NCBI GenBank assembly: GCA_008933995.1
Contig: WARS01001600.1
Location: 1,240,001 to 1,304,000, forward strand
From: Datnioides undecimradiatus
Taxonomy: Eukaryota > Chordata > Actinopteri > Lobotiformes > Datnioididae
Direction: 5' to 3'
Length of the DNA stretch: 64,000 nucleotides
Of the stretch, positions 1-64,000 are shown piece by piece. Every line of letters begins with the position of its first letter. Positions within the stretch are counted from its first letter, which is position 1. Made by a program: the position numbers and the translations under genes. Below the pieces are notes generated by a model. The model was not told the origin of the DNA, did no database searches, and worked only from the letters and a program-made list of their open reading frames with translations.

Positions 1-1147
1 CAGTTTAAAATAAAAAACCCATGTGGGAACAGACCGGTTAAAAGCGTGGTCCCCTCCAGCCTGTCACTTTGATTTAAAATCCATGCTACCTTTCAATCGT
101 GGGAAAAAATCCAGCTTCAATCTGAAATCATCTGCTCAGGTTCCACAAAACAGGCTGTGGCTCAATCCAGGCTCTGCTGCCTAATCAGTGACCTGGCCTG
201 CTGACGTTCTCTTATGCTAATGTAAAATAGGGAAAACTGGAATAGCATCCCAACTGGATACGACACCAAAGCAACGTGTGCATGCATTGCAACAACAACG
301 CACAGACTGAGTGAATGTGAGTGGAGAGACGGGTGCAGCAAGGACTGATGGCTCCACAGCTACCGAATGAGGGGAAAGGATTAGCGTCATTTGACTTCTT
401 CTGCTGTGGTATTGCAGCCCACACTTGTCGACTGAGCCAGAGCGGCTCAGCAAAACTTCCCACTTGTGACGCAAGATCATAATTCCCACTGTCGGCGCGC
501 AGAGATAACGTGCGCACCTGCCCTTGAGATGATTTGTTTTGTATCTCAGTTTTACTGCAGCTTCAAAGTCAGCACCAGCCCATATCTACGTCTAATTGGG
601 TTCTCGGGGATGCCGTCTGACCATCTGGGAACGCGCGGTTTCATTCTGGCGCTGCTTGATATGGAAAAGTTTTCGGGACCGCTGCTGTCGGCCTCCAACA
701 AACATTATACGTCGGACGGACTGCGGAGGTGTCCTTTCAGAAATGATCCACCCGGGTGTTCTTGCATGCGACTCGCAGCACAAAGGCCCATAGTTCCTGC
801 AGGACCCCTGGGTGTGAACGGGATGTTCATGCTGACAGGGGAGAGATGGAGGGGGCGGGCAGAGCGGAGCAGGACAGCGGGTGGGGTGGCAGAGGGTCTC
901 TTCTGATCTCCCATAATCCCCCACTTTGTTTTGGACCCACTCGAAAGCTCTCGCTTGAACAAATACACACTTCTCTGACTGTCTGGCCTTCCAAGACCCC
1001 CCCCTCCCGCCTCCCCCCGTTTCTCCCTCATCTCTCCATCCCCAGACCCCATACAGCGCCTGTCACCAGCACTGTTTTCCTACTTTCATTTTTTTAGCCT
1101 CCCCTGTTTGTTTTCCAAAATAAAAGGCTCATTGAGCGGTGCCCTAA

Positions 1148-1202
1148 GTGTGTGTGTGTGTGTGTGTGTGTCTGTGTGTGTCTGTGTGTGTGTGTGTGTG
1201 TG
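1148..1202. repeat. (GT)n microsatellite
   Basis: GT array with two TCTGTG interruptions. An opposite-phase CA array follows 120 bases later. Confidence 0.95.
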
Positions 1203-1321
1203 GCTGGTTGTTTTTGCTCTTGCCAGTAGAACCTTAATGACCTGAGCTCCACTCTGCCCAGCTGTCTCCACTCTGCATCAGCATTTAATCTGCACAAAGG
1301 CTACGGGACCACCCCAATGGG

Positions 1322-1322
<1 letters not shown>

Positions 1323-1359
<37 letters not shown>

Positions 1360-1373
1360 GTACGCACACACAC
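1323..1373. repeat. (CA)n microsatellite
   Basis: Pure CA to 1357, then a short interruption and ACACACAC. Confidence 0.95.
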
Positions 1374-2138
1374 CTCGCTCACCAGGTAATTATGAACCAA
1401 GGGAGAGAACAGGAGAACAGTCATCCTTTCCTCTCCCCCCCTCCCACCTTCTCTCCGTCTGTACTTCCCCGCTTCCCCAACTCTATTCCCAAGGTTGAAC
1501 ACAGGGGCAATAAGTGTGTGTGTGTGGGTTTTTAAAGCAAACTTTGTGAATTATGAGGAGAAGGGGAGGCTGCGCTGCAACTTAAAGAGCTGAGTTAGCA
1601 GATGGGAGACAATGCACCTCAGGGAGATGGCGGGGAGAGAAATGAAGGCCTGGAGATCAAATCAAGACCTCGAGAATCTCATTCGGCGAGCACGGGAAGT
1701 GCATCGCATGGGGGGAGGCACAATAGAAAAACAAATCACGGGCAGGGAGAAAAAAGCCTCCTCTCTGATATTTCCTGTCCTCTGGATATCGTTCCGAGCT
1801 GGTGTTTGACGTTCAGGTGTGCTGCTGGCTTAATCTTGCATCCAAACCCAGGCTAGCGTGTTGTCAGAGGTGCGGGCTGAAACCAGCTGACCCGTGTTCC
1901 CCGGCACAGTCTGTCCACGGCAGAGACAATGGACAACGCTAACGGCCCCTGTCACTGAGAAATGAGGTGTAAAACATCAGCTTTGATAGGCCGCGGATGA
2001 CTTTACCGTCGTTGTCACTCCTGCAGAGGTTCGGCTGCGACTCTTGTGTGTCTGCAGAGCATCAGCAGCAGGGGCGCCCGTCCACATCGAGGTCGCTCCC
2101 AGCAGACCATCAGCTCCTCACTGTCGACAGCTGCAGTA

Positions 2139-2352
2139 AAAGGAATAGTTCAACGTTTCGTCCTGAAAGTTAGAGAAGAGGATGCTGACACTCTAACATC
2201 GTCAGGCTAAAACTGAAGCTGCTGATTAGCTTAGCTTAGCATGAAGAGAAAAAGCAAAGTGTGTCCTGTGAAATGAAGACACCACTTTACAGGTTTTGTA
2301 CAGGTTTGACTAAGTTTCATTGAACATGTCAAGCAGTGAGCTTTAGTGGCAC
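2139..2352. repeat. Rearranged teleost interspersed repeat, copy 1
   Basis: The plus strand starts AGGAATAGTTCAACGTTT and continues through GTTAGAGAAGA and TTAGCTTAGCTTAGC, features I recall from a repeat common in percomorph genomes. From about 2285 the sequence instead resembles the 3' part of that repeat in reverse (an inverted CTAAAGCTCACT-like block at 2335-2350). The copy looks internally inverted. Family assignment is from memory. Confidence 0.45.
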
Positions 2353-3652
2353 TAAATAAGCATCCAACATAACATATTTACAGGATACATCTGTTAAATG
2401 CAAACCTAATCTGATCTGATCAGACAAAGACGCCTCATTAGGAAGATTCAAACGTACTGATCGTGCCTCCATCTGGTTTAAAAGGTCCAGCACCGAGTGA
2501 AATATCACCAAACGCTGCTGCATGCTCGGATATTTCTGAGGACGGACGTGGGCCGGAGTCTCTTGTTGGGTATTAAGGCTCATTGGCAGCGTGTTTTTCA
2601 GGGATTATTTCCTGGAGGAGATTTCCATTTCTTCCTGTGGGTGTCGGGATGATTGTCGGGAAGCAGAGTGTAACATAACGCCACACTGATATGAAACCGC
2701 CAACAATGGAATATGGATAGAATAAAAAGTGAATCACGGCTTTATGGGTACTGAAATACACGGCCTTGTTTTGTGGAGGCTGTAAAAAGGAACGACTGAC
2801 AGAGAACAAAGGGGAAAATCTGCAGAAACGAGGTGGGGGCTCATCATTTGTGAGTGGACATCACATAAATTAATCCTGCCTCCGGTTTTAACTGTTTTAA
2901 TTATCTGTTCGGGCTACAGGAAGCTCATGTTTTGCACGTGCATATGCCGCAGCAGCGCTCACCTGTGGCCTCAGGAGGGGTTTAAAGTGAACGAGGCAGC
3001 TCTGGGTCTTTAACGCCAGTCGTTTCAGCAAATGCACCAAACCGACGTCTGTGGACAAGTAACAACGATCTTTAGTGGCAGTAATGATGGCTGGTGTTGG
3101 TCAGGAGGGACAGTGTGAGGTTGCTGTAGAGCCACAGAGTCTGCAGAGGGAGGAGGTCAGCGTGGGTCAGACACCGTTCACTGCATGTTTACTTCAGACA
3201 GTCAGTGCTGGCCTTCTTTACCCACAGCCACAGATTGTTTACTGACCATAACCGTGTAGTTACTGTTTTAACCACAATGCACTGAGTCATTTTAACATTT
3301 TTTTGGTGTAAACATCACCAAACCCGTCAGAGCAGACGGTGCGTTAACGCCGCTCTGACAGTGTCGTTTCAATATGAAAGGAGTCAAGGTTTCTCAAGGT
3401 TCCCACGCACACACCATCACAAAGCTCCACTTGAAGCTAATTCACTGAAGAACAGTCGAATATGTCCTGTACGGTTTATTTAATATGGTGCTAAACACGT
3501 GTCCGCGGTGAGTGCTGTGGCACAGGCTCAGCAGCACAAGACAGATTCCCATAGATCGAATGTTAATGTGAAATCCCCGTGAATTCACGACAGACAGCAT
3601 GTGGTTTGTGTCATAATGGGGTTACGGTTGTATGATCACATGTTTCAGTCTG

Positions 3653-3654
<2 letters not shown>

Positions 3655-3689
<35 letters not shown>

Positions 3690-3801
3690 CGGGATGGATG
3701 CATCAGCCCCTACAGTGTGATCAATTGCTGGTGCACTGCAGACAACCGATTGATCCTATGTTGAATGGAGTGAGAGAGAGAGTGTGTGTGTGTGTGTGTG
3801 A
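3655..3801. repeat. CA array plus GT array
   Basis: Pure CA at 3655-3688 and GT at 3782-3801 around unique sequence. A further CA run lies at 3941-3968. Confidence 0.9.
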
Positions 3802-5477
3802 TAGAGTCGTTATTGATATCATATGGCTGCCTGCTGCTCAGATCAATAGCTGTTTCTCTTCATAAAGTTGTTTTGACTGCATGCGCTATATGAAACCCAT
3901 CTATACACCAGCCGGCCTCAGTCTATACACTCCTCACTCCACACACACTCACACACACACACACACACGTTCACACACAGACGAAGCAGCCAGCACTTGT
4001 AAAAGCGTGGTGTTTCTCTGTGAAGACCAATTAGAATTCTTGCTCTCTGTTCCTGAACTGGCTCGGTGAAAACACCGCGGCATGTTTTTCATTACGCCGC
4101 TTCTCTGGATCCGCGTTTACTCTAACACGTTCAAATGTGTGGATAAACCCCGGGGTCGTCTCCTGAGCTTTGAACCCCACGACCTCTGATCATTCGTTCA
4201 CTCCTGACGATGTAAAGGCCCGACGGTCGGCTCCTTCCTCACTTTGCTCTGTCCTCCACCTCTGCTTCCTGGCCAGACAAGACGGATGCAGTTGCTGACT
4301 TTTGAAGGATCGGGTTGATTATAGGTTTTCACTTTTTACTTTTGCTTTGTTTGTTTGGTTGTCAGAAGAGTTTTCAGAGACTTCAGAGACAGATTTGAAT
4401 TCCATTTAGTGGACAGTTTGAGCTCCAGGCAGGAGAACTAGTTTTCAGTGGGGATACAAGAGCTTTTTAAAATATTTCCTTTTTTTTTTACAAATCGCAA
4501 ACTCCAGCGTTCTCACATGCACTACAGCGGTGCACGTACTTACAGTGAAGAACCACTCAACACGGTGCAACACAAAGGTCGCCACTTTTCATTTTTTATG
4601 GAACACGAGCGAATCATTGTGGGATTCCACTTGATGCGAGAGAGAGGAGCCGAAGGTTAAAGCCTTTAACTTCATGCAAACGAGGGTGAAATCATGTGCG
4701 TTTACAGGGAAGCTGAGTGCCGTCCTGCACAGCGCTGCAGACGCTGCTGGAAAATGCACTGATGCTTATCCAAACTGTGTTCACCGCTCGCTAGCTGGCA
4801 CGCACTGACACAGAAAAGGCAGTGAACGGCGTCAAATGACGGAGGGCATGTCGCCCGATTCGCTTGCTGCCTGCTGGAAATCATGAAGTAGAAAACTGTA
4901 CTTGTACTGCACGTCATGACGCAGAACCACACACGCATTAAAGACTTTCAAAGGCTGACAGCGAAATCGATGCTGCAGCGTTTCAAATCGTGAACGTTTA
5001 GCCACAACGTGAGCATTAAACATTTCATTTCTCTTAGTTATTAACGATTTATTCAATTGTCTGACATTATCCGCCCAACATGTAGACATCATCATGCTGC
5101 GGTTCAGCCAGTCATCTGCTGCTCAACACAAAATCATGTAGCTTTAACACAAAGGACTTGTTGTACACTGGATGTGAGGGACAGCCCGTGGACAGACCTT
5201 CCTCGCCTGGATGCTGGTCAGATCGGTTCTGTCTAACACGTAATTATTCAGTTTATGACCGAGACTCTGTGCAAAGCTGCGGTTAACGTGTTTACACGGT
5301 TGCCTACGACTGTTTCAGTCCCATTTCTGTGTAACAGCTTTGGAGCAGCGACAGATTTCAGACTCAAAACTAAACTTTCCATCGTGATTCACGAAGCAAA
5401 CAAAGGTTTCTCAAAGCGTCGTCACAGGAGCGAAGGGATGGAAAATCATATCATCATTTTACTGACTACTAGAAAAA

Positions 5478-5502
5478 CATGGAAAATCACTGATTTTCCA
5501 TG
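5478..5502. repeat. 12-bp near-continuous palindrome
   Basis: CATGGAAAATCA and TGATTTTCCATG are separated by one base. A partial direct copy, GATGGAAAATCAT, begins at 5437. Confidence 0.6.
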
Positions 5503-8028
5503 ATTGAGTTTAGAAAGAGAGAGAGCGAGGACACAGTGTGTGAAATGAGGGCGAAGGTGAAGGTGAACACGAGGAGCCACAGACACATCTGGCCGAGACA
5601 TTAGACCCCCGCTGACCCGTCACCCGGCCACAGCGCAGAGATGGATGACCCTGAGCTGGACCCGAGTCAGACATGAAACACCGATACCAGACAGCGTCCT
5701 CCAGCCAAGAAAACAAATCTGGAGGGGCTTCGCCTCATGTCGGGTTAATTTATACATCTGCCGGCCGACTGTCGCACAATCACACGTAAATAGCGCTGCT
5801 GCTGCTGCTATCAGCACGCCTACTTTTCATTTTACCGCTCCTCGTATCCGTTTTCATCCGCGTCGGCCCCGGCTGTTTCCCCTCCCATCAGCAGCTCCAG
5901 CCATGCACTGTACAAACATGGCGCTGAAAAGCCATCCATCACCCCCTGACTCTAACAACCCCCACCCCCTCCCAAGCACACACACCCCAACAGCACCACC
6001 TCAAAACTGTCCTTCCTGCAGTTATGATCGGAGCGAGGCGGAGAATTCCTGGGGAGCGCACGGCGAGAGAGGAGAAGGCAAAGTTTAATTTGAGAGGATC
6101 TGCTTCCTGGACTTTCTCACTCTCGCTGGGGGAAAATGGTGAAGTGGTTCAGGAGAGGGAGGATTAGTGTGAAGGTGTGAGGTGGCACGCCCTTTTCGTG
6201 TCACACCTCGGTGCTTATTAGTCTTACTGACACCTCTGTTTTATCGCGCCATGCGCTTCTGAAGTCGCCTCTTGTTTTTTCATGGCTGGCCCTGATCAGC
6301 TCGTTCACACGCTGCTCGCTGCTAATGATTCAACAGTTCATTTAATCACAGCAATTTAGCTCTTCATCCATCAAGGCCGCTCTGACTGACAGTGATGAAG
6401 TATGAAACGTCTGTCACTGCCGCTGCCAAGACCAAACTCCGCTTGATGGATCTATCTGTCCGTGGGCTGGGTGGGGGAATATGTTGTTTTCGCACCGGGG
6501 CCTGTCAAAGTGGCACGGCCCAGGGGCGAAGCAGGTAACGTATGCACATTGGCATCCGGGTCCCAGGGCGAGAGCCTCAGCCGGCTCTGACCCGGGCTCC
6601 TGCCAGACAACGGTCAAACCAAGTCAACAGAAAAAGACTCGGATCGTGTTTTTATGTTTTTCACCATTCTAACTGTTAAATCTTAAAGTGTTTATGTCTC
6701 AGGGTGGAGGGACTCTGTAGGCATGCTGCAGCACAGCCGAGGGACCACTGACTCACTATGGCACACCTCGATCTTTACATTTGTGTTTGTCAGTGAAGCA
6801 TTTGCCATGAAGTGTGTCATTCGCTCTCCCCAAGGGATGAACCCTGAATAACGTTTGGTTGTTCATGTTCCCCAGGGGATGTGTCTCCCCCAGACATCGG
6901 CGATGCCTTTACTGTCGCTTTAATGCCATGAGCTGTTGGATTTCCATGCACTTTGGCACCAAAGTTCACGTCCTCTTTGTGACGAAACGCAATGATTGTG
7001 GCGATCTATTGATTTTTTTTTTTTTAAACAAGCCACCATTTTCAGTCTGTCTGTAACCAGAATTTATGCTCAAATAGCAGCAACACAAAAGCCCATCAAC
7101 ACCAGCTGCACTATGAGTTTAGTTTACATGTTGTCAGAACCGGACCAAGGGAAAACATCAGCATGAAGCAACGTGAAGGAAAAAGGCATGAAAGAGAGGA
7201 ACCCTGGGTCCAGGTGTGAAGGCTCTCCCAGTTTTTCTTCTAAAACACACGAATCTCTAAAACATATTGTATCCATCGCAATTTTCAAAACCGCAGTATT
7301 TCTCTTGCTGTCCTTGATAATTGTCAGAGAACTCGGGGTTTTCCAGACTTACTTCATTGATTGCTGATTTTTCTTTAGCAGCCGGAGGCTCCTGGGCAGC
7401 TAGCGTAGCTGAGCTCAACCTCAAAAGCAACTTAACCTTTAAAACATTGCACGTCTGCTGAACCTGGGGAGCGCTCTGCAGTATTTAACTCTGCTCCAAT
7501 CAGTGTAGCGCAGCTAACGGGAAAAAGCCATGTGGCTGACCTTGGAGCCGGACTGTGTTGCATATCTTTAAACAACACGAGTGAAATCTATTCGCCTCCG
7601 TGTCTGGGGTCGAACTCAATAACCACACTATAACTCTGAACCACAAAAGCGGTAAAAAACATAAAAAGCATTACAGGATATGCGTTTAGCAGCATTCTCC
7701 AGTCTGAACGGCAGCCATTGCGGACAGGCTATCCATCCTGTGTTTGCCGAGGCCGCATTAGCGTAATAAGGCAAGGTCGCTATCACGTTCCCCGCAGTCA
7801 ATTCCCATTGCGAGCGCCCGCGGCCAGAGAAGGACAGCTGCCAAAGCTCCTCGTCCAGCAGCGGCTGCTCGTGTGTCCCGGGCCACGCATGATGGAATGG
7901 GACGGTCGCTGTAAGGCGAGTTACCGGGCCGAGAGGCATTCCCTGTAAAATCACAGAGGGCCTTTGGCTTTCCCTCACACACTACACACTGTACATACTC
8001 CATCACCTCTGTGGCTGGGAGAGACAGC

Positions 8029-8094
8029 GTGTGTGTGTGTGTGTGTGTCTGAAGTTTGAGCAGTGTGTGAGCACAGAGAGTGGATCGGATGATA

Positions 8095-8142
<48 letters not shown>
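8029..8142. repeat. Two (GT)n arrays
   Basis: GT at 8029-8049 and a pure run of about 23 GT units at 8097-8142. A short CA run near 8217-8230 is in opposite phase. Confidence 0.95.
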
Positions 8143-8144
<2 letters not shown>

Positions 8145-8554
8145 CTGTGCATTCATCCATGCATGGCTGTGTAGTATGTGAAAGGAGTGGGGTATTGGGA
8201 GTTTTAGCGAACACGTACACACACACACACTCCCCCTGACATACACACATCCACTCGCCCTCTCTCTTCTCCCGGTATCGCTCCCGCTCCCGGGCTCTCC
8301 TGTCGGGGCCGGCTGACAGATCCGACCTGGCACTTTGGACTTAGTGTTTTTCAAAGCACAAGACAACTTAGCGGGTTGTGTGGCTGCAACATGACCTAGA
8401 AAGGCGTAAAACATAAAACACAGGCTTTCAAAGCCCTGCGCCGTCTCACTTTGTCCATTTCTGTGGCTCTCTCGCTCCTTATTTCTGCCTCTCCTCCTCT
8501 TCTGCAGCTTAATGAGGTGAGGAAAAGCCAGAATGTGTAAGCTGGACCATGGTG

Positions 8555-8556
<2 letters not shown>

Positions 8557-8591
<35 letters not shown>
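8557..8591. repeat. (TG)n microsatellite
   Basis: Pure TG run. Confidence 0.95.
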
Positions 8592-8592
<1 letters not shown>

Positions 8593-11038
8593 GGCTGCGT
8601 GTGCATGTAAGGTGAAATACAGCGGCAGAGTGCTTGTTATGACAGGGTAACGAGTGAGACAGGCCAGAAGCAACTGGTCGTGAAGAGAAAGAAACACATG
8701 CACACAGCGGCACGGACACACACTCACAAACCTACAGCACATGACAGACCTGAATCACATGCCCGCTGCAGCCACACACACACACATTTTCTCACACACA
8801 GCAGTAATAAATAAACATGAACGAAGGGATTTTTAGGAACGGAGCTGGAGCTTTTTCTAATGAGAAAGCCAATACTCTGGCTCCGGACCCAGCGTGGGAC
8901 TGGAATATGCTATGGAGCTCTCCAGAAGGGATAAAAGAGATGGAAAGTTGACCCAAAACAGTGCGAGAATGTACGGCCACAGCCAAACGTCTAGGTAAAG
9001 AAAATTAATCGTAAATTGTGTCGCTAACCGCAGCTTAAGGACGCGTTTCAGTGCACACATCAGCGCTCCGGCTGCCTCGTAAAGACGGCTAATTTTGAGT
9101 GACAAGCGGCTCAACAAGTGCTGACCGAAATGCGGGTCAGCTCTCAATATCAATTAGGCAAAATCCTAAACAGAGACGAATAAAGGCGCACACGTGAGCA
9201 GTATCGGCAGAAACTCCAGTGACTCATTAGAGGCCTCTGTGGACCGCGACTACTCAGCCGTCTGAAACGGCCACCGTGCACAACGTCAGCGGCCTAACGA
9301 GAAGCGAAGGGTAAATAAACTCTGAGAGTGGTGAGACAGGACAGAGCGGCCAAACCGCCGCTTTGCTTCTTCTTTCAGCGTGGAGCTCATCGTGAGGAGG
9401 GGCGGCCTGCAAATGCAATCTGTCGTCAAGTGGAATGGCTTCCTGCAGCCGCTCATCAAACGCCGGCGGGCTTGTAAAGACCATAACGTGGGCTAACGAA
9501 GATCTGATGATGGTAACGATGACTGGTCGGACGGAGGCTGACAGTATTGCTACACATGTGCATATGCTCCTCTGTGCACCATCTCCCAACACACACACGC
9601 ACACACACTCATACACACTCATACACACATAGTTCAGATGTCATTGGGGCTGACGTGGGCGGACGTGAGTCAGGATGAGACTAGGCAGAGAAGCGGGCTC
9701 TCCCGGTCGGGGTGCAGTGGAGGAATGTCAGGCTAAATAAACAGGGTGTCTGCTGGAGAACTGCACCAGCCCTCCCCACTCCTCTACACTCCCTACAGCC
9801 AGGAGGTGGAGGAGTAATGGGGGTGGGCGGCATGGAAAGGCACTTAACACTAAACATCGCTTCATATGCACACATACACATGTCTGGAAGCATGTAGACA
9901 CACAAGGGTTTGAGCGATATGGCTTTGGAAGGCAGATCCAAATGTGTTTAGACTGAGACGCTGATAGTATCGTCAATATTCGACCACCTCTATCCAAAAA
10001 ATGAAAAAAATCCACACAAGCTGATGGAGCAAACACACAGGACCCAGTCATGTTCCTGTCTAATGAATGAAAAACACACATTTGTTAGCTTTGATTTATG
10101 CTAATGTCTGCCTTAATTTCTGTTATCGGCCTGCCTGAGAACGCTGCACATCGTTGTCCCGTCTACGTCCTTTTGTGTTGCCCGAACAAGCAAGACAATC
10201 AACATTCAACACCACCTTAAAATACAGGCAGCATGTTAGCGAATGCCTTTGTGAGCTACGTGTTAGCATTCATTTGGAGTTGTGCGTGTGGCCTGCTGCA
10301 GCTGACAACAAGGCCGATGTGTGCTGAGTTTGCACGCCTTGAAGGTAAAACAGTGAGCTAATTGAGCTAAGGAGGGGCCTGAAGGCACCTTTAAGTTGGG
10401 ACTTCTGCATTTATCACCTTAGATACAGTGATCTGATCCATTTTCGATATAAAAGACCGATAAATGTAGCTTTGAGTTTTTTATGTGCAGTCATTTCTGC
10501 CTTAAAGTAAACTAGGAAGGGAATTAATATAAAACAATATTCTAAACAAAACAGTTTCAAATAAACAGAAAAATAGCCGTTAATCTAAAGAGTCGATGTA
10601 AAAAGATTAGTCCACAAACGTGCGACTGACTCGTGAGAAATATGAAATGCCAGTGCAGTCACAGCGAGGCCGTACAGAGCGTCAGCAGCGTTCACTCTGC
10701 TCCCTCTGCGCTGTGTCGTACACCAGACTCCCAAAACTGTTCCTACATACTAATGCATCAGCACCACGATACATCACCCTGCGGTTTAACGCAGCGCATG
10801 AAGGAGGACGGCAGCCGCCCAGCGAAAACACACAGTTGCACATCTCAAACGCGGGGTCTGCGCAACGTCTCGAGCCGGCGGTCTGAACCGAGTCATTTCA
10901 CAGGGAGCCACTGAAACAGAGAGCGATGGCATTATTATGTGGGAACACGTCGTCTCGTGGTCACGTGACACAAACGTTTGCGTGTTCGTGAATGTCTTAA
11001 TGCAACTGTGTTTACACGTGTAGATGAGATAGCACTGG

Positions 11039-11040
<2 letters not shown>

Positions 11041-11072
<32 letters not shown>
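11041..11072. repeat. (GT)16 microsatellite
   Basis: Pure run. Confidence 0.95.
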
Positions 11073-11074
<2 letters not shown>

Positions 11075-12518
11075 GTATGAGTTATCAGTGGGTGTATTCT
11101 GGTCATGGGGGTCTCTAGCTTCTCTGTGTTTGACTCCCACACGGCTGACACTCTCAGCCCCGCTTCTGCTTCGCGTCACTCTGCCACAAACCGACATATT
11201 TAGGCAACGTCGTGACTGATCGTCTGCCTGAAGCACTAGCTGAAAGGATGAAAAAGCTCAAGGCTGAAACACAACGAGGGGGAAAATGAGGGAATTCACC
11301 AAAACGTCTGTAATAGAGAGTTATATTTGGATTTAGTGTTAAGACAGGCTGAGTGTTGTTATCCTCCCTGCTGATAAGTGCTCGGTAAGTACGCAGGCGT
11401 CATGCTGGAAGTTGTTTCCCTGCAGGAACGTGTGAGCTGAAGAGGAGACACTGTAAAGATGAATCATCTGTTGCTGTCTGTTTGACTTCATTAATGTGGC
11501 AAAGTGATGCACAACAACAACAACAAATAAACACACAAAGTCGTGTTTGTTTCTAACTGACTGACACTTCACATCACATGCAAGCAACACACCTTTTTAC
11601 AAACATTAGCACAAATCAGGAGCTGGAGGACGCACCTCAACACGGGGACAGGACCTGATTCGAGCAGCAGACCCAACATGCCAAACCTGATCTGCAAACA
11701 AGTCCTCAGTCGAACAGGGACCCAAGCAAGGGGACCCACGCCGAGTACCGATCCACCCAGATCCACTGGAATCCACATGGGTATTAGACGTATGGGCACA
11801 CAAACCAGAGACCTGAAGCAGAGCAGAGCCTGGTCATGTTAGGCCTGGACTCAGGTCTTGGTCTTGGTCCTACAGGACCGAGTTGCCCCCCCCCAGGGAC
11901 CCCTGGGACGTGGAGCAACCTTTACACCGAGTCCAGTTACAGCATTACAGAAACAATCTCACTAGTCAAGGTCCAACTTACTTGTTTTTAAGGCTTTCAG
12001 CCACGTTTCACATGGCCTTTCTCACAGCACCTCAAGGAGCTCTCATACATATGATTTAACTGTTGTCATGTGACCTAAGTGTATCATGTCATGTGATAAC
12101 AGGTGGTCAATATTGATGGATAAGAGCCTCCACCCCTGATATATGTATAGAAAAACACCAAGTGGGCCCCGGTTTGTGTGCAGTGGGGCTATAGTCCATC
12201 CACGGTGGTCACGTACAGTGGATCGACCCCTGTCTCTATGTAGAGACGGTGTCTGAGGTCTGACGTGATCCTCTCTCTCTGCAGCTCGACACCGACTCTA
12301 ACAGCCAAATGTTAAATGTTGCCTACAAGACTTATTCCTGAATTATGCCCTTTCATGTTTCTGCCAGCAGCCTCACTCGTTCCTCCTTCAAATGAAAATG
12401 TATCAGCTCACGGCCGGGGTCAAAAGGTCAGGGTGTGAAGGAAAACAGATGAGTGAAAATACAAAACACACTCTGAACTTGAACTTGGCTGAATCACAAT
12501 GGATGCAAAGCACCCGCA

Positions 12519-12546
12519 ACACACACACACACACACACACACACAC
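12519..12546. repeat. (AC)n microsatellite
   Basis: Pure run. Confidence 0.95.
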
Positions 12547-13072
12547 TCCTAAATTAAGTCTTCACCTCCAGTTTGCCTATGACACATCTTCATGACAGTA
12601 AACCCCAGGACGGGGGCTGAGGCGGGAACATCCTTGAAGCGCACTTTCAGCAGCCTGGAATGAGCAGATAAGCGAAAGTAAGTCCGCTAAAAGTGAAATA
12701 TGGGAAGAGTTGACATGTAACCCGAGCGCACTTCTCTCGAGAGCCCCGCTGGATCAGTGCCCCGGGGCTGCATACAACAAGGTGAATGGGAGAATCCTAA
12801 TGAAGCTGTGAGGACTCAATCAATACCAGCTCAGGACGGGGGTGAGGAGGGGCGTCTGCAGAGAGGCAGAGGGGAGGAGTGGAGAGGGAGGAATGAGGGG
12901 AGAGAAAGCCAAGCTGATGCAGGCGAGCGGAAAAGAAGGGACGTACAGACGGAGACGGGGAAAAGAAAAGAGGAATGATAATGAGAGGGAGAGAGGAAGG
13001 ACACGGAGAGACGAGTGAAGAGCGCAGCAAAGAGAAACAGAGAAGACGAGACAAAGAGATAAAAAAGTAAAT

Positions 13073-13098
13073 TATCTATCTATCTATCTATCCATCTA

Positions 13099-13131
<33 letters not shown>

Positions 13132-13132
13132 G
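13073..13132. repeat. (TATC)n tetranucleotide microsatellite
   Basis: About 15 units, interrupted near the middle by CCATCTATA. Confidence 0.95.
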
Positions 13133-14353
13133 TACAGAGGGAGAGGCTGCAGTGGAAGGAGCAGTGTGCGTCTCAATCGAAGACACTTAGAGAAAGCCCA
13201 TTGATTGTGGTCACGGCTGGCTGGGCCCTCCTATTTGGTTAGTCATCTATTTCTCCTGTATGCTGAGTTCAAGCCTTTCTCCTCCTCCCCCTCCTCTTTT
13301 ATCTCTCCATCAGAGATGACGGGACCAACTAGACCTGCAACTTTCTATGGAGAGGAGGACAAACTTATAATTACTGCCTCCAACTTTCTGCGGAAAGTTA
13401 ACAAAGCGGCCGGCGTGAGAACAGTCGCCGTGACGTGTGGGGAGGTCAAACATCTGCATCTGTTTAACGAGCACATGTCACATGACCACATATGAAGGAA
13501 GACTATAAATGGCAGTCGGACACTTAATCACCTTTTAATCAACGTGAGTCTGCACATGTGACCACTCCTCACAGTGATGTCACGGCGCACCGACACACCC
13601 TGGAGTGCACGCCTACATCACCGCAGTTAAACAGGTGGAGTCAGCAAAAATGAGGTTTATAACTGGTGTTCAGCTGCTGCTCAAACGTCCAATGAGAGTC
13701 CAGGAGAGCACGGACCAAAGATATATTGATAATATTGGTGCAACGCTGTAGTCATTAGCTGGTTCATGACTTTATAAAACTTTATTTTTAGTATTTTCAG
13801 ACACCATTTAATCCCCTTTTTATCTTAGTGATGTAAAGATATTCCCCCAAAACAACCTGAAAACGGGCTCTGAAGTGAATAATTTCAGATCTCAGGCTGA
13901 TTTTTTTTACCTGCCAGCCTGTGTCTCGCTACGCTGGGCATCTGTTACAGTGCGAGCACGAGCAAACACAAATTAGAACGGAGAGGGAAAATCAATTACG
14001 GGACTGGGAACGTTTGAAAACATCTCTGGATCCTGCAGGGCAGTAATCAGTGTTTTCCTGCCTCCACTCAGCAAAAGTTCATGAAGGCAGACTGGGATCA
14101 AAGCACCGGGGTCAGCTGTGTCCCATCATGAAATCATCCAATTAACACCAATACGACCCTGTGATCAGGAAGGAAGGAGGAACGGACAGGAAGAGGGGTG
14201 AAGACAGATAAGGTCGGGAGGGAGAGGAGACATAAATGTTAACTGTGTAAATACAGCGATGAAAACCCGTCGGCGTGCACAGTTAAAGCAGGAGTGGGAG
14301 ACAATCGATAGAGAGAGAAGCTGCGAGATTAGAGAAGAGACTGGATCAGAGGA

Positions 14354-14378
14354 AGAGGAGGAGGAGGAGGAGGAGGAA
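14354..14378. repeat. (GGA)n run
   Basis: Purine GGA/GAG triplets. They give an artefactual poly-Glu frame on plus and poly-Ser/Leu frames on minus. Confidence 0.9.
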
Positions 14379-14772
14379 TTCAGCCAGGTCAACAAAGACG
14401 ACGGCACCGTGAGAGGAGAGGAGGGAAAAATGCATCAGCTGATAAGCACACGGCCAAAAACCCAGAGCGGCATCTTCGGGAACGAGACGCCAGAGAAGAA
14501 ACAGAAGTCTGTCTCGGTTTGTACTGCAAAAGAAAATTGAAGTGGCAGCCATTGAGCTCTATCAATTATAGATCCCATCATGACTCGACAAGGCTGAGTT
14601 ACCACTGCTGCTGGAACACACACACACAGTCTCCACACTGCTGCCCTCACCCACGCTAATAAGCCTTTTGATCCCAGCTGAACAGATACACGTCCATAAA
14701 CCCATGATACTGTATCATGTGGTTACAGAGGTACTTAGCCTTGTGAGCCACAGATAAATTGGGTGCTGAAGA

Positions 14773-14812
14773 TGTGTGTGTGTGTGTGTGTACGCGTGTG
14801 TGTGTGTGTGTG
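14773..14812. repeat. (TG)n with central TACGCG
   Basis: Interrupted dinucleotide array. Confidence 0.9.
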
Positions 14813-15291
14813 ACCTCTGCGCACAAACTTGTGAAACCTTTCCTTCCAACCCAAGTTACCGCGCAATTAAACGGGCGCCATGAACCCGGGGAAATAGGAT
14901 TAGAGAGCGCACACACACACCGTGGCCATCTGGAGGAAGCGGCTCGGCTACACCGATGCACTACACATTATATAATATCCATTCTTCCATTAGTCACACA
15001 CACACACACACACAGGAAGGCATAAGTCCATGTCTCAGAGGTCAGGTCGCACCTTTGTCTGTTTATTTCACAGCCTTTTACACATTTGTGTGGAATTCAT
15101 ATGTGTGTGTGTGTGTTGTCGTGAATGTAACCGTATTTACATTAATGGCGCTGCTTAAAACTGTGCCTGCCACAGTGCATTAGCACGGCTTGTGGCGTGT
15201 TAACACCCGGAGCTGTGGCATTAAGTGTCGATGAGAGATGATACGGCTAATACGTGTTTATGTTCTGTCAGACAGCCTGCTCTGTGAAACA

Positions 15292-15295
<4 letters not shown>

Positions 15296-15328
<33 letters not shown>

Positions 15329-15360
15329 AGTGAGTGTGTGTGAGAGTGAGTGAGTGAGTA
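15296..15360. repeat. (GT)n grading into (GA/GT) repeat
   Basis: Pure GT to 15326, then mixed GAGAGTGAGTGT units. Confidence 0.9.
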
Positions 15361-15755
15361 AGAAGGGCATGAAAGTCCTCCGTCCAAACTATGTCAGCTA
15401 TTTAATTCGGTTCCTCTGAGAGCCAGGGCATCTGTCAAACAGAGACTTCAGCTGTCCTCTGCTTCTTAAGCTTTCCCAGAATCCCCGTCTGTGTGTGTCT
15501 TTGTACGCTGCTACATCTGCTCGCTGAGTAACACGCTAAAGTAATCTGATTTCTTTTTGTCAGTTGCAGCTTCTGTGTTCAGCATTTAGTAATCGCACTA
15601 CATCGCTGCTCCTGCGCTGAGACGCTTTAAGCTGATTCTGCTGTTTGCTTGACAGCACTGGCTCTAAACGCTGCCATTGTTGGTGCAGTCGTGACTTCTA
15701 GTGAGCCAGATGTGCTGTCCACTGGACACGTACGCACATGGTGGCTACAGGTGTA

Positions 15756-15759
<4 letters not shown>

Positions 15760-15790
<31 letters not shown>
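15760..15790. repeat. (CA)n microsatellite
   Basis: Pure run. Confidence 0.95.
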
Positions 15791-15792
<2 letters not shown>

Positions 15793-16072
15793 TCCACAGC
15801 AGCATATGTCAGTGCAGTTTACATAAAGTCTAAATCTTTTCATGCTCCCGGCATCAAGGCAACATGTGTGCAGTGTTAAGCCCTGCATGTGTTTGGACAT
15901 GTACGTCCAGCATCACCTTCCTACACGCTTAATTCACCCGCGATATTAGCGCGGCGTGTATACCTATGTTAATGGTGTTATGTCTAATAACGGTGATTTG
16001 TTATGATGGGGCTGTAAACTGTGGGAGGGCACAGAGAGGAGGGGGTGCTGGAAGCAGGGAAAATACACTTGT

Positions 16073-16074
<2 letters not shown>

Positions 16075-16107
<33 letters not shown>
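16075..16107. repeat. (GT)n microsatellite
   Basis: Pure run. Confidence 0.95.
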
Positions 16108-16108
<1 letters not shown>

Positions 16109-16284
16109 CCAGAGCGACAGGCGGATGACTCACCATCAGGAGACGACAGGGTCAGGACACATCTATCAGGGGATGATGACTTCATTACCTCCTGAAAGAT
16201 AGATGGAAACATCTCTCCGTCGCCTCCTCCACTCAGGGTGGAGTGTAAGCCCCTCGGAGGAGCAAACACAGAAGGAACATTTCA

Positions 16285-16700
16285 ATCATACTAATCGTGA
16301 TACTGCGTTTTTTTTGGCTTGACCTATGCCGGGGGGGGGGGGGGGCTCAGCGGGGCGTGCTTTGTTTGCCGCCGCCATCGATTTACTCTCATTGTTTCGA
16401 CAACCTCCCCACCCCTTTTAGCGGGGACAGGGAAAAACAAGAGCAATGGATTTGTAATAATAATTCAAAACAGCGCTATAGATTTCTGCTGTAAAGCCAA
16501 GCTCACCGGCAGAATTGAGACTTATTGATCTTATACCCATGGCGCTTCTCGTCGGCATCAACAATGGAAAAGAGCATCAGAATTTATTTTCGGGGGGTGA
16601 AACGCGCCATGCAGAGCTGCGCCATTATTCCCTCTTTTTATTTCTCACTTTAACTTTCTCCCCGCCCGCCTCCTCCACTCTTTGTTAGCATTTACTTCTT
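16285..16700. other. Conserved-looking non-coding block (candidate enhancer)
   Basis: Complex, non-repetitive sequence with homeobox-type ATTTGTAATAATAATTCAA, a SOX-like AACAATGG and TTTATTTTCGGGG, without a credible coding frame. Its texture is like vertebrate conserved non-coding elements. Conservation itself was not tested. Confidence 0.3.
16331..16345. repeat. G15 homopolymer
   Basis: Uninterrupted guanine run inside an otherwise complex, conserved-looking block. Confidence 0.9.
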
Positions 16701-18623
16701 CATCCATATCTTCGCCTGACACCAGAGAAAAAGCAGTACTAAAGCTGGTTCCAACTCGTGATGTTGAGGGGAATTAACGATAATGTGCTTGGAATATGGC
16801 AGAAAACCTGGAAACGCACCTGGAAATTCATTTATAAAACAGGCTCAAGATCAGTTTTAATCTCAGGTTTGATTATTTATTAATACATTTATTAAAACGT
16901 TCTCAGCAGAGACGTGGCTGGAGGAGTGACACCGTCTGTGCCCGAGCCTGTGGTGAACTTTGCCCGAGCTTTATTAACAATAAGGATCATTGACCCTGCA
17001 GACGCAGCTGCAACCTGGAAAGCATTTCAGGATGAAGGTGCTGCCGTCTCACGATGGCTGGCGCTCATTACGCCGCTGCCTCTGCTTCGTTTAGTCAGGA
17101 CAGAAATAGTTTGACAGTGAAGTCAGCCTGGACTCTGTGATCTGAGTACAGCTACCATGACTTTAGACTTTAGACTGGTCCTGCAGTTTACAGGCTGATC
17201 CTTCCCTCTAACTTCTGTGGAAAGCAGATCCACAGTCAGGTGACCTTCATCACAACGCTATTTGGTTGAGCCTGGGAAAAGATCACGGTCTAGGTTAAAA
17301 CAATCACGAATGTGACACAAGTTAAAGTGGGTGAAACAAGTGAACAGTGACTTTTTCACACGCTATGCCCCGAGAGTCAGTGTCCTGTGTTTGTTTGAGC
17401 CCTTCATCCATACTGCGGCATGCATACTAAGTGCTAAGTGCACTTCAGCGTTGACTGCACATCATTTTTGTCTGAAGTCGTCTTATTTGTCTGCAGATTG
17501 AAGGGTTGCGTCTCTGCAGCGTGGCACTGCTGTACTTATCTTGTCTTCTGTCTCCTTTTGTGTTGGTGCTGATGTATTCGTCCTCCTCACTCCACCCACG
17601 GTGATCCGAGTGAACTTTTGTCTCCGCGTCCTGTTGTGGTGGAAGCCATCTGTGGTGAGGCCGATCCCTGCCGAGGTGGGAGCTGTTCCGATGGGCCACG
17701 TTGGTGTGAATGTACCACAGAGCCTCGTGTGTCAGAGGCTCGTTGTGCTTGAAGTGTCATCCGACCGCATTTAAAGGCAAGAACGTTGAGTGCGTTTTAG
17801 AAAATAGCCACACAAAGGTCGCCATGAACCGATTTTACAAGATGGGACGATGTTGTTCCGACAGTTGATCTTCAGAGGAACTCGAGAATTAAGCAAAGAG
17901 CATAACTGAGACAGAGAGCTGTATCTCTGCTCCGGACATGGCTATTTGCTGCATTTGTGAAGTTTTCAGATTGTCAGTTGCGGCAACACCAACTCTGATG
18001 TCAAGCAGAAAAGCACCTCATTTGGACAATGGCACCTTAATTTCACCAAGAAAACACCAAAGCATTTAATTTGAAATATCTCATTTCCATGTAACGAACA
18101 GCTAATAATCCATTAAGCTTGTAATCCCGTCTCTTCCTTGCCACCTTTAGAGTCACACATGAGGCCAAAAAAAGGAAGAAGGGATGTGTGAAGAGTCTGA
18201 GGCTTCTCACTCCCTCCCTCTCTTTGGATCTCTCGCCCTGCTCGTAACTGTGTGGCTCTGCGAGAATGAAATCACAGCGGCTGTATTGGCTTTCTGCAAC
18301 ACTCCTCAGCTCTGAATGGGAAGGTCACCGACGGCGTGGACGAGAGAGATTCAATTTCAAATCTGTACAGCTCGCTGAGGAACACTCATCCTGTGTGTTT
18401 GTGTGTGTGCATGTGTGTGTGCATGCGTGTGTGCATGCGTGTGTGTGGTGGGGGGATGCTGACCTGAAGTACAATCTCGTCAAATCAAACTCTGACACCA
18501 CGCCTACGCTACATTTCTGCAATCATATTTCAGCTGGGCCACAAATAATGCCGGCGAAACTTTTGAAGCTCTGTTCTCGGCTGCAGAGATCAACTTCCCC
18601 GAAATGCATAAACACGTGATGCA

Positions 18624-18645
18624 TACACACACACACACACACGCA

Positions 18646-18680
<35 letters not shown>
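18624..18680. repeat. Compound (CA)n microsatellite
   Basis: CA array with GCACGCGC interruption. A TG/GCATG-rich stretch lies 220 bases upstream (18396-18447). Confidence 0.95.
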
Positions 18681-18682
<2 letters not shown>

Positions 18683-20229
18683 CCTTCCACAGGGCCCAGA
18701 GTGGCGCCGTCCGGGGCTGTGGTGGAACAGGTAGTGTCGCCCACGGGTTGTGTGCTCAACCCACCGGGGGCCAATAGGGAGGCTGTCCCCCTCGGCCAGG
18801 AACCTGCCCACAAAGACAGGAAGTGGAACCCTTCCACCTGATACCGCAGCACTGCAGGGCCCCAGGGGAGAAACATTTCAGCGTGACGCCCGTGATGGAT
18901 TTGCTGCTATTCCCATAGCGTGTTTACCTAGGCACACACAGACGGTGAGCAGCAGGCTGCTGCACAGACAATGGAGGCAAACCAGGCAGAGTGCAGCCAA
19001 GGCTGCACAGCAAATAAGGCCATGCTGCAGGGAAAAAGCTGTGAGTGAAACAGCGCTCCGGCTGAGGAGAGAGTGGGAGGCTGTGCAGTCATTACTCATT
19101 GTTGTGTGTTGTCAAATGAGATTAACCCTTTCATCTGTCGGAGCCAAGCAGCCATGGAGCAGTTCTCACTTCAGTGACAGCCCCGGCTCGCTCTCCTTTC
19201 TTCTCTCTTTTTCTTTGATGCAGTTCCAGTCCAGCAAACAAACTCACCGTGTCCTTTCATCAGGCAGCAGCCTACCATAAAAAATGACTGCCGCGGCCCG
19301 CGCAGCAGCAGGCCGGAGTTCACCCAGCACCGTGGGTCAGAGCACGACACAGGGCCTCTGTCACAGGTCACAACCGGCCTTCCTTCTGCCAGAAAGACCT
19401 GTCGCTCAGCAAAGTTGAGCCCTCTACCAGAAGACAGATTAAAAAGGAATTACTACAACAAAACAACAAAACATAACTGACTGCAAGTCGCCACAGGTGT
19501 CCACACACACTCTGAAAAAGGCTTAATATCTCTGTATTATCAGCAGGACAGAGCCGTATGGGGTCCACGCAAAACTGTAGCTCCATATTACAGCATGGCA
19601 GCCAGTGCAATTAAGACATGTGCTTTAGTAATTACGAGGCATCAGTCATGACAGTGCCACACTTCTAAAGTGCTGCTAAACCTACATTTGAGCTTACTGA
19701 GTTCACACCGGAGCCTAAATCCTGGATCAACACAGACAATACACTGTTGGACACTGTATAATAACAGTAGCGGATGTTTCAGTATGTCTAAAATAACAAT
19801 AAATAAAAAGATGCAATGGGAGACGGGGAGCGGGGGAGATGGGAGGACTGACGACAGACAACACAACACAAATATAGTCTCCCTCAGCCACCTGGGGGTG
19901 GAGGTGCGACAGCATTCACAGCACCTCTGCATCCTGCAGCTATGCTGTGCAGCTCCACAGACGCCATGAAAACAGAGACTGACTGACTGAAATAACGAAG
20001 CTGCAGGGATCTTTCTATGAATATCACGACACAACCGGTGTAAATAGATGAAGAAAGGCAGTTCACTGCTTTCCACCAACAATCACACAGCGCTGCACAT
20101 GCTGTAGATGCAAAAGTGCGCACAGTCTCTATTGAGGGAGAAGTGAATGTCTCCACCATTTGCCGCTGTTTAACAGTTCAAAGCTGTGCTCATGGTGCTT
20201 TTCACAAACGCTCTTTCATTAAATAGACC

Positions 20230-20640
20230 TGATATTTACATACGTGTGTGTGTGTTTTGGCTACTTCCTGTTTTATTTTGTAAAGTGTTTTGCCTCCTGT
20301 GTGTCTGTGTGTGTTTGCTGTTCCCTCCTGGGTCATTTCCACCTGTGTCTCGTCTTAGTTGATCCGTTTCACCTGTGCCTCGTTTGTCTTCCCTCCCCTG
20401 TGTCTATATGTTGTTTGTCACTCTCTTTGTCAGATGTCACGTCGTCTCTTGCGTCTGTGTTCTTCCAAATGCTTCTTCAGTTTTCGTGTGGTACTTGAGT
20501 TTTTCTTTTCTGAGCTGGATTTCGGACTTTGCTTCTGCCTACCTTTGTGTTTTTGTTATGAATTAACCCTTTGTCTGCATTTGGGTCCACCCCCCTGTTT
20601 CCCTGTTCCTTATGTTGCACCCGCGTAACAGACTCAAATG
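20230..20640 (+). mobile_element. Retroelement-like 3' tail, copy 1
   Basis: A T/C/G-rich, strongly strand-biased segment ends with CTGCATTTGGGTCCA (20575-20589) and, 40 bases later, CACCCGCGTAACAGA. This tail type is widespread in fish genomes as the end of retroelement-derived repeats. The long open frames over it are a by-product of its composition. No reverse transcriptase is present, so it is a truncated or non-autonomous copy. Confidence 0.45.
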
Positions 20641-21734
20641 TGATTCAACATGAAGTCTGGAGCTTCTGAAATGTAGCACCAATAACCATGCTGCTGTAAA
20701 CTCACTGTTAAGTATCTCAGCTGTGGCGTACGCACGTGTCTCACTTGTCCTGCTCCAAGCATTTAAAAATCACCCTGAAAACACAAAAAGTATTGTTTTC
20801 TGTAGAAACCGGAGGGAGAGGACTCTGAGACAGGTCGGTGGCAGACTGGCACCTCAAAATCACGGCAGACAAACCACAAGCTATTGCAACCTAACACGGC
20901 GAGACATCACTAGAGGCACGCCACAACATATTTTGTGCGATCTGACCTGTTCAGATCAGAGACAACACATCTGTCCCTCGCTCTCTCCAAACTCCTTCCT
21001 GCGATCCATCTGCAGCCTTCTACTTCATCACATTTTCCCCTCGTCTCTCCTCCTGTCGTCTCTCCTCTCAGCAGCATGTTGTACAGTCTGGGTCTCTCTC
21101 TGGGGGCTGCACGCCGCGTGTATGTGCCTGGGATGGCAGACAGGCCTGACCCATTTACCAAGCGCTTTCCTCCCCCTCCTCCCCCTCCTCCTCCTCCACT
21201 CCATCTCTCACTCCCCCTACATTTGTATGCATCCCTACCGCTCGGCTGTGTTTGGTATGTATGTCTGTTCCATTCGTCTGTCCGTCTCATTTTCTCCCTC
21301 TTTCTGTTTTTCCCTCTAGAATGATGGGTGAGGAGGGAGGGAGGGAGGACGCAGAGGGGAGGAGGGAGGACGCAGGGGGAGGAGGGGTCCTTATCCATTT
21401 GCATTGGAGAGGGTGTTTGAGACACACTCAGTGAGTCAGTGTGTGTGCAATAACTAAAGATAGAAGACGGAGACGGGCTGGTGGGGGTAACAGAGACACA
21501 AATATCAGCGAGGACAGGCAGGAGACGTCACAGTGGACATCAGGGTGTGTCACTCTGGTTGCCGTATGCCAGCACACACACATTTCCTTTTTAAAATGGC
21601 ATCCAGACCAAGGGGATGGAGTTCAGAGTCTGTGCAGAGGGAAGAAAAGTAAAATGCTCAAACTCTTTTATTGAGTGTGTGTTTATGTGTGTGGTGATGG
21701 ACGACCGACTGAACGAGCCCTTGATAGAGGAACG

Positions 21735-21870
21735 AGACAGTAATGACCAAACTCAATTAGCCCGGCAGAGTGCGCCTGTGTGGGGCGAAGCCGCTGGCCC
21801 GCCACTTACAGCACGGAGAGACTCATAAATCCAGATTATTTTAGCTAACGAGACCTCGCTCCATCCTAAT
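21735..21870. other. Conserved-looking non-coding block
   Basis: Contains CTCAATTAGC, CATAAATCCAGATTATTTTA (homeobox and OTX-like GATTA) and CTAATAAATCAC. No reading frame or repeat explains it. Confidence 0.3.
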
Positions 21871-22279
21871 AAATCACAAACAGGTAAGTGCACAAACGAG
21901 AAGCACGGAGCCCGAGCGTACGAGCAGCGCGCACGCTCACGCGGAGACACGTGCACGTGCAGTGGTCGGGTTGTTTGCTCAAGTGAAGGGCTTAATAAAG
22001 CCTCACATCTGAGAAAACAACCGGTGGCACAGTCTAGACACTGACAGACAGGACACACACACACTCTGCAGACCCCAATTAGCTGACCCTAAACTTAACA
22101 CACACACTCTCTGTTGGTCTCTCTCTCTCTCTCTCACACGTCTCTTCTGTCATCTAATGGACCAAAAATGGCTCCTTATGTGCTGAGAATATCACTTTTC
22201 CTGCTCTGCAGCTTTTGCATTTGGCTAATTTTCAAACTGGGTTCTTCTTATTTTAATTTCTAAAAGCTTTGCAGGAACA

Positions 22280-22420
22280 GTTTTGACGTTTAGGGGAAAG
22301 AAGTAATTCAGTTTGTCGCCAAGATTCAGGTGAGAAGATCAAGTCCATGTGTTGCATCTGCACCTACAGCTGCCGTTAGCGCAGTTAGCTTAGCTCATGA
22401 TAGAGGCTTGAAACTTGGAT
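22280..22420 (+). repeat. Teleost interspersed repeat, copy 2
   Basis: Diverged copy of the element at 2139, in forward orientation. It shows the TTTTGACGTTTAGGGGAAA head, then CGCCAAGATTCAGGTGAGAAGA and, further on, AGTTAGCTTAGCTCATGATAG. Confidence 0.45.
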
Positions 22421-22539
22421 ACGACCAAATCCACGTAACGACTGTTTGTCTGCCCAAAAAACTTGGTAAACTTGGTAAAGGCAGCTTTCCTCTTGCAGAT
22501 TTTTATATTTTTGCAGTTTTATATTTCAGACAATAAACT

Positions 22540-22640
22540 CAAACTTTCTTGCCGAGAGTTAGAGAAGATCGATACCGCTGTCATATGTCTGTAGAGCTAA
22601 AGACCAAAGAGAATACGTGAAACCCGTAGCTCCACCTGTG
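22540..22640 (+). repeat. Teleost interspersed repeat, copy 3
   Basis: A second partial copy directly follows copy 2 and contains CTTGCCGAGAGTTAGAGAAG, then ATCGATACCGCTGTCATATG, very close to the element's internal consensus as I know it. Two copies within 400 bases suggest tandem or nested insertion. Confidence 0.5.
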
Positions 22641-23503
22641 AACACAGTTCACCGATGTGATACTTTCTAATCCACACAAAATCTGAAGTGTAAATGTGAC
22701 AAAGCTGTGGTTTTCTCAGGATCATGCGCCGGCTGATGGATTAGCACTGGAGAGAACTGCAGTGACGTGTTTTCATCGGTGAGCGTTGAAGGATTTGGTT
22801 TCAATTGAACCAGACGAGCGGTTTTCAGGGTTTGTGCTGAGCTGAGCTAACATGTTCCTGAGCGCAGCTGCATATTTACCTTAGAGACACGAGGGTGTTA
22901 GAGTCCAAAACGTTAAAATAGTTATTTAAAAAGTGCTCAGGCAGGTTGCATCAGTTTAAGATCACAGGTTCCAGAGTAACATCACCATCGCTCGGGGCTC
23001 CCTGTGCTGCTGGGGCCTGGTGCTGTCCAACCGTCTGCACTGTGGATAATATCTGGGAGAGCAAGGTCCATAATATCCTATAATATGTCATTCTCACACA
23101 TACCCTGAGTGGCTCATTGCTTATGAATTACAGTGGACTGGAGCTGGGAGAACCCACCGTGGGAAGCTGGAGTCGGTTTAGCGGCGGCATTAGTCCGAAC
23201 CCGAGCTGCTCCCTCTGGTCAACACTTGGCTTCTCCTGCCCCGGGTCTGGTCGCCGTCGTTCCTCCTCTGAAAACCTCTTCACAACATGAAACCTGATCT
23301 CCGTCTTTAATTCCTCCGACCTGTGGCTGTAACTGTGGTTTTGGAGAGAGGAGAGTCCGGGGCTGATTCCCCAAGGTTACCGTCCAACCGTAACCGCAAC
23401 CTTGCCCTCTCCTCCATCTTTGCTTCTTCTCAGCATTGACCACAACGCTTCTCTCCTACTGTCAGAGCTGTCCGTCATCTGTCTTCCCATCATCTCTCCA
23501 AAC

Positions 23504-23504
<1 letters not shown>

Positions 23505-23551
<47 letters not shown>
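23505..23551. repeat. (AC)n microsatellite
   Basis: Pure run of about 23 units; the flanks contain further CA/GT runs to 23803. Confidence 0.95.
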
Positions 23552-23555
<4 letters not shown>

Positions 23556-23775
23556 GAGAGATACAGACACACACATACAGGGTTGCTATTGATGCTGTAC
23601 AGCCTGTGTGTGTGTGTGTGTTTGGAAATCTATATGCAGGGTTTGTAGCCAGACTGGGTCAAGTGGACATTGTTCTTGGCCAGACAAACACGCTGACGTA
23701 CACACACTGAGCCCAGCAAGCGCGCGTGCACACACGCGCACACACACACACCTTGATCTGTCTTTACCCTTCTCT

Positions 23776-23803
23776 TCACACACACACACACACACACACA
23801 CAC
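23776..23803. repeat. (CA)n microsatellite
   Basis: Pure run. Confidence 0.95.
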
Positions 23804-25129
23804 TGAGAGACACCGGTGTGTATACGCCGAAGCCAGAGGCAGCGTAGCAACATCAAAGATTGAGCGAGCTGCGGCGGGAGAAAATTGCTGCTCCACCTCG
23901 GCCTGGCGGAATGACATCAGAGGCGTGGGTGGCAGAGGGGTGTCAGGGCCTGGAGGGAAAGGCGTTGGTGGGAGAGGGCAGGACAGGACGGGGAGGGGGA
24001 GGATCTGGGTGGGCTGTGGACGGTGAGCTCCTGTCATTAACAACCCTGACGTCACGGCATAACGCAGGGAACGGCCCGGGAGGAGGGTTGGATGTGACCG
24101 GGGAAAGTTTGGGAATACATTTGCATCGACTTATGTATTTTTGCCTCAACTTTGGGATTGAGATGTGAGCTGAAGTCTGGGGTGAGTGACTCAGCAACTG
24201 ATTTTTAATGCACTGGTCCTGGAGCTCAAATGTTTTCATACTTCATACGATTCCAGAGTCACTCAGTCAAACAATAACACTGAGTGAATATATATGAGAC
24301 AATCTTCATTATGAGCTCCTTCAGTTCAGACCGTTCACAGCTTCCTGAATATCCTGGACATCTGCCCTGGTGGGGTAACTCAATGAAGACTCTCAGCCCA
24401 GCAGATGACATCTGTTATCTGCCTCCAGCATCACTTATGTGCCCAGCCCGTATACTGCACACGTAATGTAGCCATCTCACTCTCGTTACTGTAGTTTTGA
24501 GTCGATACTCTCCTGATCCTGACGACTCTGAAGGGAAGAAAGCAGCGCGAGGACGCTGAGGCACTTTGAAAATGAGCTGCGCAACTGATCTCCTGTCAGC
24601 GCTGTATTACGCTCCTAATGATGATGACACATGACTTGTCTAGTGGCGGTGGAGGGTTTTTACATTCATATGCATGTATTGACATTGTGCTGTGCCCCTG
24701 CAGCACTGCTGACAATGTGGATAACTAATGGTGGCAGATGAGACTGGGTAGGAAGGAGGTTTGTGGACCTAATGTGCCACCTAGTGGTAGATTTAAGTAA
24801 CATTCACACAAACACATAATACAGATGGACTTCCAGGAAACCCTTCTCCAGCACATAAGGCACAACTGGTGTAAACTGGTCTGCTCATAATGAACTTGTT
24901 TATTAAATTGTCTCAACAAGCAAAAAGAAGAAGTGGAATGTGATCAGTTATATTACTAATCAATACCAATACAGACGGACTGCGGCTGTAAATGAACGCT
25001 AACACCCATCACCTGTCGATATCAGTGCCACAGTCAGTTTAACTAAAGAACAGAATCAAGGAAGCAGAGTGGAAACAGTCCCACCACTAAAGCGTTATAG
25101 TGAGTAACGTGGGCCAAACTAGGCCAAGG

Positions 25130-25577
25130 TGTAATTTTCATTGAAAAGATTTATTATAGACAAAATATTTTCCAGGAATGATTCATCAATCATAGTAATT
25201 CCAGCTTCGAGATTCCCTTTTGTCGCATGGATCTGGGAATAGTGGAATTTTACAATTCCACGGTTTGTTGGAATGTAGGACTAAAGTGGCGGAGTGCCGG
25301 AGAGTTTCCCTTGAATCACGGATCTCTAACAGATATGCTCGTGAACATACAGCTGGTAGAAAAGTTAGAAACTGACAAATAGAAGATGTACAGTACTGTG
25401 TGTGTGCTCGGGAACGTCAGGAACTACATTTAAACACCTGTGGGCTTTGAGACACTACGAGCAGCGTGAAAGTGCACCGTCCTCAAAAGTGGAAAACAAC
25501 TAAAAACCAAGGGGAGGACAACCATCTGCCAAGCCCGCATCCTGACTCAGTCACCCTCCTCTCCATCTGTCCATCTG
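25130..25577 (-). other. pxylp1: PXYLP1 3' UTR (putative)
   Basis: The sequence following the stop has no coding signal. On the minus strand an AATAAA polyadenylation signal is present at 25155-25150, about 425 bases after the stop, so cleavage near 25130 is the simplest model. A second AATAAA at 24904-24899 could give a longer form. Confidence 0.45.
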
Positions 25578-26605
25578 TCAGCCGGGGCGCCTGTAGCAGG
25601 CCTCCTGGTAGGAAGTGGCGTTGACAACACTAAACATGTCTCTCCTGACAAAAGACAGGAAGTTCTTCAGAGGGCAGAGGGGCTGAGTGGCGTGGCGGTC
25701 GTGGGAGCGACAGAAGGTGGTGTGAAATGTCACGTCCTCGCCGTTGTACAGCACCCTGATGAACAGCTCCCTGTCCTTCGCCCTGGACTTCTCACCTTTA
25801 CCAGCTCTTTTCTTCTGCTGTGCCAGCACCGCTGGTGGACTCCTCCACAGTTCAAAGACAACTCTTGCTGCAAACCGCGGGAAGCGGGCCTCCTCCAGCC
25901 CCAGAGCGCTCAGCAACGGGGCCATGGTAACATCGTGGGCCGAAGACAGGGTGAAGACCTCCTCGCCCCCTGCACGAGGCTGTCGGCCCGCCTCACTCTC
26001 CCTGGCAACACGCTCCATCTTGGCGGCTGTGCGGTTGAGGTAGGGGTACATGGCCAGGATGGCGTATTTATGGTACAGCCCCACTCTTCTCCGATCCACC
26101 TCGTCATCAAGCTGCTGTCGACGAATCACAGCAAACTGCTCCATTTTCAGACACGCCCTGGTGCCGCCGTCTCCCATGGGCGCGCAGGGGAATGAGATCC
26201 CGTGGCACAGGTGGCACAGCAGGGAGTCTATGGGGTTTGCGGCTCGGAGCTGGCGGGTGAGCAGACCCAGAGTCCGAGCCATATCGGCGTACGTCCTCTC
26301 AAGCTCGGTGTCGCTCACTCTGAGCCGATACTGCCTCCTCTGCTCTTCCTCCAGGTATCTGTTCCTGGCGGGGCAGTCGCACGCCGAGCCGCAGAACAAC
26401 GTGCTCCACTGGTGCCGCACCGTCAGCTTCGTCCAATCAAAGTCCGGCAAGAAGCCGTAGAGGAAGGCCAGTCCGCTCTGCAGAGTGCGGCTCTTACCTG
26501 TGGTCTCGAGCCACACCTGGCGGGGCGACCAGTCAGCAGGGAGGAGATTAAGACGCTTGTAGGCCTGGTGGAGCAGCTGCCCATTGCGCAGGTGCTGCAC
26601 CACAC
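25578..26605 (-). CDS. pxylp1: PXYLP1 terminal coding exon 5
   Basis: A single 1028-base exon encodes residues 181-521 and the stop at 25580-25578. The acceptor is TCCGTTCTCCTCAG. It carries most of the phosphatase fold: LETTGKSRTLQSG, LRAANPIDSLLCHLCH, the catalytic SSAHD (HD at 403-404), RFPRFAARVVFELW, YNGEDVTFHTTFC and a C-terminal segment with several cysteines suited to luminal disulfides. A lysine/arginine-rich insertion follows FELWRS. The exon is GC-richer than its surroundings, as expected for coding sequence. Confidence 0.97.
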
Positions 26606-27911
26606 CTGAGGAGAACGGAAACAACATTAACATTATACTGGAGGAATGGCGGCCATTAAAGGCTGTGGGACATGAGACACTTTAGACTGATGTGATAGAG
26701 GTAAAGATTAAGTGGTTGAGAGGCAACATGTGTCAGTTCAGAGTTGCTAGGGAACAGAAGAGGTCTGTCTGGTCCTGGTGGGGAGGTCTTGCTTGCCTAC
26801 CTGTCTGTGTGAGCTCTCCCATCTCACAGGCACTGTGGTTGGGCAGACGGGGAACAGAGCTCAGTGGTGACTCCCAGTGGCCGCGCCCTCCCAGGCCCAT
26901 GTGACTGATGAAGGAGTTCAGCAGGGGGTGGGTGGGACTCCTGTGGGAGGTGAACAATAACAGAGTGTTGGAGAGTGCGCGTCGTTTTCAGACGACTGCA
27001 CAAACAAAGCTGGCGATGATGGCGCGAGGTGGTGCCAACACTAAGTCTACACGTACGGAAACAAGTGGTTTTGTCTTCAGCTCAGGCAGCGGTGCAGTGC
27101 ACCACATGTCAGCAAACACACTTCATGGCTCAGATGTTTACAGATACAGATGTAGTCACACGGCTTCACACACACTGTCACTTGGGAGCTTCCTGTTAGA
27201 GCCACAGATACAGCTGTCAGCATCTGAGAGGCAGTTATAGCAACTGCTTCATCGTCCCTGCGGAGTTAAAGCTCGCGGGTCTAAACTCGGTAAACACGTG
27301 TTTTGAGAAACAGGCTCAGGAAAATGAGGCACACAGCATTTTAACAACTCCAAACACTAAAACGTTTCCCTCCACACTGGGCGCAGTTTCCTGTTCTCCA
27401 GTCATCTGACCTGAATTCACAATACGACACAAGATTCATTCAAAACAATCTCTGGCTGCAGCTTCTCAGATGTTAATATTTCCTTTTTTCTATTTATTAT
27501 TAATAATAATACTAATAATGTAAACTGAACCTCAAACACTAATCACTACAGAGGATTGTGTCGTTTGCAGGCCACTTCCTACGTCCACCACCAGGTGTCT
27601 CTGCAACACCACTCTGCTGGACTCACACTGTTCGATATGTGTAGGAGGGAATATGGAAGATGTTGATATAAAATAGATGAAAGAATGTGTTGCCTGGGGA
27701 GACACACTCACATACATGCAGGATGAATGCAAACATGTGCACACACACACACCGACACATGCAGGGATGAGGGCAGCCGGAGGAGCAGTCGGTGATCTAA
27801 TAGATTAGAGATGATTGAAGATTACAGTTTAATATGACAAATCTGTGGGAGCTGCAGCTCGGCTCACTCGGATTAAAAGGAGCATGCACACACACACACG
27901 CGCGCTCTCAG

Positions 27912-27944
<33 letters not shown>

Positions 27945-28675
27945 CCATAGTGATCATGGATTGGTTCAGGACCGGAGCGTAAAAAACAACCTTCTGTCTC
28001 TTAAATCACACTCGTGATTGTGGCGACTGACTGAGAGCTGCAAACTTAATCTGGCATCTGCAGCCTCCAACTATGAAGGACGAGGCTGCAAAGGGACAAT
28101 TTCCCTTTTTTTCCCAAACTACAAGCTTCAAAGCGTCGCCCAGATTTCAGATGAAAGCCTCCATTTTCTATTTTTAAGGGGATTGTTTCCTTCTGTTGTC
28201 ATGTTGCAGCTGCAGTTGCTGTCACCATCCATCCACGTGCCTCCCTCTGCAACATCACACTTCACACATTCACTCACGCAGTAATATATGCAGCACAAAG
28301 CACACGAGCACACAGATGATGTGACTGAGGTACTGTGCCCATCAGCGCTCCCCTCTGCTCTGTCATCAGCAGATCAGTCGGCTGGGGGGGGGGGTTCGGG
28401 ACAATCTAGATTTAATTGGCTACACTGGGAGACTGGATGTCAGCAGACAGGGACACACAAGTGTGGACAAAGAGCCAGCCAGGCGGACTATTAGGCTGAT
28501 TGTTGCTAACCAAAGATTACAGAGCCCAATTACATTAAGAAGGGATTATTATCACTGGATAGGACAGGGAGGGAGATTAGCGAGGAGAGAGGAAGGGATG
28601 GAGAGATGAGGAAAGGAGGGAGGATAAAAGAGGGGGAGGAATAATTAGAAAAGGAAACGAGATGGTGTGGTCTGA

Positions 28676-28728
<53 letters not shown>

Positions 28729-31700
28729 TGTTGGACAGAAATTAGAATAAATGGGATGACTGGTGCAGAGACATGTTGACAGACTGTGGTCTGGAGCAGT
28801 AGAAGAAGAAGAAAGGGAAGGAGAGAGGAGATGTTCCCTGCTGGAGAGAGCACAGTTAACCGCAGACGGAGACAGTGGGTCGGCAAAGCTGGTGCCAGCA
28901 CACACACAGACACACACTCACTCACACACACTCACACACGCCTGAGCTCTCTGTAAGGATTGGGCCCTGGGCATATGCTGGTTCAGATCCCTGTAATTAC
29001 ACCCTGGTCTCAGTATAAACAGAACTACCTACAATTACTGCGAGGACACAGAAACATGAAGCAGGCTTCTGATACTCTGTCTCACTGCAAAACAAACACA
29101 GTCAAACCGCAAATAATCCAAACACACTTAGCAAATAACTCTATATCATCAACCCCTGTGAGCGCTGACTCGCTCATTTGTTGGGCTCGTTTCTGTGTAA
29201 ATTCATTAGGCTTCAAACTGTGTCTCAGGTTAATTAAACAACAGTTAGTAGCTCAGGCAGCAGATCTGTGGGGCTTCTGGAGCACAACACTGTCGTCCTC
29301 TGCTAATTCTGCCGTCATGATGCTAACGTGCTCGTAAAATGCACGTACTCTATCTTCCTGGGACCCTCAAATGAACACATCTAATAAACACAAATGCCAT
29401 ATTTTGATGTTGTTTCCCAGATGGAGGTTTGACCACTGACTGTACAGAGAAGTGGACGGAGCCACAGCGTCTGAGGAGTGAAGTCTTAAACCAGTCAGTT
29501 TGTGTGGCGGTCAACTGGAAAATGATCCTCACTCTGTCCTGGTTAATTCCCTCTGTAAACATCTTAAAACTGAGTTTATGTTCTCACTTGTCATCACTAG
29601 TTTCAAGTCCTCTCCAAAAGCAAACAACAGGACAGCTCCCCTGTGACTGACCACATCCTGTCCTCCGGTTCTCAGTCAGATCTGCCCCTCACTCCTCCGC
29701 GGCTCCACCCGTCTGTCCGAATATGGTCACTACTGGCTCCAGCAAAACAAGATGGTGATCCACATTACAACATCAGTGTCATGGTAATCTATCTTGTATT
29801 TGTCCAGACACCTCAGTGACGCTGGGGGAAAGTCAGAGCTCCATCACACTCTTCAGGAAACATCCTTTAAGAACCACCAACATCAGAATTAACCTATATT
29901 ATAACTTATTACTGATGCATCACTGGATGAGTGAAACCTCTGACCTGCAGCTGAGGCTGCTGCTGAACAGCCACAGTTCACTAAAGTAATCAGAATTCAT
30001 CATCTGGTGACCATGAAGGATAAAAATAATAATATAGATATGAATAATATAAGTGCCACATAATCCCTTTCCACAGTGAGCTGGATGGATTAGGTCTCGT
30101 CCTCTTGTAATGACATGAGATGTGCCATTAAGTCCTCGTGCATTAGATCTGGCCATAGACACGGTTGGTTTCATGACGGCAAACCAACAGATCCTTCACA
30201 CAACGAGAAGAAAACAAGTTCAGAGGCTCTACGTCTGAAATGTGTGTATGTATTTAAGTTTTTACCGCAGCACTGCTCTGCCGCTCTATTTCTCACACAC
30301 TCTCTTTGAGATACTCCACATCTGGGAGCTGAATACTGCAGCCAGAGGATGCATCTGTTGGCCACAGTAACAGGAGCAGGTGCTTGCTCATGGGCACATC
30401 ACTGCTTTTTTAGTAGACGGAGGCAAGAGGCAATTCAATTTTCATTAATTACTGGAATTGACCCAAACTTTCACCATAAGAGGCTTGAGTGCTGGGTGGC
30501 CTACTTTCACCCTGAGGTCAAAGATCAAGGGTATTGAAAACATCAAGTAATTAGACGTACACTGCAGCTACACTGCATCCTGCTAATCTGAAATGCAACT
30601 GTGCATACGCTGTGCCAGCTCTGCAGATTACAGCGCTCCCACTCCATCCAGATGTGCACAGCTGATGTGGCTGCAGGGAAAGCTTTGTGCAAAATGAACT
30701 CACCGGCTAAATCTGAGCTCAGGTACACTGCCTAAAACAGGGGATTGGTCACAGGCGATTTACTGACCGTATGGTCTGAATAATCATCCAAGAGGACGTG
30801 CATGCACACACCAAACCACCTAAACGTTCTGGATTCAAAAATAGCCCAGCTTGTTATCACAGCACAAGTGCGCCCACATGAAGAGCTCGCATAAACTGAA
30901 AGTGACGTGTATACGCACAGATACTGGGTGTGAAAGTGCTGTTTCAGACTTCTTGTATAGCAGAGGAACAGAGGCATGCAGGCTTTTAATAACTTCCTAT
31001 CAGGAAGTCTCATCTGTGCCTCGTGAAACAGCAGCAGAGCCAATGTGAGCGCGGGCAGAGCGCTAACAGTAACAGACAGACAGGGAGAAACAGATACAGA
31101 AGAGAGAAAGTAGCTTAATGAATTCAGGAAGATAATATTAATTTGAGTGGGTGCGCGTGTGTGTGTGTGCGTGCGTGCGTGCGTGTGTGCATTTTTAGCC
31201 CACATTTCTGTGGGGAGTTTCTGCAGTTGCTGCTCAGTGAGCATGTTGCTCAAATCAAGCGAGATAAGACTGTCAACAACTCTGCCTCCACAGACCACAC
31301 ACACACATGTAAATGTGTTTATCTTTATGTGTGTGTGTGTGTGTGTATCCATTTGCACCAAAGCGCAGCAGAACAGATGTAGCAAACCAAATCCACCCGC
31401 TGTTGCTGACACAGGCGGTAACACAGTGTAACCAAGGGGACTGAGAGGGCGGATCGGTTTAATGTCTCTACAGATGCTGATGTTTCATGTGTGGAACGGT
31501 TTCTTGTCTAACTCACAAATACCCAGCAAAACTAGTTTAGAGGCACTTCCTGTTTAACACACTGAGCTCATTTTCTGACAGCTGCTGTCAGACGAGCACT
31601 TTTTGTGGGAGCGTATCAGAGGCTGGTGCAGTAACTGGTCTCTCCCACTTTCCAGCAGGTCCTCCTGTTAGACGTTGGGCTGAGCTAGCTGGGCCTTCAG

Positions 31701-33743
31701 TCCCAGAGGCAGCTTGTGCCCTTTACTCTGACATGGATTAACGGAAACAGTGGGCATTATCAATATATATATCGATGTATTGCACAGCCATACCACAGGG
31801 GTGAGTACGACGCCCCTCTTCAGTAACTGCTCGACGTCATAGCGTTACATTTTGTGTTTCTCTACATATTTTGTGAGGAACGCGTGTGAACCTGCTGCTG
31901 GACAGGGTGCAGTCGATGGCGGGCCGTTTGGTCTTGGGGATGGAGTAGAGCGGGTAGCGGTCACCATGGCGAATCATCACCTGGACAGACAGCAGCTTGT
32001 AGTCAGCAGGACTGTGACCTGTCAGAGGAGACTCCCATTAGCATCCACACATTTTCACTGTAGCAAGCAGATTAAACAAAGAACCGCTGCTTTGCCATCA
32101 GTGATGGTTTGGTCATTAATTATATAAATAGTGCAGCTTTTATTATGAATCATTTTATTGTGCTAAAGTTCTAATAAACCAAGGGAACACGAGCTGCTGC
32201 ACAGCAGACAGACAGAGCTAACAGGGAAAACTAAAAACCTCTGTGATTAGTTTTTAATCATTTCCATTATCCAATCTACATCATTCCAAACTAAATCTAA
32301 ATCAGATGATGAATGCTTCTTCTTTGGCGACAAAGCTGCCAGTTTAGTGAGCAGCGGCCGCTCTAACTCGTCTCTAACTCGTCTCTAACTCGTCTCAGGA
32401 TCGCCCTGGGCTGTGCTGACTTTTCAGAGGAGCGATGAAAGCCCGGCTCCACGCTGCTCCGCTGGAGAGAGCTCTGCAGCGTTATGGATGATGCAATCTA
32501 GTGGAAATGACTCTCGCGCAATTAACACATCCCCCGAGTCCTGACACACTAAATCTGACATTATTGCTATATTAAGTATTTATACGCTGTCTGTCAAACT
32601 GGGTGACTGCGGCAGCTGAACTTGTTTTTAATGCTGTGACACTTGCTGCTGGTTCATTTATTAGTTAGTGCTGGCCTCGTGAAGTCACTCAGAAATCACA
32701 TACTACATCCACAGGCTCGCAGCCTTTAGTTAGCGGAGACTGTGGCTGTCAGTGTGCAGGCCTCACCCTCCCAGGCCTGCTCGGTGCGGTTGGGGGTGTT
32801 GCAGTACCCATAAGCCTCAGATATGGGGTTGGGCTCCTGGGTGTGAGGCACCGGGAACACTCTCTTTCTGCTCTTCCCTAGAGCCACACCAACACCTCCA
32901 TCTGCAGCCTGGAAGGGTTGCTCCTCCACTATGGGAGTGGTGGGGATCAGGTTCACTGTGGAGGGAGACAGAGACAGGCTCATTGCATGCTGCTTAATAA
33001 CACACATGTGCACCTACAGTCCTTCACACTTACAGCTCTGACAATCGGATAATCCAACCACTTCACTTCCTTCTCTGCCTCCTCTCATGAACAAACATAG
33101 CAGTGATCAGACGGGGACAATGAAGATGAGGAGACAGGAAGATAACAACACACATGCTGGACATATCCCTGTTAACTCATCCCTGGACTTTGACCTGAGG
33201 GTGGCACTGGATGTGGGGACCGTGAATGTCTCTACCATATTTCATGGTGAGCCATCTGACAGCTGCTGAAGAACTTCATGTAGACCAACACATGTCAGTC
33301 TCCCGGTGGTGCCGTAAGGTTTAACGGGCTGACAGACCAACATGGGCAACCCCAGAGAAACATGCCAGCGTGGCTGAAACGTGTTTTGGTGATTGATGAT
33401 GTAAAGGATCATTTCAGGCAGAAATGCAGCCACTAATCCATAAACAGGAAGAAGAAAAGGAAAAGGGTCAACTCCAGGAGCAGCAACTAAAGGCCTAAGA
33501 TTAAGGAAACCTATTCAACTGTAGTTCATCTCCATGTCAACAGCTCTATACCCCCAAACCCCTCAGTGCTGCCCCAGTGTGTTGCCTGGACACCAGTGAC
33601 CCGTGACCTCTGGGAGAGGTGGTCCAATAAGAGCAGAGATGTTGTGGGAACTGGAAGCCCCTTTCACAAAGACCCAACTCTGAGGAGAAAGAGGCTGAAC
33701 CCATACAGCCCTTTGGCAAGACAGATATCTGAATCCTGCTTAT

Positions 33744-33800
<57 letters not shown>

Positions 33801-35174
33801 CATCAGAAATCAAGGCTGGCCAGTCTAGTGTGCAAATATTACATCCTGCTGCAGAGGAACAAGAGAGGCCCTGCCTCCTGGTCATAAAGCACAGAGAGCT
33901 GGCTCTCTCTCTTCGCTGTATCAACCCTCAGACTTAAATCATCTACACAAATGTAGAAGCATACACAGTACATACACACTCCGGCTCATACAGACAGTTC
34001 TCCACCTCCCCTTCTCCCCAGCTCAGCTCAGAAAGCTCACTGAGTTCAGACACGACGACTTTGCAGATACCGACATTTTTAAAATCATCATTAATCAAAC
34101 AGAAATGCATTTTATCAGTTTCAGCCTCCAGTGTAAGGACCTGCTGCTGTGCTTTGCATTCGTCTCAGAGTTAGATAGAGTTTTCTGGAGATTAACACAC
34201 AGGAGCAAACAGTGAAGCAGCTGTGCGGCTGAGCCAGGCACCCTCCAACAGCACGATGGAGACCTTCACTCCTACAGCCATGTCTCACGGCTCAACAGTG
34301 AGACATGGCTGTATCACCTCATCTGAACAGCTGGTGCACAGCTGCTGAGGAGGCTGCGCAGTGTTTTTATTCTAATTAGCTTGTTTGAATAGTTAATACT
34401 GAACTCTGTGATCGCTATTCACATAAACCAAAGAATACTTAAACTCATTAACTTCATGATTAGCGCAGAGAAACCTCCTCAAGTGGGCACAAATGTGTCG
34501 TCTCCTGCTAGAAGAGCCTGACAAGCTTCAACACAGCAGCTGAGGTTTTCAGTTAACTACGTGGTTAAAAGTCATGTGAGGACCTTCTGTATTCTGACAG
34601 ACAGCAGCAAGTTCTTCATCACAAGAGTTTAGATTTTCTATATGAAGATTTCTGCGTAAACTCACCGCTGATGAGGAAGAGGAGAAGGTGTGCAGCCGCA
34701 GCGGAGCCCATTTCGACGACTGTTGGCCAGCTTCAGGTCCAGCCACACACACTGGAGCTCATTCATTACCATAACCTGTCCCCCTCTACGCTCTGTGCCC
34801 CGTCCTCTGCCACCCCCACCCACAGCTAACCATCCACACACGCACACACACATGCGCACACACACACACACACACACACGTCTGCCTGGACCAACCAAAG
34901 TTTTGGAAGCCGGCTCATTCACAGTCACCTACACAATGGGCCTTTTGTAAGTCGCTGCCCAACACTACCAAGTGCATACACAGCTATGGCACACAGAGCA
35001 CACTGTAGCACAGCAACACACTCACAGGAAAGTCGTACACACACACACGCACACACTAAATGTGTTTCCAACTTTCCATCCGCCTACATTAGATCTTACA
35101 GGCACAAAATGAGGCTGAGAGTCAGTTCGGCAACTGAAAATCCTCTTGAATTTGAATGACATAGCACCATACGC

Positions 35175-35211
<37 letters not shown>

Positions 35212-38200
35212 CACTCACAAATACAGAGCTAAACATAGTCCACCCTGTTAAGTCTTCCACCTCGGTGTGCTGGTAAAGGCGCAGCTTGAGTTCGGCCTGA
35301 GGGAATAAGCAAAGAAGCTGTTCTGCCTCAAAAACGCACACAAACAAATTAGCGTCGGCTATCTCGCCACAGAGATCGGCCGCTGAACAGGCCCTCACAG
35401 ATCGTGGCTTGGCCTGAAACTGAGAAGGTGTGTGCCCACTTACCTGACTCCACAGAGGGCAGGCAAATATTGACACAGGCTAAGTAGTGTGTGGGAGGAT
35501 GGACGCGGCAGCCTGCAGCTGTCCATCATTACAGACCCTCTGATTCAGAAATGACAGATGTAACATGAATCATTCTCTCTGTCACATTCACGCCAACAGA
35601 ATCACACTTAATAATTAGTAACGAATCAAAAACAAAGCTACTTAAACTGGGGGACAAACAATCCAAGGCAGATGATCTGAGCACAGATTAACATCCTGAC
35701 AGTAGATTAAACTGGGCACTAACGCTGAGACACTCAGCCAAAACTGGGGACGTGCTGATCAAACTCCTGTGAACTTAACTGAAGTGTCCAAACTAGAGGA
35801 AAAGTCATCACTGAAGTCGGCACGACCATTGGGCAGCAGGGATTTCTGTATAAGTCTGATACTACTGCTGGGCTCTAGGTTACAGCTGTTGGTGGTTCAG
35901 CTCTGCCAGAGAGGGGCATCTTCTCTCATGATGACGGAACATTAATTACAGGAGTCGCATAAAATCACATCTAAATTAAATCTCACATCAATGATCTGAG
36001 CACCTTCACAGATTTGAACCAGCTCCATGAAGTAGCATGTGAAGCTGTACCAGGTTTAACATCCACAGCAGTTGCTTCAGTGTCAGACACATGACATCAT
36101 ATTATATCAACATGTAACAATACAAAACCTAGTACACGATCTGACCACGGTGCAGGCCTGGAGCACAGCTGAGAGTCTGCAGGACTCATCTGCAGGACTC
36201 ATTGCCAGCCGGGCTCAGGATATTTTCCAAAACTGCCACCGGTCAGCAGGTGTCACGGCTGTTACCATGGAAACGTGGCTCTCAGTTCTGAGTTAGCCCG
36301 AGGGCAGGGTGGCTAAGGTTTGGGCTTAAAATAAGTCAGTCATTATTCTGCAGAGCTGCCTTCAATGCAGCAGACTAATCTCTGGATGAAGACTGGCCTT
36401 TTGTTCAGAAACGTATCCAGGTTTCAGGAGCGCTCCCGTCTCTCGTGCGAGGGCACGGCCTCTGTGGCAGACAGCGCAGAGACAATCGGTCTGATTCAGC
36501 GGCGAGTGCGGACACCGTAGGAAGTAAGAATGTGAGGAATGTGTGGAGAAAAGAATGTACAGGGTGCTGGGAGCGCTGCCTGTTTAACACCTAAAGGCAC
36601 TTGTTGATGGAGCACTGTTTTGGAAAATAAACACTATCAAACTGTCTGAGCAGCATCTATCTGAGGTGAGTTTGAGCCTCGAACGTAAACTCCAGGCTCT
36701 CCTCTCCCTCAAACATGCCACATCTGATTCAGTTCATTCCTCTCTGCTTAAACCTCTCTTGTTCCTCACAGATAAGAAACCTTTCCCTCTCTCCTTTCAG
36801 ATCCTCCCATGACATTCCCCTCTCACTGTGAATCTACCGGCACTCCTGAAGCACTTAACTCCCATCAAGCTCTGCTTCACCTTTCCCTTCACTACTGCTA
36901 ACATCTCAAAATAGTTTGCTGCGTCTCTCAGTCACTTTCCCTCTCCTGCAGTCGTCGTCTCTCGTGTTCCTCTTAGCTCCGCGGTCACATTTCCTCTGGG
37001 AGTCCCTCGTCATGTCAATCAGCTGCTGATCGCGCCCTGTGCCGCCGCGTGCGCAGCCATCCAAGTTTTAATCTGAGGTAGCCTGGAGCCACAGAGAGGC
37101 ATTTACTCAGCCATCGATCATCATCAGTCACTCAGTCTCTCACGGTAATGGTCGACAAACAGTAATAAATACATGAATGGGCTTTTCTTAAGAGCACTGG
37201 GGGCTGAGGCAGAAGGTATTACAGAGACACAGACCTCAGACTGGGAGCTGAGAGCAAAGAAGACGATTTTAAAAATGAACAGAAAGGTGCAACAGAAACA
37301 GAAGCTGAGTATCTATTAAACATGAGCAGAAATCCCACACGCTTCTCCAGGATAATGGCTCAAATCCTTCTCTACAGTGCGTCTGATGAATAAATGATGA
37401 CAGCAGCTTTTCTCCAAAAGTAGCACTGATCAAAAAAAATACAGTGAGGTTCTGTTTTGGAGCAGATAAACAAAGTCCTCTAAAAGGAGGAGACCGCATC
37501 AACTCTCCAAGACAGACATGTATGCAAATACCAGCACACTTCCAGTAATTGAGGGGTGGTTTCTCTCATCATGGCGTCTTTCTCTGCCCCGGAGTGTTTC
37601 ACAAAAGGAGAAGATTACAGGGCAGGAGGTGTGTGGGTTTGATAGCGAGGCATTAATAATAACTTACACAGCAACCTCCTCTTGCACGGTCAAGCACACG
37701 TTATTATCTAGAACAGGAGGGTGGGAGGGACTGACGGCTGGGGAGGCAAGTGTGTACGCGGGGTCGCAAAGTGCAAACACCGGATAAGTTCGAGTGAGAG
37801 CCTGCTCACTTCTGCTATCTTACGCCTGATTGTGCACGGCAGTTACAGCAACAGAAGAAGAGAGAAGGGGAAGGGGAAGCTCTCGGTATCCAGAGCTCAC
37901 ACATTTGAGTTGAAATGAGGTGACAGGAAAAAGTTAATGATGGACAGCTTAGGGAATTTGGCAAACATGGAGTCTGAAATACCAGCTCTGTCAGACTGAA
38001 TCCTGCCCTAATCTTGTGTGTGACTGCATGATTTATATGAATCTAATTCTAAATGCTGGTCCAGACACAAGCTAACAATCGCCACAAACACTTTGGGGTT
38101 TTTTTAAGGAAACCACCATAAAATGGCTAAATCTTTTCCATTTCACATCAAAATACTAATTTCCATTTGTATTTCTCGCTCCGCCTGCTTCCTCACCCAC

Positions 38201-38748
38201 TGTTTTTCCAATCACGCCTGCGAGAGCTTGCAAATCACATCCAGTTCAGGAGAGCCTGTCTCCATTTACTGAGCGGCGGTTTCCTCGCATTCACTGTGGC
38301 TGGCAGGGATACGCTGTCTAGACAATACCTCCAGGAGATGCTGAACAATGACTTGATGGGGAAAAGACACAATCGTGTACACCTAGGCATTGCACAGCAG
38401 ATGTGAGAGTGTTACCACAGACTCTCCAGAGGTTTCACAGCATCCAGAGGCCCACTGTTGGTGCTGGATATTTATAGGAAGCCTTTAGAGGATTCTGCTT
38501 TGTTTTCGGTATGAATGGGGTCTGCTCAGTGGGAAAGCCATGAGAGGATATGCATGTATGAACACAGCCACACATGTAGACACATGTGGGGACTTTTCTG
38601 CTGAGCACAACAGAGAGGGAGTGAATATGTAAAGCAGTGGAGCACAAACACAAATGCTGCACTTACAGAACTGCAGGCTCAGACTGATGATGGCCAGCGC
38701 GGCCCCGCCAACCACCACCAGGAGGAGGAAGCGGTTACGAGCCAGCAT
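25578..38748 (-). CDS. pxylp1: 2-phosphoxylose phosphatase 1, five coding exons, 521 aa
   Basis: Histidine acid phosphatase-family enzyme. The family member PXYLP1 removes the 2-O-phosphate from xylose in the glycosaminoglycan-protein linkage region, in the Golgi, opposing the kinase FAM20B. CDS exons read on the minus strand: 38748-38667, 32955-32767, 32018-31892, 26940-26801, 26605-25578. Their phases (1, 1, 2, 1) join without a frame break and give 521 residues; the human protein is about 480. Residues 1-6 are short and basic and 7-26 form a hydrophobic signal anchor, so topology should be type II. The catalytic RHGDR motif is at residues 107-111 and the distal HD pair at 403-404. N-glycosylation sequons lie at N83, N370 and N509. 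The family signature CEMGELTQTG spans the exon 4/5 junction. The extra length is mainly a basic, low-complexity insertion near 434-459. The match to the mammalian protein runs the whole length, so identity is secure; which teleost paralogue it is was not tested. Confidence 0.95.
26801..26940 (-). CDS. pxylp1: PXYLP1 coding exon 4
   Basis: Encodes residues 134-179 after completing R133, entering in phase 2 and leaving in phase 1 (140 bases). It contains SPTHPLLNSFISHMG, WESPLSS and NHSACEMGELTQT, which align closely with mammalian PXYLP1. The acceptor is TTCACCTCCCACAG and the donor GTAGGC (26800-26795). Only 195 bases of intron separate it from the terminal exon. Confidence 0.93.
27912..27940. 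repeat. (AC)n microsatellite in PXYLP1 intron
   Basis: Pure run preceded by ACACGCGCGCTCTC. Confidence 0.95.
28390..28570. other. Conserved-looking non-coding block in PXYLP1 intron
   Basis: Unique sequence with TAATTGGC, CCCAATTACATTAAG and GGGATTATTATCACTG, i.e. clustered homeobox, GGATTA and GATA-like motifs. Confidence 0.25.
28681..28727. repeat. (GT)23 microsatellite in PXYLP1 intron
   Basis: Pure run. Confidence 0.95.
30400..30540. other. Conserved-looking non-coding block in PXYLP1 intron
   Basis: Contains CAATTCAATTTTCATTAATT followed by ACTGGAATTGACC and GAGGTCAAAGATCAAGG (TCF/LEF-like TCAAAG and nuclear receptor-like AGGTCA). The texture resembles a deeply conserved enhancer. Confidence 0.3.
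31151..31190. repeat. (GT)/(GC GT) mixed array
   Basis: GTGCGTGCGTGC-type alternating purine-pyrimidine DNA. Confidence 0.85.
31892..32018 (-). CDS. pxylp1: PXYLP1 coding exon 3 (catalytic RHGDR)
   Basis: Encodes residues 92-132 plus two bases of codon 133. It includes HSPADYKLLSVQVMIRHGDR, the phosphohistidine-accepting motif of histidine acid phosphatases, then YPLYSIPKTKRPAIDCTL. The acceptor is CTCCTCTGACAG. The donor required by homology and phase is GTTCAC at 31891-31886, an unusually poor site after CAG. No better donor keeps the reading frame into exon 4. Confidence 0.9.
32361..32396. repeat. 11-bp x3 minisatellite
   Basis: CTCTAACTCGT is repeated three times without change, then CTC. 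It lies in the PXYLP1 intron between coding exons 2 and 3. Confidence 0.8.
32767..32955 (-). CDS. pxylp1: PXYLP1 coding exon 2 (stem region)
   Basis: Encodes residues 29-90 with split codons at both ends (189 bases, phase 1 to phase 1). It starts NLIPTTP and contains KSRKR at 55-59, the NRT sequon at 83-85 and the ending EQAWEG. This is the luminal stem between anchor and catalytic domain, and the least conserved part of the protein. The acceptor is CCTCCACAG (32956-32964) and the donor GTGAGG (32766-32761). Confidence 0.92.
33745..33799. repeat. (AC)27 microsatellite in PXYLP1 intron
   Basis: Longest uninterrupted CA run in the window. Confidence 0.95.
34273..34313. repeat. Perfect 16-bp inverted repeat, 9-base loop
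   Basis: TACAGCCATGTCTCAC (34273-34288) pairs exactly with 34298-34313 around the loop GGCTCAACA. It lies in the PXYLP1 intron about 350 bases downstream (minus-strand sense) of the candidate alternative exon. Confidence 0.6.
34666..34711 (-). CDS. pxylp1: Candidate alternative first coding exon of PXYLP1 (signal-peptide-like)
   Basis: Inside the intron between coding exons 1 and 2 the minus strand has an ATG at 34711-34709 with G at -3 and G at +4, and an in-frame TGA eight codons upstream. It encodes MGSAAAAHLLLFLIS, then one base before a strong GTGAGT donor at 34665-34660. The exon ends in phase 1, exactly what coding exon 2 (starting 32955) needs, giving ...LFLIS-V-NLIPTTP. The product would be 509 residues with a short, uncharged, signal-peptide-like N-terminus in place of the basic signal anchor. 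The open frame, donor and phase are seen directly; use as an alternative promoter or first exon is inference. It could be coincidental, but the combination is unlikely by chance. Confidence 0.5.
34857..34879. repeat. (CA)n microsatellite
   Basis: Lies about 150 bases upstream (minus-strand sense) of the candidate alternative PXYLP1 exon. Confidence 0.9.
35180..35208. repeat. (AC)n microsatellite
   Basis: Pure run. Confidence 0.95.
36261..36274. promoter_or_regulatory. RFX X-box motif in PXYLP1 intron
   Basis: GTTACCATGGAAAC matches the 14-base RFX consensus with two changes and has the central AT spacer. It lies in the intron between PXYLP1 coding exons 1 and 2, about 1.5 kb upstream of the candidate alternative exon. 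No other promoter element was recognised beside it. Confidence 0.35.
38667..38748 (-). CDS. pxylp1: PXYLP1 coding exon 1 (signal anchor)
   Basis: Encodes residues 1-27 plus the first base of codon 28: start MLARNRFLLL, then a hydrophobic run ending SLSLQF. The mammalian protein begins the same way (M-L-x-R-N-R-F-L-L-L). The donor is GTAAGT at 38666-38661, a near-perfect consensus, leaving phase 1. An acceptor-like CAG at 38814-38816 would make this an internal exon with 65 bases of 5' UTR (38813-38749). Confidence 0.93.
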
Positions 38749-38813
38749 CTTGTCATGTGATTGGTCCGCGTCCCTTTCCGTCAGCCATCCACACCACAGC
38801 CCATCCCTGCAGC
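38749..38813 (-). other. pxylp1: PXYLP1 5' UTR part of exon 1 (putative)
   Basis: On the minus strand a pyrimidine-containing stretch ending TGTCCAG precedes position 38813, so the start-codon exon probably begins there and is joined to one or more non-coding 5' exons further up. The bases just before the ATG read GACAAG, a fair start context. The acceptor was chosen by eye and has no transcript support. Confidence 0.45.
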
Positions 38814-39369
38814 CTGGACACAGCGGAGTGAGTGAGCTAATGAGAATTACTGTACAATCTGCTTTCATACCATAAATAATCTCATGAGCAGCAGGATAAT
38901 CTCCATTTCAAAGGGAAACAATTCATTAAAATTGATATCATATGAGAATGCTCATTAGATGTAGCGTTTGCTCCTTGCTTCCTCCCTCCACTGTACGAGT
39001 TGGCTGAGCTGTAAGAGAAACAGGAGTAGAGGCAGACTCTGTCTGATCTGTCTGATGTTGAGAAAAGGCAAGCACTGCTCAGTCAGACTGGTATAGGCAC
39101 CGATATAACAACCTGATGAAGCAGATCGAGTATCGGCATCACCAATCTACATTCAGTCGTTCTCTGTTCTGTTCCGACAACATAGCGTGCATAAAGCTGC
39201 AGCCATGTGCTTCTCATAAAATCATTTTATGAAGACAGTAAAAGAAGGCCTCCACTGTGAAACAGGGTGACAGTGAAGTTTGCAGGTCACTTTTTGTCTG
39301 GAGGTTATCTCAGACTTGGACTGAACACATTTCATCACATGTTTAACAAACCTTGATAAACGAGAAAGA

Positions 39370-39790
39370 CTCAGGGAATAATAAGTGTGTCATTAACGGG
39401 AAACCTGCTGCAACCAGAGTTAAAGAAACAGTGCTGATGGAGGAGGAGGTTACTTTGGGTCAGAGAAAATGACGGAGCCACACCCAGGTGACGCTGTTTG
39501 AAGAGATGCAGGAGTGGTATGTTTAAGGAAGTGTCGATTAATCCCCAGTGGTTTACTTTCAAACCCTGGGGCTTTGTAGCACTGACAGAGCTGCCCAATA
39601 TTCAGGGGAACAGGAGGGAAGTGCTTAACATCAGAAGTGAGACAACATGGGGGGAAAGAGAAAGCATCACTGGTGCATCCAATGTAGTGACAATGTCCGG
39701 ATACTGGAAAAATGGAAAATGCCTTCAACTTAGCAAAGAGCTCCCTGAGATGATCGTAATACGTCTGCGCTTTGTCAATATCTGACATTC
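39370..39790 (-). pseudogene. Degraded gypsy-type LTR retrotransposon reverse transcriptase fragment (candidate)
   Basis: A 112-codon minus-strand frame begins MSDIDKAQTYYDHLRELFAK. The HLRELFAKL segment, a following HYIG and a later FPPVPLNIGQL resemble, in the correct order, the thumb region of Ty3/Gypsy reverse transcriptases (HLRxLFxxL, TYLG, FPxPxxxxQL). Intervening residues do not fit, as expected for a decayed copy with frame damage. No LTRs or integrase were seen nearby. The match is by eye and weak. Confidence 0.35.
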
Positions 39791-40854
39791 ACATTATGCA
39801 GTATGAGAGCCATTAACAGTAAATGTCATCTGATCTACCATCCTCAGTGTGTGCCGGCTGCTTTAAGGAAACATAAGTTAGTAATGTCCTTATACCTTAA
39901 ACCACCGCTTTATCCCATCTTTTAAGGAGCCATGTGAATCCCTCTGTGCTGTGTTGCTCAAACATGAAGGGTAGAATCTGAACACAATGTTGTTTGTTTG
40001 TTTTCTTGTTAACTCTAATTGTTGAGGGGTTGTGCAAAGCGTTGAATCAAAGCCAAAGCAATAGCAGCCCTAACAGCTAACAAATGTCCTGTCATCTGAC
40101 CAAGTATCCAAGGAAATTCAGACAACTCACATGCTCTTTCTTAGATTTCCAGTGTCACACAGATGTACAGCAGTGTGACAGCCTGTGCCACTTTCCACCA
40201 TAAACCCAGCAGTTATACATGCCCATGAATAGTCTGTTCAAGGGCAGAGGGTTGGAAACCAGGCAGACACATGGAGGAGGACCAAGCTGAAACTGCAGTA
40301 AATGCAGCCCTACACAATAAACCCTACCATTAGGCGGTCTAAAAATACTCCCAGGATGGAGGGTTTAAGTCTAACCAAGGTACAGTAAAACGATGCTTCA
40401 GGCAGAATACGAACAGCAAACATGCCTCTCCTGACCCATTTCACTGCCTGCACACACGGGACGAGGCTTCAGGATGCCTCACACCAAACTCCAGTCAGCA
40501 GTTCAACGCTGTGTTACCTGTTAGTTATAAACCAGTCCAATGTAATACATTATATATATCTTACACAAATAACTGTATCCCAAAATACACATAGGCAAAA
40601 AATGAATTATCATCTTCTATCCACACCTGTCACACTGTTTGCTGTCATCGTGTACTCTGGAGGAGCACCGTAGCCGCTCATGTTCGACCGCTGAGCACTT
40701 GCACTGTTACATGCACCCATCAGCACGCAAAAGGAAACTGAATGGCCTGAATTTTGGCCCTTTCTTGCTGTGACAACACTTTGTTTTAAGTCATGCAAAG
40801 TGCCATTTTCCTCCTCGTAACGGGCAGGTATCAGGGAACAACGCGTAACAGATA

Positions 40855-41145
40855 CAGACAACTAACTAGATTGTTTAGTAACTACTCTGCATCATGTATC
40901 AATACTCAATTAACTCACAGATATTAATAAACTAATTATTACCTAATAACTCATTAACAGAGGATCCCATTACTCACCACTATTGGGGAAGTATTAACAC
41001 GTCATCAGTTCTTAAGTCGTTCCTGATTGGTTCGTGGCTCGTTTCTAAATTAACTAACCACATATTAATGATTAGCTACTCGGGAGCAGTTAATCATTAA
41101 CTAATGCCTAACTAGGAGTTAGTTCCTCGTCTGTTGCCTGGTAAC
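40855..41145. repeat. Degenerate AT-rich repeat built on TAACTA / ATTAAC words
   Basis: About 290 bases are dominated by short variants such as TTAACTAA, GTAACTACTC (40880 and 41141), ATTAAC and CTCATTA, unlike the flanks. This looks like a decayed tandem or short interspersed repeat. It ends at RFX motif 1. Confidence 0.45.
41133..41145. promoter_or_regulatory. RFX X-box-like motif 1
   Basis: GTTGCCTGGTAAC is an inverted half-site pair (GTTGCC / GGTAAC, one-base spacer) matching RFX-family binding sites. It lies at the end of a degenerate AT-rich repeat, so it may have come with that repeat. Confidence 0.35.
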
Positions 41146-41159
41146 TACTCAAAGTGTAC

Positions 41160-41760
41160 GCCCGCCGTTGTAAAGTGTTGCTATGACAACAGAACGTGGT
41201 CTCGCGGGTAAGCTAGCGACAGTGCTAGTTAACTAGTTGGCTAACGGTTAGCTAAGTTAGCTGCTTACAAGCATTAATAATGCAGGTTAGCCCCAAGCTC
41301 CCACCGGCAGGCGCGCGGAGAGCACTGCCCCTGGAGCTACCGACCTCCCCGCTGTCGTGTCATTTGTCGCGGACTTGTCTAAACTTTATTCCTCGCTACT
41401 TGTTGCTTCCATGTGCGGGACTTGACACACGTCTACGGGCTCGTGCGGAGCTTTGTACCGCGGTTCACCCGAGCGGGCGAGCGAGCCAACAAATTTAAAA
41501 GCTTCAGCCGCCGCAACGATACTCGCTGCAGAAGACGAGCAGACACTCAGAGAGGATGGTTTAACAGCGCAGGGCAACATAAAACAGCGTCTCAAACATC
41601 TCCTCTTACCCGCAGGAGGTGTGTGTCTCAGAACCGCAGAGAACCGGGTTCAACACTTGAATCCAGCGCGTCGGTGTCTCCGGTACTACAACACATCCAC
41701 GGGCACTACCGACTGCCGACAAAGCTGCACAGACCGGCGTCAAGTCAAACGTAACATGCA
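41160..41760. promoter_or_regulatory. CpG-rich promoter-like block between the two genes
   Basis: This is the most CpG-dense part of the spacer, bounded by AT-rich DNA. It begins just after two RFX-type motifs. It holds a plus-strand donor-like CGG|GTAAGC near 41208 and overlapping unrecognised open frames on the plus strand, followed by AATAAA at 41787-41792. It may be the distal promoter of PXYLP1 (minus strand; donor-like sites at 40978|GTGAGT and 41943|GTAAGT could end non-coding 5' exons), a plus-strand non-coding transcript, or both. Direction cannot be settled from sequence. Confidence 0.45.
41177..41190. promoter_or_regulatory. RFX X-box motif 2
   Basis: GTTGCTATGACAAC differs at two positions from the symmetric 14-base X-box GTTGCCATGGCAAC. 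It sits 31 bases after motif 1, at the edge of the CpG-rich block, the distance from a promoter at which X-boxes of ciliary genes are usually found. Confidence 0.45.
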
Positions 41761-42057
41761 CCAGTCTGTCAAACAATAGCTGTCAAAATAAAGGTAGTCT
41801 GTGAAGGTGCCACGTCTATGGTCGGATACGGGACGCAGGAGGATGCAAATCTAATAATCATGTCAGTGATGCATTTATTGAACTTCACATATGCAAAAAC
41901 CTTTAGGGAACACCTCTCCTTAGCAAACCACCACACACTTACCTCCTCCTGCAGACTGAGCAGCGGCAGGGCATTTCAGAGAACAAAGGCACATTAGAGC
42001 CGACCGTGTGATCTTATTTTGAAAGTATAGCGTATTGATTTCCGGTTTGCTTTATTC

Positions 42058-42095
42058 TTCTTTCTAACCTGACGGTCGTGTCAGGTTAGAAAGAA
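42058..42095. repeat. Perfect 16-bp inverted repeat, 6-base loop
   Basis: TTCTTTCTAACCTGAC at 42058-42073 is exactly complementary to 42080-42095 around the loop GGTCGT. It lies about 115 bases upstream (minus-strand sense) of the GTAAGT donor-like site at 41942. No T-run follows as in a pol III terminator and no tRNA boxes are seen. Confidence 0.6.
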
Positions 42096-44503
42096 ACCGG
42101 TTGGTTTGCGAACAGCCAGCTCTGCCAAAATCCCAACCTCACTGCCCCATCTACCGGACCGGCAACAGCAATGCACCATGATGCTGCCTTCAAGGCCTCC
42201 AGGCTGTGAACTAATGAATGTGGTGCATTCAAATGCTTTTTTCTAGTAGAAACAAAGAGGACTCTGTAACTCAAACATATAAATCAAAATGCTTGATTTA
42301 GGTTTTACATTTCACATCAGTATTAACTTAGCTTTTCATGTGTTTCATACAGACATTTTTATTATTGGAGGTAATATCGAATCATAACACTACGCTTTTC
42401 TGATGTACCTGTGCTTTTGTATTTGTCCAACAATGATGCATTTATGCTTACGCCTCAGACACAGGATGACATATGTAAGACATTTTATCTCTGTCCTCCA
42501 GATCCTGAGTTTGCAATCAAATCCTGACTTTTAGCAAATCCTGACGATGACTATGATGCTGATCTGTAGATCACTGACATGATCCTATACAGGTTCGACA
42601 TACACATAAACCTTTAAGCCATCACGAATGACTGTCACTCCTGGGAACAAAGGAAGTGGACACCCATAAAGACAATTCATGAGCTGACACACAAAACAAA
42701 ACCTGAGTATCTAGGAGTAAACAGCTGCTTGGAGGAGAAATCGGTTAATGTAAGCCATAATAACAGGCGAGGGAGCATTTCACACAGACTGTTTCAGAAA
42801 TGCACTTGTGAAAGTTTCAAATTTCAGATGAACTGCTGACCCAGCACATATGAAGGAGGAGGAAGGTATGTGAAGGAGGAAGCGAGGTATCGAGCATGAC
42901 ATTGTCATGATATTTGTCCCGTTATCACATGTCCTCTTCTTTCAGCATCAGTTAACTGGCAAAAGTTATAATAAAGTGCAAAAAATGTGGACATACACTG
43001 AAAAATGATGTCAAATTATTCAGAATTTTTGCAACATTTCTGCTGATAAACATTACTTTCTGTCATTTGTACACACTCAGTTTCTAAATATACATATACT
43101 GCAAATATACTAAGCTTATTTCATATCCCCTTGTGATATTAGGGGTGTAAAGTAACTTCTGGTTCCTGCATTACTTGTATTTTACTTGACAATTCTAATA
43201 TTACACTACATCTCATGGGGAAATAACTACAGCATTAATGTGATGTTCCAATATTTGTATCAGTATTAATTATCCATATGCATGAACACGTGCATAACAA
43301 TATAACCTTGACAGAGCAGTTTGGCCTGTGCAGTGTGTACTTTTAGTGCACAATGCTTACACACATGAACTAATGTACAGTTCTAAATGCAGGACTTTTA
43401 CTTGCTGTGGAGTATGCCCACAGTGAAGTATTGTGTCTTGAAGTGTAGGATGTGGATACGTCCTCCACCACTGGCTGATATAGTTTCTGTAGGGGGCAGC
43501 CTCTTCTTCCTTTTTATAGTCACAACACTTTTTTTTTAAATACACCACAGAGTATTCTCTATTTCATGGGTTTTTAGTCATATTTTGGCAAACATATAAC
43601 AGTAGCAAACTGAAAATGGACAGTAGAGAAGTGGATTATGTTGCAGGAGTGATTCAAGAAGTTCCTGCAATCGTTTTAATATTGTGTTTCAGCCATTATC
43701 ATGAATTATAGATGCTGCGAATTCAAGTGATCCGCAACCTTCATTCACTCTCACGGAGCAAACTGTAACAGCCCCATTCAAAGCTTACAGGTCGTTTATG
43801 TTTGACACTCAGACAAAGACTGGAAAACTGTTTTACAGCTCCTTTGTGTTGACTTGTCTTCATGTGGGTGAAGCATCATTCAAACTGTTCTGATGGCAGA
43901 ATAATTGGTTTATATTGTGAGTTGCTATTAATGTGTAACTGACAGTTGAGTACAATGTTTTTGTTTGATACCACCGAATTGTATTTCATTTTCAAATTGT
44001 GAGTCTTTTGTGCAACCTTCAAGGATCTCATAGATGAGATGTGTGGTACAAAGTTACCAGCCTGGTCTCCTCCAGACTGCTGCTGACAGTCCTGTAGCGC
44101 TGCCGTCTGGCTGCTGCTAATCAGTGTCATCCCGCCTGCAGCACACCACTGTCTGCTCATGTGGTTAGCAAATTCTGCAAAGAGGCACAGAGTTTATTCA
44201 CATTCAGCCTCGGTCAGAGCAAGACACCGAGACGTGCGTCAAGGACTGGGAGAAAAACAAGCTTATAATAGTGCTCGGTATCCAACAGCACAACGCAGTG
44301 TGTCACAATGCATTCTTAGTTGCCTCACCTGGTTGAATCAGAGCCACACAGATGCCAAAATCCATTCTCCCATCTCAGCACTTGTCAGGCATTGTCTACT
44401 GAGACGCACAAACCAATCAATTAATTACTGCATGTGTTTGTCTTCGTTTTAAAGCATTCTAATCTAATAATCAGTGTGAGTTTCACATGTATTCTGTCAG
44501 TGG

Positions 44504-44532
44504 AAAAAAAAAAAATATATATATATATATAT
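44504..44532. repeat. A12 followed by (TA)n
   Basis: Simple AT sequence in the spacer between the genes. Confidence 0.9.
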
Positions 44533-46549
44533 CACACTGAAAATCTAATCCTCTTGTCTTCTCACAGACCTTGAATGGTTACTCCACAAAGCAAATTAAT
44601 TCAGCACTTCTGCACTTCAATCGATCCACTGAAAATCAGCTCCTGGTCTACAAACAGCCTCTCATTAGCACAATTTGGTAGCTGAACGTTATTGATGCAG
44701 AACAGCAGGTAGAGCATTAGGCTGGCAGCTCAGATACTGACGGATGGATCATGCAGACAGACTCATCTCTGCGTCATTTGTCTGCTCCTATACTCTAGTT
44801 TATACTCTGTCGTGGAGGCAGCCTGTTTACACTCCTATAACTGACTGAAACAAGCTGCTGGATAACCTTGTTCTCACTCATCTGGAGTCATGTTTCTGTG
44901 ATGAAACCAAGTCCAATCTGTTTTTGGTCTCGCAACATATATTTCTCATAACGTTTTATTATTTATTAATGTTTATTAATGTCACTCTGCAACTGTGTCC
45001 CTAAAACATTCATTTCTAAGTCAATAAACTGATAAATTGACAATAAATATGTGTTTTTACATGAGCATGATTCTTCCTGTGAGGACATTACGTTGCCACT
45101 GATTGGCCCCAGTATAGTCGTCGCTGTGGCTCCTGCATCTGCAGAGGGGTCCCAGAACAGACTTAGCTCCATTACTGATGACTGAATCAGCCACCCCTGA
45201 GGAAGCTCCCAGGCCTTCACTGGATCATTGTCTGAGACGTCCTGGCCCCTCTGCTGCAGTAATATCTGAAGGTACGGTGGTCATATGAGTCGAGCTGCTG
45301 AACGTGCTACCACTTAGCCTGACCTTTTCCCTTCCCACTCTACTCTGCACCAACAGAAGTCATGGGACAGGGATGACAGGGATGATGTGGATGATTGGGA
45401 CTGGCACGTCTGTGCACATGGGCCCTGTGTGCATATTTGTTGTCCTGTGGAAGACTGGAAAAGTTTGTAATTTTAAGAAAAAGTGTAAAAAGGTCTGTTT
45501 TCCACCCCAAAGGGTGACCTTCATCCTGTGAGCTTTAGTACAGTCCAGTTTTAATGCTGTGTTGACATAATTGTAGGAGAATCCAAGTCATGCTTGGCAG
45601 CCAGACGTGCGGACGTCATAAGACAATGATTTGAACCAACCCAACAGGCTGCGGTGAGTGCATGCCTGGTGGCTGCTTGATTTCATTTTCAAATAACCAC
45701 GAGTTTCATTTCTCAGTGTATGAATGGAGGTGGTTATATAACAATACATTTCTCCTCAGACTTCTGTCATTCACTGTCTTTTTTACAAATGCAACACGAC
45801 AAGGTCGGACGCATGTTCTGTCCTCCACAAAGTAAAATTACAGCACAACCGCGGCATCAGATTGAAAAGTAACACTTGTCTGTCACTGCAGGAGCTGCAA
45901 GGTACACGAGAGCTTTGGAGTCTCATGTTGATCCGTGAGAGTGAACCAAAACAGTAAAACAGACAATGAGGTGAAAGATGACAAAATGATGCATTAGACT
46001 GCAGAGACTGGAGCTGTTTCTCTGTGGGTTAGTCACGGTGATGTCAAATCAAACATATCAATAAAGAATATAATATTGAGGTCGTAGTGAGCGGTGCTGT
46101 TGTACTGGAGTGCTTTATGTCAATAAGTGTTTCTAATATCCAACATAACTGATACAAACTGATGCAAAGGACCTAAATGAATTTGCACTGATCAAACTAC
46201 AGTGGGCTGAAGTGATGGATATCTGTATTTTGCATTCACAGTCAGTGAGACATTCTACTAAAACGTCTAATCTGTTCTTGTCTCCAAATCCTAATGTTTT
46301 CACCTGAAATTCAGCACCGTAACCCCGCCCCCCGCTCTCCAGCCACCCCGCTCACTTTTCCCTGTCTGTGTTTTGTGCGTTCTCCACAGATGCTTCTCCA
46401 ACTTGCAACCAGTTGCTCTCAGACTTTCTCTCCTTTCACATCTGCACGCCTGTTCCCATCTCTCACCAACCCTGCAGATACTGCACCCACCCCTCACCTG
46501 CAACTCACACCATCACGACCCACTCACCTTTTATACACACACACACACA

Positions 46550-46830
46550 CACGCAGGTCTGCTGCCTTTGTTCTTTGACATACTGTTTAGTTACGTCCCC
46601 TGTGCCTCACGTTTTGGTGCTCTAACCTCTGAAACCCGTATCCTGTTCATCTGTTGAACCTGTAACCTGTGTTGGGCTTTGGCTTTCTGTCTGCTCCTTG
46701 CTGGATGTGTCACTCCCCTGTAAGCCTTTTAACCTCATTTTGTTATTAAAATCCCTCAGCTGCATCTGCCCCGCCTCAGGCACCTGCATTTGGGTCCATT
46801 TTGTCTCATTTATTCCCGTCACCCTGCTTG
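46550..46830 (+). mobile_element. Retroelement-like 3' tail, copy 2
   Basis: The same 15-base CTGCATTTGGGTCCA occurs at 46784-46798 in the same orientation, again after pyrimidine-rich DNA and a TATTAAA-like stretch. Outside the shared motif the two copies have diverged. Confidence 0.4.
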
Positions 46831-48564
46831 CAGTAAGGAAAATGTTTTAAAAATAATAGTTTGTGCTGTTCACAAAAGGCTGTATCTGTTGAAGAAGCTA
46901 AGGCCGAATCTGAGGACAGACCCAGGTGACTGAAGACTAGTCCAGGGCGGGCACCGCACTGGTTCCAGGGCACACGTGAGGACAGCGTGGGTATGACTGT
47001 AATGCCTGACAGCTCCATCGTCACATGTTACACACATACACCCCGTGCCCTGAAAATGGTTAAAGTTCAACGGGTATTTTTCTAATCGAATCCAGTTGTG
47101 TACAAAAAGAAGCACAGACCTTTTCTCCTGATAAAACACAAACCTTCATGGCCACAGTTTGCCTCATCATCCCTTTTCCATACGTACTGGGAAACAAACC
47201 TGGATAAACACTCAGCCACTTAAGGAGTGTAGTATGAAGGGAAATTGTGTTTTATCAACAAAGTACCAGTTCAGTGGCCCGGGTGGTTGATCATTGATGC
47301 AGTGTTGACCTACAACACCACATGTTCCTGATACTTTGAGATTAGAGAAGACTCGTGGTGGAAACACTTTGATTCTCTCCTTTTTTTCTCACCATAGAAG
47401 TTAAAGATAAAAGTAAAATGCACAGAACTGCTGCACATTGTGCCATCTATGTGATCTTGTATCTATAGCTTCCCAGATTCACTTATATAGCCTCTTAGTG
47501 TTGACAGAGTAACTGCAAATTGACAAGGCAAATGTTTTTACATTTGGTCATATGTATCCACAAACGTCTAATCTAATGACTTCTACTTCCTGGATACAAA
47601 GGATATAATTTAGACTCCTAATATGGCTGGGACATGTAGGACGTGCCAGGGATTACTTCACAGAGAGGGATTCCCCAAATCAATTTCCTTTATATGGCTG
47701 TACCCTAATATGGTCGCCACACAGCTACACATTCACCGTCTCCCCCTAATATAGAAGAACCTCCGTGTTTGACTGGAAGGCACACACGCCGTGTCAGCTG
47801 TGTTTACAACGGGCTCACAACAAGTGCTTGGTTTTTTATTATCATGTTAAAGCCAGCACAGCTGGTTTTCCTTATTCCAGTAGCTTAGAGTAAAAAGATG
47901 ATTTTCATTTGTCAGAAGCATGTCATCAATAACTTCTTTAATCAGGAAAAAGACTGTTTCCAGCAACAACAGACAGACCTGTCCTGATTAGTACAGTATG
48001 TCCACATCGTCCAAAACATACTTTGGTGGCTAAATTTTGGCTGTTACCCTGTTTGTGCTCATAGGCCGACCGAAAGCCTCACAAAGAATGTTTGCTCTCA
48101 AAGTTCAGACTAACATTTTATTTGACTATTTCCAGGCAGACCTGCACAGAAGACACCCTAGATGTCGGCCTCTGCCTCGACGGCCAGCGCAAACACAGAG
48201 CCAGACCAAAAATACATCTCCTTCACAAACAGACACGCGCTGCCCGTGTAGCAGGGTTCATGTTGCCCTTTCTCTCGTGAAAATAAACTCTTTTTCACCG
48301 TGTTGCAAATTCTGCACTTGGCTTGCGCAGGTTTACGCTGTACAGCTTAATGGCCTCATGCACCACGGTCATGCAAAATCAAGGTATCTGGTGCACAGAC
48401 AGATTTTTGGGAACCTGGTGTGAATGATACTGTCTGTGGAGCCGTGTGTCTACAGTTCCAGTGAAAATGGCTGAGCTGCCAACAAACCATTTCTCCAGTC
48501 TCAAGTGCTCAAGATCTCCCAATAAAGAACGCAGCTGTGAGAGCAGGCCCGGTCAAATGAAGGT

Positions 48565-48770
48565 AGTAATGAGCACCCACACAGAGAGAATTACAGTGTA
48601 TTAGCAACAGGAGAGATGGCTTTACAGTGGGCGGTTTGGGATGATTGCAGAGAATACGGGCTTGATTGGATCATTATTAGGTTGCATGCTATCCAGCGAA
48701 CACCAGACAAGGCTGATTTACACAACTCCAAAGATGGCAATGTCTGCTGGTTGGTGCGTCCACACTAATA
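48565..48770. other. Conserved-looking non-coding block between genes
   Basis: Unique sequence with GAGAATTACAGTGTATTAGC, TTGATTGGATCATTATTAGG and GCTGATTTACACAAC. No frame or repeat. It lies 1.6-1.8 kb upstream of the SLC25A36 promoter. Confidence 0.3.
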
Positions 48771-50342
48771 TCTCATTGACATACATTAACCCAGATGTAC
48801 TTTAATGATCCCGACCTTTCATTCGGTGACACAGTTTGATGTTTTTGATTGAAATGTCTCGACAAATATTGGACGGACTGCCATGACGACAGTGGCCCCC
48901 ATATCCTGTTGAATATCCCAACACTATGTCATGTGCAGTTGATCCTGGACGAAGATGCTGCGATGCCTTCACATGAACAAAGAAACAGATTGTTCGGGAA
49001 CACCTAACAAGCCTGGGTCGTTGACCTCAGCAGACACGCTCTCGTGCCTTGCTTGACTCTCATACAGTCAGGAAGTAACTTGATTACATGAGAAGCTGTG
49101 GCACATGATCTGGCCTTGTTAAACTGCGTCTGTAATTATGAAATGAAGCGGCGTATGGATTTTATTCCACTGCCCAAATTGGAAAACCTCATTTTCTGTG
49201 TACACATCAGTCCCAAGCCTCAGTTCACCTCCCTCTTTCTATTACACACACACACACACACACAGCTGCCCACAGTAAATGCACAAAGAACCTCTGTGTG
49301 AAATATTTAGGTCACATATACCAAAATGGATTGAGTTCACATCAGTCTGTGGGTAGCAACATTTTCATTCCCAGTGTCCAAAGTCATCATATCATGTGTG
49401 TCATACATAAGCTTAGGGGCTATTTACAGACTTCAACAATCGGCACTTTCTTTTAAAACTTTAGGATTCCTTCCAAGTCCGGTGGTGTTACATAACACGG
49501 CTCCACAGGAGAGGTTAGGGCGTAGATATTTGTGCCAGCTAGACGACTGAATTCGCCGAAATTTGGAAGCATAACTGCAAATAGGCCACGGAGCATGTAC
49601 AAACTGGCACATCCTTCTGGGCAGAAGCAGTACTCCGCTTATTGCACGATGATGAAGCAAAAATCAGCCTAATAGGAATGCTGATTGGTAAGCCATGTCC
49701 CGCTTCTTAAGGGATCCCTGCCAGAGCTGAATACAGGAGATGATCCTTCACCTGCCGTAGGACTACCGCGAGGCTGGGTATGAGAACGCTGGGGCCTATT
49801 TCAAAGCAATACATCTACAGTAAATGTAACTTTAGGTCTTCAGTGGGCTCACCGCAGACTCACCACAGCTGCAGCTTTTATAATAATAATGATGTTTCAT
49901 AATATTTTAAAACATGTGTATGGCCATTTAAAAACTGTGTTAAAATGCTTTTTCTTTTAAAGTAGACCCTGTAATGCAATCAGACATGATCTTAGGGTCA
50001 TAGGTCAAGTTCATGTGTGGGTGACATCATTTTATAAAACCAGTGTTTCCACGCGTGTAAGGCACATTCAGGCTCCTGCATCTGTACTAATGATAATCAT
50101 GAAGGTCGTGCTGGGAAAATGGCAACTTATAAAAGTGAAAGTACAGATCTGTCGGGAACCTAAGGAAATGTGCAGAGCAGCTTAACTGTGACTGTTTTCT
50201 AGTGTAACCTACCCACACAAAGTTAGGTGTAGCTGGTGTTTCTCGTCTTTCCAACGTTTCATAAGCTGTTAATAAGCTGGACCGCTGCCCCTCCGCATCC
50301 TGAGAGCGTTGGGATCTCGGCCTTTCAAAATAAAAGCAATAT

Positions 50343-50500
50343 CACGTGAAACAGTAGTGACGGGGCGGGCTCAGGGGGACGCCTCAGCCAATCAGCGCCT
50401 CTGTTTTGCGGCTTCCCATTCGACGATAAACACTGCGACCTGACCCGCAGCGCTCTCAGAGAAGCGAGGCACGTCAGCGTGAGTGAGGCCGAGCCCGTCT
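50343..50500 (+). promoter_or_regulatory. slc25a36: SLC25A36 promoter
   Basis: A CACGTG E-box (50343-50348), a GC box GGGGCGGG (50362-50369) and a CCAAT box within CAGCCAATCAGCG (CCAAT at 50388-50392) lie within 50 bases in the normal order for a TATA-less housekeeping promoter. The following sequence is CpG-rich. Transcription probably starts around 50440-50520, about 350-400 bases before the ATG. Confidence 0.65.
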
Positions 50501-50542
50501 CCGCAGCCGCTCTTATCACTGCAGCACTGGGATTACTCGCCA

Positions 50543-50616
50543 ATGTTAAAGACAGTCACATTATGGTGAAGCACGGTCCTGCTTCAAAAGAAGGAGACGC
50601 AATCCTGCCGCTCTGA
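50543..50616 (+). other. Upstream ORFs in the SLC25A36 leader
   Basis: If transcription starts where the promoter boxes imply, the leader holds two short ORFs before the main start: ATG at 50543 (eight codons, stop ends 50569, weak context) and ATG at 50563 (17 codons, stop ends 50616). The second has A at -3 and G at +4, a better context than the main start. A third ATG at 50837 overlaps the main ORF in another frame. Such uORFs commonly lower translation. Confidence 0.4.
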
Positions 50617-50846
50617 CAACGACCTCTACCACCGGAAACCCGTTAGCCGTGGCAGCTAACGCGAGCTAGCTAAGTTAGCTGTTACATACCCTGGTTTTTT
50701 TCCACGCAACTGACCTCCACCACAACACAGACGCACTGAGTTTCATATTACTGCTAATTTGGGGTCGTTTCCCCCCTTGATTTTCCACCTCCTCCCCCAC
50801 TGTCTCCGTGTGGTGCCCCGTGGACGGTTCCCGAATATGATACATC

Positions 50847-50887
50847 ATGAGTCAAAGAGATACCTTAGTTCATCTGTTTGCTGGAGG
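50847..50887 (+). CDS. slc25a36: SLC25A36 coding exon 1
   Basis: Encodes [13 protein letters not shown] plus two bases of the next glycine codon, with donor GTGAGT at 50888. The start has A at +4 and a T at -3 (weak context) and is preceded 10 bases earlier by another ATG in a different frame. It was chosen because the resulting N-terminus matches the vertebrate family exactly. Confidence 0.93.
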
Positions 50888-53800
50888 GTGAGTATGTAAT
50901 CTCATATCCAGGAGCTGAGCTAGCTAGCTAGCTAGCTAGCTAGGCAGAGCTAACTGTCGTTGCTAGCCACACTAGTGGATTTTTGTTCAGGCGCGTGCAT
51001 GATATTGGGGTTTAGCTTTGTGGCGTGGTTTGCGTTAGTGTGTCAGGTGACAGCTCATCAATCTTGTCCGTGCATGTGCACCCGTAGGAGCTGCGCTCAA
51101 TGTCACAAGTTACAATGACATTTCAGTGTATGAATGAAATGGCTGGCCCGTGGATGCGTTGCCTGTGCTCATTCAGAGTCTCAGTGTCAGACGGGACGTT
51201 TCAGATTAAATGTAAAGCTTCAGGCCAGCTTCATCCGCGTGCCGCCGGCGTTTGGAGTGAGAATACCGAACTGTGTCACCTGCGTGGCCGCCATAACGTT
51301 AGTGCACCAAAACAAACGTGGGCAGGCTGCCACTAAAGGTCGCTCAGTGTTTAGAATTTATTGTTTGGAGACCGCAGACAACACACGTCTGCCCGGATGT
51401 GACTGATGCAACACCAAAGCTGTGTCACCGTTTAGAGTGCAGCCTCGTCGTTTCTGTCGCGCCCTGCCAAGGCTCGCTGATTTAAGGGATGAATTATGCT
51501 CGTACTGTGAGACATGTTGTTGTGACACCACAGTTCTAGTTAAACTGTACACAGAATCGCAGAAATGATATGAGCGTGAGCGTGCCAGTGTTATGACTCA
51601 GCCAAAACAAAATCCAGCTCTGCACAATCACGTTGTCCTCTGTCCACCAGGCTATCCAGCAGTGAGACGTGAATTTAACTACAACCATTTCCTGTTGCAG
51701 TAACACATCATAGTGTCTCTTTTGGCAGTCCCTATTTTACCGTATGGCTGCACTGATCGAGGGATAATAAGTATTTCTGTGAAGCGTTGCAGCATAAATC
51801 AGTTTGCTTCCTGTCATTCGAGCCCAAACATGAACATTTAATCTAACTGTGACCGCCCCTCCGTGCATGATATTCCATGTGTCCGGTGTTTTGCTTCAAT
51901 CAGCTCCTGCCCAGAACTGTGTTGGCAGGGCGTTGTATTTCTGCTTTGATGCTGATTGAAAATTAACCCAGACTAAAGATAACTGCCATCACTATTGCTC
52001 TGGATAGCCTTTAGTCTGGCCCGGCCCTGCCCAGCACTGTCTGCCCGGGTTCACTTTATTTATGTAGTCCATGCAGACATTGTGTTTGTGTTCCCTCTTA
52101 TCAGTAGGTGCTACCCGAGCACGTTACCTCCTTAAAATGCCCAGGCTGGTCGTAAACTACCTGCCCTGTTTGCACCACACTGTTTGTATGTATACAGGGC
52201 GTCTTCAAGACCCTGGGTCATAGTTTTATGACTCTGCAGAAGGGAAAACTTTCAACGATTGATTTTATAATTCACAGTTGTCAAAGTGTAGACGAAATGT
52301 GAAACATGTCTACAAGCATTTACGTTCCTCTGAGGTGAACGGTTTTAGTCACAGGCCCTGCTCGCAGTCGTGCTAAAAAGACAAACGTATTTTCCACAGC
52401 GGACGTTATGATTCCTGTTTGGTTCAGTCTTATGTGAAAACGCATGTTTGAGTGTGGAATGTGGTGTGGCACTGAACAGAAGCCCGCTGTTATTCCCCAA
52501 GAAACACAAAGCATTCCTGATCTCCCTTCTGCTCCCACACGGTGCTGCTTCTCGCTTACACACCAGGGATCGTTAAAATGCCCGCAACCACATTATGTGC
52601 AAATTTATAATTGCGAGAAAATGAACAGTTTGCACACCGACGACCTCGGAGACCAGCGTTCACTTTCACGCCTGCTCTGGCTGCTGAGGCCAGTAACCGT
52701 TTGCCACCGTGTGTCACCTCAACCTTCTCTGTCTCTGTCTCTCTGCCAGATGTGGGGGCACGGTCGGAGCCATATTGACTTGTCCGCTGGAAGTAGTGAA
52801 GACCCGTCTGCAGTCGTCCTCCCTCACCCTCTATGTGTCTGAGGTTCAGCTCAGTACTGTCAACGGGGCCAGTGTGGCCCGCGTGTCCCCGCCAGGACCC
52901 CTGCATTTCCTCAAGTGGGTACTCAACAACATTTATCAGCGTCAGAGCACTGAGGCTTTTATTACTCTTCAGTGATGCTTGTGGGTTTCTTCTCACTACA
53001 AATGGGTCGTTGATTTGTGTAAAAAACGATTATGTAAAGTAAATAAATTAAGAACCTTTTATTTATTCTTAACTTAAATATGACAAGACAGTGTTTCTTT
53101 AGTAGCAGCAGTAATATTTACAGCAGTAAACTCATCGTATAAATTCAGAAACCTCCTTGGAAACAAATCTAAATCAAATCAGTGTATTACTCATTCATCC
53201 TCCCTCTTGCTGCAGGTACTAGATTACTTTTGATTGATTGCTGGAGGACGGACTGACAGTGTAAGACTAGAGAGTAGTGGGAGTGAATGGGGTCAATCAT
53301 CGCAACAAACTTTGCTTACGTTGAGTCGCTGCTTGGGGCTGGAGTCGGAGCTGCCGCCTGAGGCGGAGTCTGCGAGATTCAGCTCAAGTCTGTGCGACAG
53401 AATAAAGAGTTACTGTAGTCACACATACAGTCAGCGTATGTTTTAGCTGTCCGATAACTGCTGGCTATTTGCTTATTGAGTGCTCTGTTGCTCAGCATAG
53501 TGGAGGCGAATAGGAGACAGTGAACGCTGCAGCAGGGCAATGCCAGTTGAGCAGGTTTTCTCAGGCGCAGAGGAAGAGGTGTCGGAGTTTTGGCGAGTGT
53601 GAGTCTAAACCAAAGCGGGTGAAGCTGTTTGTAGCTCTAATGGTGTCTCGTCACGGCCGTTTGCCTGCAGAGTCTGGGTTCGTTCCTCTGCAGGCACCGT
53701 GTTGTTGGTGGCGGTGTTGTTTGGTCTGGCTCATTTCCTCCTGGCAAAACCCAGCACTGAAACCCAACTCCTCACCCTCTGGGAAAACTCTCCACAGAGC

Positions 53801-56800
53801 ACACATCAGTCGCCTAAGTGAGCCAGGAAATCTGATTACGAATCCAACCATCATTACTTTTTCATCTTGTAAGAGTTTCATATTGTTTTGACTTGTGTGT
53901 GCCTGCTGTAACAGGCCTTTTCCTGTTTCATGTCAACTTAGTCAGTTACCCATTTTTTTGCGTGGATTGCCAGTTGTGATGTTAAAGGAAATTAGATCTG
54001 CCCCGTGAGGAAGAGAATGACTTGTTCTCTTCTGAAAAGGTCATGTCCTGCCTCTGGAAAAACTGTGTTTGATGGCTCCACGCCGCTTATCCTCACTGAA
54101 CTAAGCCCCGTTTAAACGAAGTGCCAGTCACTGCGGCGGCATAAACCTCACTAATAAAAGCAGGTTGGCGAACGTGAAGCTTCGGCTAATTGTTGACACG
54201 TTGCAGGCAGTGGTTGAAAGGGTGCGGCCACTGTAATGATGCACAAACTTTTCGTCTGGCCAGCCTCTGCGCACAAAGTCAAACGCTGCACGCCAGAACT
54301 CACACATGACACACAGCACACACACGTCTGCTGACGGTGAGCAGCGTGCGGACCCCAATAACTGAAAACAAGCATGGGCGCTGTGATGCTCCGGCTGTGG
54401 GATAACTCCTGAAAAGCAGCTGACATGTTTCTGAACACGTGGAGCTCGACGTGCTTCAGCTGGTTCAACTGGATGACCTTAAAGTGGCACATGAATCTTA
54501 TGTGTTGGTTTTTGGTCATTTTAAGTGTCATGCAGGCTCGTCGTGTTTAATACGAGGCTGAATATCGTTTAATCTAGTAGAGAAACCTCTTTTATCTCAC
54601 ATAGACCATATATCAGAATGTAAAGGCAAACTCGTATCCGCCGGACACCGCGGTGCTCAGTGCAACCCATGATACGTAAGCGTTAGAGGTGACAAACAAC
54701 TGACTGCTTACAATTTTTCTATTCTTAGATCCAAAGTACTCTTCAGGCTTTGAATGTAGGCTAAAGTTCCCCCTGAGGTCGCAGCAGGGGCCATGCATTC
54801 CTGACAGAACCGATTCACCCAGTTATGACAACATACGCTTCACATTTCACTCGAACAGAGGTTGAAACTTTGGTTGGAGAGGAAGGCCGAGGAGCGCTAT
54901 AACACCATCCATACGATGAGGACATTGAAGGTTGAGACTCTAACAGCGTCTCTGTTTTCACTCAGTGTCAGCGCCATGACACACTGTGTGTGTCCTTGGA
55001 GTTGTTGGCGCATTCGTGTCCTGCTCGACATGTTACCAACACCCATTGACAGGTGGAAGAGAGCCAAACCACTGGTTGGTATGTGTTTCACATGTGTCCA
55101 TGTGAGCACCAATCAGACCAATCAGATCTTATCAAAATGAAGTGAGTCAGAGGGCTGTGATTTCAGTTATTAAACAGTGTCTAACAGTGTGAAGCACCAC
55201 TGAAGCCCCACTGTTAGACACAGACAGGTATCCTCCCCCTGGTGAACCTGTCCTAGATGTGGTTGTTTGAACATGATGTGTATTTTCTGTGTTTGTGTGT
55301 TGTTTTCAGATTGATATTGGAAAAAGAAGGACCTCGCTCTCTCTTCAGGGGCCTCGGGCCAAACCTGGTGGGTGTGGCACCTTCCAGGTAAGCCTTCCTT
55401 TCTAATTGTCAGCACTTATTTAGCAGTGTCAGACAGTGTGACCTGAAAGAAGGTAATAAACTGCTGTCTCCAAACGGACAGACTCCCAGTTCATTAAAGT
55501 ATCAGTCTGTCTTTGACTAATCAGCCACGTCGTGTCTCACATGTCATTGTGTCTCTGCGTGTACCTGCGGACCCACCTGTAGCACCAGGCTAATGTCCCC
55601 TCATCCAGTCTGTCATATGAACACAGTGTCTGTCACTGTTGGACAGATTGTTCATTATTATGATGTGTTTATTATTATTTTTCAAGCAAAATACCAAAAC
55701 TGTCCACATCCTGCGGCTGAAGTGTGAGGCGTTATCTCTGAACTGGACATGTATCTACTTCTGAAAACCATGTTGATGGATTATTAGTCATTATTATACA
55801 TTAATAACTTATTGCAAATGAGTCGTTCCCCGTTAAAACAGGCAGAAGGTGTCCACGGTAGCAGCCCGGAGGCCTGTGCTGTGACGCAGGATTTTAGGTT
55901 AGCGAGGTAACCTCAGGCTCATTTGCTGGGTCTTCCTGGGTACGTTGCCATAGTAACTGATGCTTACAGCTAGAGCAGGTTGTCCGACATACTTTGATGG
56001 ATGCTGTGGGTTTGTTTGGGAGACTGACTGAGGCACTAAAGACTTTTAAGAGACTTCATCTGCACCGTATCCACAGAACAAGTATCAAACTCCTGCCGTA
56101 ATGATGGGACGGTGATATTAAAAGCCTATTAACTCAGCTATGCATTCGCCCAGTCTGCTGCCAGCTGTCATTCCTGCATTTGGCAGCTGCAGCTGTGTTG
56201 CTTTTAGCCTGGATTATGTGTTTAATGTCTTCACGTTTGTCTAATTATTAGTTTATTCTTCGTCTGTAAAACATGCCGCTCTGCTGCCAGGAGGCCTGTC
56301 CACGTTTGCAACTGCTCACCCCGGCTCAGGGATGCTTTTGAAAAACCGGGTCGGTTTAAGATGTTGGTACTGAGCGTTGCCGGGCAGCTTAGCTCGATGC
56401 CGTTCGCTGGGCTTACTGTGGCCAGACAATGAAAAGATCTGCAGGGTATGGTGAGCGTGCTTCGTAGTCCAGTCTTCTGTTATCAGGCCCTGTAGGTCCT
56501 GTTGTTACACTGAGAACCAGCCTGTCAGGATCAGCTTCACTTTGGCAGTCTTAGTCCTCAGACCAAGCTGTGCTCAGGTCACAGCTGAACTTTAAGCTGG
56601 AGAGCAGACGTATGCACCCTGACCCACCTCACCGCCACCAGTTTATATAATGTTGCACTAAAGACAGGCAGCTCTGTCAGACACGTCGCTCTAATATCTT
56701 ACTCGGTGGGTGCTGACTCATCAGTCACATTTGACCTGCACACGTACCAGCTCACCGCTGTGTCCAGGTGAACTGTGGACACCCGGGCTGTGAGAAACAG

Positions 56801-59800
56801 TGGTGTTATGTAACCACCACAGAGCTGCTGGGGTTACTTACTGACACGGAGGCATGGGGGGGGTTCATGGTAGGTCCCGTTCATCTACACTGCACTTTCT
56901 CAGCAGTGCCTGCAGGGAAACGTGGCAACGGCAGCAGCAACTTGGAAACACTGTTTGCTCCATGTCTTGGAAATACCGTCAATGTCTGCAGTTAGATAAT
57001 AACAGTCCTGATCATTAATTACCCCCCCCCCGACAGCAGCAAAGTGGGGGCTAATGGCAGTGGGCTGCAGAAAGCAGGTGCCAGTGCTAAGCATACGTGG
57101 AGTGTGTTGTTAGCATCTCACATGAATGAATGCTGACGCAGCGGGCAGTGGTAGGTGAAGGCAAGCAGGCCTCCTGAGCTGTGACGCACATGTACAGATG
57201 AGCGCTGTCCCACGATGTGACTGATGAGCTTCAAGCATCATTAACAGTCCCACTAAGCCTATTAGACAAAGCAAGCGCGTCGCGCAGTGTGCAGCTGGAC
57301 AGACAGACACATTTGTGTGTGGACACCGGTATGAACGTGATCATTAGAAGCTTTTAATTAGTGAAAACAGTCGAAGACGTGTGCTTTTCCTGCTCAATGG
57401 CCTCTTTGTCTAACTAGGCCGATTTGCTGAGACTGTCGGTTCTGCTCTCGGCTTTACACTCCATGAATTTTTAAAGCTCATTAAGCTGAACCTGACATGG
57501 GGCAGTTTTATGTGTTAATGTAGTGTAATTAATAAGATACATCGCAGTCGGAGGCTCACAGCCGACTGGAACTAATTAGCTTAGCCCCGAAACACAAAAA
57601 CATGGCATTTATAACTTGTTTTGTTCGCGCCACTGAAACGCATTCAGACCCTTTTTGTGTTTCTCTCCCTGCAGAGCAATCTACTTTGCTGCTTACTCCA
57701 CTGCCAAAGAGAAACTGAACGGTGTGTTGGAACCCGACTCCACACAGGTACACATGGTGTCGGCTGGAATGGCAGGTAACTATATATATATATATATGAG
57801 GCCACATTCACCGCCATGCAAGGCTTATTTACAGACTGTAACCAAGTGAACATTTCCATCATGTTAGTCTCAAGGTGCAGGGTAATAAACCCGGTTAGCT
57901 TAGATGAACAGTGGTGTTGCATGTAAGACGGTGGGGCTGCTCTACATTTTGCAGTAAACATGGATCCACAGAGAGCAGGCGGTGGTAGAACCAGTCTGTG
58001 TCATCGGGTGCAAAGGATTTGTCTTCTGAGATGGTGCAAACTAACCCCACCGCTCTCTTCCTGAGGACCCCTGTCTATCCACAAACAAGCTTATCCCGTT
58101 CCCCTCACCTTTGGCAAGAATATACTGCCAGCTCAGCGATCGGAAAACAGCTTCACTAAAAGCTAAAGATTTAAATACCGACTCATCATTCTCTGTGTAC
58201 GTCAAAGGTGTGCTATCTGATCCAGCTCTGACTGCCACACGTTATAATGTAGGTCAGCCAGGCAGCTACAGAGTGTGCGTGTGTGGGTGACATGTGGGTG
58301 ACGAGTTCACAGTGGGACTACTTTGAGCGCACCGTGACTCAGACTTTTCAACGACCCGGTCAAGGTCGGCCGTTTGGTCAGGACGTACGTCTCCTGCGGC
58401 CGTCCACATATTGTTCAGTGTGAGGCCTGACTGAGCTGAGCCGACAGGTGATGAGGTGTCAACAGTGCAGCGAGCGGACGCGCCTGTGCAGCGCCACGTC
58501 ATACCCACAGCAGAGGTCAGGGCTCGCTGCGGCGGTGGCGAACTACAGTTATACTTGATTTCCCCCGCCGAGCCCGTCCAGCAAGACATTCGCCTGAAAT
58601 TTGCATTCATGTCCAAACCCATCCTGAAAACTTTGTCTCACTTGTGTCTTTAATTATCACTTTTAAGTTAATTACTGTTTTTCTTTTAACATCAAGGGAT
58701 TTAATTTAATTAACAAGCCGTCAGCTGTCCCTTCTGCTGTCTGGGTGGGGGCTGATCGTTTCACCTGGGACTGGGACATGGTGGGTTACATCCTGTGGGG
58801 TAGCAGGGGAACTGAAGTGGTTGCATGCCGGTCATTTTGCTGCACAAAAGCCTGTGTGTGTTTTAGGCTTTAACTCTACCGTAGCTCTCCTCTCGCAAGG
58901 GCATGAGACCCCCGCACCACCAGGGGTCTCTAGCTGCATCTGTGAGGAGTAACTTGGGTCTGCGTGAGTACTCACCACAGATCTGTGCTTCTTCCTGTAT
59001 CTGGTTCTTCTCTTTCTCTCTGTGCCTGTCTGTCCTCTACTCCATCACCACGTAGGACTTTGCATAACGAGCAGGTTTTCACAGTTGCTTGTACAACATT
59101 CAGTTGTTCCCCTATTAGCACACATAGTGTAGACAACAGAGGGGCTGCCTCGCTGCCTCTGAGCTGCCTTTATGACTTCACATCTCATTTTATTTATCAG
59201 AAGAGCATCTTTACATTGTAACTGTAACGACATGATCGACAGCATTTACCCCTCACTTAGTCTGTGGACAGTTTATTCAACCACTGGCAGCTTCACAGTA
59301 GATTTAAAACACAAGATACGATTTAAAACAAAGTCTAATTGTGTTGTTTCTTCCTCTGCAGGTTTTACAGCCATCACAGCAACCAATCCGATATGGCTCA
59401 TAAAGACCCGGCTCCAGCTGGATGCAAGGTGAATATGACCGCGTGGCCGGGTCGAGAGCTTTGCAGAGACTGACAGCTGAGGGTCTGTCTGTCTGACGTG
59501 TTGCTCGTTCATGCAAACAATGAATTTCCACAAACTCATTATGAGTCTTCTTCATATAAACATTTAGCGTTGAGCTCTGCACCGCCACGGCTGCAGCCTC
59601 TGTGATAGCATCAAAAGACACCGCGCCCAGCGGATGTGTGCGCACAGCCACGAGTCTGAGTGAAGAGCCAGAACGCAGAAGTCATGGTGCAGCCACATTA
59701 CGTTCAGTGCACGGGGGGCTTTGGGAACTGCACGTGACTCAGGTCAGCTGATCAGTGGATTGAGTGGAGGTCGTCACCGGTGCGAGGCGTGATCCTGTAA

Positions 59801-60485
59801 GGCGTCTGTGCTGGAGCAGAAACCACGGGGGGGGGGGGGTCATGTTAGTCGTTAGTCAGAGTGTGACTTTAAGGAAACGTGTGTCGTCTGTGTGTGTTCG
59901 CAGGAATCGAGGCGAGCGAAGGATGAGTGCGTTTGAGTGCATGCGGCGGGTGTATCGGGCAGACGGCCTGCGAGGCTTCTACAGGGGCATGTCGGCATCC
60001 TACGCCGGTATCTCAGAGACTGTGATCCACTTTGTGATCTATGAAAACATCAAACGCCGCCTCTTGGAGGCCAAGGCACCGCAGAACATGGACGAGGAGG
60101 AGGAGGCGTCCAAAGACGCCTCAGACTTTGTGGGGATGATGCTCGCTGCTGCCACCTCCAAGACCTGTGCCACATCTATCGCATATCCTCATGGTGAGTG
60201 TGGGTGATCATGGGTGAGCTCATCCGGGCTGTTTGATTGGTTCTTCTCCTTTTCAACCGCTTGTTTGTTTGTTTTCCCGCTGCCCTTGCAGAAGTGATCC
60301 GCACCAGGCTACGTGAGGAAGGCACCAAGTATAACTCCTTCTTCCAGACTCTAAGAACAGTGCCCAAAGAGGAGGGTTACCGCGCACTGTACCGCGGCCT
60401 CACCACCCACCTGGTGCGACAGATCCCCAACACCGCCATCATGATGTGCACCTACGAGCTGGTGGTTTACCTCCTGAACGGTTAA
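50847..60485 (+). CDS. slc25a36: Mitochondrial pyrimidine nucleotide carrier SLC25A36, seven coding exons, 311 aa
   Basis: Mitochondrial carrier family member. SLC25A36 (PNC2) moves pyrimidine and guanine (deoxy)nucleotides across the inner mitochondrial membrane. CDS exons: 50847-50887, 52750-52914, 55310-55387, 57675-57775, 59362-59428, 59904-60193, 60292-60485. They total 936 bases, 311 residues plus TAA, the same length as the human protein, with every phase consistent. The three carrier repeats carry PLEVVK (26-31), PIWLIK (138-143) and PHEVIR (246-251). The second lacks the usual acidic residue, with Trp in its place, as in SLC25A33/36 generally. The start [14 protein letters not shown] separates it from SLC25A33. 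An acidic run, DEEEEASKD, lies at 214-222 in the matrix loop before the third repeat. Teleosts often keep two copies (a and b); which one this is cannot be told here. Confidence 0.96.
50888..52749 (+). other. SLC25A36 intron 1
   Basis: 1.86 kb. An (AGCT)n run lies near the start; otherwise unique sequence with no exon seen. Confidence 0.85.
50918..50943. repeat. (AGCT)n tetranucleotide, SLC25A36 intron 1
   Basis: Self-complementary GCTA/AGCT units starting 30 bases after the exon 1 donor. Confidence 0.9.
52750..52914 (+). CDS. slc25a36: SLC25A36 coding exon 2
   Basis: Encodes the end of the first glycine pair and [20 protein letters not shown], the first carrier signature, then the variable [20 protein letters not shown] loop up to LHFLK. 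The acceptor is CTCTCTGCCAG. The donor is AA|GTGGGT, acceptable but not strong, leaving phase 2. Confidence 0.93.
52915..55309 (+). other. SLC25A36 intron 2
   Basis: 2.4 kb of unique sequence. Frames at 53520-53891 and 54151-54531 are not recognised. Confidence 0.85.
55310..55387 (+). CDS. slc25a36: SLC25A36 coding exon 3
   Basis: A 78-base exon encodes [20 protein letters not shown] and GVAPS, the matrix helix and second transmembrane helix start of carrier repeat 1. The acceptor is TTGTTTTCAG and the donor GTAAGC; phase 2 on both sides. Confidence 0.95.
55388..57674 (+). other. SLC25A36 intron 3
   Basis: 2.3 kb. Contains one X-box-like motif (55944). No extra exon is needed, since phase 2 joins directly. 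Confidence 0.85.
55944..55957. promoter_or_regulatory. RFX X-box motif in SLC25A36 intron 3
   Basis: GTTGCCATAGTAAC matches the X-box consensus at 12 of 14 positions. It is in the third intron of SLC25A36, away from any recognised promoter; it may be an enhancer site or chance. Confidence 0.3.
57675..57775 (+). CDS. slc25a36: SLC25A36 coding exon 4
   Basis: Encodes (R)[20 protein letters not shown] and then [13 protein letters not shown]. The acceptor is TTCTCTCCCTGCAG and the donor GTAACT. A (TA)n run begins six bases after the exon end, so the donor abuts a repeat whose length can vary. Confidence 0.95.
57776..59361 (+). other. SLC25A36 intron 4
   Basis: 1.6 kb, starting with a TA repeat; nothing else recognised. 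Confidence 0.85.
57781..57797. repeat. (TA)n next to SLC25A36 exon 4 donor
   Basis: Begins six bases after the exon end, so it overlaps the region bound by U1/U6. Confidence 0.9.
59362..59428 (+). CDS. slc25a36: SLC25A36 coding exon 5
   Basis: A 67-base exon encodes [20 protein letters not shown] and A, the second carrier signature with Trp where most carriers have Asp or Glu. The acceptor is TTCCTCTGCAG and the donor GTGAAT; enters phase 1, leaves phase 2. Confidence 0.94.
59429..59903 (+). other. SLC25A36 intron 5
   Basis: 475 bases with a G-run at about 59828-59839 and a GT-rich 3' end. Confidence 0.85.
59904..60193 (+). CDS. slc25a36: SLC25A36 coding exon 6
   Basis: The longest exon (290 bases) covers [20 protein letters not shown], the [20 protein letters not shown] segment, the acidic loop and [20 protein letters not shown] up to YPH. 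The acceptor is TGTGTGTTCGCAG, pyrimidine-poor because it ends a GT-rich stretch. The donor is GTGAGT, phase 1. Confidence 0.95.
60292..60485 (+). CDS. slc25a36: SLC25A36 terminal coding exon 7
   Basis: Encodes the third signature (PH)[14 protein letters not shown], then [37 protein letters not shown] and [10 protein letters not shown] before TAA at 60483-60485. The acceptor is CTGCCCTTGCAG. The upstream intron is only 98 bases. Confidence 0.96.
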
Positions 60486-61941
60486 CCCCCCCCCCCACAC
60501 ACACACACCTCGTCCCACCTAGACAGTATGTGTAACCCTGCCCCTGTTCGCAGACAGAAAACAAACGAGTGAAGAGCACCTGCACACCAGCTAGGACGAC
60601 ACCCGGATCGCCAGGAGAGGACAGAGACGGCGCGCTGACCTCTGTCTCAGTGACGAGTGGCAGTTTTGTTTTTTTTGTGTGTGTGTGTGTGTGTAACCAA
60701 AGGGTCTGGCACCGGGAGGAGGACCCAAACGTTCCTCTCAGTGGTTTGGGGATCCGGGTTTAGCAGCGGCAAAGAAACGGTTGCATCATTCTCGTTTTAA
60801 TTCCTTCCTTCTTCTCCCTTCGGTTCAGTACGTCGCCTCTGGAGGCTCAGATTCAGAGAGCCAGTGTATTCTGCCTCTAATAATACTAATAATGAGAGAG
60901 AAGTACAGTGATTCCAGTCCTAACTACCTGGTGGATGTCAGACGCCCTCCAGCAGCAGGCTTTGCTGTCACACTGATGATCAGCTTTTAAAATGTTTTAT
61001 TAGGATCACGCGGGAGCGCCTGCGTCCCTCCGAGCGCCACTAGAGGGCCAGGACTCAAAGATGACAGAGTCAGGCGCGAGTATGCGACGGGGGCTCTCGA
61101 GTCCGGGAGAGGAAGTCAGCGCTTCAGGCAGGTTGAGGAGAGCAGGGAGGGAGGCGAGAGACGTGCCTTGTGTGAAAATGTGACGTAGACGACGATGCGC
61201 GACGGCTGCAGGAGGAGGCGGGGCTCCGGCTGACCTGTCAGAACGAAGGATGTAGAGAAGTCGTACACTGGTACTGCGTTAGTCGCCCTTAGTGAACCTT
61301 TGACACATCGGGAACGTGGACACACTCACCAGTTTTCAGCTCCCTAAATCCAGATCATGACATCCTCACAATGCACGATTCAGCAGCTCTTTACACTGCA
61401 CAGCTTATGACAAGTGAAGTCTCCATGACGACGTCCATGTGTTTGCGTTCGCCGTGTGTGGAAGAAGGTCATCACTAAGGTCAGAATCAGGGTCCAAGTC
61501 CCCAAAATGACCAGAATAACAATCCACCATTGGAACCGCCGGAATGTAAATAAACAGAATAGCTTCACTAAAGGCAGAGAAGTGAAACACTGACCCAAGA
61601 TCAGTATCTTTAACAAATTTTAACAAACGGTAATATTGATAGATATATAATATACTTGCATAGCGTGATTGTGTTGCATTTGGCTGCCCAGTGAAGGCGA
61701 AGTGCATTTTTCTTTAGTTGGGGGGGGGGGGTTAGTTGTTACCTGTTCTTATAGCACTTTTCAGTGTCTCTCTCCAGAACCCTCATCTCATGTCGTCTTT
61801 CCCTCGGCGGGAGGACCCAGGCGAGTTTTACAGGCGAGGACAATCCTCTCGAGTTTACTCTGGAAACTTGTTGTACGGTGTAGCCAGCGTGTGGAGGAAG
61901 TGGCTCTTTGTAAGCGCACACTCATCAAATACAGACCAGTT

Positions 61942-61965
61942 AAAAAAAAAAAAAAAAAAAAAAAA
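61942..61965. repeat. A-rich homopolymer
   Basis: About 24 A in the probable SLC25A36 3' UTR. It could be a retroposed tail, but no target duplication was seen. Confidence 0.85.
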
Positions 61966-62296
61966 GATCATTGTTTTGATTCCCTTCCCTCGTTGTTGTT
62001 CGAGAAAACAGATAACGGCATTTCAACCAGTTTAAAGAATGAAACGGCTTTTTTTTGGTTTGTCAGTGTTTTCGTGTGCTCTCAGACGTCCTTGTCTCTG
62101 AGAGCGAGGGTACTTGCTCTCTGCTCTGGAAGCTTTTGTTCCTTTAGCATTGTTGTGTCACGCTCCAAACAAAGACAATTACAGTGTCGCACCTCAGTTA
62201 GGTCCCGTTAGGCAGAGAAGTGATCACGTGACACAAGAACGGCAGAGCTGGTGCCGTTATCACCCGACTCGCACTGATAACTCAAACGTGTCGGTG

Positions 62297-62380
62297 CTCT
62301 GCAGGGGCAGAGTGCAGAGTGCAGGCTCCTGGTCCGGAGCGTGATGCGCAGCTCGACGGCGCACCTCTGCCCCTGCAGAG
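62297..62380. repeat. 16-bp inverted repeat, 52-base spacer
   Basis: CTCTGCAGGGGCAGAG (62297-62312) is exactly inverted at 62365-62380. It is in the probable SLC25A36 3' UTR and could form a stem in the RNA. Confidence 0.55.
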
Positions 62381-62724
62381 TCGGCTCAGTGTGTTTCTCA
62401 GACTGCCTCCCATCATTTAGCTTTTCCACTGGAATTACTGACGCAATCCCCAATGTGAACACTCTTGAGTTTTACAGCACACATGAAGGATGCATTACAT
62501 TAGTGTCGTTAGCAGATCTTCTCAGAGATGCACTCGTGCCCTGGCACACACATCATCAACACACACTACTGATGCAGTGAGACGTGAGTCCGTGGCTGAC
62601 CTGTGTTGCTGCTAGTAGTGATTGGGTGTTTGTGTATCATGGTGCTGGCTACCCTCACATGGGTTTTAAAGCAGGACAGACAGACGGTCTATGCATGTAG
62701 TGTGAGTTGACTGTGCTCATCTGA

Positions 62725-62787
62725 TTAAAGGGTCAGTTCACCTAAATCCACAAAGAAGGTTTTGATTTGGGTGAACGGACCCTTTAA
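62725..62787. mobile_element. 63-bp TTAA-flanked MITE-like hairpin
   Basis: The first 24 bases (TTAAAGGGTCAGTTCACC...) and last 24 bases are inverted repeats matching at 22 of 24 positions, separated by 15 bases and each ending in TTAA. Fish genomes carry many small elements with AAAGGG-x-TAGTTCACCC-like ends, and TTAA target duplications are typical of the piggyBac superfamily. It lies in the probable SLC25A36 3' UTR. Confidence 0.55.
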
Positions 62788-62894
62788 CTGGACGGTTATG
62801 TGCATCTCTGTCACGTGTATGATATGATGCATTATTCGCTGCATCCCGTGGTTTTTCTTTTGCACCCACATGTTTGCGTTGCGTGCCAGTGAGT

Positions 62895-63016
62895 TTGTGT
62901 GTGTGCGTGCGTGCGTGCGTGTGTGTGCGTGTGTTTTGCGCGTGCTTGCTTAAAAATGACAATCGCCTGTCATTCAGTCGTGTCCTCTGTGTGCGTGTGT
63001 GTGTGCGCGCGCGCGC
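62895..63016. repeat. GT/GC alternating arrays
   Basis: GTGCGTGCGTGCGT at 62895-62934 and GTGTGTGCGCGCGCGC at 62994-63016. Both are alternating purine-pyrimidine DNA of the type that can adopt left-handed form. Confidence 0.85.
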
Positions 63017-63199
63017 ATTCAGAACAGCTGCAAACAGTGTTGTTTTTATCTTTTTGAATAAATTGTTGCCTTCTCCTGACCTTTGTGTTGTTCCCATGTC
63101 GTCACTGATGAGTCCACTGTGAGTGTGACTCGGTCTATGCATTCTCTCATACCTGTTTTTGTAAAACAAAAAGCCAATAAAGTGGAAAGAGTGCAAGTA

Positions 63200-64000
63200 T
63201 CTTGGAGTGTCAGCGAGTCTTATTTTGGACTCCAGTGTGTTGCCGTTTGTTTCTCAGGTCTTCAAATGAAAATTCTCAAAACAGTGAAATCTGCAGATTC
63301 ATGTTCTGGCGTCCTCTGCACGTCGAGTTGCTTTCACACAGAAATACCTGAGCCAGAGCTGCGTCGGGGTGGTTCAGGGGAGCAGAGTACACGATCCTCT
63401 CTCAGACGTGCTCCTGCACGTAAGTCTGTAAACCTGATTCAGCAGATTTTTAAACAGCTTTTCTGACGGTTGACTCGACGCTGTCACCCTTTAAATCGAT
63501 GCAGTGAGCTTGCCCATTCCACATGCGGCAGTCGTTGGCAGTCAGACTTGTTTTGGGCCAGATGGTGAGTGTTATCCTCTGAGCTGACAGCGAGTTGCAG
63601 TGTCTGTCTGCTGAAGCCTACAACTGCTTTATTACAGATACAGTCAGAAATCCTGCTAGTGAGCAACGGCAGGAACAAGGAGCTGGGAGTCGCTCTAATG
63701 CTCTGCAGAGCTGTGGGAGCTCCAGTTGTCACGTTGACGTGATGACATTAATGAAAGATGCTTTAAATCCAATCGGGAAGCGGCTCTTCCTCAGCTTTTA
63801 GCACAGTTCATCACATGCTGCAAATGTAGGTGTTTTTATAGTTATTTAGCATCAAGCATGCAGACACCAAAGCAGGTCAACAGCATAGAGGATGTGCAAC
63901 TATATAGTGTTTGGTCAGCGGAGAAGTGGAAACAGAGCGAACCTTCGGTGTGAGAGCATCGCTGCACAGACATGAAGCTGAGGGTTGCACCAAAACAGAA
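63200..64000. other. Downstream of SLC25A36, no gene seen
   Basis: Unique sequence after the last polyadenylation signal. Short frames on both strands are unrecognised. Confidence 0.5.

Follow-up and report, generated by a model that had tools for sequence, protein, structure and literature searches.

A signal-peptide-like open frame in the first coding intron of PXYLP1 from Datnioides undecimradiatus, probably a coincidental readout of a pyrimidine tract

The PXYLP1 Locus

The window analysed here is a 64-kb stretch of the genome of the fish Datnioides undecimradiatus. The gene on its minus strand is PXYLP1 (synonyms XYLP and ACPL2), which encodes 2-phosphoxylose phosphatase 1 and was recognized by its His_Phos_2 domain, its RHGDR and SAHD motifs and the start of its anchor. 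The open reading frame at 25578-26681 (minus), which contains the 3' end of the PXYLP1 coding sequence, matches the Pfam family His_Phos_2 (PF00328, E = 1e-26), and both catalytic RHG/HD motifs are present, RHGDR at 31971 and SAHD at 25943. Among solved structures, 5cdh alone matched the protein, and only weakly (E = 0.00095). None of the 18 pattern matches to the protein in viral contigs and none of the 279 in prokaryote genome contigs was confirmed as a relative, which is what one expects of a gene from an animal; a plasmid search with positions 34000-36000 as query gave no match. On the plus strand, a match to the mitochondrial carrier family at 59764-60207 (PF00153, E = 3.7e-12) marks a neighbouring gene, which from synteny we take to be SLC25A36.

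PXYLP1 is a type II protein anchored in the Golgi, and at the present locus the support for this comes from the sequence of the anchor itself. The product of the anchor exon begins MLARNRFLLL, with a hydrophobic segment of 19 residues following MLARNRF. This exon (38748-38667) is very likely the orthologous start of PXYLP1, because the cloning primer for human XYLP given in the available part of PMC12110425, once decoded in this analysis, reads MLFRNRF, against MLARNRF here; together with the His_Phos_2 domain and the RHGDR and SAHD motifs, this resemblance identifies the gene as the same one. Three further ATGs precede the main start in the anchor exon (minus strand, 38756-38804). The ATG at 38804 (GGGATGG) opens a frame of 7 codons, the one at 38788 a frame of 11 codons ending just 5' of the main ATG, and the frame from 38756 runs over the main ATG in a different register; from this arrangement, control of PXYLP1 through upstream open reading frames is possible.

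Table 1. Positions of the features discussed in the text, in coordinates of the 64-kb window
Feature	Position	Strand	Description
PXYLP1 anchor exon, coding part	38667..38748	-	27 codons MLARNRFLLLVVVGGAALAIISLSLQF and 1 nt, then donor GTAAGT
PXYLP1 coding exon 2	32767..32955	-	phase 1 acceptor after CCACAG; end placed by inspection of the sequence, at GTGAGG
Candidate first exon, coding part	34666..34711	-	ATG, 15 codons MGSAAAAHLLLFLIS and 1 extra G; 46 nt
Pyrimidine tract with AG, acceptor-like	34668..34689	-	18/20 pyrimidines; encodes hydrophobic residues
Donor-like GTGAGT	34660..34665	-	U1 pairing -8.9 kcal/mol, 4th among the 459 GTs of the intron
Upstream ATGs 34772, 34766 and 34762	34709..34772	-	three ATGs within 61 nt 5' of the candidate ATG
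CpG-rich stretch	41001..42000	-	donor-like sites at 41942 and 41609

The Candidate First Exon and Its Predicted N-Terminus

An earlier note on this DNA had proposed that a 46-nt string in the intron between the anchor exon and exon 2 is the coding part of an alternative first exon, and the features on which it relied were all found again: a start codon, an open frame and a phase-matched donor are present together. The minus-strand ATG, said to carry G at -3 and +4, lies at 34711-34709 in the context GAAATGG; the upstream in-frame stop is a TGA at 34735-34733, which begins 24 nt 5' of this ATG; and the 15 codons, MGSAAAAHLLLFLIS, are followed as described by one G and then by GTGAGT at 34665-34660. 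The match in phase also holds, both the candidate and the anchor exon ending in phase 1 and fitting the exon 2 acceptor at 32955. When joined to exon 2, the candidate gives the frame MGSAAAAHLLLFLIS-V-NLIPTTPIVEEQ, which is open throughout that exon. By predicted U1 pairing, its donor (-8.9 kcal/mol) is stronger than the anchor exon's own (-4.9). The best donor-like site of the intron by the same measure is CAG|GTAAGT at 35443 (minus; -11.6), which has no obvious exon; it could be the donor of an alternative exon within the 5' UTR.

The hydrophobic core of the predicted peptide, LLLFLIS, is encoded by a pyrimidine tract (18 of 20 positions) that ends in CAG two bases 5' of GTGAGT. Its hydropathy is 3.1, higher than the cut-off of 2.5 that we used; among the 159 tracts of the window with at least 18 pyrimidines in 21 positions (both strands), 29 have a frame whose mean hydropathy reaches at least 2.5 over 7 codons. 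On the scale applied, the best 19-mer scores +2.29 for the new N-terminus vs -2.26 for the anchor form. Judged solely from its hydropathy and by the (-3,-1) rule, the peptide has one plausible cleavage point near its end, at LIS|VN. A basic n-region is absent and a histidine precedes the short core. If used, such a peptide would be a poor membrane anchor and could allow entry into the ER; provided that the exon is used at all, the suggestion of the earlier note that the alternative form would be cleavable, and perhaps luminal or secreted, makes sense.

Promoter and Upstream Context

Between 27 and 50 kb, the observed/expected ratio of CpG exceeds 0.75 only in the 500-nt bins of 41001-42000 (1.10 and 0.79), and it is 0.45 at 34501-35000, where the candidate lies. 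The stretch at 41001-42000 likely holds the main PXYLP1 promoter and a 5' UTR exon, judging from its composition and its donor-like sites. No TATA, CCAAT or GC box occurs in the 600 nt 5' of the candidate ATG, though a promoter that lacks all of these may be present; the closest match to a strict Inr, at 35112, is 401 nt 5' of this ATG. Alternative promoters can lack both CpG islands and TATA boxes.

The three ATGs upstream of the candidate differ in their frames. The one at 34772 lies 61 nt 5' in the same context as the candidate (GTTATGG, with G at -3 and +4) and is out of frame; it and the ATG at 34766, also out of frame, open frames of 81 and 79 codons which pass over the candidate ATG and reach exon 2. 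The frame from 34762 stops after 9 codons, before the candidate ATG. The earlier note mentions neither the overlapping frames from 34772 and 34766 nor the pyrimidine tract. For no ATG to precede the candidate in a transcript, transcription would have to start 3' of 34762, so that the 5' UTR could not exceed about 50 nt, and the overlap of the frames from 34772 and 34766 would be irrelevant if transcription began downstream of 34766.

Two other origins for the string were considered and rejected. Inclusion in the main transcript as an internal exon, or as an alternative second exon, is unlikely because the 600 nt 5' of its ATG contain no AG preceded by at least 14 pyrimidines in 20 positions; the two AGs of the searched stretch with such a tract lie at 34668, inside the candidate, and at 34661, inside its donor. 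A repeat origin was set aside after a scan for tandem and direct repeats, in which the direct repeats found were CA-rich and the tandem repeats nearest the candidate were CA repeats at 33745-33799, 34835-34879 and 35174-35219 and one 13-nt repeat at 36176-36202.

How Often Such a Pattern Arises by Chance

The 5,711-nt intron contains two phase-1 ATG frames of 8 to 40 codons that end at GTRAGT, and the candidate is the one of the two with G at -3 and +4 and a hydrophobic core. When the intron was simulated with Markov models of order 1, 3 and 5 (400 copies per order, A or G being accepted at -3), at least one comparable phase-1 pattern appeared in 2.5, 1.5 and 1.8% of the copies, respectively, if a hydropathy of at least 2.5 was required over 7 residues of the exon's own peptide, and in 0.8, 0.2 and 0.5% by a stricter measure (at least 3 over 8 residues, with exon 2 joined). 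These proportions are to be read with the facts that the thresholds were fixed after the candidate had been seen and that the very sequence under test had served to train the models. The frequencies in larger simulated stretches (orders 2 and 4) were 1.3-3.7% in phase 1 and 5.3-8.3% in any phase from 42.0 kb to exon 2 (n = 300 each), and 1.7-11.7% and 13-18%, respectively, for the whole minus strand (n = 60 each).

On both strands and in all phases, the real window holds 54 such frames, four of which are hydrophobic, including the true anchor and the candidate; with G at both positions and a strict donor, the candidate is the only hydrophobic one (1/54). The reversed window, used as a control, gave 44 frames, six of them hydrophobic by the 7-residue measure; with both start-context positions included, none remained by this measure and one by the 8-residue measure. 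Admitting wider donors (GTRNG, N not C) raised the number of phase-1 frames in the intron to 35, with 16 hydrophobic ones, mostly readouts of CA repeats, and the candidate was still the sole frame with G at both positions. The pattern is uncommon for its own intron and phase, and it is not surprising as one pick from a 64-kb window.

Weighing the Explanations

We consider it quite probable that the 46-nt string is a coincidental short open frame in the first coding intron of PXYLP1; that it is not used is what we infer. An ATG with G at both positions would have fallen by chance 5' of a pyrimidine tract, whose pyrimidine-rich codons CTT, CTC and TTC, together with ATC, would be read as Leu, Phe and Ile, so that the look of a signal core arises; GTGAGT would then lie 3' of the tract, in phase 1, also by chance, and PXYLP1 would be made solely from the anchor exon, with its promoter near the CpG-rich stretch at 41-42 kb. 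We favour coincidence because the site has neither a CpG-rich stretch nor a core-promoter motif, because an out-of-frame ATG with G at both positions overlaps the candidate start, and because the core is a pyrimidine tract. It is further supported by the recurrence of such patterns in simulated introns and minus strands and by the fact that the candidate was picked after looking. Against it stand the low proportion of simulated copies of the candidate's intron that show the pattern (only 0.2-2.5%), the reversed-window control, in which 0 or 1 of 44 frames, depending on the measure, is hydrophobic with G at both positions, against 1 of 54 in the real window, and the donor, which ranks 4th of 459 and beats that of the anchor exon.

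A real, used first exon, with an intronic promoter just 5' of 34711 and splicing into exon 2, would account for the frame, the phase, the Kozak context and the donor, all of which suit it, and yet we regard it as unlikely: promoter motif and CpG-rich stretch are both absent at the candidate, and the out-of-frame ATGs at 34772 and 34766 overlap its start. Equally doubtful, taken jointly with use of the exon, is that a short signal peptide, possibly cleaved at LIS|VN, would bring the product into the ER to yield a luminal or secreted phosphatase. The gap in 19-mer score between the new N-terminus and the anchor speaks for this, as it predicts a poor stable anchor, while the missing basic n-region, the histidine within the run and the short core speak against it. 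A tissue-specific intronic promoter giving a PXYLP1 isoform in which a cleavable signal peptide replaces the anchor would be a shade less probable again.

Precedents exist for such a switch. In mouse, according to the available part of PMC1449889 (Davis et al. 2006), the use of a signal peptide varies in 573 of 8,032 multi-isoform units, and the isoforms of 615 fall into distinct membrane classes, so that membrane-class switching is common, and type II and soluble secreted forms from one gene are a known general kind; the cases described there rest on full-length mRNAs, whereas the present candidate is predicted from genomic DNA. For mouse Pxylp1, four RefSeq mRNAs are listed in the accessible portion of PMC8652114. 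Among the matches listed for PXYLP1, ACPL2 or 2-phosphoxylose phosphatase, no title or abstract start concerned an alternative first exon of this gene; the PXYLP1 literature passages at hand made no mention of a second N-terminus, and Acpl2 is absent from the main text of PMC1431701 as far as it was available. A literature search for alternative first exons with a signal peptide in type II membrane proteins of the Golgi gave no match.

The tract and its CAG, two bases 5' of GTGAGT, might act instead as a decoy or ratchet-like intronic splice site and not be translated at all, which we hold to be very improbable. As in recursive (ratchet) splice sites, a pyrimidine tract with AG lies beside a consensus 5' splice site within an intron, and except at 34660-34689, no tract of the window with at least 16 of 20 pyrimidines and an AG has a GTRAGT within 6 nt; a simulated strand (60 copies, order 3) has a mean of 0.017 such sites at 18 or more of 20 pyrimidines. 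This pattern was itself picked after being seen, and at 14 or more of 20 pyrimidines three such sites occur on the minus strand and one on the plus strand. In a true ratchet site the AG is followed immediately by GT, whereas here two bases, CG, come between AG and GTGAGT; retained after the anchor exon, this CG would, as read from the sequence, give TTC TCG TGA and hence a stop. The intron, at 5.7 kb, is also short compared with the known vertebrate ratchet cases.

Significance

On the preferred reading of a coincidental frame, the lesson of this locus is that where a pyrimidine tract supplies the hydrophobic core, an exon is only weakly supported by such a readout combined with a matching phase and a Kozak context. 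Removal of the xylose 2-phosphate bears on the elongation of proteoglycan linkers, and in the available part of PMC12110425, expression of XYLP led to more glycosaminoglycan-bearing decorin and rescued a block of FAM20B. If the exon were real, the choice of promoter would be tied to the place where the xylose 2-phosphate is removed, and the linker xylose could be dephosphorylated elsewhere than at the usual station in the Golgi, or even extracellularly, which would constitute a transcriptional switch for glycosaminoglycan output.
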